DNA from: Pseudomonadota bacterium
GTDB taxonomy: Bacteria; Desulfobacterota; Syntrophorhabdia; Syntrophorhabdales; Syntrophorhabdaceae
Direction of reading: 5' to 3'
Length of the DNA: 64,000 nt
NCBI GenBank assembly: GCA_026388315.1
Contig: JAPLKA010000058.1
Coordinates: forward strand, 1 to 64,000
This document shows, piece after piece, positions 1 through 64,000 of this stretch. Below the pieces are notes generated by a model. The model ran no database searches. It worked only from the letters and a program-made list of their open reading frames with translations, and had not been told where the DNA came from. Each line of letters opens with the position of its first letter. Position 1 is the first letter of the stretch. Made by a program: the position numbers and the translations under genes.

Positions 1-15
1 ACTTAGCGGATTCGA
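1..15 (+). repeat. IS left terminal inverted repeat
   Basis: Perfect 15-bp match to the reverse complement of 1973-1987. The match stops after base 15. Bases to the left lie outside the window, so the repeat could extend further. Confidence 0.88.
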
Positions 16-151
16 CCCTCAGAATCGTTAATATTATTTTTCAGGTCACGTAATTCCAATAGGTTGCAAGCCCATGACCCCCCAAAACTGGCTGTAGTGA
101 AGACCTACCCCCTTTTCAGAAATATGGGGCAAATGGTATCCTGCAGGTACC

Positions 152-1930
152 ATGTTCCTCCGTTGCACGAATCGTAAAAAAGATGGTAAAGAACACCGTT
201 ATTGGAGCGTGGTGGAGAACCGCCGGGTCGCAGGCGGGAGGGTTGTTCAGAGACAGGTACTCTACCTCGGTGAGATAAACGATACTCAACGCGAGGCATG
301 GCGTAGGACAATTGAAGTCTTTGAGGATGGATCCCCAAAGACGATGGCGCTCTTTCCCGAGGATCGCTCTTATGAGATCGACGACAATCAGGTAGTGAAG
401 GTTCGGCTGAAGGACATAGAGCTGCGCCGGCCCCGACAGTGGGGTGCGTGCTGGCTGGCATGTACGCTGTATGAGCAACTGGGTCTCGGTACATTCTGGG
501 GAGAAAGACTGCCCCCGAGCCGCAAAGGGACACGGTGGGACCTTATCGTCCAGGCGCTTTGCTGTTATTGCCTGATCGATCCGGGGAGCGAATGGCGGTT
601 TCACCGGCACTGGTATGAGACAAGCGCAATGGCCGATCTTCTGGGAGCCGGTTTTGAACTGGTAGAGATCCATAAGCTCTATGCGTGTCTGGACCTGCTC
701 ATTGAACATAAGCGGGCATTCTTCGACTATTTGACGCAACGCTGGAGAGACTTGTTCAACGCGAAGTTCGATGTCCTCCTCTATGACCTGACCAGCACCT
801 ACTTCGAGAGCGATCCTCCCTTCCCGGAGGGGGACAAGCGAAGGTACGGCTACAGCAGGGACAAACGGTTCGATTGCGTGCAGGTAGTCATTGCCCTGAT
901 TGTTACCCCCGAAGGGTTCCTCCTGGCCTATGAGGTGATGGCGGGAAATACCGCCGACAATACTACCCTGCAGGAGTTTCTTGAGAAAATCGAGGAACAG
1001 TACGGCAAAGCTGAACGTATATGGGTGATGGATCGGGGCATTCCAACAGAAAATGTATTACAGAATATGCGCACGGGCGCCCCTCCTGTATACTACCTGG
1101 TGGGAACACCCAAAGGACGCCTGAGCCGTTATGAGAAGGCATTGACTGACCAACCGTGGCATAGGGTCCGAGATGGCGTGGATGTGAAGCTGCTTCCTCA
1201 GGATAATGAGGTCTATGTGCTGGCGCAAAGCAGGGACCGCATCCATAAGGAACGCTCGATGCGGCAGCGTCAACTGAAGCGGCTGTGGAAACGTCTTCAT
1301 CAGTTGCAGGACATGCAGTTAACCCGGGACCAGCTACTCCTCAAACTGGGGGCAGCCCGTCAGCAATCACCGTCGGCATGGAGGCTTGTGGAAATCCATA
1401 TTCCCACAACAGATGAACCCTTCCGGTTTTCCCTGCGCAAGGACCGGCTGCGGAAAGCCAAGCGCCGGGAGGGGAGGTATCTCCTTAGAACCAACCTGAT
1501 CGGCCGCGATCCCGCCGAGATGTGGGAGTTCTATACTCAGTTGGTTCATGTCGAAGAAGCGTTCAAGAACCTCAAAGGAGACCTGGCACTCAGGCCGATC
1601 CATCATCAGGAAGAAAGGCGTATCGAAGCACACATCTTTGTGGCCTTCATGGCATATGCCCTCCATGTGACGCTACGCCATCGTCTCAGCGCTCTTGCAC
1701 CCGGATTAATGCCCCGGGCTGTTCTGGAGAAGTTCAGCGTCGTCCAGATGATAGATGTGCATCTTCCGACAACCGACGGCCGCACAGTGATCATGTCCCG
1801 GTATACCCGACCTGAACCGGAACTGCAGATCCTGCTCCAGCAACTACGGCTCTCTTTCCCTAAACAGTCCTCCCCCCGCATGGTGGCCAAAGAAGATGTG
1901 AATAAACAAAATGTAGTGAAGACTTTTTAG
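152..1930 (+). CDS. IS1634-family DDE transposase
   Basis: A 592-residue transposase that would cut and join the ends of the surrounding insertion sequence. The N-terminal part (about 1-90) is basic and resembles the DNA-binding region of IS1634-type enzymes. The DDE catalytic core is visible as an Asp in DVLLYDLTSTYFE (about residue 210), an Asp in IWVMDRGIP (about 295) and a Glu in HVEEAFKNLKGDLALRP (about 470), the last in the Y-(2)-R-(3)-E-(6)-K style region of IS4-like enzymes. Length is normal and the frame is intact, so the element may be active. A 12-bp direct repeat (tgtagtgaagac) occurs at 93-104 and again inside the last codons at 1912-1923. The start at 152 gives a full-length product; no strong ribosome site is seen, which is common for transposases. 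Confidence 0.9.
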   Translation: MFLRCTNRKKDGKEHRYWSVVENRRVAGGRVVQRQVLYLGEINDTQREAWRRTIEVFEDGSPKTMALFPEDRSYEIDDNQVVKVRLKDIELRRPRQWGACWLACTLYEQLGLGTFWGERLPPSRKGTRWDLIVQALCCYCLIDPGSEWRFHRHWYETSAMADLLGAGFELVEIHKLYACLDLLIEHKRAFFDYLTQRWRDLFNAKFDVLLYDLTSTYFESDPPFPEGDKRRYGYSRDKRFDCVQVVIALIVTPEGFLLAYEVMAGNTADNTTLQEFLEKIEEQYGKAERIWVMDRGIPTENVLQNMRTGAPPVYYLVGTPKGRLSRYEKALTDQPWHRVRDGVDVKLLPQDNEVYVLAQSRDRIHKERSMRQRQLKRLWKRLHQLQDMQLTRDQLLLKLGAARQQSPSAWRLVEIHIPTTDEPFRFSLRKDRLRKAKRREGRYLLRTNLIGRDPAEMWEFYTQLVHVEEAFKNLKGDLALRPIHHQEERRIEAHIFVAFMAYALHVTLRHRLSALAPGLMPRAVLEKFSVVQMIDVHLPTTDGRTVIMSRYTRPEPELQILLQQLRLSFPKQSSPRMVAKEDVNKQNVVKTF

Positions 1931-1972
1931 AGGCACCACTTGATATTAAAGGACTTCTGATCGACATATCCT

Positions 1973-1987
1973 TCGAATCCGCTAAGT
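1973..1987 (-). repeat. IS right terminal inverted repeat
   Basis: Bases tcgaatccgctaagt are the perfect reverse complement of 1-15. They lie 43 bp beyond the transposase stop codon and mark the right end of the element. Confidence 0.88.
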
Positions 1988-2143
1988 TGGGCTAATGAAG
2001 AAAGAAGCTGCCTGTACGTGTCCTCACCCTTGGCGAGTTCATCAAACTTAATTAAAAATATGGCTGACTCCTCGGATCAACTGGGTTTCTGATTATTTTT
2101 AATGGTGGGATTGAGAGGGTAAAACCTGAATTAAAGTGCCCGA

Positions 2144-2749
2144 TTATTCCTCATACCCTGTTATCATGCCTTTGATGTGGGAATGAAGCTTCGGCCCCAG
2201 GGTTGTCATGTAGAGATGTACGAGAAGATATAAGATAAAAACGTACGCCGCAGCAACGTGGACCGCGTCGAGGATTCGCAACCCTCCCAGGGCTTTAATC
2301 CATGAAAAGAAGAAAAGTATGTCGCTGAAGAGAACCCCGGTAATAACAATAATGGGAACAAAAACAAGCATAACTGATGAGTAGGCAAGTTTTTGCATGG
2401 GATTGAATTTGTTGTCAGGGGAAGGTTTAAAAGGATTTTTTTCTCCTCTGAAAATCGAAAATATATAGTACAACGCCTGCCGGGGCATGCCTTTTATATC
2501 CTCGAAACCCATGAGGTAATGTTTTGTCAGCCCGCCCGTCGCCAGGTAATAAAAAAACCAGAAGAGGAAGGAACCTGTCATGGCATAGCCGAAATATTTA
2601 TGGAGAAGAACCGCATATCTGTAATCATGCAGGATTTGAATCGAAGGTACCCTCAATTGAATGCCGGTTATGATGAGGACAAGAACGATACATGCGTTTG
2701 CCCAGTGCCATATACGGAGCGGTAATGAATGGAGGTATGATTTACTCAT
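2144..2749 (-). CDS. Membrane cytochrome b (cytochrome b561 / Ni-Fe hydrogenase b-type family)
   Basis: A 201-residue integral membrane protein with four strongly hydrophobic helices, at about residues 17-37, 50-70, 120-145 and 160-185. It has histidines placed as heme b ligands (LRIWHWANA, LLHKYFGYAMTG, DAVHVAAAYVFILYLLVHLY). It ends in a MITGYEE tail seen in b-type subunits of multiheme and thiosulfate-reductase-like complexes. It overlaps the stop of the upstream 13-heme cytochrome by 4 nt, so the two are translationally coupled. By family knowledge such subunits move electrons between menaquinone and a periplasmic multiheme partner. The direction and final substrate cannot be told from sequence. 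Confidence 0.82.
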   Translation of the reverse strand: MSKSYLHSLPLRIWHWANACIVLVLIITGIQLRVPSIQILHDYRYAVLLHKYFGYAMTGSFLFWFFYYLATGGLTKHYLMGFEDIKGMPRQALYYIFSIFRGEKNPFKPSPDNKFNPMQKLAYSSVMLVFVPIIVITGVLFSDILFFFSWIKALGGLRILDAVHVAAAYVFILYLLVHLYMTTLGPKLHSHIKGMITGYEE

Positions 2750-4416
2750 TTTTTCACCACAATCCTTAAGAATATATGGACGGCAATCCCGAACAAAATC
2801 AACAGAGAAAAGACTATGCCAATGAGATCGATTACTTTGAAACCAAGTTCATCTATCACCTGGGACTTATCTTTCCAGCCCGTCTTAAGGATGCTGTCAA
2901 AATCTTTGGCGCGCATCTTCCCTTCGCCTAAAAGGCATATATCTATAAACACCGATGTTGGAAACGCTGAGAGCACAGGACCCTTGACGGGGATATGGAT
3001 AATTTTATCTCCGTCAGGTACAGAAAGGAACATGGACTCATAAAATGGGGCTTTTTCCGAATGACAAGTGGCGCATACCTTGCTCTTTGTATCCTTTTCT
3101 GAGTAGTTGTGAAAAGCCTTTGTGACAACAATCGAACTGCTTATGGTGACCTCTTTCTGAAGCCTCTTTCTTAACTCGATAAAGAAACCGGCCAATTCCT
3201 TACAGAAAACCGTGCCGTCTCCATTACGGTCAATCAATTTTTCCAATTCAACATTTTTTCCGAATACTTTTTCTAAGTCTTGATACTTGAGAGGAGCCGT
3301 TCTATCGCCTTCTTTGACAACAAAGCTGAAGACCATGCTCTTTGTCGAATTTGGGCTGTGACAGGTGGAACATTCGAGGTAGTGGAAATGCAGAACCGTA
3401 TTGGGCAGCCATTTGTGTTTATTAATATAGTCCTTGTGACAGCGCACGCATACCGAAAGCCTTTCGGGGGCGCTCAGCTCTTTATATGCCTTTACGTGAT
3501 GGGGGTTATGGCAATCAGTACAACGGGCTGCACCCTTCACAGAGTGAGCCGTATCTTTATAAATGCTATATAATTTGTCGTGGCAGGTTATACAGGCGCT
3601 ATCATCGATCCGCTTCTGGGAGGTATGACAATCAGAGCACTCAATGCCTTTTTTCCCGTGGACTGTATGCTTGTAATCTTCGATAGAGGGCAACTCAGGG
3701 ATGAAGATCTTCCGGTCTGCGGAAAGTTCATAGGATTGTTTCCCCATGATTGTCACTCTTGCCTGTTGAAAAATACCCCCGTCGCTATGGCAGCTTTTGC
3801 ATGACAAAGGCTTTTTTGTAACTGAATGAGGCTCTGTCTTTGCCGAAAACTGTTTTTTTATCTCTCCCTTGCCCGTGGGCACTTTTTGAAGCAGCGCCTG
3901 AAGATTATTCCATTCGTTATGGTCTATAAACTGATTTCCGTCAGGATCAATAGTTTCCCTTTTTATGGGGTCTTTCTTGCCCGTATCTATGTGTATCCTG
4001 ACTTCACCTTTTTCTGATTTTCCATGACAGACAAGACAGTCGATTGCCTTGAGGTGCTTTTCACTGGAGGGCAGAGATGCATGAGATACCCCCGAATGAC
4101 ATGAAAGACAGCCCTTTTTCTCTCCTGCTGGAAAATGAACGCTGTGGCAGTCTTTGCAGGAAAGGTTTTTCTCGCTGTGAATGCTTCGTTTATACTCCGC
4201 TGCAGCTTTGCTGTGACAGGCTTTGCAGGATGGTCTTTTCAGCTTTTCATCATGGGGCACGGAGCCGATATCGTCGTGGCATTGGACACATGTCGTTGTC
4301 TGTCCATGTCTGGATTCTTTATATTTGTCGTGGCATCCAAGGCAATCTTCATTTGATATCGAGGCATACGAAACGAGTGGGAACAGGGCGACAAATATGA
4401 GTACAATAACATTCAT
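2746..4416 (-). CDS. Secreted 13-heme cytochrome c with two EF-hand loops, C-terminal anchor
   Basis: A 556-residue periplasmic electron carrier. It has a signal peptide (about 1-19), then 13 CxxCH heme-binding motifs: seven before residue 212, five between 260 and 353, and one near 449-453. A C-terminal membrane helix (about 528-553) is followed by RIVVKK. Between the heme blocks are two canonical calcium-type EF-hand loops, DPDGNQFIDHNE (about 157) and DRNGDGTVFCKE (about 396), which is unusual in a multiheme cytochrome. ATG at 4416 is preferred over a TTG one codon upstream. The 4-nt overlap with the cytochrome b gene points to a membrane b/c complex linking the quinone pool to periplasmic acceptors. 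The physiological acceptor is not identifiable. Confidence 0.88.
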   Translation of the reverse strand: MNVIVLIFVALFPLVSYASISNEDCLGCHDKYKESRHGQTTTCVQCHDDIGSVPHDEKLKRPSCKACHSKAAAEYKRSIHSEKNLSCKDCHSVHFPAGEKKGCLSCHSGVSHASLPSSEKHLKAIDCLVCHGKSEKGEVRIHIDTGKKDPIKRETIDPDGNQFIDHNEWNNLQALLQKVPTGKGEIKKQFSAKTEPHSVTKKPLSCKSCHSDGGIFQQARVTIMGKQSYELSADRKIFIPELPSIEDYKHTVHGKKGIECSDCHTSQKRIDDSACITCHDKLYSIYKDTAHSVKGAARCTDCHNPHHVKAYKELSAPERLSVCVRCHKDYINKHKWLPNTVLHFHYLECSTCHSPNSTKSMVFSFVVKEGDRTAPLKYQDLEKVFGKNVELEKLIDRNGDGTVFCKELAGFFIELRKRLQKEVTISSSIVVTKAFHNYSEKDTKSKVCATCHSEKAPFYESMFLSVPDGDKIIHIPVKGPVLSAFPTSVFIDICLLGEGKMRAKDFDSILKTGWKDKSQVIDELGFKVIDLIGIVFSLLILFGIAVHIFLRIVVKK

Positions 4417-4451
4417 CAAAATACCTACACCTGATTTAAGCAGGTATTAAT

Positions 4452-4682
4452 CTATCCTCCGCAGCAGCTACCCGGACTCCCGCAGGAACCCGGAGCTCCG
4501 CAGCAACTTGCCGGACTGTCGGATGCAAAGCTGCCGCCCGAGCCTTTCGTATTATGGGCCGACAACAGTTTTTCAAGATTTTCACTATTGCACGATCTGC
4601 AGTGCAACTCATCGTCTTTGCCGAAGACTATAAATTCGCTTATCCCGCCGCAATCTTTGCATCTATATTCATATATGGGCAT
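4452..4682 (-). CDS. FmdB-family zinc-ribbon protein
   Basis: A 76-residue protein starting MPIYEYRCKDCGG, the hallmark of the FmdB putative regulatory family. The zinc ribbon is formed by CKDC and CRSC (residues 8-11 and about 28-31). The tail is Ser/Gly/Cys rich, with CCGAPGSCGSPGSCCGG that could bind extra metal. A GGAGG ribosome site stands just before the ATG. It lies between a NifX-like gene and the cytochrome pair on the same strand. The exact role of FmdB proteins is not established; a metal-responsive or regulatory job is inference. Confidence 0.85.
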   Translation of the reverse strand: MPIYEYRCKDCGGISEFIVFGKDDELHCRSCNSENLEKLLSAHNTKGSGGSFASDSPASCCGAPGSCGSPGSCCGG

Positions 4683-4719
4683 GCTGTCCTCCTGCTTATT
4701 TGAATCGTTTGTATCTTTT

Positions 4720-4767
4720 CACCTTGTCCCGCCTTCGGCAGGATTAATACTTGCACGTTTCACTCTT
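4720..4767. repeat. 48-bp dispersed repeat, copy 1
   Basis: Matches 45225-45272 over 48 bp with one mismatch. It contains a small hairpin (TCCcGCC-TTC-GGCaGGA). Here it fills the spacer between the FmdB and NifX-like genes; the other copy sits just beyond the 3' end of uvrA. Both are non-coding. Confidence 0.85.
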
Positions 4768-4772
4768 AATTC

Positions 4773-5150
4773 TCAATGTCCGCATCCGCCGCCCTGATGA
4801 CCGCTGCATGCGTTGAACATGCTCAATTCCGGGAGCTTGTTTTCTATCAGCAAATTGAGATTGTCCTTCACTGTCTCTTTTACCGACCCGTAGACCTTGA
4901 TTCCTGCCGCATTAAGTCCCCTTATGGCACCTGCGCCTATACCGCCGACAACCACCGCCTCTATGTCCTGTCCTCCGATTGCCTTAATCGGGCTGCATGC
5001 ACCGTGAACATGGTTTAAGTCCCTGTTGTTAACCGTAACCGTCTTCTGGAGTTCCGTGTCGACAACGATAAATATTGGGGCAGAACCGAAATGGCCGTAC
5101 ACTATACTCTCAATTCCCTGATCTTCCTGAACTGCAAAACATACTTTCAT
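4773..5150 (-). CDS. NifX/NafY-type dinitrogenase iron-molybdenum cofactor domain protein
   Basis: A 125-residue single-domain protein of the dinitrogenase Fe-Mo cofactor biosynthesis family (MTH1175-like). Recognisable segments are MKVCFAVQEDQGIESIVYGH, the substrate-facing FGSAPIFIVVD, the VVVGGIGAGAIRGLNAAGI loop and a Cys/His-rich tail (CSGHQGGGCGH) that may bind metal. No nif structural genes are visible, so this is the general stand-alone type common in anaerobes, not proof of nitrogen fixation. A GGAGG site precedes the ATG. It follows the DUF134 gene, a frequent pairing in anaerobes. Confidence 0.85.
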   Translation of the reverse strand: MKVCFAVQEDQGIESIVYGHFGSAPIFIVVDTELQKTVTVNNRDLNHVHGACSPIKAIGGQDIEAVVVGGIGAGAIRGLNAAGIKVYGSVKETVKDNLNLLIENKLPELSMFNACSGHQGGGCGH

Positions 5151-5231
5151 TGATTAACCTCCGTTTTTTTACTGCAAATTTCAATGACCAATTTTGGAAT
5201 TTGATATTAGGCTACTGTCTTTCACTTTTTG

Positions 5232-5519
5232 CTATTCACTATTCACAGCCTTTATTTGGAGCGCCTTTCCGTTAATAATGGCATCGGCAACCTTACGGCG
5301 CGCGCCGTCGAGGATACGACCAAATGTGGGGCGTGAGATGCCCATATGCTCCGCTGCCTTCTCGTGATAGAATCCTTCATAATCAGCAAGCCGTATTGCT
5401 TCTAATTCATCCATGTTTAAGGAGACCTCTTCAAGCTGAATAAGGGGGATACCCCTTGGTTTAAAGCAAGAGCTATTAGGAGAACAGTTGACGCATCTGC
5501 ACTTCTTCGGTCTCGACAT
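5232..5519 (-). CDS. DUF134-family helix-turn-helix regulator
   Basis: A 95-residue DNA-binding protein of the DUF134 family. It has the typical start MSRPKKCRCVNC with a Cys cluster (CxCxxC plus a later Cys) and the helix-turn-helix HEKAAEHMGISRPTFGRIL (about 52-70), which resembles sigma-70 region 4. The ATG at 5519 is chosen because family members begin MSRPKK; another ATG lies two codons upstream. No clear ribosome site is present. The last codons (AVNSE) come from an attcactattcac-type repeat that runs through the stop codon, so the C-terminus has been rewritten by repeat DNA. It probably regulates the metal/redox genes downstream (inference). Confidence 0.8.
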   Translation of the reverse strand: MSRPKKCRCVNCSPNSSCFKPRGIPLIQLEEVSLNMDELEAIRLADYEGFYHEKAAEHMGISRPTFGRILDGARRKVADAIINGKALQIKAVNSE

Positions 5520-5531
5520 GCACACATTGTA

Positions 5532-5541
5532 AGCATATGCT
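5532..5541. promoter_or_regulatory. Possible operator between divergent DUF134 and DUF1847 genes
   Basis: The perfect 10-bp palindrome agcatatgct lies 13 bp upstream of the DUF134 start, in the intergenic space shared with the divergent DUF1847 gene. It may be an autoregulatory site. This is a position-based inference only. Confidence 0.3.
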
Positions 5542-5623
5542 CATAAAATGTCAAGCGTTTTTCAACAATTTGTAGACTCCTCAGGGCTTTTATGCAATAA
5601 GATTGTACATAAGAGGAGGTTAT

Positions 5624-6307
5624 ATGAAGAAGGGTAATCTATCTAACTGTGCAAGTTGCGGATATCCGGTAAAAGAGCGTATTTGCGTAAGCCGCAAAGG
5701 CAAGGGATCAAAAGGATGTCCCACGACCGGCATGAAAAAGTTGGTTGCTCAGGCAAAGAAGCATTATGAAAATAGTGACATCGGTGAATTTGCCCGTCAG
5801 ACATCCATACAGGAAGGGGAATGCTACGCAGGACGGGACAAGAGACCCTATACCATGCATCCGACAAAACCGAGGATTCAGGAGATCTGCGAATTTGCCC
5901 GGAAGATGGAATATACCCGCCTCGGTCTCGTTTTCTGTGCCGGTCTTGCAAAAGAGGCATCCATTGTTAATGATATATTGAAAAACCAGGGCTTTGAAGT
6001 AGTATCTGTCATTTGTAAAGTCGGGGCTATCCCTAAGGAAGAGATCGGCGTGAAAGAGAACGAGAAGATTTATATCGGGGAACACGAATCCATGTGCAAC
6101 CCCATTCTCCAGGCTATGATCGTCAACGAAGCAAAAAGTGAATTTAACATTTTGTTGGGACTCTGCGTCGGTCACGACTCACTCTTTTTCAAATATGCAG
6201 AAGCGCCGACAACTGTGCTGGCGGTAAAGGACAGGGTGACGGGCCATAACCCCCTTGCCGCTGTTTACTTGTGCGGAAACTACTATTCATGGCTCAACGG
6301 ACAATAA
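5624..6307 (+). CDS. DUF1847 (metal-binding) family protein
   Basis: A 227-residue soluble protein with a Cys-rich N-terminus (NCASCGYPVKERIC) and a second Cys region (GSKGCPTTG), followed by an alpha/beta domain with VFCAGLAKEAS, GEHESMCNP and LCVGHDSLF. This pattern matches DUF1847, annotated as metal-binding and of unknown function, common in anaerobes. The ATG at 5624 is chosen over an in-frame TTG at 5603 because AGGAGG at 5614-5619 is ideally spaced. It is divergent from the DUF134 / NifX-like / FmdB group, suggesting a shared metal or redox theme (inference). Confidence 0.8.
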   Translation: MKKGNLSNCASCGYPVKERICVSRKGKGSKGCPTTGMKKLVAQAKKHYENSDIGEFARQTSIQEGECYAGRDKRPYTMHPTKPRIQEICEFARKMEYTRLGLVFCAGLAKEASIVNDILKNQGFEVVSVICKVGAIPKEEIGVKENEKIYIGEHESMCNPILQAMIVNEAKSEFNILLGLCVGHDSLFFKYAEAPTTVLAVKDRVTGHNPLAAVYLCGNYYSWLNGQ

Positions 6308-6843
6308 TCTTGATCGGCTCTTTCTCGATTTTCATGCTATTGTGGCATACCCTACCCTGTCATATGTTAAAAGCTAAAACCATCCTATCTTACATATATT
6401 GCCAGGTCCCGGGGTTCGCCTCAGCCCTGTTTAATCCGCTTGCCCGGCAACCCATAAACCAGTTATGGTAAAATGTTGCGTTAATGAGAACTTTTTTTTC
6501 AGTATTAAGCCCAGTTTTATTATGCCAAATGGTGTGTTTTTATTCAAGGGGGATTATAATGATAGTGGTATTATAGTTCTGATATGGAGGGCATGTTTTG
6601 ATGATAAAGAACCATTATTCCTGCCGTTATGGCGAGCAGTGATGACGCAAATTCAAAAAGAGCGTGGACATCGCTGCTGCTTCTTCAGTCTGATGTAGCA
6701 ACGCAAGGATAAAACAATAAAGGCAAGAGAAATAAGGCAAAAAAGGGTAGATAGTTTATGATTTTTTTCATAGTATATTCATTGGTAGCGTCCCTACTTA
6801 AAAAGAGGAATGGCGTATTTTCTGGTTCCAGCTATGTTATCCA
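6308..6843. other. Intergenic region without recognisable genes
   Basis: About 535 bp of AT-rich DNA between the DUF1847 stop and the 3' end of the convergent sensor kinase gene. Short open frames (for example 6465-6698) have no ribosome site, no family resemblance and poor composition. No clear terminator hairpin was found. Confidence 0.5.
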
Positions 6844-8967
6844 TCATACTTCAAATTCCAGAATAAACTTTGTTCCATTATCCCGTCCAAACGTCATGCT
6901 TCCTTCGAGCTGTTCTGTTAATATACCGACAAGCTGCATACCAAATCCGGTAGAGGCTGTAATATCAATTGATTCAGGAATTCCAACACCGTTATCCTGT
7001 ATCATTAGGGTTACATGGTTATCCTTTGCCGAAAGAGATACCGCTATTATGCCGTTTTCTCTGCCGGTAAATGCATACTTCATTGCGTTTGTAAGCAGTT
7101 CATTCAGAATCATACCCAAAGGTGATAAGGTCTTTGCGTCAAAGATGATATCATCGATCTGTGTTTTAATGGTGACCAATCCCCGGTTGGGGAAATTGCC
7201 GACAATTTCATCAACCAGAGAGGGGAGGTATTCCTTTGTTGATATTTTTCTAAAATCGGCCGATCGATATAGCTTGTCATAGAGAACCATCATGCTCCGG
7301 ACACGGCTGCCCGCATCCTCAAGGGCAGCAATAGCCGGTGGATTGTCTTCCAGTGCGTCTGCTTGTAGAGAGAGGAGGCTCACGATCACGGTCATGTTGT
7401 TCTTGATCCTGTGATGTACCTCACGGAGGATGAGTTCCTTTTCTGAGAGGAGGTTTTGTATTTCCTCTTCGGTAAGTTTACGTTCGGTAACGTCAGTGGC
7501 GATTTCCAAACGAACCAGCCGTCCGTCAATCCAACGTATTGCCTGGTCTCGGCAGTCGTACCAGTTACTGTTTTTTGTATTCTGAAATTCCCAACGATAC
7601 ACGCCTGTCGGGATTCCGGAATCGGACAGCAACCTGTTGTTTGTACAAAATTTACATGGACCCCCCTGACCTTCCTGAATCGTTTCCCAGCATCTCCGCC
7701 CTACTATATCACCCCATACTTCGTGACCATACTTGTTTAAAAACAGGACCTCATAAGAATTGAAGTCCGCCACATACACAAGTGCATCAATGCTATCCAG
7801 CACTGCTGTCAGGCGTATTTGATCATTTATCAGGCGTATTTGATCGTTTTCCAGGGCCTCCTCCAAACGTTTGCGCTCGGTAATTTCCTCAATTGTCCCA
7901 TCGTAATGTGTTATATTGCCTTGTCCATCCCTTACGGTATGAGCATTAATTGAAACCCAGAATATCTCTCCGTTACGTTTACGAAACTGTACCTCGTACT
8001 GTTCTACCTTTCCTTCCTTAGATAAAATTCTTTTAAATATTTCTCTATCTTCAGAATTGACGTACATCTGCGCTGCAGTTACATTATTGATTAACTCGTC
8101 AGATGTATCATACCCATACATTTTTACAAGGGCAGGATTAGCACTGCAAATGCATCCATCAGGGGTGGTTTGATAGATTCCGAGAATTGCATCATCGAAG
8201 ATATTGCGGTATTTTTCTTCGCTCGCCTGTAGTGCTTCCTCGGCCTGCTTGCGCTCGGTGATATTTTCGGCAAAACCCTCGTTTATGAAAGGTATACCGG
8301 CACGATCACGCACCACCCTGGTAGTCATGGAAACCCATATGATACTTCCGTCCTTCCGGTACATCTCAGCTTCATAATTATCAGCTACTCCCCGTTCACC
8401 CAATATCCGGAGGTGCTCCAATCGTTGTTCCGGGTTGAAATAGAGCTGGCTCCCTATGTCGTTAACAGAGCTAATAAGTTCTTCAGGGGAATCGTATCCG
8501 AACATTTCTGAAAGGGCTCGGTTGGCTGAGAGAAATCGTCCTTCATGGGTGGTCTGGTAAATGCCTTGTACAGAATTTTCAAAGAGGGAACGAAATCTCT
8601 CTTCGCTCTTCAGCAGCAACCTTTCTGCCCGCTTGCGCCGTGTCGATAAAAAAGTGACGACTCCAGCGATACCGATGAACAGAGCTACCCTTATCAATGC
8701 CTGCGTGATGATATTGCTTTCCGATGTAAAGACGATGATCAACAGCAAATAGAAAACTGCAAGGCAAACAGAGTATACAAACCCTCTCATCGTGTAATAC
8801 ATGCAGCTCAGTATAATGGGGATATAGAAAAGATTCTGAAACACAATAAATGAGCCGGAGTATAGATAATGCAGGCTGATAAGAATGGTCGCGATCGTTG
8901 CGGCAGCGATGATTGTAATGTGAAGACGGTTTCTTCGCGGATCTTTTTCAGGATTAATAATGTTCAT
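6844..8967 (-). CDS. Multi-PAS membrane sensor histidine kinase (HisKA_2 family)
   Basis: A 707-residue signal transducer. The N-terminal 15-115 holds several hydrophobic helices. Two similar PAS/PAC modules follow (about 122-245 and 246-370; each has FENSVQGIYQTT or FDDAILGIYQTT and ends ITERK). A third PAS-like module (about 380-500) carries Cys-containing CWETIQEGQGGPCKFC. The kinase part has EVHHRIKNNM as the phospho-acceptor His of the HisKA_2/HWE type, an N-box ILNELLTNAMKYAF, and G-boxes QDNGVGIP and GFGMQLVGIL. No response regulator is adjacent, so it is an orphan kinase. The CxxC in the third PAS could sense redox or bind a cofactor (inference). Confidence 0.9.
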   Translation of the reverse strand: MNIINPEKDPRRNRLHITIIAAATIATILISLHYLYSGSFIVFQNLFYIPIILSCMYYTMRGFVYSVCLAVFYLLLIIVFTSESNIITQALIRVALFIGIAGVVTFLSTRRKRAERLLLKSEERFRSLFENSVQGIYQTTHEGRFLSANRALSEMFGYDSPEELISSVNDIGSQLYFNPEQRLEHLRILGERGVADNYEAEMYRKDGSIIWVSMTTRVVRDRAGIPFINEGFAENITERKQAEEALQASEEKYRNIFDDAILGIYQTTPDGCICSANPALVKMYGYDTSDELINNVTAAQMYVNSEDREIFKRILSKEGKVEQYEVQFRKRNGEIFWVSINAHTVRDGQGNITHYDGTIEEITERKRLEEALENDQIRLINDQIRLTAVLDSIDALVYVADFNSYEVLFLNKYGHEVWGDIVGRRCWETIQEGQGGPCKFCTNNRLLSDSGIPTGVYRWEFQNTKNSNWYDCRDQAIRWIDGRLVRLEIATDVTERKLTEEEIQNLLSEKELILREVHHRIKNNMTVIVSLLSLQADALEDNPPAIAALEDAGSRVRSMMVLYDKLYRSADFRKISTKEYLPSLVDEIVGNFPNRGLVTIKTQIDDIIFDAKTLSPLGMILNELLTNAMKYAFTGRENGIIAVSLSAKDNHVTLMIQDNGVGIPESIDITASTGFGMQLVGILTEQLEGSMTFGRDNGTKFILEFEV

Positions 8968-9185
8968 TCACGTGGGCCTTTCGAGGAATAGTAGTTTAAG
9001 CAAATTTGTGCTTGATTATCATTATCGCATAATTCCTTATGAAGTTAAGATAAATTAGCTAATTCAGGCCGTTTAGCAGTTTGAAAGCCGCTATGAAAGC
9101 TAAAATGCTGTCTGCGTGGATTACGGGAAGCTGTACTTACTGCCTGTTTTCCTTTTGTCTGTTTTTCCGCATATCCATTTCCCAC

Positions 9186-10130
9186 CTAATATATATCATT
9201 AACTTTTTTCAGCATTTGGTAACCGTAGGCAAGATGATAAAAATGCCCTTGGCCTTCAATAAGATTGAGATGGACATCTTTGGCGGTAAGGGCTAAATAC
9301 TCGCTGAATTGTTGGGGAATAAAAATGTCCGCTGTACCTTGGTAAACTTCTATGTGGATGTCGATATCAGCAAGGTTGAAGCCCCATTCCTTATACACTG
9401 TTTGAGCATCATAGGCCGGTCCTTCGGCCCCATGACGAAAGAGTTCCTGAAAGTCACGCATGAACAGGTATTGTAAATCTGGGAGCTTGAACAGTTCTTT
9501 ATCGGCAGGGCACAAGCTGGAATCAAACATTTTCGCAAAAGATTTTGGACTTTTCATGACCTTCTGCATTATCCCGAGGAGAGAAAAGGGAATCTCAAAG
9601 AGCTGCAGGGGCAAATGCGTGCCGAGCTCTGCGTAGAGACGATCCATGGCGCCCAGATGTCTTACCATTTCTTGATCTTGATAAAGGGGCATAGCGCAAG
9701 CCAGATCCACGACGCAGCGCAGGCGGTCAGGGATAGCAAAGGCGCTGGCCATAAGGGCAGGCCCACCACCGGAGATGCCGATAGCCCCAAAGGTATGGAT
9801 TCCGAGCTCGTCAGCCAGATCGGCCATGTTTTGCGCGTATTCCAGGATGGTCCATCCGTGGCGAAAATCCGATTGGGCAACTCCAGGACGATCCGGGGCA
9901 ATGATGCGAAAGCCGTGCTTCCGGCCGGGATTATGGAGGAGCATGCCGTGGACATGGGAACCTGTCCCGTGGTAGAAAAAAAGAGGGCGCCCCTGAGGAT
10001 CTCCATATTCATGGAACGCCAGCTTCGTTCCCTGCCGCGTCGTATGGAATTGCACCGCTTTTTCCAGCTCCTCTAATTCGTCCTTGGACAGGATGCTCAA
10101 TTCCTCATCATTGTCGATGCTTTCATGCAT
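9186..10130 (-). CDS. Alpha/beta-fold hydrolase
   Basis: A 314-residue hydrolase with the alpha/beta fold. It shows an oxyanion-region HGTGS, the nucleophile elbow GISGGG (Ser), an Asp near GTADIFIP and the catalytic His in GQGHFYHL near the C-terminus. An acidic helix-forming leader precedes the domain (about 1-35). The substrate is unknown; ester, lactone or epoxide substrates are all possible for this family. An ATG exists at 10145, but the one at 10130 is preferred because GGAGG lies 8 nt before it. It is flanked by non-coding spacers on both sides and is probably monocistronic. Confidence 0.8.
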   Translation of the reverse strand: MHESIDNDEELSILSKDELEELEKAVQFHTTRQGTKLAFHEYGDPQGRPLFFYHGTGSHVHGMLLHNPGRKHGFRIIAPDRPGVAQSDFRHGWTILEYAQNMADLADELGIHTFGAIGISGGGPALMASAFAIPDRLRCVVDLACAMPLYQDQEMVRHLGAMDRLYAELGTHLPLQLFEIPFSLLGIMQKVMKSPKSFAKMFDSSLCPADKELFKLPDLQYLFMRDFQELFRHGAEGPAYDAQTVYKEWGFNLADIDIHIEVYQGTADIFIPQQFSEYLALTAKDVHLNLIEGQGHFYHLAYGYQMLKKVNDIY

Positions 10131-10145
10131 GATAATAGCCTCCAT

Positions 10146-10617
10146 AAATGTTCATTGATATAAGGCATTGCTTTTTTACAGTTTAAGTATACGGTGTTGT
10201 AAATCTATATGTCAACGGGAAGAAGGCGGCAACAATGAATTACCATTTGCAATGGAGCATCATGCGTGTGAGATGCAAAGGCATAGTTTCAGGAAGACGG
10301 AGTCCACGTGCACTGAAAATTGGCTGGCAACCAGTGCTATACCCATAATGTGCAGTATTTGTGAAGGTAAAAATGGAATTTACCTATTATTCTCGACATC
10401 TACAAGTCGCGCATAGGGCCTTTTGGCTTCAGTCGTGAATTACGAGAAAAAATGTTGGTTTTATGAACAGCATTTTGGATACAGATAACAAGACCCCAAT
10501 GCTTTTTTAAATTGCTTCAAAAACAGCACTTTAAACCGTAAAATAGGCCATTTTCAATACATAAAACTACCTATTTCAATTAGGTTGGTTTGGTCCGACC
10601 CCGATTGCCGACAGTGA
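10146..10617. other. Intergenic region without recognisable genes
   Basis: About 470 bp of AT-rich sequence between the hydrolase and nitroreductase genes. No convincing gene, RNA or hairpin terminator was seen. Confidence 0.45.
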
Positions 10618-11139
10618 TCACCGGTAACCGTTGTATTTTATCTTTCCGTACTCGAGTTGTTCGAAGGGGACCGGCGTTTTTGTTTCCGCGGGATAACCCA
10701 TACTGATCAGGCACTCTACCCGCAAGTGGTCGGGTATGCCGAGGAGTTCCTGAATATAGCTCTCCGAAGTCTTTTCCACGGCGTGAAACCTGTTTCTGAC
10801 CTGAATCCAGCATGTTCCAAGACCTAATGAATGAGCTGTAAGCTGTACAACAATTGAGGTGATGGAGCAATCCTCCACCCATACGTCCGACTTTGTCTCA
10901 TCTCCGCAGACCACGATACACAGCGCCGCATCTTTAAGGAAAGTTGACCCGTGCTCTTTTGCATGGGAAAGCCGGCGGAGCAGTTCGCGATCGTCAACAA
11001 ATATAAAGGTCCATGGATTGTTGCCACGTGATGAGGGGCAGCGGAGCAGGGCCTCCTTGAGGATATCCACCAAGCCTTTATCAATCCCCTTTTTCTCATA
11101 TTGCCTTATGCTGCGCCTGGTTCTGAGAATCTCGATCAT
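10618..11139 (-). CDS. Nitroreductase-family flavoprotein
   Basis: A 173-residue FMN-dependent oxidoreductase. The start MIEILRTRRSIRQYEKK carries the RRSxRxY FMN-phosphate motif. PSSRGNNPWTFIFVDD and GLGTCWIQVRNR are the other typical segments, and MGYPAE near the end closes the fold. The size fits the short nitroreductase group, which reduces quinones, nitro groups or other small acceptors using NAD(P)H. The substrate cannot be assigned. The open frame extends 31 codons further upstream, but GGGAGG positioned 6-8 nt before the ATG at 11139 marks the real start. Confidence 0.85.
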   Translation of the reverse strand: MIEILRTRRSIRQYEKKGIDKGLVDILKEALLRCPSSRGNNPWTFIFVDDRELLRRLSHAKEHGSTFLKDAALCIVVCGDETKSDVWVEDCSITSIVVQLTAHSLGLGTCWIQVRNRFHAVEKTSESYIQELLGIPDHLRVECLISMGYPAETKTPVPFEQLEYGKIKYNGYR

Positions 11140-11653
11140 TGTCTGCCTCCCGTCGAATCGTGTAGTCTGATGTAGACATGATATAGCATTTTCAGAGAAT
11201 TGCAACTGGTATAAACAGAGGTGTCGAGACAAAATAGAAATGACTTGTGTCCTTAACCTTTTTCTTTAAGCAATCATACGTGGAGCCCCAAGGTGGTTAC
11301 GGAGGGTTTCCAAATTGTTTCGCTTTCAATTACGGTGACAACGTTTTCGTGCAAAATCTCTGGCGCCAGTTCAGCATCTATATCTACTACCGGGGAATAT
11401 TTAGATACATAATCTCTATTTCGTATTGGCTTCAAATGTTTCAAGAAATGAACTGGAGGACAACGAAAATAGAAATACACGTCCAATTTTCCATCTATAA
11501 GAAATTTACACAATTAGCTTGACAAGCCCCCCCCCGTAAAAATAAAGTGATAGTTAAAATAATAAAGTATGTTTTAATTTATTCCTTGACATTTAATTTT
11601 AGTTCCACCATACTTTTATCGGGGTTAGAATCTCCTTAGGCAAGGGGGTTAGA
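11140..11653. other. Intergenic region upstream of the XRE-cupin regulator
   Basis: About 510 bp between divergent genes. It contains a C9 homopolymer tract near 11527 and the promoter described at 11586-11614. Two overlapping short frames on opposite strands (11247-11522 and 11274-11513) lack ribosome sites and family resemblance. Confidence 0.45.
11586..11614 (+). promoter_or_regulatory. Likely sigma-70-type promoter of the regulator/liv module
   Basis: TTGACA (11586-11591) is a perfect -35 box. A weak -10 (catact, 11609-11614) follows after 17 bp. It sits 40 bp upstream of the XRE-cupin start and is the only good promoter seen before the 9-kb plus-strand cluster. Confidence 0.5.
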
Positions 11654-12226
11654 ATGAGAGACAGTATTCAGGAATTGCGGATTCTCGGTGGCAAGATCAA
11701 GGCCCTCCGGCTCAGCAGGAAGTTTAAGCTTTCCGATCTTTCTGAACATTCATCATGTACAAGCGCCCATATCTCGCAAATCGAGCGGGGTCTGGTAAGT
11801 CCATCCATATCGGTTCTGAAAAATATTTCCAACGCCCTTGGGGTTCGCCTCGTAGACCTGTTTATCACTGATGACCATCAAGAAGATGATGTCGTTGTAA
11901 GAAGCGATCATGGGTACGAAATACGCTACCCGCAAGGAGATTCGTCTATCTATCTTCTTGTTAAGCACCTTGATGGTAAGTTCATGGAACCGCTGATAAA
12001 GATACTGAAACCGAAGGAAGGCAGCGACGGCCTCTATTCCCACAGCGGCAGTCAGGAATTCGGATATGTGCTTTCGGGAGAATTCGATCTAATGATTGAG
12101 GAGAATGTGTACACCTTGAGGAAGGGTGACAGTTTTTATTTTAACTCAAGCCGGCCTCATGGGTTCGTCAACAATGGAGAGGAAGTGGCAGAGATACTGT
12201 GGGTAATCAGCCCACCAACCTACTAA
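11654..12226 (+). CDS. XRE-family regulator with C-terminal cupin sensor
   Basis: A 190-residue transcription factor. Residues about 10-65 form an XRE/Cro helix-turn-helix (IKALRLSRKFKLSDLSEHS, then TSAHISQIERGLVSPSIS). Residues about 110-185 form a cupin barrel, recognised from SHSGSQEFGYVLSGEFDLMI and GDSFYFNSSRPHGFVN with His/Glu positions for metal or ligand binding. Such proteins sense a small molecule with the cupin and control nearby catabolic or transport genes. It stands first in the plus-strand cluster, 20 bp ahead of the solute-binding protein gene, so it probably controls that transporter (inference). A G-rich AGGGGG precedes the ATG. Confidence 0.9.
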   Translation: MRDSIQELRILGGKIKALRLSRKFKLSDLSEHSSCTSAHISQIERGLVSPSISVLKNISNALGVRLVDLFITDDHQEDDVVVRSDHGYEIRYPQGDSSIYLLVKHLDGKFMEPLIKILKPKEGSDGLYSHSGSQEFGYVLSGEFDLMIEENVYTLRKGDSFYFNSSRPHGFVNNGEEVAEILWVISPPTY

Positions 12227-12246
12227 ATAAACTTAAGGAGGGTTTT

Positions 12247-13548
12247 ATGAAAAGGTGCTCGTTGTTGTTCTTGGCTTTTGGCTTGGTATTATTATCGGCA
12301 TTTGCCGTATCGTCAGCAGAGGAAGACATTAAGGTCGGGGTTTTACACTCCCTGACAGGTCCATTCGCTCCGGCCGGTGGTCTTTCCGGACAAAGAGGTT
12401 CGTTGATCGCGATCGACATGATAAATGCAAGAGGAGGGGTAGCAGGGAAATATAAGGTAAAGGCTGTAGAGGCTGATGCCCAGAGCAACCCGGAAGTAGC
12501 GATCCGTGAAGCGGGGAGGCTTATATCTGTTGAAAAGGTACCTGTTATTGTCGGGGTTTTTTCAAGTTCCATTGCAGTGCCTCTCGCTCCGATTGCCGAT
12601 AAGAATAAGACCATCTTCTGGATCAGCATCGCCATTTCCGATAAAGTTCTTGAAGACAGACATCTGAAATATGTTTTTCGTATCCAGCCAATGGGTTCCC
12701 AGTGGGGTAACTCCTCCGTGGATATGCTGTCCGAGATTTACGGAAAACTCGGTTACAGCAAACCGAGCCAGGTAAAACTGGCTGTTGCTTATGAGGATGG
12801 ACCGTATGGAACGATCGTATCGAAGGCAAACCTCGACAGGGCAAAGAAATATCAGATGCCTGTAGGCCTTACCGAGGCTTACACCCATACTGCGAAAGAT
12901 CTCTCATCTTTGGTCCTTAAAGTAAAAAGGGCCAACCCTGATGTGATGCTCCATACCGGCTACTTCCCAGATGTGGTGCTCTTCCTCCGGCAGTCAAGAG
13001 AACTCGGTCTTAAGTGGAAAGGACTCATAGGCCATGGAGCTGGTTACGCCAATTTTCGTGAAATGGAAAAATCCCTGGGTAGGTCCATGGTCAACTATGT
13101 ATGCAATGTAGACCCTGCCCCTGCACAACTCCTTGATTTAAAAAAGCTTAAACCTGGCATAGGCGATTTGGTTGGTGAATTCCTGAAGAGGTACAAGGAA
13201 AAATATAAAGAATCCGACCCGGAAACCCACGCCACACAGGGATTTTCCCACGCATGGGTGCTCCTCAACAATGTTATGCCCCTGGCACTGGAGAAATACG
13301 GAAAGATCACACCGGATACGATACGGCAGGCAGCCCTCGAAATCGATATACCTGAGGGTGGAACACCAAGCGGCTATGGGGTTAAATTTGCGCCCCCCGA
13401 ACACAAGTACGCCGGGCAGAACCTGAGGTCTTATCCCGTGGTAAGCCAGTGGGTCAATGGCAAGGTGGAGATCGTATGGCCGGCAAGCTTGCGGACAGCC
13501 GAACCCAAGCTCCCGATACCCGCAGATTCTCCGTATGCGGTAAAATAG
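12247..13548 (+). CDS. livK: Branched-chain-amino-acid-type ABC transporter substrate-binding protein
   Basis: A 433-residue periplasmic type I binding protein of the Leu/Ile/Val (LivJ/K) family. The signal peptide is MKRCSLLFLAFGLVLLSAFA, cleaved near SSAEED. The start of the mature domain, IKVGVLHSLTGPFAP, is diagnostic, as are GGVAGKYKVKAVEADAQSNP and the VAYEDGPYGTIV hinge region. The ATG at 12247 follows an AGGAGGG site; longer upstream readings have no such site. It heads the liv transporter genes. In anaerobic aromatic degraders this family often carries aromatic acids or other carboxylates, so amino acids need not be the substrate here. The cluster context (alcohol and aldehyde oxidation genes) favours a non-amino-acid substrate (inference). 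Confidence 0.9.
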   Translation: MKRCSLLFLAFGLVLLSAFAVSSAEEDIKVGVLHSLTGPFAPAGGLSGQRGSLIAIDMINARGGVAGKYKVKAVEADAQSNPEVAIREAGRLISVEKVPVIVGVFSSSIAVPLAPIADKNKTIFWISIAISDKVLEDRHLKYVFRIQPMGSQWGNSSVDMLSEIYGKLGYSKPSQVKLAVAYEDGPYGTIVSKANLDRAKKYQMPVGLTEAYTHTAKDLSSLVLKVKRANPDVMLHTGYFPDVVLFLRQSRELGLKWKGLIGHGAGYANFREMEKSLGRSMVNYVCNVDPAPAQLLDLKKLKPGIGDLVGEFLKRYKEKYKESDPETHATQGFSHAWVLLNNVMPLALEKYGKITPDTIRQAALEIDIPEGGTPSGYGVKFAPPEHKYAGQNLRSYPVVSQWVNGKVEIVWPASLRTAEPKLPIPADSPYAVK

Positions 13549-13559
13549 TGTAAATGGAA

Positions 13560-13589
13560 CCGGAGGGCGTGGTAAAACCAGCCCTCCGG
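13560..13589 (+). terminator. Stable hairpin between livK and livG
   Basis: CCGGAGGGC (13560-13568) pairs perfectly with GCCCTCCGG (13581-13589), then attttaac follows. With a weak U tract it is more likely a partial terminator or RNA-stabilising hairpin that lets the binding protein be made in excess of the membrane parts, as in other ABC operons (inference). Confidence 0.6.
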
Positions 13590-13610
13590 ATTTTAACGAG
13601 AGGTTCGTTG

Positions 13611-14333
13611 ATGCTGCAAATAAAAGAGATTGTGAAAAACTTTGGTGGTGTACATGCGTTAAGAGATGTTTCCTTTTCGGTGGAGGAAGGCGAATTTGTA
13701 GGCCTCATCGGACCCAACGGTTCAGGTAAGACCACCCTTTTTAACGTCATATCCGGAGCATATAAACCCACATCCGGGCACGTGATATTCGAAGGTCATG
13801 ACATGACTGCCCTTACCCCTGATCGCATATGTCACGCGGGAATAACTCGCACCTTCCAAATTCCTCGACCCATCAAGGGCATGAGCATTCTGGACAACGT
13901 GCTCCTGGGTCTTGTTTTTGGCAATGCCGAGCGACCCAAGAAACATGCACGGGAAGCCATGAAGGATGAAGCAGTGAGACTTATCGACTTTGTAGGGCTA
14001 AAGCTCGATAAAGATGCCATGCCGGACAAACTTACCGCCGTTGACCTGAGAAAACTCGAACTGGCAAAGGCCTTGGCTACAAAGCCGAGACTCCTTCTGG
14101 CCGACGAAATCTTAAGTGGACTGAACCATGACGAACTGGGAGAGGCATCAACCGTCCTCAAAAAAATAAGGGAAGAGATGGGCATCACCATCATCTGGGT
14201 CGAGCATATACTCTCCGTTCTCATGAGTCTCGTGGATCGGGTGGTGGTCTTTGATTATGGACGGCTGATTGCAGACGGGACGCCTCAATTGATAGCAAAT
14301 GATGCGTGTGTACTGGAGGCATACCTTGGCTAA
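13611..14333 (+). CDS. livG: Branched-chain-type ABC transporter ATP-binding protein LivG
   Basis: A 240-residue cytoplasmic ATPase. It has Walker A GPNGSGKTT, the LivG-type ITRTFQIPRPIKGMSILDNV segment (Q-loop region) and Walker B LLLADEILSG. The H-loop is WVEHI. The usual LSGGQ signature is replaced by a divergent LTAVDLRKLELAKAL, while the D-loop keeps an unusual LNHDEL. The ATG at 13611 is chosen because of the nearby GAGAGG; an upstream in-frame ATG would start inside the hairpin. It pairs with LivF to power uptake through LivH/LivM. Confidence 0.88.
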   Translation: MLQIKEIVKNFGGVHALRDVSFSVEEGEFVGLIGPNGSGKTTLFNVISGAYKPTSGHVIFEGHDMTALTPDRICHAGITRTFQIPRPIKGMSILDNVLLGLVFGNAERPKKHAREAMKDEAVRLIDFVGLKLDKDAMPDKLTAVDLRKLELAKALATKPRLLLADEILSGLNHDELGEASTVLKKIREEMGITIIWVEHILSVLMSLVDRVVVFDYGRLIADGTPQLIANDACVLEAYLG

Positions 14334-14357
14334 GAATAAAGAAGGAAGGAAACTACC

Positions 14358-15062
14358 GTGTTAAGCGTTCAAAATGTCAGTGTTTTTTATGGTGAGTTTA
14401 AGGCGCTCTCCAATGTCTCCCTCGAGGTCAAGTCCAAACAGACTACTATTGTTCTCGGCCCGAATGGATCCGGAAAGACAACCCTTATGAAGGCTATCTC
14501 CGGACTTGAGCGGATACGGAGCGGCGAAATCTATCTCGATGGCGAGCGGGTCGACACGAAAGAGGCACATGAGATAGCAGCAACAGGAATAGCCCTTGTG
14601 CCCGAGGGGGGGAGACTCTTTCCCGGCCTGAGCGTGTACGAGAACCTGAAGATAGGGAGCTACATCCCGAGGGTGCGGAAGCAGTTCCAGGAATCCCTGG
14701 ACGAGGTCTTCTTTCTCTTTCCGAGACTGAAGGAGAGGCAGACACAGATAGCCGGATCCATGAGTGGTGGCGAACGGCAGATGCTTGCCGTAGCGCGAAG
14801 TCTTATGTCAAAACCGAAGCTTCTCATACTCGATGAGCCCTCGGCTGGGTTGGCCCCAAAGGTAATCCAGGGCATCTTCAACTTCGTGGAGCAGATCAAG
14901 GAACGGGGATACTCCATCCTTATGGTGGAGCAGAATGCCGTCAAGGCTTTACAGCTTGCAAACTACGCATATCTTTTCGAATCCGGCAAACTGGTATTCG
15001 AGGGCGGCAAAGAGGAGTTCGACAAGAACGAGTATATCAGGAAAGCTTACCTCGGCATTTAG
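14358..15062 (+). CDS. livF: Branched-chain-type ABC transporter ATP-binding protein LivF
   Basis: A 234-residue ATPase. Walker A is GPNGSGKTT, the signature is MSGGERQML, Walker B is LLILDEPSAGLAP and the H-loop lies in ILMVEQNA, with the LivF-typical LVPEGGRLFPGLSVYENL. It starts at GTG (14358) after a GAAGGAAGG ribosome site. It lies 24 bp after livG and 8 bp before livH, clearly in the same transcript. Confidence 0.92.
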   Translation: MLSVQNVSVFYGEFKALSNVSLEVKSKQTTIVLGPNGSGKTTLMKAISGLERIRSGEIYLDGERVDTKEAHEIAATGIALVPEGGRLFPGLSVYENLKIGSYIPRVRKQFQESLDEVFFLFPRLKERQTQIAGSMSGGERQMLAVARSLMSKPKLLILDEPSAGLAPKVIQGIFNFVEQIKERGYSILMVEQNAVKALQLANYAYLFESGKLVFEGGKEEFDKNEYIRKAYLGI

Positions 15063-15070
15063 GGGATACT

Positions 15071-15938
15071 ATGGGTGAACAACTACTAAACGCACTTATC
15101 AACGGAATATTGCTTGGGGGGGTTTTTGCACTCCTTGCACTCGGCCTCAATCTCATCTTCGGGGTCGTCAAGATCATTCACCTCGCTTACGGTCAATTCG
15201 TCATGATGGGGTTCTACATAATTTACATGTTCTACGAGCAGTTAGGGCTGCCCATCTTTCTCGCCATCTTTCTCGCCATCGTAGTGATGGGACTCGTCGG
15301 GTTCCTGACCCAGTTTGTGGTCATCAGACCCCTCCTGACTGCACTGCGACTCAATCAGCTCCTTGCGCTCGCAAGCCTGATCATAATCTTCGAAAACTTC
15401 GCCCTCTTTGTATGGGGGGCGGATTACCGGGGCATTCCCTTTGACCTCCCCGTCATCGAGATCAGTAACATTTTCATCAGAACCTCCAGTTTCATTGCCT
15501 TCATCGGGGCCCTGGTAGTCATGGGACTGCTTTATCTCTTCCTCAACAAAACCTATCTTGGTCTGGCAATCAGGGCTGTTGCCCAGGACACTGAGGTTGC
15601 AAAACTCATGGGTATTAACCCCAAAATGGTCTACTATGTGACTATGATGCTGGGGGGGAGTCCTCACGGCTATTGTAGCCGCCTTCTTTGTTCCCATCTA
15701 TACCGTTCATCCCCATTTTGGCTCGGCCTTTACCCTGACCGCATTTATTATCGTGGTACTGGGCGGTATGGGCAACCTCCTTGGCGGTTTCATCGCTGCT
15801 TTTCTCATCGGGATCATCACTTCTGTGGCTGCGGTACTTACTTCAACTGAAATTGCCGAGATAGTCGTTCTCGTTATCTTCATTCTCGTCATGCTCATAC
15901 GGCCGCAAGGCATCCTCGGAACAGGGGTGTCGTCATGA
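15071..15938 (+). pseudogene. livH: Branched-chain-type ABC permease LivH, frameshifted by one extra G
   Basis: The first 195 codons encode a normal LivH permease (LLNALINGILLGGVFALLAL, NLIFGVVKIIHLAYGQFVMM, LAIRAVAQDTEVAKLMGIN). At a run of seven G (15652-15658) the frame breaks and the following residues lose all similarity until a stop at 15850. Removing one G restores MLGGVLTAIVAAFFVPIY, then an excellent permease C-terminus (VVLGGMGNLLGGFIAAFLIG, IRPQGILGTG). The restored frame ends at 15938 with the usual 4-nt overlap with livM; total 288 residues. Given perfect conservation on both sides, a homopolymer sequencing error is more likely than real decay. A phase-variable or slippery G tract is the alternative. 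Confidence 0.85.
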
Positions 15939-16900
15939 ACTGCGCGGGAAAGATCGGAAAAGTGGTACCGGCTGTCCTCTTCGTGTGTCTCGTAATCCTG
16001 CCCATGTTGCCAATCTCAACGTATATAATCAACGTGGTGACCATTATCTTCATCTGGTCCCTTGTGGCCACCGCCTGGTCCTTTATGGGCCGCTTTTACC
16101 TTGTCTCTCTGGGACACGGGGCTTTCATGGGAACGGGGGCCTATGTCACCGTCCTCCTTTTTAATAATTTTGGGCTCTCGCCCTGGATAGGCATGTTTGC
16201 GGGAGGCGCGGCGGCCTGTTTCATGGGGGCTGTCCTCGGGTATGCATGCTTTCGCTTCGGTGTAATCGGAGACTATTTTGCCTTGGTCACCCTCGCCGTG
16301 GCTGAACTGGTGGCACTCCTTGTTGTAGCTTTCAGGGAAGTGACGGGTGGGTCTCTGGGCCTGACAGTCAAATCCGTGGGGACGTCGCCCTGGCTTTTCC
16401 AGTTTGATAATAGAATCTACTTTTACTATATCGCCCTCGTGGCTCTTTGCCTTGTCCTCTTTGTCTGGCGGTTGATTGACAGGAGCGACATGCGAAAAGC
16501 CCTGATGGCGATCGGCGAGGACGAACTTGCCGCATCTTCCCTTGGAGTCAATATCATCAAGAACAAGATGGCCATTACCATGATCAGTACGTTCTTCACC
16601 GCCCTGGGGGGTACTATCTACGCTCAGTATCTCCTTTATCTATCCCCTGAGACCGTCTGCGGGGTGGGGATGTCCCTTTCCATCCCCTTCAAGGCTATTC
16701 TGGGAGGTATGTTCACTCTCTGGGGACCCTTCATAGGTTCGGCCATTATCGTCTCCCTCGAAGAGTATATAAGGGCAGCCTATGGCGGAACGTACACAAG
16801 CATATCTCAGATCATCTATGGTATCGCCCTGGTTGTTCTGATCATGTTTCTTCCAAAAGGGATCTTTGGTACCCTGAGGGAGAAATTTCAAAAAAAGTAA
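15935..16900 (+). CDS. livM: Branched-chain-type ABC permease LivM
   Basis: A 321-residue inner-membrane permease with about eight to ten hydrophobic segments. Typical LivM pieces are LVSLGHGAFMGTGAYVTVLL, the FRFGVIGDYFALVTLAVAEL loop, GGSLGLTV and, near the end, GGMFTLWGPFIGSAII and LPKGIFGTLREKF. It overlaps the restored livH stop by 4 nt (ATGA) and completes the five-part importer. The next gene (Fe-alcohol dehydrogenase) starts 16 bp later after a GGAGG site, so transport and metabolism genes look co-transcribed. Confidence 0.92.
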   Translation: MNCAGKIGKVVPAVLFVCLVILPMLPISTYIINVVTIIFIWSLVATAWSFMGRFYLVSLGHGAFMGTGAYVTVLLFNNFGLSPWIGMFAGGAAACFMGAVLGYACFRFGVIGDYFALVTLAVAELVALLVVAFREVTGGSLGLTVKSVGTSPWLFQFDNRIYFYYIALVALCLVLFVWRLIDRSDMRKALMAIGEDELAASSLGVNIIKNKMAITMISTFFTALGGTIYAQYLLYLSPETVCGVGMSLSIPFKAILGGMFTLWGPFIGSAIIVSLEEYIRAAYGGTYTSISQIIYGIALVVLIMFLPKGIFGTLREKFQKK

Positions 16901-16916
16901 CTAACGGAGGTGTACC

Positions 16917-18095
16917 GTGAATAAGGCATTTAGTGAAATTGAAAAGACAAGCATTTTCTTTTCCCCCAACAAGGTGATTCTTGGCAAGGGTGCTGCCCAG
17001 CAGGCGGGATCTGAAGTAAAAGCCCTCGGGGGCAAAAAGGTCCTTATCGTTACAGATCCCGGTGTGGTTCGGGCAGGGCTGGTTCAGGTGATACTTGATG
17101 CCCTCAAGAGCCAGGGCATCAAGTATGAGGTCTTCGATAAGGTGGAACCGGAACCCCCTGCAAGGGTGGTAGATGCAGGCGCTCAAGCAGCTATTGACAA
17201 CAAATGTGACACAATCGTAGGCTTTGGAGGCGGAAGTTCCCTCGACGTGGCAAAAGGTGTCTCCATCGTTGCCACAAACAAAGGGAAGGTACTCGACTAC
17301 ACAGGCATCGACATGGTTCCAAAACGCGGTATTCCTAAGATACTTATTCCTACCACAGCAGGGACAGGAAGCGAGGTGACCCGGGTCTTCGTAGTTACCG
17401 ATGAAACGGATAATACAAAGAAGGTTATCTATACGAACTATAACCTCGCTGAGGTGGGCCTTCTCGATCCCATGCTGACCCTTTCCATGCCTCCTTCCGT
17501 GACAGCAGACACCGGCTTCGACGCCCTGGTTCATGCAGTCGAATCCTATGTCTCGGTTAATACCACCCCCTTTGCGGAGGTGCTGGCCCTTCAGGCGATC
17601 AGTCTCATTGCTCATAACCTCCCCATAGCTTACTCCAAGGGCACGAATGTTCAGGCGAGATACAATATGCTTTTTGCAGCCTCCATTGCCGGTATGGCCT
17701 TTACAAGCGGCGGCCTCGGGGCAGTGCACGGTCTTTCCTATCCTCTTGGCACCGACTTTCATATGGCCCATGGAAAGTCAAATGCTATTATGCTCCCCCA
17801 CATTGTAAATTTCAATTTCATGGGGAACATGGAGAAGTACGCACGAATTGCTGAGACCATGGGAGAAAACATTCAAGGCCTTTCCCCCTACGAGGCAGCC
17901 AAGAAGTCCGTGGATGCAATCAAGGGCCTGCTGAATATTGTCAACATTTCGTACAAACTCAGAGATTATGGTGTAAAGAAAAGCGATCTGTCAAAGCTTG
18001 TAGAGGGCGGACTAAAACAGGCGAGACTCTTTATTCCCAATCCGAGAGACCCATCCGAGAAAGACGTAAGGCAGATTTACGAAGCAGCATTATAG
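16917..18095 (+). CDS. Iron-containing (group III) alcohol dehydrogenase
   Basis: A 392-residue NAD(P)-dependent dehydrogenase. The nucleotide-binding motif is GFGGGSSLDVAKG, followed by the family signature TTAGTGSEVTRV. The metal site is formed by DTGFDALVHAVESYVS (Asp/His), GAVHGLSYPLGTDFHMAHG (His) and the following His region. It interconverts an alcohol and an aldehyde or ketone; which one is not predictable. It starts at GTG (16917) with GGAGG upstream. Its position between the liv importer and an aldehyde:ferredoxin oxidoreductase suggests that an imported alcohol is oxidised to an aldehyde and then to an acid (inference). Confidence 0.92.
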   Translation: MNKAFSEIEKTSIFFSPNKVILGKGAAQQAGSEVKALGGKKVLIVTDPGVVRAGLVQVILDALKSQGIKYEVFDKVEPEPPARVVDAGAQAAIDNKCDTIVGFGGGSSLDVAKGVSIVATNKGKVLDYTGIDMVPKRGIPKILIPTTAGTGSEVTRVFVVTDETDNTKKVIYTNYNLAEVGLLDPMLTLSMPPSVTADTGFDALVHAVESYVSVNTTPFAEVLALQAISLIAHNLPIAYSKGTNVQARYNMLFAASIAGMAFTSGGLGAVHGLSYPLGTDFHMAHGKSNAIMLPHIVNFNFMGNMEKYARIAETMGENIQGLSPYEAAKKSVDAIKGLLNIVNISYKLRDYGVKKSDLSKLVEGGLKQARLFIPNPRDPSEKDVRQIYEAAL

Positions 18096-18122
18096 CATTC
18101 TTTGCCCAGGAGGAAGAGAACA

Positions 18123-19895
18123 ATGAAAGGCGTGTTTCAGAAAGCACTTATTGTCAATCTTACAGACAAAAGTTATACGGTAGAAAAAATCCCCGATGAG
18201 GCGTATGAGCATTTTCTCGGTGGTAAAGGTCTCGGCGTATATCTCCTGCTCAAGAAGAACAAACCTAAGGTCGAACCCTTCTCTCCTGAAAACAACTTGA
18301 TCTTTGTTCTTGGACCGACAAATGACACCAAGATCTGGGGTTCAAGCCGTTACTGTGTGGTTACCAAATCGCCTCTCACGGGAATTTTCTCCGAAGCCTA
18401 TTCTGGTGGACGAGTGGCAGAACCCATGGGCAAAACAGGTTATGATGCTATAATCCTTCAAGGAATTTCCAGTAGGCCGGTGTGGCTTGAAATAAGTGAC
18501 GAAAAGATTGAGTTCCATGATGCCGATGACCTTTGGGGTAAGGACGCCTACGTTGCAGAGGATACGATCATTGAAAAAGTTGGCAAAAAAGGGGCTCAGG
18601 CGGTGGTCATCGGACCTGCCGGAGAGAATCTTGTCCGTTTCGCAAGTATCGTTAACAACCACTGGCGGTGCGCTGGCCGGACAGGTGTCGGAGCAGTTCT
18701 CGGTTCCAAGAAAGTGAAGGGTATCGCTTTTTACGGCAAAACCGTTAGGGAGCCCGCAAATCCTGATGCCGTTGCCAAATTATTCAGCGAATGGGGAAAG
18801 AAGGCCAAAACCCTCCCTGCCACCAATTTTTTTAAACGCTTGGGAACACCTGGGCTTGTAGCCATGATCAATACAGTGGAAGCCTTTCCCACAAAATATT
18901 GGGCTGAAGGTTCCATGGAAGGCTGGGAGGATATAAGCGCTGAGACATTGCACTCCAAATTTTCCGTCAGGGCCCGATCCTGCAACAAATGTTTTCTTGC
19001 CTGTGGCCGTTTGACTACAGTAACTACAGGGAAATATGCCGGGCTCACGATTGACGGCCCTGAATATGAAACCATTTATGCGCTCGGCGGTCTATGCCTC
19101 ATTAAGGACCTTGCTGAGATTATCAATCTCAACGATATTTGTGACAAAGTGGGTATAGATACGATAACAGCGGGAAACCTGGCCGCCTTTGCCATGGAAG
19201 CGTCCGCACGGGGTAAAATATCGGAGAAGATCGAATACGGGGATGCGAAAAGGACTGCCGAACTCTTATGGCAGATTTCCCGCAAGGAAGGCATCGGGTC
19301 AATCCTCGCCGAAGGCATTCGCCATGCGGCAAAAGAGTGGGGTCTTGAAGATATAGCTATCCACGTAAAGGGCCTGGAGCCGGCCGGATATGATCCAAGG
19401 TACTTTAAGGCTATGGGTCTTGCATATGCGACATCCGACAGAGGAGCCTGCCATATGCGCACCACTGCATTCAGGCCTGAACTTGCCGGCATAATTCCTC
19501 CTGATCAGATAGAAGGGAAAGCAGCGGTCGTCATCGATTTTGAAGACAGGCTGACTCTCCAGGACGCACTTATTATTTGCAGATTTTACCGGGACATTTA
19601 CCTCTGGCCGGAACTCGGACAGATTATCGAGGCGACCACAGGACTCTCGCCGGACAAGGAAAACATTCAGAAGATCGCCTGCAACATACGGAATGCCGTG
19701 AGGATTTTTAACCTGAGAGAGGGTATGACCGGGGCTGAAGACACACTCCCGAAACGTTTTTTCGAAGAACCCATAGGGTCGAGGAAACTTGTTATTGCAC
19801 GGGAAGATTTCGAGAAAATGAAGAAGGACTACTACCAACTCAGGGGATGGAACGAGAGAGGAGAACCTGTCGGCCAACTTCCGGTAGTGATTTGA
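18123..19895 (+). CDS. Aldehyde:ferredoxin oxidoreductase (tungsten AOR family)
   Basis: A 590-residue tungstopterin iron-sulfur enzyme that oxidises aldehydes to carboxylic acids with ferredoxin (or runs the reverse reaction). The N-terminal domain (about 1-205) shows NLTDKSYTVEKIPDEAYEHF, FLGGKGLG and the GRTGVGAVLGSKKVKGIAF segment. The [4Fe-4S] ligands are SCNKCFLAC (about 285-295) and a fourth Cys in LIICRFYRDIY near 490. Length is typical (about 600). The ATG at 18123 is set by AGGAGG 10 nt upstream. With the Fe-alcohol dehydrogenase it forms an alcohol to aldehyde to acid route producing reduced ferredoxin, useful in syntrophic metabolism (inference). Confidence 0.92.
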   Translation: MKGVFQKALIVNLTDKSYTVEKIPDEAYEHFLGGKGLGVYLLLKKNKPKVEPFSPENNLIFVLGPTNDTKIWGSSRYCVVTKSPLTGIFSEAYSGGRVAEPMGKTGYDAIILQGISSRPVWLEISDEKIEFHDADDLWGKDAYVAEDTIIEKVGKKGAQAVVIGPAGENLVRFASIVNNHWRCAGRTGVGAVLGSKKVKGIAFYGKTVREPANPDAVAKLFSEWGKKAKTLPATNFFKRLGTPGLVAMINTVEAFPTKYWAEGSMEGWEDISAETLHSKFSVRARSCNKCFLACGRLTTVTTGKYAGLTIDGPEYETIYALGGLCLIKDLAEIINLNDICDKVGIDTITAGNLAAFAMEASARGKISEKIEYGDAKRTAELLWQISRKEGIGSILAEGIRHAAKEWGLEDIAIHVKGLEPAGYDPRYFKAMGLAYATSDRGACHMRTTAFRPELAGIIPPDQIEGKAAVVIDFEDRLTLQDALIICRFYRDIYLWPELGQIIEATTGLSPDKENIQKIACNIRNAVRIFNLREGMTGAEDTLPKRFFEEPIGSRKLVIAREDFEKMKKDYYQLRGWNERGEPVGQLPVVI

Positions 19896-19935
19896 ACAAG
19901 TTTGTAAATTCTTCGCTTTTGCACGAGGAGAGAAT

Positions 19936-20805
19936 GTGTTGATTACAGGTGAGACGGGTGTATATTGCATAATAGGTTATCCCATTGCTCACTCACTCTC
20001 CCCTGCAATCCATAACGCCGGATTTGAGGCCCACGGTCTCAATCTTGTATACGTTCCCTTTGCCCTTCATCCTGACGACCTGAGTGTCGGGATAAAGGGT
20101 CTTCAAGCCTTAGGCGTCCGGGGCATGACCGTCACGGTGCCCCTCAAGGAATTGGCGTACAAGTACATGGATGAGACGGATGATGCCGCCAGGCTGACCG
20201 GTGCGGTAAATACGGTGGTTTTTGAAAATGGGAAGAGATCAGGATACAATCTGGATGTTGCCGGGGTTCGCTACTCCCTCGAAAAGCTCGGTCTTCCCCA
20301 AGGATCTCAAAGGGCGGTGGTCCTCGGGGCCGGCGGCGCTGCCCGAGCCGTGATAGCAGCCCTCCTTTTCCACAGGACCGCGGAGATCGTAATTTTGAAC
20401 AGAGGGATTGACAGGGCTCATGCGCTAAAGGATTTCTTTTCAGACAAAACAGACTTGCATCTCATTGCAGGAGCCCTTGACGAAAGCACGATAAGGGACT
20501 ATCTCCCGGCCAGTGATATTATCGTGAATACCACATCCGTCGGTATGTATCCCAACACGGATGCTTCGCCCCTTCCAAGGGCCCTTATCCCTTCGGGCAC
20601 AAGAATTCTCGATGCCATATATCTTCCCGAAAAGACAAAGCTCCTGTCTGCAGCCGAGGAGAAAGACTGCAGCATATTGTCAGGCCTGGAGTGGCTCGTT
20701 CATCAGGCCACTCTTGCTTTCAGATTATGGACTGGCAAAGAGCTTGATAAGAAGATTGTTATGGATGTCCTGGAAAGATTCTTCGCCACAAGGGCCACAA
20801 CGTAA
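19936..20805 (+). CDS. aroE: Shikimate dehydrogenase family protein (AroE-like)
   Basis: A 289-residue NADP-type dehydrogenase. The substrate domain has YPIAHSLSPAIHNAGF (SLSP motif) and the catalytic Lys/Asp in TVTVPLKELAY and AVNTVV plus YNLDVAG. The nucleotide domain has VVLGAGGAARAV (GxGGxxxA). NTTSVGMYP and GLEWLVHQATLAF are further AroE signatures. It could be the housekeeping AroE of aromatic amino-acid synthesis. Its place at the end of a catabolic cluster also allows a quinate/shikimate-like or substrate-specific role. It begins at GTG (19936) after GAGGAG; no other aro gene is nearby. Confidence 0.88.
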   Translation: MLITGETGVYCIIGYPIAHSLSPAIHNAGFEAHGLNLVYVPFALHPDDLSVGIKGLQALGVRGMTVTVPLKELAYKYMDETDDAARLTGAVNTVVFENGKRSGYNLDVAGVRYSLEKLGLPQGSQRAVVLGAGGAARAVIAALLFHRTAEIVILNRGIDRAHALKDFFSDKTDLHLIAGALDESTIRDYLPASDIIVNTTSVGMYPNTDASPLPRALIPSGTRILDAIYLPEKTKLLSAAEEKDCSILSGLEWLVHQATLAFRLWTGKELDKKIVMDVLERFFATRATT

Positions 20806-21234
20806 TCGTCCCTTTTACCATCTTCCCCCATCCCATTTAGGATTTCGGATTGCGGATATCAGCAGTGATTCAGTGAATAGTCGTTAGTCAAAAACCTATT
20901 TACCATTCACAGCCTTTTCATGTTTTTTGCCTTTTTAACTATTCACTGTCTACTATTTACCATTCACTGCCCTTTTCACACCTGAGGGGGCTTTTTTTCT
21001 CTGGCGCAGGTTCCGGGGCAATCGGTATCCGCAGTTCCACAGTTCATCAAGAAGCGTCACAAGGTCAGGTCGTGTGTATGTTGCGATGTCCATCTCAAGG
21101 AAGTTTTAAGTTCCAAGTTTTAAGTTTTAAGTTAAAAACAGACAAAATCACTGATGCTGATTTGAGATGGTTAGTATTATTATGTGGGGGTTCAACTATA
21201 AACTATTCACCATTCACTATTCACTGCCTCTAAG

Positions 21235-21313
21235 GTCGGGACAATCGAGGTTCGCAGCGAAGAGATACCCCTGAGAGACGGGGAGTGTCCCTTCCGTACG
21301 GTTTAATCCCGAC
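21235..21313. ncRNA. Possible folded RNA element of unknown type
   Basis: gtcggga (21235-21241) pairs perfectly with tcccgac (21307-21313). Inside, gggaca can pair with tgtccc, cccctgagagacgggg forms a hairpin and ccgtacgg is self-complementary. The 7-bp closing stem and 79-nt length recall a tRNA, but the T-arm and anticodon arm are absent. The expression strand is unknown. Confidence 0.25.
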
Positions 21314-21580
21314 AGCGGAGGGACAATTGCCTCCTGAATTTTAGGAAACAGTTTTAAAAGTGATATCGTGCGATGCAAAGTCAATACAGTCCTTGCATAG
21401 AGCGGTTTCCCTTCTGAAACTTTCCGATGAGATGCAGGTCAAGCATTTTCACCATACACCACACACGTATAGGGGGAGAAACCGGTGAGTGCTTTCACCC
21501 GCAAGGCCGGAGCCCGGCAATGCATTTATACCAGTTCGCCTTCATTCATATAACTTCGTTATTTCGTCGTCGCGCTCCTC

Positions 21581-21599
21581 GACGTACTACATGTACGTC
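21581..21599. terminator. Hairpin downstream of the DUF255 gene
   Basis: gacgtac (21581-21587) and gtacgtc (21593-21599) form a perfect 7-bp stem with loop tacat, 29 bp beyond the stop of the minus-strand DUF255 gene. There is no U tract, so it is either a weak terminator or part of a dispersed palindromic repeat. Confidence 0.35.
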
Positions 21600-21627
21600 T
21601 GCGTCGGTTCCTCCTTGATGCCTCGTT

Positions 21628-23436
21628 CTATCTTTGAATCCGAATTGGTATTACATCGAGTTTGGTCATATGGAAGTAGGCATCCAGAGCACAGAAATAA
21701 TAACCTCCATGGATACCCATTGTCCTTGCCACTAATGCAAAGTGCGTCAAAGCTGATTCCGCATATCGCATATATTCATCTCTTCCAAGCATTAATGAGA
21801 GTTTTATAAGGCAAATGATACCAGTGGAGTTTGCTGAAGGATGAGGGGTGTCTTCAACGCCCTTTAACCGCATGCCGATAACTTCGCCTTCTGTGTCGAA
21901 AAATCCGCCATCCCTTTTATCCCAAAATTTCCCGACACATTGCCCCATATACAGATCGGCCTGATCCAGATAGTTCTTGTCCCCGCTTACCTCATAGGCG
22001 CTGATCAGCGCATCGATAAAATTTACATAATCGTCAAGGAAGGCTTCCACCCCTTCTGAATGGAAGGGCTTTCCATCGAAAACATTTGTTTTTGAAATCC
22101 TGTTAAGGCTCATGATGGCAAATTCTTTGACGCTTTCGTCGCCAAGCGCCCTGTATGCCTTCAGGAATGCAGATATGAGCATTCCGTTCAGAGACGTATA
22201 CATTGCTCTGTCTATAACGGGTTTCTGCCTTCCCCCCCTCTCTTTCAAAAGCCTTTGTTTTCCACTTAAGAGAATCCTTTTAACGTCTCTTTCCTCCATA
22301 TCCAGTTTTTTTGCAAGTTCCCCTGTTCCCTCTGTGATATGGAGCACCATTTTTGAAGCATCGTGGCGCATTGCCCCCTTTTGATGGAGGAAATACAGAG
22401 AAAGGACTTTATACTCCTCAGCAGTCAGGAGGTTCTTAAAATCTTCATCCCGCCAGAGGAAATATCCCCCCTCATCGTCAGGGGTAACGTCGGCATCCTG
22501 ACTTGCATAAAAACCGCCATCCGGATGCGAAAGCTCACGTCTCAAAAAGGTAATGATGCCTTCTGCCACCTCTTTAAAATAATTATCCCCGAAGATGCAA
22601 TACGCATCGGTATAGTTCCTTAGAAGCCATGCATTATCATCGGCCATTTTTTCGAAATGCGGGATAGCCCACACCATATCCGTAGAATACCGGTGAAATC
22701 CACCGCCAAGTTGGTCATGAATACCGCCATCTGCCATTGAGGTAAGCGTTTTTTCAATAGCGCTCCCAAGGGCTTCGTCCTTGCGGAAAAAATACCTGTG
22801 AATGAGAAACTCCAGCGCACCGGACATGGCGAACTTGGGGGCGCTCCCAAACCCCCCATGGAGGCGGTCCATACCTGAGAGCATCTTCTCCTCCGCCTCG
22901 TCAAGCATGGACTTGTCAAAGCCTTCGCCGGATACTGTGACCTGATTTTTAAGAAATTCGATATATTTTTCACCATACCCGATTGCTTCGTCTTTCTTTT
23001 CCCTGTATAACCGGCTTATTGCCAGCAGTATGGCTTTAAACCCGGGTCTTCCGAAGCCTTCATCGGGCGGAAAGTAAGTGCCGCCATAAAAGGGTTTTTT
23101 GTCGTGGGTGAGAAACATGCTGAGCGGCCAGCCTCCATTTACGCCCATGGCAGCAAGGGCCTGCTGGTATCTCCTGTCTATGTCGGGCCTTTGGTCCCGA
23201 TCAAGCTTTACGGGAATAAAATATTCGTTGAGCAGTCTTGCCACCTCTTCATCTTCAAAGCATTCCTTTGCCATAACATGGCACCAGTGGCACCATATTG
23301 CCCCGGAGCTTAAAAAAACCGGTTTATTTTCCCTTTCCGCCCTCTCGAATGCCTCTTCGGACCAGGGATACCAGTCTATCTTCTGGTGGGATGCATGCTG
23401 AAGATATGCAGATTTTTCATTTGCTAATCGATTCAT
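21628..23436 (-). CDS. Thioredoxin-domain / DUF255 protein (YyaL family)
   Basis: A 602-residue protein. Residues about 1-165 are a thioredoxin-like DUF255 domain: NRLANEKSAYLQHA, WYPWSEEAFERA and the active-site-like IWCHWCHVM (CxxC). The rest is an alpha/alpha six-barrel of the mannose-epimerase/glucosaminidase type (for example HDQLGGGFHRYSTD and IPHFEKMADDNAWL). This architecture is typical of YyaL/SSP411 proteins, whose biochemical role is unsettled. The ATG at 23436 is set by GAGGTGG just upstream; a TTG four codons earlier is less likely. It follows ahbD on the same strand after 22 bp, hence the last gene of the heme gene group. Confidence 0.88.
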   Translation of the reverse strand: MNRLANEKSAYLQHASHQKIDWYPWSEEAFERAERENKPVFLSSGAIWCHWCHVMAKECFEDEEVARLLNEYFIPVKLDRDQRPDIDRRYQQALAAMGVNGGWPLSMFLTHDKKPFYGGTYFPPDEGFGRPGFKAILLAISRLYREKKDEAIGYGEKYIEFLKNQVTVSGEGFDKSMLDEAEEKMLSGMDRLHGGFGSAPKFAMSGALEFLIHRYFFRKDEALGSAIEKTLTSMADGGIHDQLGGGFHRYSTDMVWAIPHFEKMADDNAWLLRNYTDAYCIFGDNYFKEVAEGIITFLRRELSHPDGGFYASQDADVTPDDEGGYFLWRDEDFKNLLTAEEYKVLSLYFLHQKGAMRHDASKMVLHITEGTGELAKKLDMEERDVKRILLSGKQRLLKERGGRQKPVIDRAMYTSLNGMLISAFLKAYRALGDESVKEFAIMSLNRISKTNVFDGKPFHSEGVEAFLDDYVNFIDALISAYEVSGDKNYLDQADLYMGQCVGKFWDKRDGGFFDTEGEVIGMRLKGVEDTPHPSANSTGIICLIKLSLMLGRDEYMRYAESALTHFALVARTMGIHGGYYFCALDAYFHMTKLDVIPIRIQR

Positions 23437-23458
23437 ATTCCACCTCAATTACTGGTCT

Positions 23459-24469
23459 TCACGCGCCGCTGTATGTGCAGAACGGTTCAGCTTCCATCAT
23501 ATCCCCACAGGATTCATAGGCCCTTGCCCGGCAACCGCTACAGATTTTAAGGTATCTGCATGTGCCGCATTTGCCTTTATACTGTGACAGGTCTCTCAAC
23601 TGGTTAAAGACCGGAGAATTCATCCAGACATCTTTGACTCCATTCTGCTGCACATCGCCTGAGGGGACCTCCAGGTAACCGCATGGCTGAGCAATACCCC
23701 TGTGGGAGATGAACATAAAACTTTTCCCGGCCAGGCAGCCCGCACTCTTCGGCGAATCGCCCTTTTCTTTCACAATCCTGTAATAGTGTGGCGCACAGGT
23801 TACTTTTATCTCAATTTCGTTTTTCTTTTCGATCCCATAGAGCCATTCCAGTATGTTTTCGTACATCTCCGCATCGAGCTCTTTGCCCTTCAATCCTTCC
23901 CCCCTTCCCACCGGTACAAGGAGAAATATGTGCCAGGCACAGGCGCCACTAGATTTTACAACATTATATATATGTTCAAGGTCGTCAACATTGAGGCGTG
24001 TAACAGTGGTATTAATTTGAAAAGGGAGTCCCTCGTTCGCGAGTATCCCTGACGCTTCCATCACAGCGTTGAATGAGCCGTCAACGCCTCTGAATGAGTC
24101 ATGGCTCATCCTGTCTTTTCCGTCAAGACTCATGCTCACCCTCTTTATCCCTTTTGCCTTCAACTTTTTGCCTTTCGCCTTATCAAGCAGTGTTCCGTTG
24201 ATTGCTATAACAAGCCGTAAGCCCTTCTCACTCCCATACTCTATAATGTCGAATATATCGTCCCTCATGAGGGGTTCCCCGCCTGTAAGGATAATGGTAG
24301 GCGAAGCGAAACTACTTATGTCGTCGAGGATGTTTTTGCATTGGCCGGTGCTCAGTTCACCTGTATGTGGCCCAAGGGTTGCGGCAGCCCTGCAGTGGAT
24401 GCAATTGAGATTGCAGTTCCTCGTAAGCTCCCACGCAACCATTCTCAGAGGGTATTCTCTTTGAGCCAT
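23459..24469 (-). CDS. ahbD: Radical SAM heme synthase AhbD (Fe-coproporphyrin III decarboxylase)
   Basis: A 336-residue radical SAM enzyme. The SAM cluster motif is CNLNCIHC (Cys at about 19, 23 and 26), followed by ILTGGEP. The C-terminal SPASM-like region has CGTCRYLKICSGCRARAY and a final Cys, for auxiliary [4Fe-4S] binding. Start, length and the WELTRNCNLNCIHCRA context match AhbD, which performs the last step of the siroheme-based heme pathway, converting Fe-coproporphyrin III to heme. It sits next to hemB and ahbC, which strongly supports the assignment. Its start overlaps the hemB end by 25 nt; AAGGA lies about 9 nt before the ATG. A related radical SAM peptide enzyme is the main alternative. 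Confidence 0.85.
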   Translation of the reverse strand: MAQREYPLRMVAWELTRNCNLNCIHCRAAATLGPHTGELSTGQCKNILDDISSFASPTIILTGGEPLMRDDIFDIIEYGSEKGLRLVIAINGTLLDKAKGKKLKAKGIKRVSMSLDGKDRMSHDSFRGVDGSFNAVMEASGILANEGLPFQINTTVTRLNVDDLEHIYNVVKSSGACAWHIFLLVPVGRGEGLKGKELDAEMYENILEWLYGIEKKNEIEIKVTCAPHYYRIVKEKGDSPKSAGCLAGKSFMFISHRGIAQPCGYLEVPSGDVQQNGVKDVWMNSPVFNQLRDLSQYKGKCGTCRYLKICSGCRARAYESCGDMMEAEPFCTYSGA

Positions 24470-25431
24470 CCCGCTATATCCTTTGCAAAATAGGTGATGA
24501 TGATGTCTGCGCCGGCACGCCTTATGCCGGTCATGAATTCGAGAACTGTCCTTTTATAATCAAAATAGTTTTTTGAGGCCGCGAGCTTGATCATTGAATA
24601 CTCGCCGCTTACCGAATAGGCTGCCAGTGGTATGTTGAATGTCTGTTTTGCCATTGACAATACATCGAGGTAGAAAAGGGCAGGTTTTACCATAATAATA
24701 TCTGCACCCTCTTCAATGTCCAGTTGTATCTCTCTTAATGCCTCCCTCTGGTTGGGGGGGTCCATCTGATAGGCCCTTCTGTCACCAAACTGGGGTGGAG
24801 ATTCGGCGGCATCACGAAATGGACCATAGAGGCACGAAGCGTATTTGGCCGCATAGCTCATGATGGGAATAGTGTTATAATCATTACTGTCCAGCAACTC
24901 CCGTATTGCCTTTACCCTCCCGTCCATCATATCCGATGGGGCGACCATATCAGCGCCTGCCTCAACATGCGAAAGGGCGCTCTTCGCAAGGAGTTTAAGG
25001 GTTTCGTCGTTGTCAACGTAACCGTTTTTTATTATGCCACAGTGGCCATGGCTTGTATATTCACACATGCACACATCGGTTACGACAAGGATGTCATCAC
25101 CGAAAAGCTTTTTTATTTTTCTTGTTGCCTTCTGAACAATACCGTTCTCATCATAAGCGCCGCTTCCTGTTTCATCCTTGTTTTCCGGGATACCGAAGAG
25201 GAGGATTGCCGGCAGAGCATGACTTATAACATCCTCGACCTCTTTCAGTAACCCCTCCACGGAAAACTGGTACACGTCCGGCATGGAAGGGATGGGCACC
25301 TTCGCCTGGGTCATTTCTTTGACAAACAAGGGGTAGACCAGATGTTTTGTCGAGAGGTCTGTTTCCTGGATCAACCCTCTTAATTTCTCATTCTTTCTCA
25401 ATCTTCTCGGTCTGTATTCAGGAAATTTCAT
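24445..25431 (-). CDS. hemB: Porphobilinogen synthase (5-aminolevulinate dehydratase)
   Basis: A 328-residue enzyme that joins two 5-aminolevulinate molecules to porphobilinogen, the first common step of tetrapyrroles. The zinc-type metal site is DVCMCEYTSHGHCG (three Cys). The two active-site lysines lie in SYAAKYAS and MVKPALFYLD. PSDMMDGRV and FRDAAESPPQFGDRR are further signatures. The longer open reading starts at 25497, but GGAG 8 nt before the ATG at 25431, and the family start KFPEYRPRRLRKN, fix the start. It is flanked by ahbC and ahbD, forming a compact alternative-heme locus. Confidence 0.95.
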   Translation of the reverse strand: MKFPEYRPRRLRKNEKLRGLIQETDLSTKHLVYPLFVKEMTQAKVPIPSMPDVYQFSVEGLLKEVEDVISHALPAILLFGIPENKDETGSGAYDENGIVQKATRKIKKLFGDDILVVTDVCMCEYTSHGHCGIIKNGYVDNDETLKLLAKSALSHVEAGADMVAPSDMMDGRVKAIRELLDSNDYNTIPIMSYAAKYASCLYGPFRDAAESPPQFGDRRAYQMDPPNQREALREIQLDIEEGADIIMVKPALFYLDVLSMAKQTFNIPLAAYSVSGEYSMIKLAASKNYFDYKRTVLEFMTGIRRAGADIIITYFAKDIAGWLKENTL

Positions 25432-25544
25432 GTTTACTCCTTTTTGGCTTTTCGGTTTTGTTAAAACCTTTATCTTGCCGCCCGCTTCGCTCGACAAATG
25501 CGGACAAGAGCAGACAAATAGTTATTTTGCCAACCGGCGACATT

Positions 25545-25680
25545 GCCGCCTGTCAAATATTCGGCCCTAACGGGCGAATATATCTACATTGCCCGAAGGG
25601 CATGGAGTATATCGGGTGCCGGGTCGGCAGCCGATATAAAATACCGTCCGGCTTTTGTCTGCGTCCGTCTGCGGCAAATA
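25545..25680. repeat. Dispersed palindrome-rich repeat, copy 1 (inverted relative to copy 2)
   Basis: About 136 bp between hemB and ahbC, closely matching the reverse complement of 28741-28884 with a short indel near 25590. It contains several hairpins: ttcggccctaacgggcgaa, tgcccgaagggca and atcgggtgccgggtcggcagccgat. It is non-coding. With copy 2 it brackets ahbC and hcp. Confidence 0.85.
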
Positions 25681-25722
25681 AAAAAAGGTTCTTCATGTGT
25701 TATATTGGTCATTAGCTGTTAG

Positions 25723-26907
25723 CTAACCGCTTATTTCTTCTTCCGTCAGATAGCACTGGGGATCTTCTGCCCACACATCCCCTGTTGCCGCCTCTGCCCT
25801 TACCCTGAAATTACCGCCGCAGATATTGAGCCATCTGCACCGTGTGCACCTCCCCTTAACATGCTTTTTCTTTTCCTTGAGCCTTGCCATCAACTCATTA
25901 TTCGTGTCCATCCAGATTTCGCTGAAGGGTTTTTCGCGCACGTTCCCAAAGTTGTAATGTCTCCAGAACTGGTCTGCGTGGACATTTCCTTCCTCATCCA
26001 CGCATGCAATCCCCACACCCGATGCATTCCCCTCGTTCATCATGAGCAATTCATAGACCTCTGCAGCCCTTTTCTTATCTTCTTCCAGTAGTCTCAGATA
26101 TACATAGGGCCCATCCGCATGATTATCAACGGTAAGGACTTCAAGAGGCTTTCCCCTGTCGAAAAATACCTTTGTCCTGTCCATGATGTAGTCTACAATT
26201 TTTCGTGATTCTTCGTGCGATATATCCTCATTGATAAGTTTTGACCCTCTTCCTGCATAGACAAGATGATAGAAGCAGACCCGCGGAATCTCTTCCGCTT
26301 CGATAATGTCAAAAATCTTAGGAATTTCATCATAGTTTCTTTTATTTATGGTAAAGCGCAACCCCACTTTTATGCCGGCCTTTTTCGCATTTCTCACCCC
26401 TGCGATTGCACGGTCAAAGGCGCCTTTGGCGCCCCTGAAGGCGTCATTTATCTGACCTGTTCCATCCAGACTGATGCCTATGTATGATAGTGCATACCGT
26501 GCAAACTGTTTTGCCTTTTCTTCAGTAATGAGGGTGCCGTTTGTGGAAATGACAGCCCTTAATCCTTTTTTAACCGCATAACCGATCAATTCCGGTAAAT
26601 CCTCCCTGAGAACAGGCTCTCCACCGGAAAAAAGGATGACCGGCACACCAAAATCAGCGAGGTCATCAATTAATCGTTTTCCTTCATCGGTTGATAATTC
26701 ATTCCCTTTGTAGGTCTCGTTCTCGGCACGTGCATAACAGTGGACACACTTCAGATTACACCGTTTTGTCATGTTCCAGACCACAACGGGCTTCTTGTCT
26801 GCGGAAAATTGAAGGAGGTGGGACGGGAGTTTCCGGGAATCCCTTCCGTACCGCAACGGGTCAGATGCCTCAACGGCACCGCAATAAAGTTTTGAAATCC
26901 CGATCAT
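25723..26907 (-). CDS. ahbC: Radical SAM AhbC (12,18-didecarboxysiroheme deacetylase)
   Basis: A 394-residue radical SAM enzyme. The N-terminal leader (1-40: MIGISKLYCGAVEASDPLRY) is typical of AhbC. The SAM cluster is CNLKCVHC (Cys 50, 54, 57), with LFSGGEP and ISLDG following. The C-terminal auxiliary cluster region is CTRCRWLNICGGNFRVRAE plus DPQCYL. By family, it removes the acetate side chains of 12,18-didecarboxysiroheme to give Fe-coproporphyrin III, feeding AhbD. No Shine-Dalgarno is seen, but a perfect palindrome lies just upstream (26915-26928). AhbA/B and siroheme genes are not in this window. Confidence 0.85.
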   Translation of the reverse strand: MIGISKLYCGAVEASDPLRYGRDSRKLPSHLLQFSADKKPVVVWNMTKRCNLKCVHCYARAENETYKGNELSTDEGKRLIDDLADFGVPVILFSGGEPVLREDLPELIGYAVKKGLRAVISTNGTLITEEKAKQFARYALSYIGISLDGTGQINDAFRGAKGAFDRAIAGVRNAKKAGIKVGLRFTINKRNYDEIPKIFDIIEAEEIPRVCFYHLVYAGRGSKLINEDISHEESRKIVDYIMDRTKVFFDRGKPLEVLTVDNHADGPYVYLRLLEEDKKRAAEVYELLMMNEGNASGVGIACVDEEGNVHADQFWRHYNFGNVREKPFSEIWMDTNNELMARLKEKKKHVKGRCTRCRWLNICGGNFRVRAEAATGDVWAEDPQCYLTEEEISG

Positions 26908-26914
26908 AGGGTTA

Positions 26915-26928
26915 TTTTGTGCACAAAA
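26915..26928. promoter_or_regulatory. Perfect 14-bp palindrome upstream of ahbC
   Basis: TTTTGTGCACAAAA is a perfect palindrome ending 8 bp before the ahbC start codon. It is symmetrical and AT-flanked, like a repressor operator. It overlaps the expected ribosome-binding zone, so a bound protein would block ahbC expression. The regulator is unknown. Confidence 0.45.
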
Positions 26929-27004
26929 CCAAAAAAAGTCAATCTTTGATATGTTATCTTTCTGCCAATTGTCCTGATTACCACCGGTTACATTTATTTA
27001 TATT

Positions 27005-27020
27005 TTTGATTTAAGTCAAA
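27005..27020 (+). promoter_or_regulatory. CRP/FNR-type (HcpR/DNR-like) activator site for hcp
   Basis: TTTGATTTAAGTCAAA is a 16-bp near-perfect palindrome with TTGA(T/C) half-sites of FNR-superfamily regulators. A good -10 (TATAGT, 27042-27047) would start transcription near 27054 and place the site centre at about -41.5, the class II activation position. In anaerobes hcp genes are commonly controlled by HcpR or FNR-like nitrosative-stress sensors. The factor itself is not in this window. Confidence 0.65.
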
Positions 27021-27088
27021 GAATATTTCGTCTGCCGGGGTTATAGTATCTACAGAAAGGCATTCAATAAAAAAATGAGGAGGTAATT

Positions 27089-28714
27089 ATGTTTTGTTAT
27101 CAATGTGAACAGACGGCGAAAGGTGAAGGATGTACAAAGGTAGGGGTCTGCGGGAAACAGCCTGATGTTGCGGCACTCCAGGACCTCCTTGTATATACCC
27201 TGGCTGAACTTTCTTTTTACGCTGCAGAAGGAAGAAAGGTGGCGGTTGTTGATCGTGAAGCGGATGTTTTTACGATTGAAGCGCTCTTTGCTACACTTAC
27301 AAATGTCGATTTTGACCCCGCACGTTTTGTAGCGCTTATTAACCGTGCGGTTGCTTTAAGGGATACGCTCAAAGAAACGGTAAAGGCGGCAGGCGGAAAG
27401 GCAGAATTACCGGCAGGTCAAAGCCGGTTCAAGCCTGAAGCTACTCTCGAAGGGCTGATCAGGCAGGGAGAAGGCGTGGCAATACAACCTGACAGCTCAA
27501 ACCCGGATATTACATCGCTGAAACATACACTCCTGTTTGGTCTCAAGGGTGTCGCAGCCTATACATACCATGCGCAGATCCTCGGACAGGAAGACAATGC
27601 CGTCTATGCCTTTATCCACGAAGCGCTGGTTGCCATCTTTAAAAAGGCGCCTGACCTCAATGAGGCCCTTTCTCTTGTTCTAAAATGCGGTGAGATAAAT
27701 CTGAGAGCTATGGAGCTTCTGGATGCAGCCAATACCGGTGCATACGGTCACCCCGTTCCCACTAAAGTTCCCCTTGGAGCAAAGAAGGGAAAGGCTGTTC
27801 TCGTTTCCGGCCATGATCTCAAGGATCTGGAAGAAATCCTCAAACAGACTGAAGGGAAGGGGATATACGTGTATACTCACGGTGAAATGTTGCCTGCCCA
27901 CGGCTATCCGGGCCTCAAGAAATATTCCCACTTTTATGGACACTACGGTACTGCATGGCAGAACCAGCATAAAGAATTTGCCGGTTTTCCCGGTGCGATC
28001 CTTATGACCACGAACTGTATTCAGAAACCGAACGATTCGTATAAAGACAATATTTTTACGCTGGGAACCGTAGGGTGGCCCAATGTAACCCACATATCAA
28101 ATCACAATTATACACCAGCCATTGAAAAGGCCCTTGCCATGCCAGGCTTCCTGGAGGATGTGAACGGTAAATCGGTCATGGTCGGGTTCGCAAGGAATAC
28201 GGTAATGGGTGTAGCCGGTGCAGTAATAGAAGCGGTGAAAAACAAAGCCATACGTCATTTTTTCCTCGTAGCAGGCTGTGATGGCGCAAAACCGGGAAGA
28301 AATTATTACACCGAATTCGTTGAAAAGGTCCCGGAAGACTGTATCGTCCTTACCCTTGCATGTGGAAAATTCCGTTTCTTCGATAAAGACCTCGGTAACA
28401 TCGGCGGCATCCCGAGGCTTCTCGACATCGGTCAGTGCAATGATGCCTATTCAGCGATACAGATTGCCGTTGCCCTCTCAAAGGCCTTTAATGTAAGCGT
28501 CAACGACCTTCCTCTCTCGCTTGTTCTCTCGTGGTATGAACAGAAGGCCGTGGCAATTTTACTGACCCTTCTGTACCTTGGTATTAAGAATATACGTCTT
28601 GGACCATCGTTACCGGCATTTGTAACATCGAATGTACTGGATGTGCTGGTGAAAAACTTCGGCATAAAACCGATTACCACCCCCGATGAAGACCTGAAGG
28701 CGATATTGGGATAA
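27089..28714 (+). CDS. hcp: Hydroxylamine reductase / hybrid cluster protein
   Basis: A 541-residue iron-sulfur protein. The N-terminal [4Fe-4S] ligands are C3, C6, C15 and C21 (MFCYQCEQTAKGEGC, then GVCGKQ). The hybrid 4Fe-2S-2O cluster region is supplied by conserved His/Glu/Cys such as GHDLKDL, TNCIQKP, GCDGAKPGRNYYTEF and LACGKFRF. Length fits the class I Hcp of anaerobes. It reduces hydroxylamine in vitro and, in vivo, acts on nitric oxide (nitrosative defence, protein S-nitrosylation). AGGAGG precedes the ATG. An FNR/HcpR-type site stands upstream and a ferredoxin-domain gene follows, a likely electron supplier. Confidence 0.96.
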   Translation: MFCYQCEQTAKGEGCTKVGVCGKQPDVAALQDLLVYTLAELSFYAAEGRKVAVVDREADVFTIEALFATLTNVDFDPARFVALINRAVALRDTLKETVKAAGGKAELPAGQSRFKPEATLEGLIRQGEGVAIQPDSSNPDITSLKHTLLFGLKGVAAYTYHAQILGQEDNAVYAFIHEALVAIFKKAPDLNEALSLVLKCGEINLRAMELLDAANTGAYGHPVPTKVPLGAKKGKAVLVSGHDLKDLEEILKQTEGKGIYVYTHGEMLPAHGYPGLKKYSHFYGHYGTAWQNQHKEFAGFPGAILMTTNCIQKPNDSYKDNIFTLGTVGWPNVTHISNHNYTPAIEKALAMPGFLEDVNGKSVMVGFARNTVMGVAGAVIEAVKNKAIRHFFLVAGCDGAKPGRNYYTEFVEKVPEDCIVLTLACGKFRFFDKDLGNIGGIPRLLDIGQCNDAYSAIQIAVALSKAFNVSVNDLPLSLVLSWYEQKAVAILLTLLYLGIKNIRLGPSLPAFVTSNVLDVLVKNFGIKPITTPDEDLKAILG

Positions 28715-28740
28715 TGCTAAAAAACATGAAAAATCTTTTT

Positions 28741-28884
28741 TATTTAGCCGCAGACGGACGCAGACAAAGGCTGGACAGCATTTTATATCGGCTGCCGACC
28801 CGGCACCCGATATACTCCATGCCCTTCGGGCAGAGTGAAAATTTAATATATTCGCCCGTTAGGGCTGAATATTTGATGGGCGGC
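28741..28884. repeat. Dispersed palindrome-rich repeat, copy 2
   Basis: Reverse-complement partner of 25545-25680, with high identity over about 140 bp apart from one gap. It starts 27 bp after the hcp stop and carries the same hairpins; its stem-loops could also end the hcp transcript. Confidence 0.85.
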
Positions 28885-28936
28885 AAAATAATTATAGAAG
28901 TTTTGATAAAACCCGCTAATGATGGAGAAAGGCAAA

Positions 28937-29767
28937 ATGAAAACGAAAAGAAACATAATTGAGATTGACGAAGAGAAATGTAACGGTTGTGGCCAGTGTG
29001 TATCGGCCTGTGCCGAGGGGGCAATTCAACTGGTTAATGGCAAGGCAAAGCTTGTATCGGAAAATTACTGTGATGGACTTGCGGCCTGTTTAGGGGAGTG
29101 CCCCGAAGGCGCCCTTAAAATTGTAGAACGCGACGCTGATACCTTCGATCCCGAAGCGGTTGAACAATACCTGGAAAAACAGGGGTCAGGGGTCATACGG
29201 AAGAGGGGTTCAAGGGTTCAAGGGTTTAAGGGGAAGAGGCAAGGGAATTCCCCGACAGTTTTTAACTCAAAACTCAGAACTCAAAACTCAGAACTGAATT
29301 TACCATGCGGTTGTCCTTCTACCCACCTCCAGACGTTTGCCTCACCCTGCGAAGCGGCAAACCGGCCCGTTCAACATGCAGACGTGGACTCTGCCCTTAC
29401 CCACTGGCCTGTTCAGATCAAGCTTGTACCACCCGCCGCACCGTTCCTCAAGGGGGCCGATCTTCTTATTGCCGCAGACTGTACTCCTGTAGCATATCCC
29501 AGCTTTCACAATGATTTCTTAAAAGGGAAAACCGTATTAATGGGATGCCCGAAGTTTGATGATACTGAGGAATATATCAATAAATTTGCAGAGATTTTCA
29601 GGATAGCCGATATAAAAAGCATCACTGCCTTGATTATGGAAGTGCCATGTTGTTCAAAGATGCCCTTCCTCATTCAACAGGGCATGGCGCTTGCCGGAAA
29701 AAAACATCCCATGGAAATTGTTGTTATAAGCGTACAGGGGAAGATTCTGAAAAAGGAAAAATTGTAA
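28937..29767 (+). CDS. 4Fe-4S ferredoxin-domain protein with in-frame repeat insertion
   Basis: A 276-residue protein. A two-cluster ferredoxin domain is at about 5-65 (CNGCGQCVSAC, then a second cluster with CDGLAACLGECPEGA). A repeat-derived segment (about 89-120) follows, then a domain containing CGCPSTHLQTF, LLIAADCTPVAYPSFHNDFL, MGCPKFDD and EVPCCSKM, which matches iron-sulfur-associated proteins found beside hcp. The insertion encodes GSRVQGFKGKRQG and NSKLRTQNSELN and comes from the same repeat family that lies between other genes; the frame stays open. It is likely an electron donor or accessory to Hcp (context). The ATG at 28937 is preferred (GGAG/AAAGG upstream). Confidence 0.85.
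   Translation: MKTKRNIIEIDEEKCNGCGQCVSACAEGAIQLVNGKAKLVSENYCDGLAACLGECPEGALKIVERDADTFDPEAVEQYLEKQGSGVIRKRGSRVQGFKGKRQGNSPTVFNSKLRTQNSELNLPCGCPSTHLQTFASPCEAANRPVQHADVDSALTHWPVQIKLVPPAAPFLKGADLLIAADCTPVAYPSFHNDFLKGKTVLMGCPKFDDTEEYINKFAEIFRIADIKSITALIMEVPCCSKMPFLIQQGMALAGKKHPMEIVVISVQGKILKKEKL
29203..29298 (+). repeat. Composite repeat (A + B units) inside the ferredoxin gene
   Basis: Unit A (29203-29243) is iterated gggttcaa-type words; unit B (29264-29298) is iterated aactcaaaactcaga words. The same A-spacer-B order occurs in kdsB (44571-44652, reverse strand) and at 54372-54489, with A-only copies at 33793-33860 and 45177-45205. Here it is translated without breaking the frame. Confidence 0.8.
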
Positions 29768-29772
29768 CAAAA

Positions 29773-29804
29773 AACCCCGCCAACCATTGAAGGCTGGCGG
29801 GGTT
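29773..29804 (-). terminator. Intrinsic terminator between convergent genes
   Basis: aaccccgccaacc (29773-29785) pairs with ggctggcggggtt (29792-29804), a 13-bp stem with one G-T pair and a 6-nt loop. On the minus strand it is followed by TTTTTTGTTAC, making a textbook rho-independent terminator for the EF-hand gene. On the plus strand it may also stop the ferredoxin transcript, although there is no U tract. Confidence 0.9.
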
Positions 29805-29814
29805 CAAACCGGAA

Positions 29815-30462
29815 CTACTTTAATACCTTTGATGCATCTTTAAATTCTTTTTCATCGAGGGCGCCGTCACCATTCTTGTCCATTGCTTTGAACATTTCCG
29901 GGGTGACATTGACAAAGACAATTGTTAATTCTTCAATAGTTATCTTCCCGTCCTTATTTGCATCAATGTCCTTGAATCCTTTTTTCTTTGCTGCAGGTTT
30001 TTCTTTCTTTTCCTTTGCCGGTTTTGCAGCAGCTATTTTCTTTACATTAATGCCATCTTTTGTGTACTTGGCAGCAACCTTGTCACCCACCTTAATTTCG
30101 TTAGCATCTTTGTAACCTTTAAATGTGGCTTTCGCTATGTCGAACGTGACAGCATCCTTCTTATCTTTCACTGTAAGGGTTTTTGCTGCAACATCAACAT
30201 TTGTTACTTCACCATAATACCCTGCTGGTTTTGGTTTGGGTTTTGGTTTATCCGCCGGTTTGTCAGCTTTTGCCTCTGCCTTTTCAGGGGCAGGTGCTGC
30301 CTTCTCCGCTGCAGGCGCTGCTTTCTCCGGTGCCGGTTTTGCCTTCTCCGGTGCAGGAGCTGCTTTTTCGGGTGCCGCCGCTGGTTTTGCCTGTGCAAAA
30401 ACTGTTGATACGAAAGCAATACTGATGAATAATACAAACACAACCATTAAGACTTTCTTCAT
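29815..30462 (-). CDS. Exported EF-hand protein with Ala/Pro/Glu/Lys repeats
   Basis: A 215-residue protein. A signal peptide is at 1-23 (MKKVLMVVFVLFISIAF). It is followed by a low-complexity linker (about 25-80) made of APEKA-type heptads (KPAPEKAAPAAEKAAP and similar) and PKPKPKP. A small beta domain (about 80-140, GEVTNVDVAAKTLTVKDKK) follows. After a Lys-rich stretch there are two EF-hands, DANKDGKITIEE and DKNGDGALDEKE. Calcium binding in the periplasm or at the cell surface is likely. GGGAGG precedes the ATG and a strong terminator follows the stop. No operon partner is present and the function is unknown. Confidence 0.85.
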   Translation of the reverse strand: MKKVLMVVFVLFISIAFVSTVFAQAKPAAAPEKAAPAPEKAKPAPEKAAPAAEKAAPAPEKAEAKADKPADKPKPKPKPAGYYGEVTNVDVAAKTLTVKDKKDAVTFDIAKATFKGYKDANEIKVGDKVAAKYTKDGINVKKIAAAKPAKEKKEKPAAKKKGFKDIDANKDGKITIEELTIVFVNVTPEMFKAMDKNGDGALDEKEFKDASKVLK

Positions 30463-30546
30463 ACTTTTTCACCTCCCTTCTTTTTTATATCAATTTGTGA
30501 CTATATTTTAATGTTCTAACATTTGTATACAGCATGTCAAGACCTT

Positions 30547-31476
30547 TTATGTATATGATAATTTTATTTCCAGTCCGGACGGACTAACCAGATTTAGCTT
30601 AATAGCAGCATACTCAGGGTATTGCAAATATATATGTTTTTTTTCATTAAACGCTTCAATTAATCGGTCATCGGTGGTCATAAAAAAATCTATCCCATGT
30701 CTGATACAATTAAGAATATGTTGGGTATCTCTGTCTGCCTGTTTGGACTGATATTTTTTTAAGACCGTGGCAAGGACGAAATCTATATGTGATTTCTCCA
30801 AAGGCAATTTCCCGGAACTTTTTTTACTTAATCCCACGATCCTGTTCCAGAGACCGAAAAGATTCCGGTTTCTCTCTCCTTCGTCACCTTCAAAGATAGA
30901 TTTTCTGCCATACCGGCTTAATGCTGACAGGAATATTTCCCAATTTAGCTGGTAATCGGTACGTTTCAAGTCTTTCCAGGAAGCATCTGTATACCAGAGG
31001 TGAAGAGATTTTGAGCAGTCGTTGAGGATGTTGAAATCTTCTTCTGAAAGTAAAAATGCGGGTTCATATTTTCTGAAATCAAGGACCTCATCCCTGATGA
31101 GCGAGGCAAGTTTATTCTCTGTGTCATCTTTAAGCTTATCCGCTGTATTCGGAAGGAAATCGATCTGCTCGTAAAAAACGAAAATGCGTTTCCATTTCCT
31201 GATGTTATCTTTTTCAATCCTGTCCCATCTTTCAAATTCATCTATAGCCTCCATAGCCCTCATTGTATCTGTTATACAACAACCACGACTATTCAGCCAG
31301 AGTATGATATCCATCTCCAGATCCATGCCGGAAGTGACAAGCCTTATATCGTTATCTATAAATTTTCTCCAGATGGTACGCATGGATTGCCAATGAGGAA
31401 ATTGTTTACTTTTTTCGGGGAGAGAAGATGCTAATGTGTCGAGTATGCTAAAATCTACATAGGCTGTCATGCTCAT
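30547..31476 (-). CDS. Hypothetical protein, possibly PIN-like
   Basis: A 309-residue soluble protein that is not confidently recognised. It starts with a beta-strand/Asp pattern (MTAYVDFSILDTLASSL) and near its end has DRDTQHILNCIRHGIDFFMTTDDRLI, the DxxH...TxD arrangement of PIN-type nuclease domains (about 240-275). The middle is helical. If truly PIN-like, the catalytic acids would be D8, D247 and D269-D270 or neighbours. There is no antitoxin-like partner next to it; a small holin-like membrane gene lies upstream on the same strand. Functional assignment is inference. Confidence 0.6.
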   Translation of the reverse strand: MSMTAYVDFSILDTLASSLPEKSKQFPHWQSMRTIWRKFIDNDIRLVTSGMDLEMDIILWLNSRGCCITDTMRAMEAIDEFERWDRIEKDNIRKWKRIFVFYEQIDFLPNTADKLKDDTENKLASLIRDEVLDFRKYEPAFLLSEEDFNILNDCSKSLHLWYTDASWKDLKRTDYQLNWEIFLSALSRYGRKSIFEGDEGERNRNLFGLWNRIVGLSKKSSGKLPLEKSHIDFVLATVLKKYQSKQADRDTQHILNCIRHGIDFFMTTDDRLIEAFNEKKHIYLQYPEYAAIKLNLVSPSGLEIKLSYT

Positions 31477-31500
31477 AAAGAATACCCGCAGATACCATGT

Positions 31501-31842
31501 TTATTTAGTTCCCAACAAATGCCCCAGGAGAAAGTTAATGATGGACAGCACAATGCTAAAAAGCATAGCAACCCAGAAACCTTTAACTTCAAATCCCTTT
31601 ATTATTGATGAAGCAAGCAATATCAAAAGCGCATTTATCACAAAGGTAAATAACCCCAGCGTCAAAATGTTAATAGGCAGGGTAATCAGTATGAGGAAGG
31701 GCTTTACGAGAACGTTGATAATCCCGATAAAAAGAGCCACCCACAGGGCGGCAAAAAAACCCTTTATAACAACGCCAGGAATAACGTATGCGGCAAGCAT
31801 AATTGATGTGGCCATGATAAGCCACTTAAGAAGTAGCATCAT
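31501..31842 (-). CDS. Phage-holin-family (DUF/holin 4_2) small membrane protein
   Basis: A 113-residue protein of four hydrophobic helices (about 4-22, 25-45, 50-75, 85-108). Motifs include IPGVVIKGFFAALWVALFIG, NVLVKPFLILITLPINILTLG and a C-terminal INFLLGHLLG. This is the widespread bacterial family annotated phage holin 4_2, mostly not phage-derived and of unknown function. It lies 24 bp upstream of the previous hypothetical gene. Confidence 0.85.
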   Translation of the reverse strand: MMLLLKWLIMATSIMLAAYVIPGVVIKGFFAALWVALFIGIINVLVKPFLILITLPINILTLGLFTFVINALLILLASSIIKGFEVKGFWVAMLFSIVLSIINFLLGHLLGTK

Positions 31843-32015
31843 CTTTTGTATACATTATGTCACAAAATAAAAAATATTCAAATAAAATGTGAAAGATGGG
31901 GTGAGTATATTGCATGCTAAGGGCTCATAACGGAGTTTGTATTGACAAGCTATAGTGCTTTTTATAAACTCATCTGTATAACATCTCCCGTTTATCGGGG
32001 TTAAGGGGTTTTGCC

Positions 32016-32756
32016 ATGAAAAAGAAATATGGTTCCACAAAGCTTTTCGTAATATGTGTGTCTCTGGTTTTTCTGGCGGCTTGCCAGAGCTACCAGAGGC
32101 AGATTATCCCGTTCAAGATGCCTTCTGCATACCCGAACGCAACAGAGGTTGCCGGCGCCACAATAGCAGCTAAAATGTTTAATAATAACAAGGAAGCAGA
32201 AGCAGTCTATGGCTTCGATATCATAGGGTCAGGTGTGCTTCCTGTCCAGGTGATATTCGATAACAAAGGCACTCACCCCATCGAAATCCTCCCCGGTCAG
32301 ACCCTTCTCATTGATGTGGAGGACAATATCTGGCCTATCCTTGATGCAAAACTTGCCTATGAACGGATTGCAAAGAAGACACAGTATGGAGAAGTTGCAC
32401 CTAAAGCTGCCAAGGGTGGCATTTTCGCAGGTATTGCCGGTGCTATGATAGGTGCTGCAGTCGGGATTGTGACGGGTACAAATGTGGGCACTGCTGTGCT
32501 GCAGGGTGCAGCAATTGGAGCTGCAGCCGGCGCCACTGCCGGAGGCGCTGCAGGCATATTCGATAAAGATGCCCAGGACAAGATACGTGAAGATTTGCAG
32601 AAAGGCACATTGGAAAACAAGGCTGTGCCTGCCCATCAGATTGCATATGGCTTTATTTTCTTTCCGGGGGAGGCAGCAAAGGCAAAGGAATTACGGTTAA
32701 GGATAATAGAGGTTGATACCGGAACTTCTCACGCAGTTGTTATGAAGTTCCAATAA
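32016..32756 (+). CDS. Lipoprotein with glycine-zipper segment
   Basis: A 246-residue outer-envelope lipoprotein candidate. A signal peptide ends in the lipobox VFLAAC with Cys at 23. A beta-rich middle (about 60-110, IEILPGQTLLIDVEDNIWP) is followed by a glycine-zipper region (about 135-180: GGIFAGIAGAMIGAAVGIV and AIGAAAGATAGGAAG) of the kind that inserts or oligomerises in membranes. The C-terminus is hydrophilic. No closer family is recognised. It is followed by a ferritin-like gene on the same strand. Confidence 0.8.
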   Translation: MKKKYGSTKLFVICVSLVFLAACQSYQRQIIPFKMPSAYPNATEVAGATIAAKMFNNNKEAEAVYGFDIIGSGVLPVQVIFDNKGTHPIEILPGQTLLIDVEDNIWPILDAKLAYERIAKKTQYGEVAPKAAKGGIFAGIAGAMIGAAVGIVTGTNVGTAVLQGAAIGAAAGATAGGAAGIFDKDAQDKIREDLQKGTLENKAVPAHQIAYGFIFFPGEAAKAKELRLRIIEVDTGTSHAVVMKFQ

Positions 32757-32793
32757 GCAGCAGTATTGTTCATTTAAGAAAAGGAGGCATACC

Positions 32794-33279
32794 ATGAGTA
32801 TCTTTTTACAGGCAAGTGACGTCTTCCAGTTTGCTATCCGCATCGAAGAAGATGGTGAGCTATTCTACCATAGGGCAGCAATGATGGCGGAAGATAAGGA
32901 AATACAAAAGCTCTTTGACCGTCTTGCCGATGAAGAAGTACGGCACAAAAGGATTTTTCAGGACATGCTGGTGAAAATAGAAGAATACAGGCCAACTGAA
33001 AGCTATAGCGGTGAATACATGGCCTATCTCAGGGATTATATCGACAATAAGGTTATTTTTACAAAAGAATCAAAGGAGAAAGGCTTTAAGGGTGTTTTCG
33101 ATGCGCAATCAGCCATTGATTTCGCCATACAGCGAGAACTTGATTCTATCCTTTATTATCAGGAGGCAAAACAGTTCGTTGCTCCAAAACAGCACGGTCA
33201 GATCGATAAGATTATTGAAGAAGAGCAAAAGCACTTTGCAGTATTATCGGAATTAAAAAAGAATTATCAAAACAAATAA
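32794..33279 (+). CDS. Ferritin-like / rubrerythrin-domain protein
   Basis: A 161-residue four-helix di-iron protein. Iron-ligand helices appear as EEDGELFYHRAA, ADEEVRHKRIFQDM (ExxH), QRELDSILYYQEA and EEEQKHFAVL (ExxxH). The C-terminal rubredoxin domain of classical rubrerythrin is absent. A role in peroxide or oxygen defence, or iron handling, is suggested by the family. AGGAGG lies upstream of the ATG. The PNPOx-family gene follows 11 bp later. Confidence 0.85.
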   Translation: MSIFLQASDVFQFAIRIEEDGELFYHRAAMMAEDKEIQKLFDRLADEEVRHKRIFQDMLVKIEEYRPTESYSGEYMAYLRDYIDNKVIFTKESKEKGFKGVFDAQSAIDFAIQRELDSILYYQEAKQFVAPKQHGQIDKIIEEEQKHFAVLSELKKNYQNK

Positions 33280-33290
33280 GGGGGTACACC

Positions 33291-33713
33291 ATGTCAGCAA
33301 AACTTATGGAGTATTTCAACAAACAGCCGCGACTTGGATGTCTCAGTACCGCAAACAAGGAAGGCAAGGTAAATGTGGCCTACTTCGGCTCGCCGAGGAT
33401 GATCAATGAGAAGACCATCACGATGGGTATTGGCAAGAACAGGACCTTTGCATATCTTCAGGAAAACCCTTATGCGGTCTTCATGATTATGGAGCCGGGC
33501 AAGTCCCTGAGCGAATGGAAGGGCGTGAGGGTTTACGTAAAGATGGCTGACTGCCAGACATCCGGGTCAAAACTGGACGACATGAAGGCCCAGATTGCAA
33601 AGGTTGCAGGCGAAGCCGGCGCCAAAATGGTCTATGCCGCTGTGAGCTTTGAAATTTATGAGATCAAACCCCTTGCCGATTTCGGGCAGGGATGGGAAAA
33701 GGCAATTTCGTAA
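33291..33713 (+). CDS. Pyridoxamine 5'-phosphate oxidase-family flavin-binding protein
   Basis: A 140-residue protein with the split-barrel FMN-binding fold of the PNPOx-like family: PRLGCLSTANKEGKVNVAYF, then TITMGIGKNRTFAYLQENPYAVFMIM, and a C-terminal VSFEIYEIKPL. It is unlikely to be the vitamin B6 enzyme; short members reduce or bind flavins and other cofactors. A GGGGGT ribosome site precedes the ATG. It is probably co-transcribed with the ferritin-like gene in an oxidative-stress role (inference). Confidence 0.8.
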   Translation: MSAKLMEYFNKQPRLGCLSTANKEGKVNVAYFGSPRMINEKTITMGIGKNRTFAYLQENPYAVFMIMEPGKSLSEWKGVRVYVKMADCQTSGSKLDDMKAQIAKVAGEAGAKMVYAAVSFEIYEIKPLADFGQGWEKAIS

Positions 33714-33714
33714 C

Positions 33715-33733
33715 CACACGCGCTGAGCGTGTG
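33715..33733 (+). terminator. Hairpin overlapping the PNPOx-family stop
   Basis: CACACGC (33715-33721) and GCGTGTG (33727-33733) form a perfect 7-bp stem with loop gctga, immediately after the stop codon. No U tract follows, so termination would be weak. Confidence 0.4.
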
Positions 33734-33792
33734 ATTACGAGCTGTCAGCTCATAGCTGTCAGCAAGGGCATGATGCTGGATACCAGATTAAA

Positions 33793-33860
33793 CAAGGGTT
33801 CAAGGGTTCTAGTGAATTTCGCTTGGCCCCTTGGCCCCTTACCCCTTACCCCTTGAACCC
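33793..33860. repeat. Copy of the gggttcaa/ccccttgaac repeat family
   Basis: Contains agggttcaagggtt and, further on, iterated ggccccttggcccctt and ccccttaccccttgaaccc words, so the two halves are in inverted orientation. It lies directly before the radical SAM gene. It is related to repeats inside kdsB and the ferredoxin gene. Confidence 0.7.
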
Positions 33861-33882
33861 ATTATCAACTATGAGCTAAACC

Positions 33883-35430
33883 GTGCTTCTCATACACCCA
33901 CCTGTTGTCAAACCATCCGAGCCGCCGCCAGGCATTGCAAAACTTTCCGGGGTGCTCACTGCTTGCGGTATCCGCCACCACGTCATCGATGCAAATATCG
34001 AAGGTTTATATTATTTACTGAATAAAGCAATAACAGGGCCTGTGGAACTTGACACCTGGACCCGGAGGGCTTTGCGCAACCTCTCCAATAATCTTAAGGG
34101 ACTGAAAGATTGGGAGATTTACACGAACATTGACCGGTATAAACGTGCGGTGATGGACGTAAACCGCCTCACAGGCATGTCGGCTGCGGAATATGGCGTG
34201 CAGATAAGCCTCGTCGATTACCAGCAAAAAAAGCTTTCCCCCTCAAAGAGCGACGATCTTCTCCATGCCGCCGGGCATTACGAGGAGAACCCCTTTTACC
34301 CTTACTTCAGGGAACGGATAGCTCAGCTTATAGAGAGGGAAAATCATGGATTTGCAGGCATCTCTCTGAACTACCTGAGCCAGGCATTGACAACCTTTTC
34401 AATCATCGGCTTCATAAAAAAAAGGTTCCCTGCCGTTAAAATCATTGTTGGTGGCGGACTCGTTACATCATGGATGAGGAGCCCTTTATGGAGGAATCCC
34501 TTCGCAGGGCTTATAGATCATCTCGTTGCAGGTCCGGGAGAAGCGCAGCTCATCTCGCTCCTTGGGAAAAAGACAAAAATGGCAGGACATTGCCCGCCCT
34601 GCTATGATTCCTTCCTTGATGGCAAGTATCTGGCGCCGGGATTTATTTTACCTTACAGCACTTCAACGGGATGTTACTGGAGCAAATGCTCTTTCTGTCC
34701 GGAAAGGGCGGAAGGGAATGAGTTTCTGCAAGCCCATCCCGATTCGGTTATCGGTGATCTCAGTGCGCTCTCCAAACAGGTGAAGCCCGCACTTATTCAT
34801 CTGGTTGATAATGCAATCAGCCCTGCCATGTTGAAGAAAATTGCTGAGAATCCTCCCGGAGCGCCATGGTATGGTTTCGTAAGGATTACCCCTCACCTTG
34901 TTGATATGGATTTCTGCCAGGCGCTGAAAAGATCCGGCTGCGTTATGCTGAAGCTTGGTCTTGAATCGGGCGATCAGGGGGTCATTGACTCTATGAACAA
35001 GGGTATCAATCTTAAAACGGCTTCAAAGGCATTAATGACACTGAGAGCCGCCGGCATCGCCACGTATGTTTATCTTCTATTCGGAACACCTTCCGAGACA
35101 ATCAAAGAAGCCCGTCGCACCCTTGACTTTACAGTCAAACACGCTGAATATATTGACTTTTTAAACCTGGCCATATTCAACCTGTCGATCAACAGCCCTG
35201 AGACCTCCGGACTTTCAACCGGGAAATTCTACGAGGGTGACCTTTCGCTGTATACTGATTTTAAGCACCCGAAAGGATGGGACAGACGCCAGATCAGGCA
35301 GTTTCTTGACAAAGAATTTAAAAAGCATCCTGCCATACAACAGATTCTCCGTAACCATCCGCCCTTATTTACCTCCAGCCATGCCCCGTTGTTTGCGATG
35401 GAACTTCCCAGTCAAGGCAAATGCATTTGA
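33883..35430 (+). CDS. Radical SAM protein with B12-binding-like N-terminal domain
   Basis: A 515-residue enzyme. The N-terminus (1-45, MLLIHPPVVKPSEPPPGIA) and about 145-200 (GISLNYLSQALTTFSIIG, KIIVGGGLVTSW) form a Rossmann-like B12-binding fold but lack the DxHxxG cobalamin motif. The radical SAM cluster is CYWSKCSFC (Cys 264, 269, 272). GCVMLKLGLESGDQGVIDSM and YVYLLFGTPSETIKEAR are typical of the Elp3/MiaB-type barrel. The reaction is unknown. The start is GTG at 33883 with no clear Shine-Dalgarno; a repeat lies right before it. No later in-frame start fits the family. Confidence 0.85.
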   Translation: MLLIHPPVVKPSEPPPGIAKLSGVLTACGIRHHVIDANIEGLYYLLNKAITGPVELDTWTRRALRNLSNNLKGLKDWEIYTNIDRYKRAVMDVNRLTGMSAAEYGVQISLVDYQQKKLSPSKSDDLLHAAGHYEENPFYPYFRERIAQLIERENHGFAGISLNYLSQALTTFSIIGFIKKRFPAVKIIVGGGLVTSWMRSPLWRNPFAGLIDHLVAGPGEAQLISLLGKKTKMAGHCPPCYDSFLDGKYLAPGFILPYSTSTGCYWSKCSFCPERAEGNEFLQAHPDSVIGDLSALSKQVKPALIHLVDNAISPAMLKKIAENPPGAPWYGFVRITPHLVDMDFCQALKRSGCVMLKLGLESGDQGVIDSMNKGINLKTASKALMTLRAAGIATYVYLLFGTPSETIKEARRTLDFTVKHAEYIDFLNLAIFNLSINSPETSGLSTGKFYEGDLSLYTDFKHPKGWDRRQIRQFLDKEFKKHPAIQQILRNHPPLFTSSHAPLFAMELPSQGKCI

Positions 35431-35720
35431 AAAAAACATACAGCTTTGCACCATTTCCCTTATGCTCCTGCTGCGCTCCGCTTACCCTTTCATCGATTCT
35501 CTTCCGCTCGATTCCCGAACTCGCTCTGAGCTTCAGACAGCGGGAATCGGTCTAAACGAGGCCTGGCCCCAGACACGCTACAGTTCATCGTGAAGGGTGT
35601 CCCAAGCGGTGCTCGATGTCGCACCACAAGAAAGGTGCGTTGCTGCAAAAGCATAGAACAATTCCAAGTACGTTTACCCTGACCCCTCAGCAGAATAAGT
35701 TGACACCCCTCTTCCTGTTT

Positions 35721-35740
35721 GATAGCATTAGAGAAAAATA
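35721..35740 (+). repeat. Direct repeat flanking parB, left copy
   Basis: gatagcattagagaaaaata matches 36729-36748 in 18 of 20 positions. The two copies enclose parB with its leader (about 1 kb). Confidence 0.65.
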
Positions 35741-35743
35741 ACG

Positions 35744-35778
35744 GTTCAAACAGTTGTAACAGCTTGAACAGTTTGAAC
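35744..35778. promoter_or_regulatory. Inverted and iterated motif upstream of parB
   Basis: gttcaaac (35744-35751) and gtttgaac (35771-35778) are inverted; between them are iterated aacag(t/c)ttg words of about 10-bp period. It lies 21 bp before parB and could be a ParB self-binding or autoregulatory site. It does not match the common parS consensus. Confidence 0.4.
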
Positions 35779-35799
35779 TTTTAAAAAAAAGGGGGAAAG

Positions 35800-36717
35800 A
35801 TGACTGAACAGGAAAAGACTGAAAGCCCGGAATTTATGTATTTGCCTCTCGAAAGCATTCTCGTAGAAGAACAGATTCGCTCAAGCATAGATACAGAAAG
35901 TGAATCATTTAAGGCTCTTATGGAGTCAATCAAAGACCGGGGCGTCTTAGAGCCTGTCCTCGTGACGCCGAAAGACGGTAAATACTTACTGCTTTGCGGG
36001 GAGAGACGTTTCCTGGCAGCGCTGAAGCTGGGACTCACATCCATCCCCGTGCGGGTTGTGGATGCAGTAACCCAGAAGGACGAGATACTTGCCTTCCAAT
36101 TGACTGAAAACCTCCAGCGGGAAGACTTAAACCCCATGGATCAGGCGAAAGGGATATTGGCATATATTCAGGCGAAACACCCTGATAAAAACTATGACGT
36201 GGATGGGGTGATGAGCGACTTGGTTAGGTATAATCGTAAGCCCGAAACCCTCCCTGAAGAAATCGTTAACACTGTGATAACGATTTCTGAAATCGTCGGA
36301 AAATCAATAATGACGCTGCATCGCACGATATCACTTTTGAAACTATCTGATGAAATACAGGCCGCTATCCGGGAGGGGAAATTACCTGTTTCACAGGGTT
36401 ACATCTTTGCCTCCCACCTTGACTATCCCGATCTCAAGAAGGTTTTTGATAGTGTTATAACACAACCTGTTACCAACTCTACCCTTGAGCGGATGCTCAC
36501 GCGGAAGTCAGAACCGCCGAAGAAACCCTTGCACCCCAAACTCTCACGACAGCGAACAAGCGTCAAAAATATAATGACCACTATAGAAGAAAATGCCGGC
36601 AAATATACCAAAGAAGACCTTGAGGAGTTCCTTCATGAATTATACGTCCTCTATGACTATATTCAGCAGCAGGCCTCTGTCGCGGTGTCGACGAAACCGC
36701 GCAAACCGCAGTTGTGA
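35800..36717 (+). CDS. Orphan ParB/RepB/Spo0J-family protein
   Basis: A 305-residue DNA-binding protein. ParB box I appears as LPLESILVEEQIRSS and box II as CGERRFLAA, followed by FQLTENLQREDLNPMDQA. The central helix-turn-helix (about 160-185: SEIVGKSIMTLHRTISLLKL) and a C-terminal helical dimer region follow. ParB proteins bind CTP and DNA to segregate replicons or act as regulators. There is no parA beside it, and direct repeats flank the gene, so this is an orphan copy likely brought in by a mobile unit. A GGGGGAAAG stretch precedes the ATG. Confidence 0.85.
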   Translation: MTEQEKTESPEFMYLPLESILVEEQIRSSIDTESESFKALMESIKDRGVLEPVLVTPKDGKYLLLCGERRFLAALKLGLTSIPVRVVDAVTQKDEILAFQLTENLQREDLNPMDQAKGILAYIQAKHPDKNYDVDGVMSDLVRYNRKPETLPEEIVNTVITISEIVGKSIMTLHRTISLLKLSDEIQAAIREGKLPVSQGYIFASHLDYPDLKKVFDSVITQPVTNSTLERMLTRKSEPPKKPLHPKLSRQRTSVKNIMTTIEENAGKYTKEDLEEFLHELYVLYDYIQQQASVAVSTKPRKPQL

Positions 36718-36728
36718 AGGGGTGATTC

Positions 36729-36748
36729 GATAGCATTAGGGAAAATTA
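36729..36748 (+). repeat. Direct repeat flanking parB, right copy
   Basis: gatagcattagggaaaatta matches 35721-35740 in 18 of 20 positions and starts 11 bp after the parB stop. Confidence 0.65.
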
Positions 36749-36892
36749 ATTGGGATGGATAAGCAGTATTATTTTAAGGCTTTGCTCCAAAAATTCATTT
36801 AACATTCAAGTTGAAATTGTTTGTATTTTCCATTTCATAGGGGTAGAATTCTTGGATACAGCAAAGTGGAAGCATGGGAGTGCTCATTAGCC

Positions 36893-36942
36893 AAAGTAAA
36901 ATAATAAACTTTATAATTTACTTTACACTTAATAAGTAAAAT
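36893..36942. promoter_or_regulatory. AT-rich operator-like repeats upstream of fic
   Basis: AAAGTAAAAT (36893-36902), inverted ATTTACTTT (36916-36924) and AAGTAAAAT (36934-36942) lie within 85 bp of the fic start. The Fic protein has its own C-terminal winged helix, so autoregulation through these sites is plausible (inference). Confidence 0.4.
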
Positions 36943-36975
36943 AGGTAAGCTTATATTTTAGGTAAGAGGTGCTTT

Positions 36976-38109
36976 ATGAATATCTCCGATTTCAGGGCGG
37001 GAACATTTCAGAAAGGTTACCAATATAAGTATTTCCTGCCGGAAAAAATAAACCATTCATTTTTTTGGACAGACGAGGGGATCAATGAACTCCTGGAAAG
37101 GGCTTCATTAAAGCTTGGGGAACTAAACTCCTTTTCAAGATTTGTCCCCGACACGGCCATGTTCATCATCATGCACATCTTCAAGGAAGCGGTTATATCG
37201 AGCCGGATTGAAGGAACACAGACCAATATCGAGGAAGCCTTAATCGAAGAGAAAGAGATTGACCCCGAAAAGCGCGATGACTGGCGGGAAGTAAACAACT
37301 ATGTTTCCGCGATGAATAAGGCCATCGAAGAATTGAAAACATTGCCCCTGTCGAATCGGCTGATCAAGGATACCCACAGGATTCTTCTTTCGAGCGGACG
37401 AGGAGAACATAAAAATCCGGGAGAATTCAGGCAATCGCAAAACTGGATCGGGGGAGTTAGTCTTACGGACGCAGTATTCATTCCGCCTGCCCTCACAGAG
37501 TTGCCGGAACTGTTGTCAGACCTTGAATTATTTCTGCACAATACGGAAATCAAGGTCCCCCACCTGATCCGAATTGCCATTGCTCATTATCAGTTTGAAA
37601 CCATCCACCCTTTTCTTGACGGTAACGGCAGGATAGGGCGCTTGCTTATCACGCTGTATCTGGTGAGCACCGGTGTTTTAGAGAAGCCCTTACTCTATCT
37701 GTCAGAGTTTTTCGAGAAAAACAAAACCCTCTATTATGATAACCTGACCTTTGTCAGGACCAAAAACGATCTTGGGCAGTGGATCAAATTCTTTCTGACC
37801 GGGGTCATTCAAACAGCGGAAGCCGGGGTATCCACCCTTACCAAAATTATAAGCTTGAAGGCATCTATCGAGCGTGGAAAAATTCTGATGATGGGCAAAC
37901 GCGCAAAGCAGGGATCAATTTTTCTACATGCGCTTTTTTCCAAGCCCGTGGTGACAATAAAGGATGTTCAAAACATCACCGGACTTTCTCCCAAAGCAGC
38001 TAACGATCTTGTAAAGGTTTTTTTTGCGGAAGGAATTCTCAAAGAAACGACAGGCTATCAGCGCAACCGGGTTTTTGTGTTTGAAGACTATCTGAGAATG
38101 TTCAGATAA
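36976..38109 (+). CDS. Fic-family protein (class II, with N-terminal inhibitory motif and winged helix)
   Basis: A 377-residue enzyme. The inhibitory helix motif SSRIEGTQTN (S-x-x-x-E-G) near residues 75-84 marks a class II Fic protein that restrains itself. The catalytic Fic motif HPFLDGNGRIGR (about 214-225) has the active His and the phosphate-binding GNGR. The N-terminal DUF4172-like region precedes these, and a C-terminal winged helix (about 320-365, VTIKDVQNITGLSPKAANDL) probably binds DNA. Fic enzymes attach AMP or another nucleotide to target proteins. Targets are unknown. It lies in an accessory island with orphan ParB and a large DUF4365 protein, a setting typical of stress or defence genes (inference). 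Confidence 0.92.
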   Translation: MNISDFRAGTFQKGYQYKYFLPEKINHSFFWTDEGINELLERASLKLGELNSFSRFVPDTAMFIIMHIFKEAVISSRIEGTQTNIEEALIEEKEIDPEKRDDWREVNNYVSAMNKAIEELKTLPLSNRLIKDTHRILLSSGRGEHKNPGEFRQSQNWIGGVSLTDAVFIPPALTELPELLSDLELFLHNTEIKVPHLIRIAIAHYQFETIHPFLDGNGRIGRLLITLYLVSTGVLEKPLLYLSEFFEKNKTLYYDNLTFVRTKNDLGQWIKFFLTGVIQTAEAGVSTLTKIISLKASIERGKILMMGKRAKQGSIFLHALFSKPVVTIKDVQNITGLSPKAANDLVKVFFAEGILKETTGYQRNRVFVFEDYLRMFR

Positions 38110-39136
38110 TGAATAATAGAAACCGGCAGGGATGTAGGGAATGCAAATTGAGGAGACACGGGTTGCGAACCCCTATTTTGTAACCGGTATTTCATCACCA
38201 ATAACTGGAGTTTCCTGACTTTTTCATTGGATGTTGCCGGAACACTGTTTTGCTCCCTGCTCCCTGCGCTTTCTTACCCATGCAACGGTTCGCATCCATT
38301 CGGCCTTCTAACTTGCCACTGGGCTTCGAGCAAATCAGGCCGGCCCAGGCGCGGCACTGGCCGCGGGCACATTTCTGCTTACCGGCAGGGCCCCAAGAAA
38401 TGCTCGAAGTCGCGACTCGCAAAAAGTTCTTCCGGCTTTTACCGAAAGAGTTAACTAAAAAGTTATTTGGGCAACAGGCCGCAAATTGTGAATCCAAACT
38501 GAGAATCTAAAAAACCGGAAATCTCGGTTTTCAAAGTGCATGCCGCGGAATTGCCTGTTTGTATTGGTTTTACGAGGATTTCAGGGGTTTGCTGACACAT
38601 TGTCAGCAAATGATTGTGAGTTGAAAGCTATGGACAATGGACTATTACCCGTTGAATGTTTTGAGAAGGATAAAATGGGAATGCGTGAATGTATGTGGAG
38701 AATTTGGCCACACAATCTCAGCCACGCAGGTTCTGATTGACACCCCTCCGGTAGTATTCAAAGGGGTTGACGAAAGGACATGTAAGTTATCCAGTGCAGG
38801 AAGCAACACTCCGGTCATGTGTTTTAAGCGATTCACTGGCCATTGACTCACAAAGATGGAGAGAAAATGTATGATTGCAGAATTTGGCCCCACAGGTTTT
38901 CCCCGTGCGTCAAAAAATTCAGAAGCGGTTCCAGCAAGGCGCCATTTCTCTACTCTGCCCCGCCGTGCTTAAACAAAGTTTTTCGCTAACTGCCTACTTA
39001 TCTTTGAAAGCTAACAAATTCCTTGACATGTTAATTAATTAGCAGCAAAATGGAGAATAATGAAGAGTTAGGATAATGAGAAGTGCTGGATTGCAAAGTT
39101 TGATTCTTACTGATTTTATCCACTGGTTTTAGACAT
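38110..39136. other. Non-coding kilobase between fic and the DUF4365 gene
   Basis: No gene is supported. Bases 38249-38450 are GC-rich and share the layout, and some words, of 35452-35652 (possible diverged repeat). Bases 38580-38960 look like remnants, with two similar stretches reading gagaatttggccaca (38699 on) and gcagaatttggccccaca (38878 on). A promoter candidate lies at 39023-39051. Confidence 0.45.
39023..39051 (+). promoter_or_regulatory. Promoter candidate for the DUF4365-TPR gene
   Basis: Perfect TTGACA -35 (39023-39028), 17-bp spacer and CAAAAT -10 (39046-39051). The spacer holds the palindrome ttaattaa. It lies about 85 bp before the start codon. Confidence 0.5.
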
Positions 39137-42100
39137 ATGATTGAAAAAGCAGAGAAATTTCCTGAACAACCAGAATCTCACATTGTCGGACAGCGGGCTT
39201 TAGACGTCTTCAATTACCGTCGTCCGCAGCATTGGATAGTCAATCCTTCGGTTAGAGACTATGGGTGGGACGGGCTCGTCGAAATTGGGACTGGCGGTCT
39301 GTCCTTTTTGGTGCAAATGAAGGGCTCCGGCGATCCTTCCTATTCGAGTGAGAAAGACTTCGTCAGCGTGGGGCTAAAAGTTGCCACTGTAAACTTCCTT
39401 CAAGGCCACCTTGTCCCCGCCATGGTTTGTATATGCGATACAGGAGCCGCAGATACTCCTGTCTACTATGCCTGGCTCGATGAAGTAATTAGAGAGATCG
39501 AGACTCAAAACCCGATTTGGAGCGGACAAGAAACCGTAACTGTCAGGGTTCCCACTATTCAGAGGATTGACCAGAATGTATCGGACACGGTATCCGATTA
39601 TGTATCAGAATGTCATAGTCGCCTTCAGATAGGCACGGAGATACTTGAGGTCATGGGAGTTGCCTCCGGCCTAAGTAAAGAACAGATGCGAACTTCATCA
39701 GCACCAGAACTAATGGAGCAGGCCATAAAACCCACGTTAGTCAAGGCAGGACTTATCGAGCTGTCCACAGACGAAGGATCGGAGCAAATCAATATTCTGT
39801 CCCCCGAAGACCAAAGACGATTCAAAAACATCCGAGAGATTTCTTTATTACTAAACGTCTTTAAGGACGACGAGGCTTGCCAGCGGCTTGACCGTTTGGA
39901 AAGTGAAATTGAACAAGCATCAGATGGGATAAAGGCCCCATACTTTAACAATAGGGGTGTTCTGGCCCTTCATACGGAGAAGAACGATTTGGATTCTTTA
40001 AAGTTCTTCTCTATGGCGGCCCAGTTAAGACCCTCAGAACCAAAATATGTGACAAATGGGCTATGGACAGAGTTCTCGATACGTAATGATGAGGGCAAAG
40101 CCGATCTCAGTATTGACTGGCAAGACAGGCTTGATAAGGTATTGGCGTCTAACCCGACCTTTGGCCCTGTAGTCAGGCTGAAGGCTATGCAAATAGCGCA
40201 GGCTTCAGGACATGAGGCGGCAACCGATTTCATTGTTAAAAGTCAGCTATGGCAAAAAGAACCTTTAGATTCCAGGCTCTGTTTGATCGAACTCTTGAAG
40301 GACACCGGGGAGTATGATCGAGCTATAGATGTTGTGGAACAGACAGAAAAGGAGGACGTTCCGTTAAATTCTCTTTTTTATTCCCTGGCTGGCTTCATCT
40401 TCCTCATGAAGGCCGTGAAAGGTCATGAACATAAGGGGCATGTCAGGTTCTCTACAGGACCAGCAGATATAAGTCCTGAACTACTGCAAAAGTCAAGTCA
40501 CTACTATGGTCTCGCTTTTAAGGAACTTATTTCTGCCGGATTTCCGCTTCCCTGGGAAGATACTATCTCCAACTACTCAATGATCTTAAGCCTCTTGGGC
40601 AAATACGAGGAAGCCGCTAACGTAGCCAAACCATTTTTGCAGAGACATCCTGCAAGCCCAATGGTAAATGATGCTCTCGCCTCTGCGCTCTTCAGAAAGG
40701 GCGAACCGGAAAATGCAGTTCCCTATGCCGAAAAAGCTTTTGCCGGAGAACCAACCTCGCATAAATTGAAGAATCTGTGTCTATGCCTATTTTTGGCTGA
40801 GGATTATGAAAAACTGATCACAACGATCTCTGAGAACCGTAAGCAGGGGTTTGAAGATGTGGACGAAGAATGCCTTTTGCGATCCCTCTGTGCTATCGCT
40901 TATTATGAAATCGGAGAGGAAGAGGAAAGTAGCAAACAGATTCGAGCACTTGACGAAAAGGAATTTGTGGCCGACGCCCTGACGGTCAAGTGTACTATAG
41001 CGAGCAAAAACAGGGCATCAAAAGAGACCATCATCGGCATTCTGAACCAAGCCCTTGAAGCCGATCCGGAGAACCTTACAGTTCGAACCCATATTGCCGG
41101 TTATCTAAATCCAACGACTGTTGAAGATGCCAAGATCATAGAAGATTGTTTTGAGCATATCCTCAAGTTCAGGGACCTTCTACCTGAAGAATATTCAAAC
41201 TACACCCGTGCCGTAAACACGCTCAACAAATATGAAAAGGCCAGAGATATACTGTACAAGGCTGTCAAGCGTTATCCTGGGATACCCAGTCTTATTCATG
41301 ATCTGGCCCTTGCAGTAGAATGTACCGGGGATCAGGAAACAGCCTACCAATTATGCTCGGATTACATCAGGCTCGGGGGCAAGAGTTATGCTGTTTTAAA
41401 GAACACAGCCATTCTGGCTGAGATGACCGGGCGAACAGATGAAGCAATTAAACTGTTTTCTAGGGCGCTCAGTAAAAGTCATGATGCTCATGAACAAGGA
41501 GATATCCACTGCCAGTTATACGAGCTAAAAAGGAGAAAGGGCGTTTCGACAAAGGAACTGATTTCACACATACATGAATTCGGCAAAACTATAACAGGCG
41601 ATGATACCACGAGAGAAGCACGGTATCTAACGATGATATTGATGGCTCCGAAACCATCTGACCAAGCCGATAAGGAACTCGAATTGTGGTTTGAAGAAGC
41701 CAAACGGAGATTAGGTGAGTTCGAACGGAAGCATCCGAAAAACCCCTTTCTAAAGGGCTTCAAAATTAACACAGCACTCTCCCCTGAGGAGCAGGCCTGG
41801 GACATGATGACAACTATCTCATCAGTGACTCTTCCGGCTCGTATGAGGGGCGCGCAGCTTGAGATGGCCGCGCGGAGCGGCACATGGGCTTTCGTGTTTA
41901 GGGCTGAGGTCTTATCTAATTCAGTTTTTTCCTACTGGTCTCTATGCACAGCATCCGAAGAACGTTCACACGCTATCCATATCTGGAGTCCGGATATATC
42001 ATTGGATGAGGAGAATAAGACTGCGGGAGCCGCAAAATCGGCGTGTGTAGACATTACCACCCTGCTCGCCCTCGCGCAACTTGATATGTTAGACCTGTTA

Positions 42101-43186
42101 GAGATCCTTGATCAAGTGGTTATTTCGCTCAGCACAAAGAGGGCATTGGCCATCGAGCTTGAAGGTATCCTGAGCGCCCCCTACCCTCTTGCCCAAAAAA
42201 TTGATGTCTGGCTCCGTACAAACAGGAGCAGGGTGCGTGTGCGAAGGTTTCCCTGGTCTAAAGGCTTCGACTTTGAAGATAATGAATCTGAGAGCAACGT
42301 GCCTGGTCTTCTTACGCCTTTTCAGCCATCAATTGCAAAGATGTTGCCTTACGGGGTCGGCGAATCCGTGAAACTTGCGGCCTTCTTGAACTTGCCACTC
42401 TATTCTGACGATGTCTTCGCGAGATATATTGCATTAAAAGATAATAACGTAAAAGGGTTCAGCACAATCAGCATGGTTGCGGCGCTTCGAGAAAAAGGCA
42501 AGATCAGCTTGGCCAGTGAGACTGAGGTCTTTGGGAAAATGCTGAAACTGAATTTTCGAATCGTACCTTTCAACTCTCAGCATCTTTACTGCAGCTTGGA
42601 GAACGTGGCAAATTCTCTTACAACAAAGGGTAGAATTCCGCGAGCTAAGGATTTGATTCAAGATGAGACGCTTGGGAGTCTGCTGCGTCAGTTCGCAGAT
42701 TCTTCGATAGAGCCTGCGGGTCTTTATCGAATTGCCATAGACTGGTGGATCGCGATTCTAGAAAAGGGTTTGCCGACAGGGATACTTGAACAGAGCATGG
42801 TTTACCTTCTCTTTGCCTTCTCTCAAAGGACGGTTGGAGGCGTACTCAAGGGAGTAGTGAAGGATGAACCCGATGAAATACGGGCTGCTCTTCTCACTTT
42901 TTTCTTACTGAAGGTCAGTCAAAAAGACAGTAGATTAATACCGGCGGCTTGGTCTGCAGTGAAGACTTATTGCGAAGAGCATTATCGGGACCAGGCAACT
43001 TTTCAAAAAGTCATTTTTGAAAAACTTCCAAACTGGTTTGTAAAGTTGCTGGAAATGCGTGTCAAAACCAATAGCTACGACAAGGTAAAAATACTGGCCT
43101 CCTTCACCACCAAACTGCCTAACGGTGACAGAACATTGATAGAAGAATATATTGTTCGCCATATCAGGCCATCATTCTTGACTTAA
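39137..43186 (+). CDS. Giant DUF4365 - TPR - PIN-like protein, candidate defence effector
   Basis: A 1,349-residue protein. The N-terminal 1-150 is a DUF4365-type PD-(D/E)xK-like domain: DYGWDGLVEI (D41, D45) and FLVQMKG (Q60-x-K62), with PVYYAWLDEV after it. Residues about 260-870 are a long array of TPR-like helical hairpins (for example ALASALFRKGEPENAVPYAE and DEAIKLFSRALSKSHDAHEQ). Residues about 968-1115 resemble a PIN nuclease: ACVDITTLLALAQLDMLDLL (D972), then GESVKLAAF (E1076) and YSDDVFARY (D1091, D1092) and GFSTISMVAAL. The last 230 residues are helical. There is no Shine-Dalgarno and no partner gene. Two nuclease-like ends joined by a sensor-like repeat array suggest a stand-alone defence or regulated nuclease system. 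The function is inference. Confidence 0.75.
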   Translation: MIEKAEKFPEQPESHIVGQRALDVFNYRRPQHWIVNPSVRDYGWDGLVEIGTGGLSFLVQMKGSGDPSYSSEKDFVSVGLKVATVNFLQGHLVPAMVCICDTGAADTPVYYAWLDEVIREIETQNPIWSGQETVTVRVPTIQRIDQNVSDTVSDYVSECHSRLQIGTEILEVMGVASGLSKEQMRTSSAPELMEQAIKPTLVKAGLIELSTDEGSEQINILSPEDQRRFKNIREISLLLNVFKDDEACQRLDRLESEIEQASDGIKAPYFNNRGVLALHTEKNDLDSLKFFSMAAQLRPSEPKYVTNGLWTEFSIRNDEGKADLSIDWQDRLDKVLASNPTFGPVVRLKAMQIAQASGHEAATDFIVKSQLWQKEPLDSRLCLIELLKDTGEYDRAIDVVEQTEKEDVPLNSLFYSLAGFIFLMKAVKGHEHKGHVRFSTGPADISPELLQKSSHYYGLAFKELISAGFPLPWEDTISNYSMILSLLGKYEEAANVAKPFLQRHPASPMVNDALASALFRKGEPENAVPYAEKAFAGEPTSHKLKNLCLCLFLAEDYEKLITTISENRKQGFEDVDEECLLRSLCAIAYYEIGEEEESSKQIRALDEKEFVADALTVKCTIASKNRASKETIIGILNQALEADPENLTVRTHIAGYLNPTTVEDAKIIEDCFEHILKFRDLLPEEYSNYTRAVNTLNKYEKARDILYKAVKRYPGIPSLIHDLALAVECTGDQETAYQLCSDYIRLGGKSYAVLKNTAILAEMTGRTDEAIKLFSRALSKSHDAHEQGDIHCQLYELKRRKGVSTKELISHIHEFGKTITGDDTTREARYLTMILMAPKPSDQADKELELWFEEAKRRLGEFERKHPKNPFLKGFKINTALSPEEQAWDMMTTISSVTLPARMRGAQLEMAARSGTWAFVFRAEVLSNSVFSYWSLCTASEERSHAIHIWSPDISLDEENKTAGAAKSACVDITTLLALAQLDMLDLLEILDQVVISLSTKRALAIELEGILSAPYPLAQKIDVWLRTNRSRVRVRRFPWSKGFDFEDNESESNVPGLLTPFQPSIAKMLPYGVGESVKLAAFLNLPLYSDDVFARYIALKDNNVKGFSTISMVAALREKGKISLASETEVFGKMLKLNFRIVPFNSQHLYCSLENVANSLTTKGRIPRAKDLIQDETLGSLLRQFADSSIEPAGLYRIAIDWWIAILEKGLPTGILEQSMVYLLFAFSQRTVGGVLKGVVKDEPDEIRAALLTFFLLKVSQKDSRLIPAAWSAVKTYCEEHYRDQATFQKVIFEKLPNWFVKLLEMRVKTNSYDKVKILASFTTKLPNGDRTLIEEYIVRHIRPSFLT

Positions 43187-43537
43187 ACCGGGCACACAAG
43201 CCAAGAAGGTAGTCCTTAACATAGGACAGGGAGGAGACAAAGGGCCTGCCCTTGAATTTTGAATTCCGGCAGGTGAAGGTTCGGCATATCCTACCATCCT
43301 TAAAACCCCTTCAGACAATTTGTAGACACTGTGTCTACAAACATATAATCCGCCGCAAAGCCAATAAATACAACGCTTCGCAGACGAGACGAAATATCGA
43401 TGGGGACGTTGTTTCTCGGCGTGCATTAGTTATTCCTTCTTTACCGCCTTCTCGATAAAATAGGGGACAAAATGTCGCCCGGAGTCAGGTTTAATCGCCC
43501 TGACAGCACTGCAACCAATTATGCAATTTGTGGCTTA
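43187..43537. other. Intergenic region after the DUF4365-TPR gene
   Basis: Contains a cctgcc/ggcagg hairpin (43245-43250 and 43268-43273) that may end the long transcript, plus the 23-bp palindrome listed separately. No gene is supported. Confidence 0.45.
43319..43341. promoter_or_regulatory. Perfect 23-bp palindrome
   Basis: TTTGTAGACAC and GTGTCTACAAA flank a single central T. Eleven perfect pairs with almost no loop favour a protein-binding operator over an RNA hairpin. The nearest genes are the upstream DUF4365-TPR gene and the downstream DUF3800 remnant. Confidence 0.5.
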
Positions 43538-43751
43538 ATACGATTTTTCAGGGCCTTAAATTGCTCATATATGTCGTATTGGTGCGGATTGAAGAGGTGT
43601 AAAATAGAAATGCTTGTAAAAACATCTTTAAAAAACCTCTCAAATTCCCGTTAAAACCATTTGACAAAGAAAAAATGTCATGTAATAGCAATTGGATAGC
43701 CAAGCGATCCTTAAGTGCTATTACATGAAAAAAAGCCCTGAAAAGTCGTAT
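43538..43751. mobile_element. MITE-like element with terminal inverted repeats
   Basis: Ends atacgatttttcagggc (43538-43554) and gccctgaaaagtcgtat (43735-43751) are inverted with 16 of 17 matches. An internal perfect 12-bp inverted repeat catgtaatagca (43679-43690) / tgctattacatg (43716-43727) encloses a smaller ggat/atcc hairpin. At 214 bp with no gene it fits a miniature inverted-repeat transposable element. No target duplication was recognised. Confidence 0.55.
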
Positions 43752-43946
43752 TATACCCAATTTGTCAATGCTATTTACAATTAGCATAAATATTGAACTG
43801 GGCAACCATCACTTATTTATGGCGGCAACGAAAGCTATATATACAAAGGAGTGAAGGTAACAGGCTGGACGGAATCGGGCATTCTCCTTCATTCATAAGG
43901 AAGGGACAGCAACAAATTAGGAGAACTCACCTGTAGAGACAAAAAG

Positions 43947-44055
43947 ATGACTGACGGAACAACCAGAAATTATTATGTTGACGAAGCCGGGGATGGAACA
44001 ATCTTCAATGCCAGAGGCCACAATTATCATCGGCAGCGAGGAGAAACAATAAACC
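43947..44055 (+). pseudogene. Truncated, frameshifted DUF3800 gene remnant
   Basis: The frame starts MTDGTTRNYYVDEAGDGTIF, then NARG: the YYVDEAGDG motif is the hallmark N-terminus of DUF3800 (RNase H-like) proteins. After about 25 codons a one-base shift is needed to continue with TIIIGSE, then similarity ends near 44041 and a stop follows at 44053-44055. The first frame stays open to 44198 through the structured RNA region but shows no further DUF3800 features. The rest of the gene is missing, as if removed or displaced by the downstream element. Confidence 0.65.
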
Positions 44056-44073
44056 CAAATATGTCGTTAGGAA

Positions 44074-44324
44074 GGTGTCGGGGTAGTTGCTCGTGGACTG
44101 ACCTCGCAATTAAACCGCCCCGGAGCAAACCGTCGAGAGGCGAGGAAGCTTGGTCTTTTGCTGTTAAGCAAAAGTTCCGAAGCCGAACGCGAGCATAAAC
44201 AGCCCGCACAGCGGGCGAGAGGGGGAGGCTCCACGAGCTTTGCTTGCGGAGGGGGCGACGCGAGCCCCGGTAATTGAAGCCGTTGGAGCGGAATGAGTGT
44301 GTTTGAGAGGGATGGTCCGACACC
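44074..44324 (+). ncRNA. Candidate structured RNA, about 250 nt (intron domain or guide-RNA-like)
   Basis: ggtgtcgg (44074-44081) and ccgacacc (44317-44324) close a domain. Internal stems include cggg/ccccg (44079 and 44118), CTTTTGC-tgttaa-GCAAAAG (44155-44174), GCCCGC-aca-GCGGGC (44202-44216) and an imperfect ccacgagc/gcttgcgg hairpin (44231-44249). Composition is GC- and purine-rich, unlike nearby DNA. It could be domain I of a truncated group II intron, or an omega/HEARO-type RNA of an IS200/605-like element. No reverse transcriptase, IscB or TnpB gene is present. The plus strand is assumed. Confidence 0.45.
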
Positions 44325-44354
44325 CATATGATTCTAACGATAAATCCGGGATTA

Positions 44355-45131
44355 TTAAGAAATGGCAGATTGTGCCCGTTTGAGATCTTCTTCCGTGTCG
44401 ATGCCGAAACCATTATAATCGGTTAGCAAGACCTTTATTTTATAGCCGTTTTCGAGGACCCTGAGTTGTTCGAGGGATTCTGCCTCTTCAAGAATACCCT
44501 TTTCCATGGCGACATATTTTTCGAGGAATGAACGGGAAAAGGCGTAAATACCGATGTGTTTGTAAATGCTGTTCGGAGTTCGGAGTTTGGAGTTCGGAGC
44601 AGTTTGCTCGGCCCCTTGAACCCTCGGCCCCTTGAACCCTTGGCCCCTTAAGTATGGTATCGGTGAACGGGAAAAATAGAGGGCAAAACCGGATTTGTCG
44701 AGGACAACCTTGACCGTGTTGGGGTTTGTGTATTCTTCTTCATCAATAATGGGGCTGCATAATGTGGCCATATCAAGACGTTCTTTTGCCATTGCATCGA
44801 AAAGCATATCCACCATATCAGACCTTATAAACGGCTCGTCCCCCTGGAGATTTACGATAATATCCGCATTTTTTCCTTGAAGTGCCTCCCGGCATCTGTC
44901 CGTGCCGCTCCTGCAATCGGGGCTTGTCATTGCCACAACTGCCCCGAATGCTAATGCCCTGTCCCGTATTCGCTCATCGTCTGTGGCAATAATGACCTCG
45001 TCCTTCAACTTCGATTCCATAGCCTTTTCGTACACCCACCGGATAATCGGTTTTCCGCCGATCTCCCGTAGCGGTTTCCCCGGAAGCCGTGTTGAAGCGT
45101 ATCGTGCCGGTATGACTATTATTTTTTTCAT
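44355..45131 (-). CDS. kdsB: 3-deoxy-manno-octulosonate cytidylyltransferase with repeat insertion
   Basis: A 258-residue enzyme that activates Kdo as CMP-Kdo for lipopolysaccharide. Its signatures are IIVIPARYASTRLPGKPL, GGKPIIRWVYEKA, DDERIRD, NLQGDEPFI, and FSRSPIPY before HIGIYAFSRSFL. Between the last two, a repeat-derived stretch is translated (RGQGFKGPRVQG, then NSKLRTPNS), placed in a naturally variable loop. The frame is intact, so the enzyme is probably active. AAAGG precedes the ATG. kdsA and kdsD lie 9 kb away on the other strand, so Kdo synthesis is grouped but not in one operon. Confidence 0.93.
   Translation of the reverse strand: MKKIIVIPARYASTRLPGKPLREIGGKPIIRWVYEKAMESKLKDEVIIATDDERIRDRALAFGAVVAMTSPDCRSGTDRCREALQGKNADIIVNLQGDEPFIRSDMVDMLFDAMAKERLDMATLCSPIIDEEEYTNPNTVKVVLDKSGFALYFSRSPIPYLRGQGFKGPRVQGAEQTAPNSKLRTPNSIYKHIGIYAFSRSFLEKYVAMEKGILEEAESLEQLRVLENGYKIKVLLTDYNGFGIDTEEDLKRAQSAIS
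44571..44652 (-). repeat. Composite repeat (A + B units) inside kdsB
   Basis: On the gene strand, unit A (44609-44652) is iterated aaggggccgagggttc, 16-bp period, and unit B (44571-44599) is iterated gaactccgaactcc. The order and reading frame equal those in the ferredoxin gene insertion, and both encode the peptides GFKG, RVQG and NSKLRT. Confidence 0.8.
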
Positions 45132-45176
45132 AGTTTAACCTTTAACATTGAACAGTATATTACCGTCTTCCTTCCA

Positions 45177-45205
45177 CTTGAACCCTTGACCCCTCGAACC
45201 CTTGT
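45177..45205. repeat. Short copy of the gaaccc repeat family
   Basis: Iterated cttgaacccttgacccctcg words between kdsB and uvrA, related to unit A of the composite repeat. Confidence 0.55.
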
Positions 45206-45224
45206 TATTTCACTTTTCACATTA

Positions 45225-45272
45225 CACCTTGTCCCGCCTTCGGCAGGATTAAAACTTGCACGTTTCACTCTT
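45225..45272. repeat. 48-bp dispersed repeat, copy 2
   Basis: Matches 4720-4767 with one mismatch (a for t). Its end touches the uvrA stop codon. Confidence 0.85.
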
Positions 45273-48082
45273 CACCTTTCACCATACAGATATTTCTTCA
45301 AAAACATCCCTGTATAACTCGCTGGTTCGTGCATGATCAGTTCCGGAACCCCCTTTGCAATAATCGACCCGCCCTTGTCGCCGCCTTCGGGCCCCAAGTC
45401 AATGATATAGTCGGCGCACTTTATCACGTCCATATTATGCTCGATTACAACTATCGTATTCCCTCTTTCAACAAGTTCGGACAGTACGTGGAGGAGTTTG
45501 TCGATATCAGCAAAGTGGAGTCCTGTTGTGGGCTCATCGAGAATATATAATGTTCTTCCTGTATCCCTCTTCGACAGTTCCCTCGAAAGCTTTATCCTCT
45601 GTGCCTCGCCCCCTGAAAGCGTTGTTGCCGCCTGTCCGAGGCGTATGTATCCAAGCCCGACGTCGTTAAGTACCTTTAGTTTGCTTTTGATGAGAGGATG
45701 GGCATCGAAGAACTCTGTGGCCTGGGTAACGGACATCTCAAGCACATCGGCAATGCTCTTACCTTTGTATTTTACCTCAAGGGTGTCCCTATTGTACCGT
45801 TTTCCCTTGCAGATATCGCAGACAATATACACATCGGGGAGAAACTGCATTTCAATCTTGACAAAGCCTTCCCCTGTACATGTTTCACACCTGCCGCCTT
45901 TCACGTTGAAGCTGAACCTGCCTTCCTTGTATCCCCTGATTCTCGATTCGGGGAGTTTTGCAAAAAGCTCACGGATATGTGTAAAAATGCCTGTATATGT
46001 GGCAGGGTTTGACCTTGGCGTTCTGCCAATGGGTGACTGATCTATGTCTATTACCCTGTCTATGGCTTCATGACCTGTTATTGTATCTATCTCCCCGGCC
46101 CTATCCTTAGATTTGTACAATTTCTGCTTGAGGAGCGGGTAGAGGGTATCAACCACCAATGTGCTTTTACCTGACCCTGAAACGCCGGTAATACAGGTAA
46201 AAACACCGAGTGGTATTTCCACGTCGATATGCTTTAAATTGTGTTCCCGTGCACCCTTAATGGTGAGAAACCCCTTTGCTTCTCTTCTTTCTTCGGGAAG
46301 CTCAATCTTTAACCTGCCCGATATATAGAGGCCGGTAATTGATTCATCGTGCTTCACAAGCTCGGAAGGTGTGCCCTGAAACACGAGATAGCCTCCGTTT
46401 TCGCCGGCGCCTGGCCCGAGGTCGATGACGTAATCAGACGAAACAATAGTGTCGTGGTCATGCTCTACCACAATCACCGTATTGTCAAGGTCTCTGAGCC
46501 GTTTCAGCGTTGCAAGGAGTCTCTCGTTGTCCCTCTGATGGAGGCCGATACTCGGCTCGTCAAGTACATAGAGGACCCCGGTTAAACCTGATCCTATCTG
46601 GGTTGCAAGCCGTATCCTCTGGGATTCCCCCGACGACAGGGTAGAAGAATTCCTGTTGAGCGCTATATAATCAAGACCCACATCTATAAGGAATTTCAGG
46701 CGTGATATAATCTCTTTCAGGATATTCCGTGCTATCTCCCTTTCCTTTTCGCTGAGGGCTAATTCACTGAAATAACGGAGGGATTTTGTTAAGGTCATCC
46801 TCGCAACATCGTCAATATTCAAACCGTCAATCTTTACCCACAACATCTCCTTTTTTAAACGCGCACCGTTGCATGTTGGACATGGTATGAGATTTATAAA
46901 CCTCTCAAGCTTCTCTTTTTCATAGAACTGGGCATTTTCCCATTCGTGCTGGAGTTCGTTGATGACCCCTTCAAAAGGTTTTTTCGTAAAATATCTCCTC
47001 CCGCCCCTGTCAACGAAAAACTCGATCTCCTCACCCTTTGAGCCATTGAGGATAACGTCCTGGACATTCTTTGGTAAACCCTTGAAAGGGGTTCTTATGT
47101 CTATCTTGTAATGATTCACAAAGGCTTCGAGAAACGGCAGGAAACTGACGGGGTTTTTCTCGCCCCAGGGTACTACCGCACCTTCCCTCAAAGAAAGGTC
47201 CAGATTCGGTACGATAAGGACAGGGTCAAAATACTCCTTTACGCCGAGACCGTTGCAGGTGGGACAGGCCCCATAAGGGTTATTAAAGGAGAACATCCGC
47301 GGGGCAATCTCAGGATAGCTTATCCCGCAGTCCGGACAGGCAAACTTTTCACTGAAGACATGCATGCTCTTATCTGTTTGTATCTTAATAATGCCATCGG
47401 CCTTCTGGAGGGCAAGTTCTACCGCTTCAAAAAGTCTCCTCTCGATCCCCTCCCTGATGGTAATCCTGTCGATTATGACATCAATTTCATGTTTTTTGTT
47501 CTTGTCGAGTTGAATTTCTTCAGATAGATCGGTTACTTTTCCATTCAATCTTATTTTTGTAAAGCCCTGCTTCCGCAATTCATCCAGTTCCTTCCTGTAT
47601 TCTCCTTTTCTCCCGCGCACGATAGGCGCAAGCACTGTCAGCATGGCTCCCGTGCCAAGTGAAAGTATTATGTCTACTATCTGGGGGGCGTGCTGGCTTT
47701 TTATCTCTTTGCCGCAGCCATAGCAGAACACATGGCCTATCCGTGCAAAAAGAAGCCTCAGATAATCATAGATCTCCGTTACCGTTCCCACGGTGCTCCG
47801 AGGGTTTTTGCTGAGGGTTTTCTGCTCTATACTGATTGCAGGGGACAGGCCTTCTATATAATCCACATCGGGTTTTTCCATGAGCTCCAGAAACTGTCTT
47901 GCATAGGAAGACAGGGACTCGACGTACCTGCGCTGGCCCTCTGCATAGATCGTATCAAAGGCGAGGGTGGATTTCCCGGAGCCGCTGGGACCTGTAATAA
48001 CCACCATCTTATTCCGGGGAAGCTCCACGTCTATATTTTTAAGGTTATGCTCTCTGGCGCCTTTCACAAATATTCTATCCAT
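45272..48082 (-). CDS. uvrA: Excinuclease ABC subunit A
   Basis: A 936-residue DNA-damage recognition ATPase of nucleotide excision repair. Two ABC modules are present: Walker [15 protein letters not shown] and [14 protein letters not shown], with signatures [16 protein letters not shown] and [18 protein letters not shown]. Zinc-finger Cys pairs appear as CPTCNG/CPTC and CETCTGEG with [29 protein letters not shown] is typical. The open frame begins at 48148, but family members begin [16 protein letters not shown], so 48082 is chosen. Upstream lies the divergent aminotransferase gene; the intergenic space would hold both promoters. No LexA-like box was recognised. Confidence 0.95.
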
Positions 48083-48213
48083 AGCGTTAAAATGTAACAG
48101 ATTTAGTGGTGGTAGTAAAGACTGGAAAGACCGTGACGGATTATGCAATGCGGATTACCCGTCATGGATTAAATATTGATTGTTCCCATCTTAATATGGT
48201 AGTTTTCAATGAA

Positions 48214-49398
48214 ATGGATGAATTTTACAGAATTTCACGATTGCCGCCCTATGGTCTGGGTGTAGTAAGAGATCTTCTTTTTGAGGCACGGAGAAAGGGC
48301 GAGGATATCATTGACCTTGGCATGGGCAATCCCGACATGGCGACACCGAAATATATTGTTTCAAAACTTGTAGAGGCTGCACGAAACCCTAAGAATCACA
48401 GATATTCCGTTACCAAAGGGATATACAAATTAAGGGTAGCCGTAGCAAGTTGGTATAAAAGGAAATATAACGTAGATATAGATCCGGAAACAGAAATAGT
48501 TGTCACTATGGGGGCTAAAGAGGGCTTAGGTCATCTTGTGCTCGCAACGATAAGCCAGGGCGAAGTTGTATTTGTTCCTGACCCGGGTTATCCTATCCAT
48601 ATGTATTCCGTAGTTATTGCCGGTGGCGATTTAAGGACAATCCCGCTTATTCCCAAAGAGGAATTTTTTGACAGGTTGAGCATCGCTGTAAAGACCACAT
48701 GGCCGCAACCGAAGATGCTTATTATCAGCTTCCCGAATAATCCTACCACAGAGGTCATAGAAATCGACTTTTTCGAGAAGATATATGAATTTGCAAAAGA
48801 ACACAACATCATGGTAGTCCATGATTTAGCGTATGCGGACCTGGTTTTCGACGGTTACAATGCGCCGAGTTTTCTCCAGATAAAGGGGGCGAAGGAAGTG
48901 GGTGTGGAGTTTTTTTCCATGTCGAAGAGTTATAACATGCCAGGATGGAGGGTAGGTTTTGTTGTAGGGAACAAAAAGATGATTTCAGCGCTGGGCAGAA
49001 TCAAAAGCTATTTTGATTATGGTGTTTTCCAGCCTATCCAGATTGCCTCTATCATCGCACTCAACGAAGGAGACGACGACGTTACAGACATTGTTGAAAA
49101 ATACCGGAGAAGAAGAAACGTTCTCTGTGAAGGACTTACCCGCTATGGATGGACAGTAGATAAACCAAAAGCCACTATGTTTGTCTGGGCAAAAATCCCC
49201 GAACAGTTTGCATCTATGGGTTCTCTGGAGTTTTCGAAACTCCTTTTGCAGGAAGCGAAGGTGGCTACATCACCGGGGATAGGGTTTGGAGAATATGGCG
49301 AAGGTTATATCAGGTTTGCACTTGTTGAAAACGAACACAGGATCAGACAGGCTGTAAAAGGCATCAGAAATCTTTTGTATTCCGCAACTAAGAAATGA
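48214..49398 (+). CDS. PLP-dependent aminotransferase class I/II (AlaC / LL-DAP aminotransferase-like)
   Basis: A 394-residue fold-type I aminotransferase. The start [18 protein letters not shown] resembles AlaC-type enzymes (RIKRLPPYVF). [29 protein letters not shown], the PLP-lysine region [17 protein letters not shown] and [13 protein letters not shown] are conserved. The ATG at 48214 is preferred; the frame is open from a GTG at 48106, and another ATG lies at 48196. It overlaps hom by 4 nt. In this setting it may serve alanine or other amino-acid synthesis; the substrate is not certain. Confidence 0.9.
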
Positions 49399-50687
49399 TC
49401 GGCGTTGGCATTATAGGTCTTGGAACCGTTGGCGTAGGAACGTACAAAATTCTCAGCCAGAATAGTTCCCTTTTAACTGAAAAGACCGGGCTTGAAGTCA
49501 AAGTCATTAAAATTGCAGATATAGACCTCGAACGTGCCAGGGGAATCGATATTGACAGGAATATCCTCACAAAGAATGCCTATGAAGTGATAGAAGATAA
49601 AGATGTGGATATTGTTGTGGAGCTTGTCGGCGGGATAACCCCTGCATTCGACTACATCACCGCTGCTATCAAAAACAAGAAATGGGTCGTCACGGCAAAC
49701 AAGGCGCTCCTCGCAGAAAGGGGCGACGAGATATTCGGGCTTGTTGAAAAAGAGAATTGTGAAATAGGTTTCGAGGCGAGCGTATGCGGTGGCATACCGG
49801 TCATAAGGGCTATACGGGATGGCCTTGTGGGGAATAAAATTAATTACATCCTCGGCATCCTGAATGGCACAAGCAATTACATCCTCACGAAAATGACGGA
49901 AGAATGCGTTTCCTTCACTGATGCTCTGAAAGATGCACAGATGCTGGGATATGCTGAGCAAGATCCCACTCTCGATATTGAAGGCATTGATGCAGCGCAC
50001 AAACTGTCCATACTTATCCGTCTGGCCTTTCATTGTCCCGTTACCATGGCTGATATTACAACCGGTGGCATATCAAAGATTGAGCCTATCGACATAGAGT
50101 TTGCAAAGGAATTCGGTTATAGGATTAAGCTCCTTGGTCTGGCAAAAGAACAGGACGGCTTAATCGATGCCCGCGTTGAGCCGGCAATGATACCCACCAC
50201 CCACCCCATGAGTAATGTAAACGGTGTATACAATGCCGTCTATGTCATAGGAGACAGGGTGGGTCCGAATCTTTACTACGGAAAGGGGGCAGGGGCAGAT
50301 CCTACGGGCAGTTCAGTGGTAAGTGACATCATGGATATGGCGTACAGGATCAAGGCAAAGGACCTGAAGGCACGTATCCCCAGATTCAAAAACGGTGAGA
50401 CAATGATGCGGAAAGGGGGAGATACCCTGGTTCCATTTTATATGAGAATTACAACCGAGGATAGGACCGGTGTTCTTTCAAAAATATCCGGTATTCTTTC
50501 AAATTACGATATAAGCATCTCTACCGTTATTCAGAAAGGAAGAAAAGAAAAGGGACACGTTCCCATCATAATGCTCACCCATGAAGCAGTAGAAAAAAAC
50601 CTGAAAATGGCAAAAGTCGAGATAGACCGGTTACCTTTTATAAAGGGAGAGAGTGTACATATACGGATTGAGGAAGGAAACCTTTAA
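49395..50687 (+). CDS. hom: Homoserine dehydrogenase
   Basis: A 430-residue enzyme reducing aspartate semialdehyde to homoserine for threonine and methionine. The NAD(P) domain starts [17 protein letters not shown]. The catalytic part has [41 protein letters not shown] and [20 protein letters not shown]. The C-terminal ACT domain (about 350-430, [18 protein letters not shown]) allows feedback by threonine. Its ATG overlaps the aminotransferase stop (ATGA), and the proposed homoserine kinase gene follows 37 bp later. Confidence 0.95.
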
Positions 50688-50724
50688 TATCCGATGCATC
50701 TTTTGACATAATGAGGAACAGCAA

Positions 50725-54364
<3,640 letters not shown>

Positions 54365-54371
54365 AAAAAGC

Positions 54372-54489
54372 AGGGTTCGAGGGTTCGAAGGTTCGAGGGT
54401 TCGAGGGTCAGGGATCTGCAGGCTTTCCCGCCTGCCCCTCGGTTCTGGCGGACAGGAGCCTGCGTACGAGCAACTCAAAACTCAAAACT
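54372..54489 (+). repeat. Composite repeat (A + hairpin spacer + B) between kdsA and kdsD
   Basis: Unit A is iterated gggttcga (54372-54411). The spacer holds the GCAGGC-tttccc-GCCTGC hairpin, and unit B is iterated aactcaaaactcaaaact (54471-54489). Same architecture as the copies inside the ferredoxin gene and kdsB, here non-coding. Confidence 0.75.
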
Positions 54490-54509
54490 AATAGTCCTGG
54501 GGATTGCTG

Positions 54510-55487
54510 ATGTCCGGTAAATCCCGTTCAATCGACATAGGGAAGAATGTCCTCAAGAAAGAGGCCGAAGCGATTCTCAAGGTCCTTGACGGGCTTGACG
54601 GTTCATTTGAAAAGGCTGTCGATACCCTCTATCATTGTACCGGACGAGTAGTGCTCACCGGTATCGGTAAATCGGGTCTTGTGTGTAAAAAGATTGCATC
54701 GACCCTTTCGAGTGTGGGTACTCCTGCGTTGTTTCTTCATCCCGCTGATTCACTTCACGGCGACCTCGGTATGCTTCAAAAAGGCGATGTGCTTATTATT
54801 GTAAGCAATAGCGGTGAAACCGAGGAGGTCATAAAGATATTCCCCTGGATAAAAAGGATGGATATCGCTACGATCATTATTACAGGCAATATAAACTCGA
54901 CTATCGCAAACTATGGTGACACTGTCCTTGATGTTAATGTTGATGAGGCATGCCCTTTTAATATGGTGCCCACATCGAGTACCACAGCCACCCTTGCCCT
55001 TGGTGACGCCCTCTCAATGGCCCTTATGGAAAAAAGGAACTTCAAGATGGAGGATTTTGCCTCTCTCCACCCTGGGGGTACAATCGGGAGAAAACTTCTT
55101 TTAAAGGTCGAAGATCTTATGCACACAGGGGAAGCCGTTCCCCGGGTACATGAAAACATGCCTATGAAACATGCTATCTTTGAGATAACGTCAAAAAGGA
55201 TGGGCGTTACAGCCGTCCTCAACGAGAAGGAAGAGTTGGCAGGGATAATAACAGACGGTGATTTGAGGAGGGCCATCGAAAAATTTGATAATGTCCTTGA
55301 AAAGAACGCTGTTGATGTGATGACCCGTAACCCAAAAACTATTCAAAAGGATGCCCTTGCAGCGTTTGCGTTAAAAAATATGGAGGAGTTTTCCATAACC
55401 TCACTTTTCGTAATGGAGAAAGAAGGTGAAAATCGTCCGGTGGGCATTATCCACATCCACGACCTTTTGAAAGCTAAAATAGTATGA
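54510..55487 (+). CDS. kdsD: Arabinose-5-phosphate isomerase (KdsD/KpsF family)
   Basis: A 325-residue enzyme converting ribulose 5-phosphate to arabinose 5-phosphate. The SIS domain (about 40-180) has VVLTGIGKSGLVCKKIASTL, HPADSLHGDLGML and SNSGETEEV. HPGGTIGRKLL leads to two CBS domains (about 200-325, LMHTGEAVPRV, DGDLRRAIEK and DVMTRNPKTI). The ATG at 54510 is chosen (GGGGA upstream); a TTG two codons earlier is weaker. A repeat separates it from kdsA. The next gene starts after 110 bp without a kdsC. Confidence 0.94.
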   Translation: MSGKSRSIDIGKNVLKKEAEAILKVLDGLDGSFEKAVDTLYHCTGRVVLTGIGKSGLVCKKIASTLSSVGTPALFLHPADSLHGDLGMLQKGDVLIIVSNSGETEEVIKIFPWIKRMDIATIIITGNINSTIANYGDTVLDVNVDEACPFNMVPTSSTTATLALGDALSMALMEKRNFKMEDFASLHPGGTIGRKLLLKVEDLMHTGEAVPRVHENMPMKHAIFEITSKRMGVTAVLNEKEELAGIITDGDLRRAIEKFDNVLEKNAVDVMTRNPKTIQKDALAAFALKNMEEFSITSLFVMEKEGENRPVGIIHIHDLLKAKIV

Positions 55488-55597
55488 AAGAACGATGCAC
55501 GATCTGCAGTTTCTCTGGAAACCAGAAAAACTAAAGAAACATAGGATGTTATCGTTTATCGGGTATCGCGTATCATGTAAGATAGCCATGGAGATAG

Positions 55598-56509
55598 ATG
55601 AAAGACCGAAATATTGTAGTGTATGTTGCATTAGGATTTGTCATTTCAAGCCTTGTTCTGGCTTTCTATTTCTTCTTTAAAAAACCTCTCAAAATAAGCA
55701 CTCCCTTTTTAGACCAGGAGCGCAAGGTCATTGTTTTCAAAGATGTGAAGTATTCAGGTGAAAAAAGAGGTATTGTTGACTGGGAAATAAAATCGAAGAT
55801 TACGAGAAAATTTATCGATAAACCCATTGTGGAAATGGAAGACATCGATGGCATGTATAAGCCAAAACCGGATGTCACTGTCTTTTTTAAAGGCACGAGC
55901 GGTTCTATGGACACTGAAGCGGAAAAAGGCACCGTTGAAAATGTTGATATCATATATAAGGGTAACTATACGCTGAAGAGCAGGTTCATGGACTTTGATT
56001 TCAAGAAAGGTGTTACCTCAACAACGGCCCCTGTGGACATAAAAGGCGCTAAGCTTACCCTCAGGGGTGTTGGTTTGACGGCCAACACGAATGAGGAGAC
56101 CGTGAGAATCGAAAAGGACGTGACAGGCTACATTGAAACGGAAAAGGGGAAATACCGGTTTGAATCTGACAGTTTCATATACTTCTTGAAAGATAGTGCA
56201 TACATTCTTGACGGCAGGGTTGTCATGAAAGGTGAAGAGATGAACCTCCTCTGTGATAAATTGATTATCTTTTCGAAGGGAGATGAGGTTGAGAAAATCG
56301 ACGCAAAAGGAAAGGTGAGATTAATTTCAAAAGGGACTATTGCGAAAAGCGAAAAGGCAGTATATCATTTTAAAGAGGACAGGATAGTGCTTACCGACAG
56401 ACCGAAGATACTTAAAGATAATGTTGAGATGGAAGGTGAATCGATTGTATACAGCCTTTCCAGTGGAAAGTTCTTTATAAATAAACCAAAGATGAGGATT
56501 GAAAAATAA
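55598..56509 (+). CDS. lptC: LptC-type LPS export protein, probably fused to LptA/OstA-like domain
   Basis: A 303-residue single-pass envelope protein. An N-terminal anchor helix (about 6-27) is followed by repeated beta-strand blocks of the LptC/LptA jelly-roll type (FKDVKYSGEKRGIVDWEIKS, GSMDTEAEKGTVENVDIIYK and SDSFIYFLKDSAYILDGRVV). E. coli LptC has about 190 residues; the extra 110 residues look like a second OstA/LptA-type unit. lptB begins at the last base of this gene and no separate lptA is present. Together these suggest an LptC-LptA fusion (inference). It would pass lipopolysaccharide across the periplasm. Confidence 0.85.
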   Translation: MKDRNIVVYVALGFVISSLVLAFYFFFKKPLKISTPFLDQERKVIVFKDVKYSGEKRGIVDWEIKSKITRKFIDKPIVEMEDIDGMYKPKPDVTVFFKGTSGSMDTEAEKGTVENVDIIYKGNYTLKSRFMDFDFKKGVTSTTAPVDIKGAKLTLRGVGLTANTNEETVRIEKDVTGYIETEKGKYRFESDSFIYFLKDSAYILDGRVVMKGEEMNLLCDKLIIFSKGDEVEKIDAKGKVRLISKGTIAKSEKAVYHFKEDRIVLTDRPKILKDNVEMEGESIVYSLSSGKFFINKPKMRIEK

Positions 56510-57252
56510 TGTCCGGTACGCTAACGCTTTTTGCAGAGCATTTGTCAAAATCCTATAATGCAAGGAGGGTCGTTAACGATATTTCCATACACATGAAAAC
56601 AGGAGAAATCGTAGGGCTTTTTGGCCCTAACGGTGCAGGCAAGACAACCACCTTTTTTATGATAATAGGATTTATCAAACCCAACTCCGGGAAGATTCTC
56701 CTTAATACAGAAGATATTACCACACTGCCCATGTTCATGAGGGCAAGAAAGGGGATTACCTATCTGCCACAGGAACCGTCAATATTTAAAAAAATGACAG
56801 TTGAAGATAACCTCAAGTCTATCCTTGAATTCAATAATGTGGAGAAGGAATTGATGGAGCACAAAACCTTGGAATTGCTTGAATCCTTCAAACTGGAACA
56901 CCTGTCAAAGAATAACGCTGATTCACTCTCAGGCGGGGAGAGAAGAAGGCTGGAAATAGCGAGGGCCCTTATGATTTCCCCTAAATTCATGCTTCTTGAT
57001 GAGCCCTTTTCGGGTATTGACCCCATATCTGTGTCAGATCTGAAAAAGATAATAAACGGGTTAAAAAGGAGAGGTATCGGCATTCTCCTTTCGGACCACA
57101 ATGTAAGAGACTCCTTGCCGATTTGCGACAGGGCATATGTGGTAAACAACGGCCAGGTACTTCTTGAGGGAACTCCTGATGAAGTAGCAAAGGATAAAAT
57201 GGTTCGAGAGGTGTACCTGGGAGAGGAATTTTACATTGATGTTGGAACTTAA
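56509..57252 (+). CDS. lptB: LPS export ABC transporter ATP-binding protein LptB
   Basis: A 247-residue cytoplasmic ATPase driving lipopolysaccharide extraction. Walker A is GPNGAGKTTTFFMI, the signature LSGGERRRLEIARAL and Walker B LLDEPFSGIDP, with ITYLPQEPSIFKKMTVEDNL and LSDHNVRDSL typical of LptB. Its ATG overlaps the lptC stop by one base (TAATG), and its end overlaps rpoN by 14 nt. Membrane partners LptF/G are not in this window. Confidence 0.95.
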   Translation: MSGTLTLFAEHLSKSYNARRVVNDISIHMKTGEIVGLFGPNGAGKTTTFFMIIGFIKPNSGKILLNTEDITTLPMFMRARKGITYLPQEPSIFKKMTVEDNLKSILEFNNVEKELMEHKTLELLESFKLEHLSKNNADSLSGGERRRLEIARALMISPKFMLLDEPFSGIDPISVSDLKKIINGLKRRGIGILLSDHNVRDSLPICDRAYVVNNGQVLLEGTPDEVAKDKMVREVYLGEEFYIDVGT

Positions 57253-58603
57253 ACAGACCCAGAAGTTATTGCCTGTCTTAACCCAGCAACTCCAGCAGGC
57301 AATCAAGCTTTTGCAACTGTCACAATTAGAGCTCACAGAGGCCATAGAGCAGGAACTCAATGAAAACCCCATTCTCGAAGTAACAGAGAAGGAAGAGAAG
57401 GAAGAACCAGAAGAACCGGTTCAGGAAGAAGTGGATATGACGGAATTCCTCAACAGATACACCTCTTCTGAGGAATTCATGGGAAGAGAGGACCGGGAGT
57501 ACCCTGATTACGAAAATGTTGTAAAAAAGCCTTCCAATCTGAGGGATTATGTAAGATGGCAGGTGGGGCTTTCCGCTTTTGATCCAAACGAGCGCATTGT
57601 TGCTGAATGGATCATAGAAAATATCGATGATAACGGGTATCTGGCGTGCCCCATACCGGAGATAGCAAAATCATCAGAATTTCCTGTTGAATTGCTTGAA
57701 AATGTACTCACAAAAATTCAAAAACTTGATCCACCGGGCATCGGAGCAAGGGATTTAAAAGAGTGTATTTACCTTCAATACGAAGCAAAGGGGGAAAAAG
57801 ACCCCATCTTCGAAGAGATTGTGAGCGCATATTTCGATCTGCTCCAAAATGTAAACTTAAAAGAGGTTTCAAAAAAGTCGGGATACCCTGTTGAAAAGAT
57901 CAAGGAGGTTCTGGATAAAATAAAAAGCTTTGATCCAAAACCCGGAAGGAACTATAGTGAAGATTTTATTTCTTATGTGGTCCCTGATGTATATGTTGTG
58001 AAAGGGGAGGATGGTTTTGAGGTGTACCTGAATGATGAAGATATTCCTGAGTTTCGGATGAACAGGTATTATATGGAGCTTTACACAGGAAAAAACGTAG
58101 ATAAAGAAACAAAGGGTTATATTAAAAGTAAGATTAAACAGGCGGAATGGTTCATAAAGAGCATTCAACAGAGGCAGAAGACACTTTACCTTGTTGCAAA
58201 GAGCATCGTAAAGTTCCAGGAGGAATTTTTTGAGCGTGGCGTAAGGTTCGTGAAACCACTCATCCTCAGAGATGTTGCCCGGGATATCGGGGTTCACGAA
58301 TCAACAGTGAGCCGGATTACAACAAGCAAGTACATGGGCACCCAGCATGGCATCTTCGAATTGAAGTTCTTTTTCCCAACAGGCATCAGCAATGTGAAAG
58401 GGGACCAGCTTTCAACAAGCATTGTCCGTGATTTCATTACAGAACTCGTCGGAAAGGAAGATAAAAATTTTCCCCTTACAGACGATGAGATTGTCACGGC
58501 ACTGAAGGAGAAATACAGCATAAAAATTGCGAGGAGAACGGTTGCTAAGTATCGGGATATACTAAATATAAGGTCTTCAAGGGAAAGAGTAACTCCCGGC
58601 TAA
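57239..58603 (+). CDS. rpoN: RNA polymerase sigma-54 factor
   Basis: A 454-residue sigma-54. Region I (1-50) has the activator-interacting LKQTQKLLPVLTQQLQQAIK. An acidic linker (EKEEKEEPEEPVQEE) follows. The core-binding region (about 100-300) contains SFDPKPGRNYS. The helix-turn-helix has RDIGVHESTVSRITTSKYM, and the RpoN box is ARRTVAKYRD near the C-terminus. The ATG at 57239 is used; it lies inside lptB. hpf, ptsN, hprK and rapZ follow, the usual rpoN neighbourhood. Confidence 0.96.
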   Translation: MLELKQTQKLLPVLTQQLQQAIKLLQLSQLELTEAIEQELNENPILEVTEKEEKEEPEEPVQEEVDMTEFLNRYTSSEEFMGREDREYPDYENVVKKPSNLRDYVRWQVGLSAFDPNERIVAEWIIENIDDNGYLACPIPEIAKSSEFPVELLENVLTKIQKLDPPGIGARDLKECIYLQYEAKGEKDPIFEEIVSAYFDLLQNVNLKEVSKKSGYPVEKIKEVLDKIKSFDPKPGRNYSEDFISYVVPDVYVVKGEDGFEVYLNDEDIPEFRMNRYYMELYTGKNVDKETKGYIKSKIKQAEWFIKSIQQRQKTLYLVAKSIVKFQEEFFERGVRFVKPLILRDVARDIGVHESTVSRITTSKYMGTQHGIFELKFFFPTGISNVKGDQLSTSIVRDFITELVGKEDKNFPLTDDEIVTALKEKYSIKIARRTVAKYRDILNIRSSRERVTPG

Positions 58604-58689
58604 ATTGGATTGACAGAGGGTATTTTATCTGTTAACCTTGTATTTGGGGCTGGATTTCTGGAAAGCATTAATTTGACAATGGAGGCATT

Positions 58690-59214
58690 ATGGACATTAC
58701 AATAAGTTTTAGGCACATCGATCCGGATGACAATTTAAAAAGATATGCAGAGGAAAAGATCACAAAATTGCAGAAGTATATTGAGGTTCCCCTGGATGTA
58801 CATGTGGTACTATCCTTGGAAAGAAAATACAGACAGAGAGTTGATGTAATGTTCACGATAAATGGTGTGGTCATAAATGCACACGAAGTAATGGACGACA
58901 TGTATGCCGCTATCGACAGTATCCTTGACAAGCTTGAAAGGAGATTGACCAGATACAGGGATAAACTTAAAAAATACAGGGAAGTAAAACCGAAGCGGAG
59001 TACTCCGGCATTGGAAGAAGTGGACTCAAAGATTATTGTTACAAGAACAATAGACGCAAAACCTGTTGATCCTGAAGAGGCTGTCATGCAACTGGAAGCA
59101 TCCGGAGACAGTTTCATGATATTCCGGGACAGGGAGAGCGATAATGTCTGTGTTGTATATAAAAGGAAAGATGGTAATTTCAGTCTCATTGAAACGACGG
59201 GAAAAACACTATGA
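58690..59214 (+). CDS. hpf: Ribosome hibernation promoting factor (long HPF)
   Basis: A 174-residue protein. The N-terminal ribosome-binding domain (1-100: ISFRHIDPDDNLKRYAEEKI, DVHVVLSLERKYR and AIDSILDKLERRLTRY) blocks the decoding site. The C-terminal tail (about 118-170, KPVDPEEAVMQLEASGDSFM) drives 100S dimer formation, so this is the long type. GGAGG precedes the ATG. It overlaps ptsN by 4 nt. A possible weak promoter (TTGACA at 58610) lies between rpoN and hpf. Confidence 0.95.
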   Translation: MDITISFRHIDPDDNLKRYAEEKITKLQKYIEVPLDVHVVLSLERKYRQRVDVMFTINGVVINAHEVMDDMYAAIDSILDKLERRLTRYRDKLKKYREVKPKRSTPALEEVDSKIIVTRTIDAKPVDPEEAVMQLEASGDSFMIFRDRESDNVCVVYKRKDGNFSLIETTGKTL

Positions 59215-59672
59215 GAATTGAGGAGGTATTAAAAGAATCATGTGTAATTGACAGTTTGAAGGGCAACACAAAAACGGATATCCTCTTTGAGCTTGTTGGT
59301 GTTTTGAAAAAAGCCGACCTTATTGACGATGTGGAGGAGGTTGTCAATATTATCCTCGACCGGGAAAAACTTGGAAGTACCGGCATCGGCGATGGTGTGG
59401 CCATTCCGCACGGCAAAATGAAAGGGATACATAACTTTTTATGTGTATTCGGCAGGTCATTGGAAGGTGTCAATTTCGATGCGGTAGACCGGAAACCTGT
59501 TCACATCTTCTTTTTGCTCCTTGCCCCCGAAGATTCTGTAAGCTTACATCTCAAAATGTTGTCCAGAATTTCAAAAATCCTGAGAGACCCGTCCTTTAGA
59601 AAAAGGCTTATAGACCTTCCTGACAGCCGGGAGATTTACAAAGACATCATCGAAGAGGACAAAAAGGGTTGA
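59211..59672 (+). CDS. ptsN: Nitrogen-type PTS EIIA protein
   Basis: A 153-residue regulatory phosphocarrier. The phosphorylated His is H67 in GIGDGVAIPHGKM. DILFELVGVL, VHIFFLLLAPEDS and HLKMLSRISKIL complete the EIIA fold. It takes phosphate from HPr-like proteins and regulates rather than transports. It is coupled to hpf by a 4-nt overlap and followed after 10 bp by the hprK remnant. Confidence 0.94.
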   Translation: MRIEEVLKESCVIDSLKGNTKTDILFELVGVLKKADLIDDVEEVVNIILDREKLGSTGIGDGVAIPHGKMKGIHNFLCVFGRSLEGVNFDAVDRKPVHIFFLLLAPEDSVSLHLKMLSRISKILRDPSFRKRLIDLPDSREIYKDIIEEDKKG

Positions 59673-59682
59673 TCCGAATGTA

Positions 59683-60622
59683 ATGAAGGGTATCACAGTT
59701 CAGGAACTCATCAAAGATAAAACACACAGATTAGAATTATACCCGATAGCAGGCCCGAAAGGCCTCTCCAGGAAGATTTATAATCCAAGAATACAAAAAC
59801 TTGGTCTCGTTATCACAGGCCATATGGTTTATCTCCACCCCAACAGAATGCAAATTCTTGGCAATACAGAAATATCCTACCTCAGATTACTTGGCGAAAC
59901 CGAGAGTTCTGCCATAATACAAGAACTTTGTAAAAATGATGTGGTCTGCTTCGTTGTGACACGCAACCTCGAAGCGCCTGACCATTTCCTTGCGGAAACA
60001 GAAGATAAAGACATTCCTCTCCTTAGAACAAAACTGATAACCTCTGTGTTCATAGAAAGAATTACAAGATACCTCGAGGAAAAACTTGCCCCCTCCACTA
60101 CTGTCCACGGGGTGCTCATGGATATACTCGGGATCGGCACATTGATTCGGAAGGGTCGGTATAGGCAAAGAGCGAAAATGCCCTTGAGCTCATTATGCGG
60201 GGACATAGACTGGTTGTGGATGATGTCGTGTATGCAAAAAAGGTGGGCGCAATTGATATTCGCGGGGAGCCCCCTGATATGGTAAAAAACCTTTTAGAGA
60301 TCAGAGGGATAGGGATTGTTGATATAGGACGCCTCTTCGGGGTCTCTGCATTAAGGGAAAAAATGAAAATCGACCTTGTTGTAGAGTCGCTCGATTGGGA
60401 TGAAAATGTAGAACATGAAAGGGTCGGGTTAAAAGAAGACAAGTTCGGGCTCCTGGGGATTGATCTGCCTATCGTAAGAATCCCATAAGCTCAGGGCGAA
60501 ACGTGTCCACAATAATAGAACTGGTTTGCAGAAATCACATACTGAAGCAGCATGGTGTAAACACTGCAATTGAATTGGAAGAAAAGGTATTGAAATCCAT
60601 GAAAGTTGAGGCGAAAAAATGA
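59683..60622 (+). pseudogene. hprK: HPr kinase/phosphorylase, broken by four homopolymer indels
   Basis: The first 156 codons are a normal HprK N-domain and approach to the kinase domain (GLVITGHMVYLHPNRMQILG, VHGVLMDILGIGTLI). The frame then breaks. Adding one G near 60150, adding one G near 60159 and removing one A near 60168 restores the P-loop EGSGIGKSENALELI. The next stretch (MRGHRLVVDDVVYAKK, LLEIRGIGIVDI) is intact to about 60483. Adding one C there restores GRNVSTIIELVCRNH and a stop at 60622, overlapping rapZ by 4 nt. All four are single-base changes in short homopolymers, so sequencing error and real decay must both be considered. Intact HprK would phosphorylate HPr at Ser46. Confidence 0.85.
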
Positions 60623-61467
60623 AATTACTCATCGTAAGCGGTATTTCCGGTTCAGGAAAAACGACGTTTATGAGGGCGCTTGAAGACACCGGATATTTCT
60701 GCGTTGACCACTTTCCCCTGATCCTGCTGCAGAAGTTTTCTGAACTCTCGAGGCTCGCAGACAATAAAATCGAAAAGTGTGCCCTCGTTATCGATATCAG
60801 GGAAAAGGAATTTTTCGATTTGGGCAGGAATATTCTTAAAAGGATTAAGGATAAATTTGGTGCAGAGCTCATTTTTCTCGAAAGTTCTGATGATGCACTG
60901 ATTAAAAGATTCAGCGAGACAAGGAGACTCCATCCCCTTTATAGCGCACCCAACATCAAGGATGCCCTGAAAGAAGAGAGGGAACTTGTTGACTGGATAA
61001 AAGACATCTCTGACAGAGTAATCGACACCTCACAGCTTACAACACACGAACTCAGGCGGTTTGTGCTGAAGACTTACAGTAGCTGGGATGAACAGAGGAT
61101 GAAAATCAACCTCATGTCCTTCGGCTATTCATATGGAATACCTCTTGAGGCAGATATTGTGCTTGATGTGAGATTTCTCCCGAATCCGTTCTTTGTGGAA
61201 GGCTTGAGGGATAAAACAGGGCTCTCGAATGAGGTTGCGGAATACATCATGTCGGATGATGTCTTCAACAAATATTTCCTTTTGCTTTTGGATTTTTTGG
61301 TATATCTTATTCCCCTATATGAAAAGGAGGGGAAAAGTTACCTCACGATATGCTTTGGCTGCACAGGGGGAAAGCACAGGTCTGTGTTTATTGTGACAAA
61401 ACTGGCAGAACATTTTTCCATGATGGGATATAATGCAAACTCTGTCCACAGGGACATTGAGAAGTAA
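60619..61467 (+). CDS. rapZ: RNase adapter / nucleotide-binding protein RapZ
   Basis: A 282-residue protein. The N-terminal P-loop is VSGISGSGKTTFMRALEDTG. DNxEHPL-region equivalents and the C-terminal GCTGGKHRSVFIVTKLAEHF with YNANSVHRDIEK are typical of RapZ/YvcJ, which binds signals such as GlcN6P and controls RNA decay in enterobacteria. Its ATG overlaps the corrected hprK stop (ATGA), supporting the hprK reconstruction. A MITE-like repeat separates it from the next PTS gene. Confidence 0.94.
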   Translation: MKLLIVSGISGSGKTTFMRALEDTGYFCVDHFPLILLQKFSELSRLADNKIEKCALVIDIREKEFFDLGRNILKRIKDKFGAELIFLESSDDALIKRFSETRRLHPLYSAPNIKDALKEERELVDWIKDISDRVIDTSQLTTHELRRFVLKTYSSWDEQRMKINLMSFGYSYGIPLEADIVLDVRFLPNPFFVEGLRDKTGLSNEVAEYIMSDDVFNKYFLLLLDFLVYLIPLYEKEGKSYLTICFGCTGGKHRSVFIVTKLAEHFSMMGYNANSVHRDIEK

Positions 61468-61489
61468 CGAGAAATGAGTTATAGAAATA

Positions 61490-61618
61490 CTAAATACTAA
61501 TTTCTAAACAAACCTGCCTTGCTAAGCCTGCGAAGCAGGGATTGGGGTATACAAATGTCCAAAATTCAAAAGTTTTGAACATTGTAATTTTGAATTTGTT
61601 TAGGATTTGGTGCTTATT
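61490..61618. repeat. MITE-like AT-rich repeat
   Basis: ttctaaacaaac near the left end and tttgtttaggat near the right end are imperfect inverted repeats. Inside are a cctgc/gcagg stem (61512-61539) and the palindromic caaaattcaaaagttttgaa. About 130 bp, non-coding, inserted between rapZ and the EIIA-Man gene. Confidence 0.55.
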
Positions 61619-61653
61619 GCTTTAGATAATTTTGGAGTTACTGGAGGATACGA

Positions 61654-62064
61654 ATGATTGGTTTGGTTGTTATAGCACATTTGAATCTCGCCAAAGAGAT
61701 GGTTGCTGCTACTGAATTGATAATTGGCAAACAGGAACAATTTGAATCGATCGGTATATTTCCTGATGAGGACATTGACAAAACCAGGGGCAAAATTATA
61801 GAGGCCTTGAAAAAAGCCGACTCAGGCGACGGGGTAATGATACTTACTGATATGTTTGGCGGCACACCATCGAATATCAGCCTCTCTTTTCTTGAGGAAG
61901 GGAAGGTTGAGGTAGTAACTGGAGTAAACCTCCCAATGTTGATTAAGCTCAATACATACAGGGAGGGCAGGCAGTTGGGTGAGCTTGCCCGTTTTATAAC
62001 ACAGTATGGGCAGAACAACATCTATCTTGCAACGGATGTGCTGAAACCGCGAAAGAAGGAATAG
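61654..62064 (+). CDS. PTS EIIA-Man-family protein
   Basis: A 136-residue phosphocarrier of the mannose EIIA family. The active-site His is H9 in MIGLVVIAHLNLA. VMILTDMFGGTPSNISLSFL and VVTGVNLPMLIKL are hallmark segments. No EIIB/C/D transport genes are seen, so, as in other deltaproteobacteria, it probably works in a regulatory PTS chain with HPr and EI. HPr follows after 6 bp. Confidence 0.93.
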   Translation: MIGLVVIAHLNLAKEMVAATELIIGKQEQFESIGIFPDEDIDKTRGKIIEALKKADSGDGVMILTDMFGGTPSNISLSFLEEGKVEVVTGVNLPMLIKLNTYREGRQLGELARFITQYGQNNIYLATDVLKPRKKE

Positions 62065-62070
62065 GGGGGA

Positions 62071-62337
62071 ATGCTGGAAGGTATATTTACTATAAAGAAC
62101 AGGTTGGGTCTCCATGCGAGGCCGGCTGCAACCTTTGTGAAGAAGGCAAACGAATTCAAGGCCGACATATGGGTGGAGAAAGATGGAACAGAGGTAAACG
62201 GAAAAAGCATCATGGGTCTTTTGATGCTTGCATGCCCGCTGGGAAGTAAAGTAATGCTGAAAGTTGACGGAGCTGATGAAGAAATGGCATTTCAGGAACT
62301 TGGCCAACTCATCGATGATGGTTTTCAGGAGATATGA
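62071..62337 (+). CDS. ptsH: Phosphocarrier protein HPr
   Basis: An 88-residue protein. The EI-phosphorylated His is in GLHARPAATFV (about residue 15), and the regulatory Ser in NGKSIMGLLML (about 46-48), the site HprK would use. VDGADEEMAFQEL closes the fold. Its stop overlaps the EI start by 4 nt. Presence of the Ser site next to a broken hprK is notable. Confidence 0.95.
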   Translation: MLEGIFTIKNRLGLHARPAATFVKKANEFKADIWVEKDGTEVNGKSIMGLLMLACPLGSKVMLKVDGADEEMAFQELGQLIDDGFQEI

Positions 62338-64000
62338 GAGAAGAAACTTTTGTTAATAAAATGCTAAAAGGCATAGGCGTCTCATCAGGTATAACCTATG
62401 GGAGAGTTCGCCTGCTCGAGAGGGGGAAAATCCCTATAAACAAACGCCCCATCAAAGAAGAGCAGGGGGATAAAGAGATTCTCAAATTCCGCCATGCAAT
62501 AAGGCATGCCGTTGAAGAGTTGAATGGCATAAAACAGACTATGCCTGACGACGAAATGCGAAAGCACTCTTTCATAATTGATGCCCATATGCTTATCCTT
62601 CAGGACGAATTTTTCACGAATGCTGTTATTAATACCATAAAAGAGGACAAGATAAATGCTGAGTGGGCACTTGATATCGTGGTATCGAAATTCCTGACAA
62701 GCTTTGAAAAGGTGGAGGATTCATACTTACGGGAGCGCGGCCAGGACATAAAATATATCTATGACAGGCTTGTGAGAATCCTGGTAAAAGGGAAGTCATC
62801 AGATATTAATGATTTTAATATAAAAGGGAAGGCGATCATAGCGGCACATGACCTTTCGCCCGCCGATACGATTCAGTTGAATCTCAATAAAATATCAGGA
62901 TTTATAACAGACGTTGGCGGAAGGACATCGCATACATCAATTGTGGCGAGGGCACTTGAAATACCTGCTGTCGTTGGTGTTGGTAATATTACCAGCCTTG
63001 TTAAGAATAATGATACGATCATCATTGACGGTGATGAGGGCGTTGCTATCATTAATCCCACAAAAGAGGTAAAAAAGGACTATATTGCAAAACAAATCCA
63101 CCTTAAGGTCCAGCGGAGAGAGTTTTTAAGGATTGCAAAACTTAAGTCAGAGACCAGAGATGGTTTTAAAATGAAGGTGGGGGCAAATATAGAGCTTCTG
63201 GCAGAGATGGACATTATAGAACGGTACGGCGCTCAGGGCGTAGGCCTATACCGTACAGAATATATCTATCTGTCAAGAAAAGAGTTGCCTACCGAAACAG
63301 ACCATTATCACATCTATAAAAAGCTGGCGGAGAACAAGGCAATGGAATACATCACCATAAGAACATTGGACATTGGTGGTGATAAGTTTGTATCAAATAT
63401 TGAAATGCCAACAGAGATCAACCCTGCAATGGGTTTACGGGCAATACGCCTGTGCATTAAAGAGGTGGGATTATTTAAAGCCCAACTGAAGGGCATTCTC
63501 AGGGCAAGCGCCTACGGCCCCCTTAGGATATTGATCCCTATGATATCCGGTATAGATGAAGTCCGCAGGGCAAAGGCAATACTTGCAGAGTGTATGAATG
63601 AGCTGGCCCGGAAGAAGATTGAATTTAACAAGGACATAAAATTCGGCATTATGATAGAGGTGCCCTCTACATGCATGATTAGCGACAAGCTTGCATCGGA
63701 AGTGGATTTTTTTAGTATAGGCACGAACGACCTGATTCAGTATGCCCTCGCCATAGACAGGGTGAACGAATACGTTTCGTATCTCTATGAGCCCATGCAT
63801 CCGGCGGTATTGAAAATGATAAAGCAGACCGTTGAGAATGCACATGCGCATAATATTGAGGTTGCCTTGTGCGGAGAGATGGCTGGTGAAGCGCTCTACA
63901 TCCCTGTGCTTATGGCGTTGGAGCTTGACGAAATCAGTATGAATGCCTACTCCATACCTAAGGTAAAAAAGATTATCAGAGGGCTTGACCACAGCTATTG
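62334..64000 (+). CDS. ptsI: PTS enzyme I (phosphoenolpyruvate-protein phosphotransferase), cut by window end
   Basis: The first 555 residues are visible, no stop being reached. The start is ATG at 62334 overlapping the HPr stop. The N-domain begins MLKGIGVSSGITYGRVRLLE. The phosphorylated His is in GGRTSHTSIVARALEIP (about 193). The PEP-binding barrel has GLYRTEYIYLSR, TIRTLDIGGDK, MGLRAIRLC, IMIEVPS, FFSIGTNDLIQYALAIDR and LCGEMAGE. Only the last 20-40 residues should be missing. It passes phosphate from phosphoenolpyruvate to HPr and then to EIIA-Man and PtsN. Confidence 0.95.
   Translation, partial: MREETFVNKMLKGIGVSSGITYGRVRLLERGKIPINKRPIKEEQGDKEILKFRHAIRHAVEELNGIKQTMPDDEMRKHSFIIDAHMLILQDEFFTNAVINTIKEDKINAEWALDIVVSKFLTSFEKVEDSYLRERGQDIKYIYDRLVRILVKGKSSDINDFNIKGKAIIAAHDLSPADTIQLNLNKISGFITDVGGRTSHTSIVARALEIPAVVGVGNITSLVKNNDTIIIDGDEGVAIINPTKEVKKDYIAKQIHLKVQRREFLRIAKLKSETRDGFKMKVGANIELLAEMDIIERYGAQGVGLYRTEYIYLSRKELPTETDHYHIYKKLAENKAMEYITIRTLDIGGDKFVSNIEMPTEINPAMGLRAIRLCIKEVGLFKAQLKGILRASAYGPLRILIPMISGIDEVRRAKAILAECMNELARKKIEFNKDIKFGIMIEVPSTCMISDKLASEVDFFSIGTNDLIQYALAIDRVNEYVSYLYEPMHPAVLKMIKQTVENAHAHNIEVALCGEMAGEALYIPVLMALELDEISMNAYSIPKVKKIIRGLDHSY

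Follow-up and report, generated by a model that had tools for sequence, protein, structure and literature searches.

The sequence analyzed (the window) is a 64,000-nucleotide stretch of contig JAPLKA010000058.1 from a member of the Syntrophorhabdaceae. At positions 39137 to 43186 it encodes a 1349-aa protein with an N-terminal DUF4365 domain and TPR repeats, followed at 43215-43350 by an intergenic stretch (cttgaattttgaat...gtagacactgtgtctacaaa) that recurs at about 820-960 of another locus, L023. A further element, about 218 bp long and bounded by inverted repeats of 22 nt (TAATACGATTTTTCAGGGCCTT), occupies 43536-43753, and similar ends (TTAATACGATTTTTGAGGGC) flank a stretch of the G005 genome (L211, about 1240-1452). 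Next come a short DUF3800-like fragment, the repeat described below and kdsB. Within kdsB, a short dispersed repeat of the ccttgaaccc... type lies in frame at 44607-44648 and has many matches in genome G002.

The preliminary description had recognized a DUF3800 gene by a YYVDEAGDG start, taken it to stop after about 30 codons and placed a structured RNA candidate directly behind it. The start is present, with its ATG at 43947. The +1 frame continues to 44198, inside the repeat; in the frame of a sister copy (C91, L023), reading ends at the TAA at 44049-44051 because of a one-base frameshift. Similarity to the sister copy stops at 44038; the 5' fragment occurs twice in the genome (window 43947-44038 and L023 1501-1591), with about 30 codons of similarity each. 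The 34-aa peptide had no match in Pfam, so the DUF3800 label derives from the motif alone. The fragment was found to be an unrelated neighbor of the repeat and not part of it.

Positions 44054-44350 are one copy of a non-autonomous mobile repeat, here called element A, which measures 297 bp in the window and about 186 bp in its insert-free form (Table 1). Its limits were set by aligning the copies of the window's own genome, among which similarity ends sharply on either side, and those given earlier for the structured domain were too narrow. The terminal inverted repeats are CCCAAATATGTCGTTAG / CTAACGATAAATCCGGG; the aligned copies have CCCAAATATGTCGTTAGGAA at the 5' end and CTAATGATAAATCCGGG at the 3' end, imperfect inverted repeats of each other. 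The closing arms reported earlier, ggtgtcgg and ccgacacc, are indeed in the sequence.

Table 1. Features of the window copy of element A
Feature	Positions	Strand	Basis
Whole element A copy	44054-44350	+	Alignment of own-genome copies
Left terminal inverted repeat CCCAAATATGTCGTTAGGAA	44054-44073	+	Alignment of own-genome copies
P1 (outer helix), 5' arm ggtgtcgg	44074-44081	+	Both-sided changes in 7 of 8 P1 pairs
Extra 33-nt arm gttgctcgtggactgacctcgcaattaaaccgc	44086-44118	+	Copy comparison
Conserved core, 5' part: P2 5' arm GCAAAC, GNRA-type loop, CTTTTGC/GCAAAAG hairpin	44119-44194	+	
Inserted copy of dispersed repeat B, about 77 nt	44195-44272	+	Copy comparison
Core, 3' part: CCGC..GCGG hairpin, P2 arm GTTTG, P1 3' arm	44273-44325	+	
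P1 (outer helix), 3' arm ccgacacc	44317-44324	+	Both-sided changes in 7 of 8 P1 pairs
Right terminal inverted repeat, reverse complement starting CCCGGATTTATCGTTAGAATCA	44326-44350	-	Alignment of own-genome copies
Right flank ATTAT, expected target duplication	44351-44355	.	Left flank ATAAA, 3 of 5 match

The window copy is composite: it carries two segments, the extra 33-nt arm and repeat B, that are missing from most other copies in its genome. The 33-nt segment also occurs in one further own copy (C56), in a copy from another genome (G002:C6) and, within G018 and G011, in many left halves; the idea that it was a third mobile repeat was dropped, as it is for the most part an arm belonging to an extended form of element A. 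Repeat B (AGCTCGCACAGCGAGCGAGAGGGGGAGGCTCC...GGAGGGGGCGACGCGAGCCCC; L214-L243) is dispersed, with 43 matches in the window's own genome, and its hairpin arms change together between copies, staying complementary. It also occupies almost the same loop of element A in genomes from a different genus (L279-L282). A PreQ1-III match to repeat B scored 24.5 bits against a cut-off of 63 and was taken as chance. By description alone, element A can be likened to the BOX elements of pneumococcus, intergenic repeats built of modules, of which the inner ones may be present or absent.

A covariance model made from 61 copies gave 18 matches in the window's own genome, and it detected element A in 16 of 39 Syntrophorhabdaceae genomes, in 7 of 13 genera, at 1 to 49 copies each. 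No match was obtained with this model in seven genomes from two other families of the same class, nor was any found in the phage, plasmid and viral collections searched. When one genome per species was scanned for an exact pattern, 103 stretches were obtained, and among the matches listed the titles named Syntrophorhabdus, Syntrophorhabdaceae, Syntrophus sp. and Deltaproteobacteria/Proteobacteria. So far, element A appears to be found only in the Syntrophorhabdaceae, and a small literature search returned no description of it. Many copies inside one genome are 93 to 99% alike. Some copies persist with half of the core replaced, a point against the explanation favored below. At five loci (L325, L329, L333, L338 and L339) left halves were fused, just after or near CGTCGTGAGG, to unrelated, partly palindromic sequence, as in mosaic or truncated copies. 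It was considered that copies of one genus (g8) might be enclosed by a second shell of independent origin, but this was dropped, as comparison suggests that element A is nested there in a larger repeat.

Several observations point to the mobility of this repeat. Its copies are dispersed and carry no transposase gene, as is typical of miniature inverted-repeat transposable elements (MITEs), and at the family level they are flanked by a 5-bp AT-rich target duplication. The flanking 5-mers were identical in 15 of 39 two-ended copies (mean 4.0 and maximum 10 in 1000 partner shuffles) and had no more than one mismatch in 28 of the 39 (mean 14.3, maximum 23). The flanks of the window copy, ATAAA and ATTAT, agree at only three of five bases, and its duplication has decayed, so either the insertion is old or it has mutated since. 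This copy sits just past kdsB, a gene that lacks the element in the same-genus genome G001 and in G016, G005 and G012; G011 has a separate insertion at another base of the kdsB end.

These properties bear on the identities first considered for the structured domain. A search of Rfam at gathering and relaxed thresholds gave only chance-level matches. Domain I of a truncated group II intron had been proposed, and the size, the multi-branched look and the position beside a broken gene would fit such an intron. However, no Rfam group II family matched even at an E value of 10, no reverse transcriptase was found anywhere in the genome in a search whose controls were detected, and both ends of the element are inverted repeats with 5-bp duplications; we regard this identity as scarcely credible. 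An orphan omega/HEARO RNA from an IscB/TnpB-type element would likewise be structured, multi-copy and mobile, as element A is. This assignment is very improbable, given that Rfam HEARO gave no match, no common endonuclease neighbor was seen and similarity breaks off abruptly on either side, at inverted repeats that are symmetrical. An IscB profile search of the window's own genome also gave no match, but its controls were equally silent and the result carries no weight. The third identity, an unknown structured RNA, holds in part: compensatory changes support the fold, and no Rfam family matches it. What the preliminary description missed is that the domain lies inside a transposon-like repeat present in many copies.

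We then considered what might mobilize element A. Matches to IS1380-family transposases exceeded the cut-off in 4 of the 16 element-bearing genomes (G008, G016, G011 and G002); NCBIfam NF033539 matched those of G008 and G011 at 250 and 207 bits, and that of G016 was found by Pfam. When judged by eye (L294, L303), the IS1380 ends TTTAA|CCCAAATCATGCATTAGAACAT (L294) and TTAA|CCCAAATAATGCA (L295/L296) look like the element A ends CCCGGATATGTCATTAGAGCAT. Two members of the family, IS1247 and ISEcp1, make 5-bp target duplications (PMC3281130, PMC2887853), as element A does. The related IS1380 copies in Syntrophorhabdaceae have CCCAAAT... ends that look like those of element A, which differs from them in lacking a transposase gene and in an interior for which no relation to IS1380 was seen. 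An IS1380-family transposase in related genomes is therefore a likely mobilizer. The link is one that we infer, since no IS1380 transposase was detected in the window's own genome (G000); nor was a full-length insertion sequence with element A ends found there. Counting against it, 12 of the 16 element-bearing genomes, the window's own included, have no IS1380 match over the cut-off. Two other sets of candidates were rejected: lone element ends at three loci in G014 and G005, examined as transposase-bearing relatives, were truncated or chance ends, and PF13701 matches in G019, G002 and G014 had no ends matching element A.

The claim that the domain is structured was upheld. The 254-nt domain of the window copy folds at -104 kcal/mol, compared with -92.1 +/- 4.9 for shuffled sequences (z = -2.4; 3 of 200 shuffles equally good), and insert-free sister sequences gave z values of -4.67 and -4.70, with none of 200 shuffles as good. 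Across 106 aligned copies, 95.9% of cells were paired under the proposed structure. Both-sided changes occurred at 14 of 30 pairs (6.3 +/- 1.4 after shuffling, with 0 of 500 shuffles reaching the observed count) and in 85 cells, versus at most 22 when the pairing partner was slid; the shuffles ignore the kinship of copies, which inflates the shuffle statistics, and the alignment had been fitted to the tested structure. By helix, both-sided changes affected 7 of 8 pairs in P1, 3 of 6 in P2, 1 of 3 in helix 3 and 3 of 10 in helix 4. The inner helices vary little and covariation lies mostly in P1, that between columns elsewhere being confounded by kinship; because of the kinship-blind shuffles and the structure-fitted alignment, support for the inner helices falls short of proof. 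The inner pairing that RNAalifold derived from a first alignment was unconvincing and was set aside. A small hairpin, with a loop of the GNRA type in 99 of 102 copies, is an alternative to helix 3 (GGC/GCC); the two compete, and each may form at a different time. Between copies, loops differ in length by numbers of nucleotides not divisible by three, which speaks against a coding role. Wobble G-U pairs filled 110 cells versus 36 for A-C, a single pair supplying 39 of the 110; counted by pair, the excess was 15 versus 5 (one-sided p = 0.02), which favors the + strand as the folding strand.

The core was also better conserved than the ends. Between the window's genus and other genera, identity was 0.918 for the core, 0.722 for the ends and 0.696 for P1 (288 pairs), and the core was the more alike in 97% of pairs; the pairs are non-independent and the copies were found through their cores with recognizable ends required, making the difference approximate. 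In MITEs the usual pattern is that the ends are kept for mobility while the middle decays. From these comparisons, element A appears to reverse that pattern, which is its most unusual trait.

An ordinary MITE might nevertheless produce much of this signal if the hairpin mattered only as DNA, replication copying one arm onto the other, and if the cores were alike through recent spread from few masters. Compensatory change is indeed concentrated in P1, beside the ends, where it could also arise through correction of imperfect palindromes during replication; many copies within a genome are closely alike, and long stem loops are common among bacterial MITEs (PMC2229807). Recent spread, however, predicts equal likeness throughout, in conflict with the gap between core and ends across genera, and the G-U bias and the GNRA-type loop mark one strand. 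Both-sided changes also extend to the inner helices (three pairs in P2, one in helix 3 and three in helix 4). On balance we consider an ordinary MITE unlikely, though with an appreciable chance of being correct.

The copies of element A are located between genes. For this analysis, any open reading frame of 90 codons or more was counted as a gene, in place of curated annotation. Of the 140 genes flanking 70 copies, 83 have the 3' end facing the element, including 47 of the 70 on its 3' side. This arrangement and the conservation of the core above the ends could reflect a host regulatory RNA, such as a riboswitch or an element for 3'-end processing, which a transposon captured and disseminated and which remains functional at some sites. 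Yet orientation is not fixed (25 (-,-), 22 (+,-), 14 (+,+) and 9 (-,+)), no common neighbor gene was seen, the insertions are independent and a solitary, non-mobile version was not found, so this origin seems improbable. Stop-codon sites may simply be good insertion targets, given a target sequence that is rich in A and T and is often TTTAA.

Element A was compared with the structured bacterial MITEs ERIC/IRU, Correia/NEMIS and RUP, the transcripts of which fold into a long paired structure (PMC2229807). It shares with them a length of less than about 200 bp, the lack of a transposase, inverted ends, a target duplication, an intergenic location and a folded transcript, the last predicted here from sequence. 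The mobilizer of RUP, IS630-Spn1, was likewise inferred from similar ends (PMC2229807), as a related IS is for element A. In contrast to these MITEs, which are of the TA type, element A has a 5-bp duplication and CCCRRAT ends, a branched core conserved above the ends, and a distribution so far confined to the Syntrophorhabdaceae. In Coxiella burnetii, QMITE1 and QMITE2, with about 50 copies each, yield small RNAs, and one of the two is found chiefly in intergenic regions and 3' untranslated regions; their direct repeats are of 2 to 3 and 7 to 11 nt (PMC5896051), versus 5 bp in element A. Judged by these comparisons, element A is a MITE-like repeat of a known sort, and what appears new is its conserved structured core.

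Taken together, the data make it probable that the window contains a copy of a MITE-like, non-autonomous DNA transposon that belongs to the Syntrophorhabdaceae and has a structured core kept by conservation. Mobility would be supplied in trans by a DDE transposase, in all likelihood a member of the IS1380 family, that would recognize the CCCRRAT... ends and place the element at AT-rich 5-bp targets, often right after stop codons. The interior, as + strand RNA, would fold into a closed, multi-branched structure comprising P1, P2 (GCAAAC/GTTTGC) and then hairpins, and selection would maintain it. Most likely, the core would act on transcripts entering or leaving the element, as a processing or stabilizing structure at gene ends; alternatively, it may be a recognition structure needed for the element's own spread. 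It is also conceivable, though rather doubtful, that the core itself is the unit selected, an undescribed mobile RNA or a single-strand DNA structure recognized by a protein, with the ends changing around it and modules such as the 33-nt arm and repeat B plugging into its loops.

If the pattern of a conserved middle and drifting ends holds, it would suggest that the element functions as RNA or as single-strand DNA, and a family with hundreds of copies allows such a function to be tested. The covariance model of element A also describes a putative RNA that is absent from Rfam. In Syntrophorhabdaceae, it may explain breaks in draft genomes, as copies often lie at contig ends or contain gaps.
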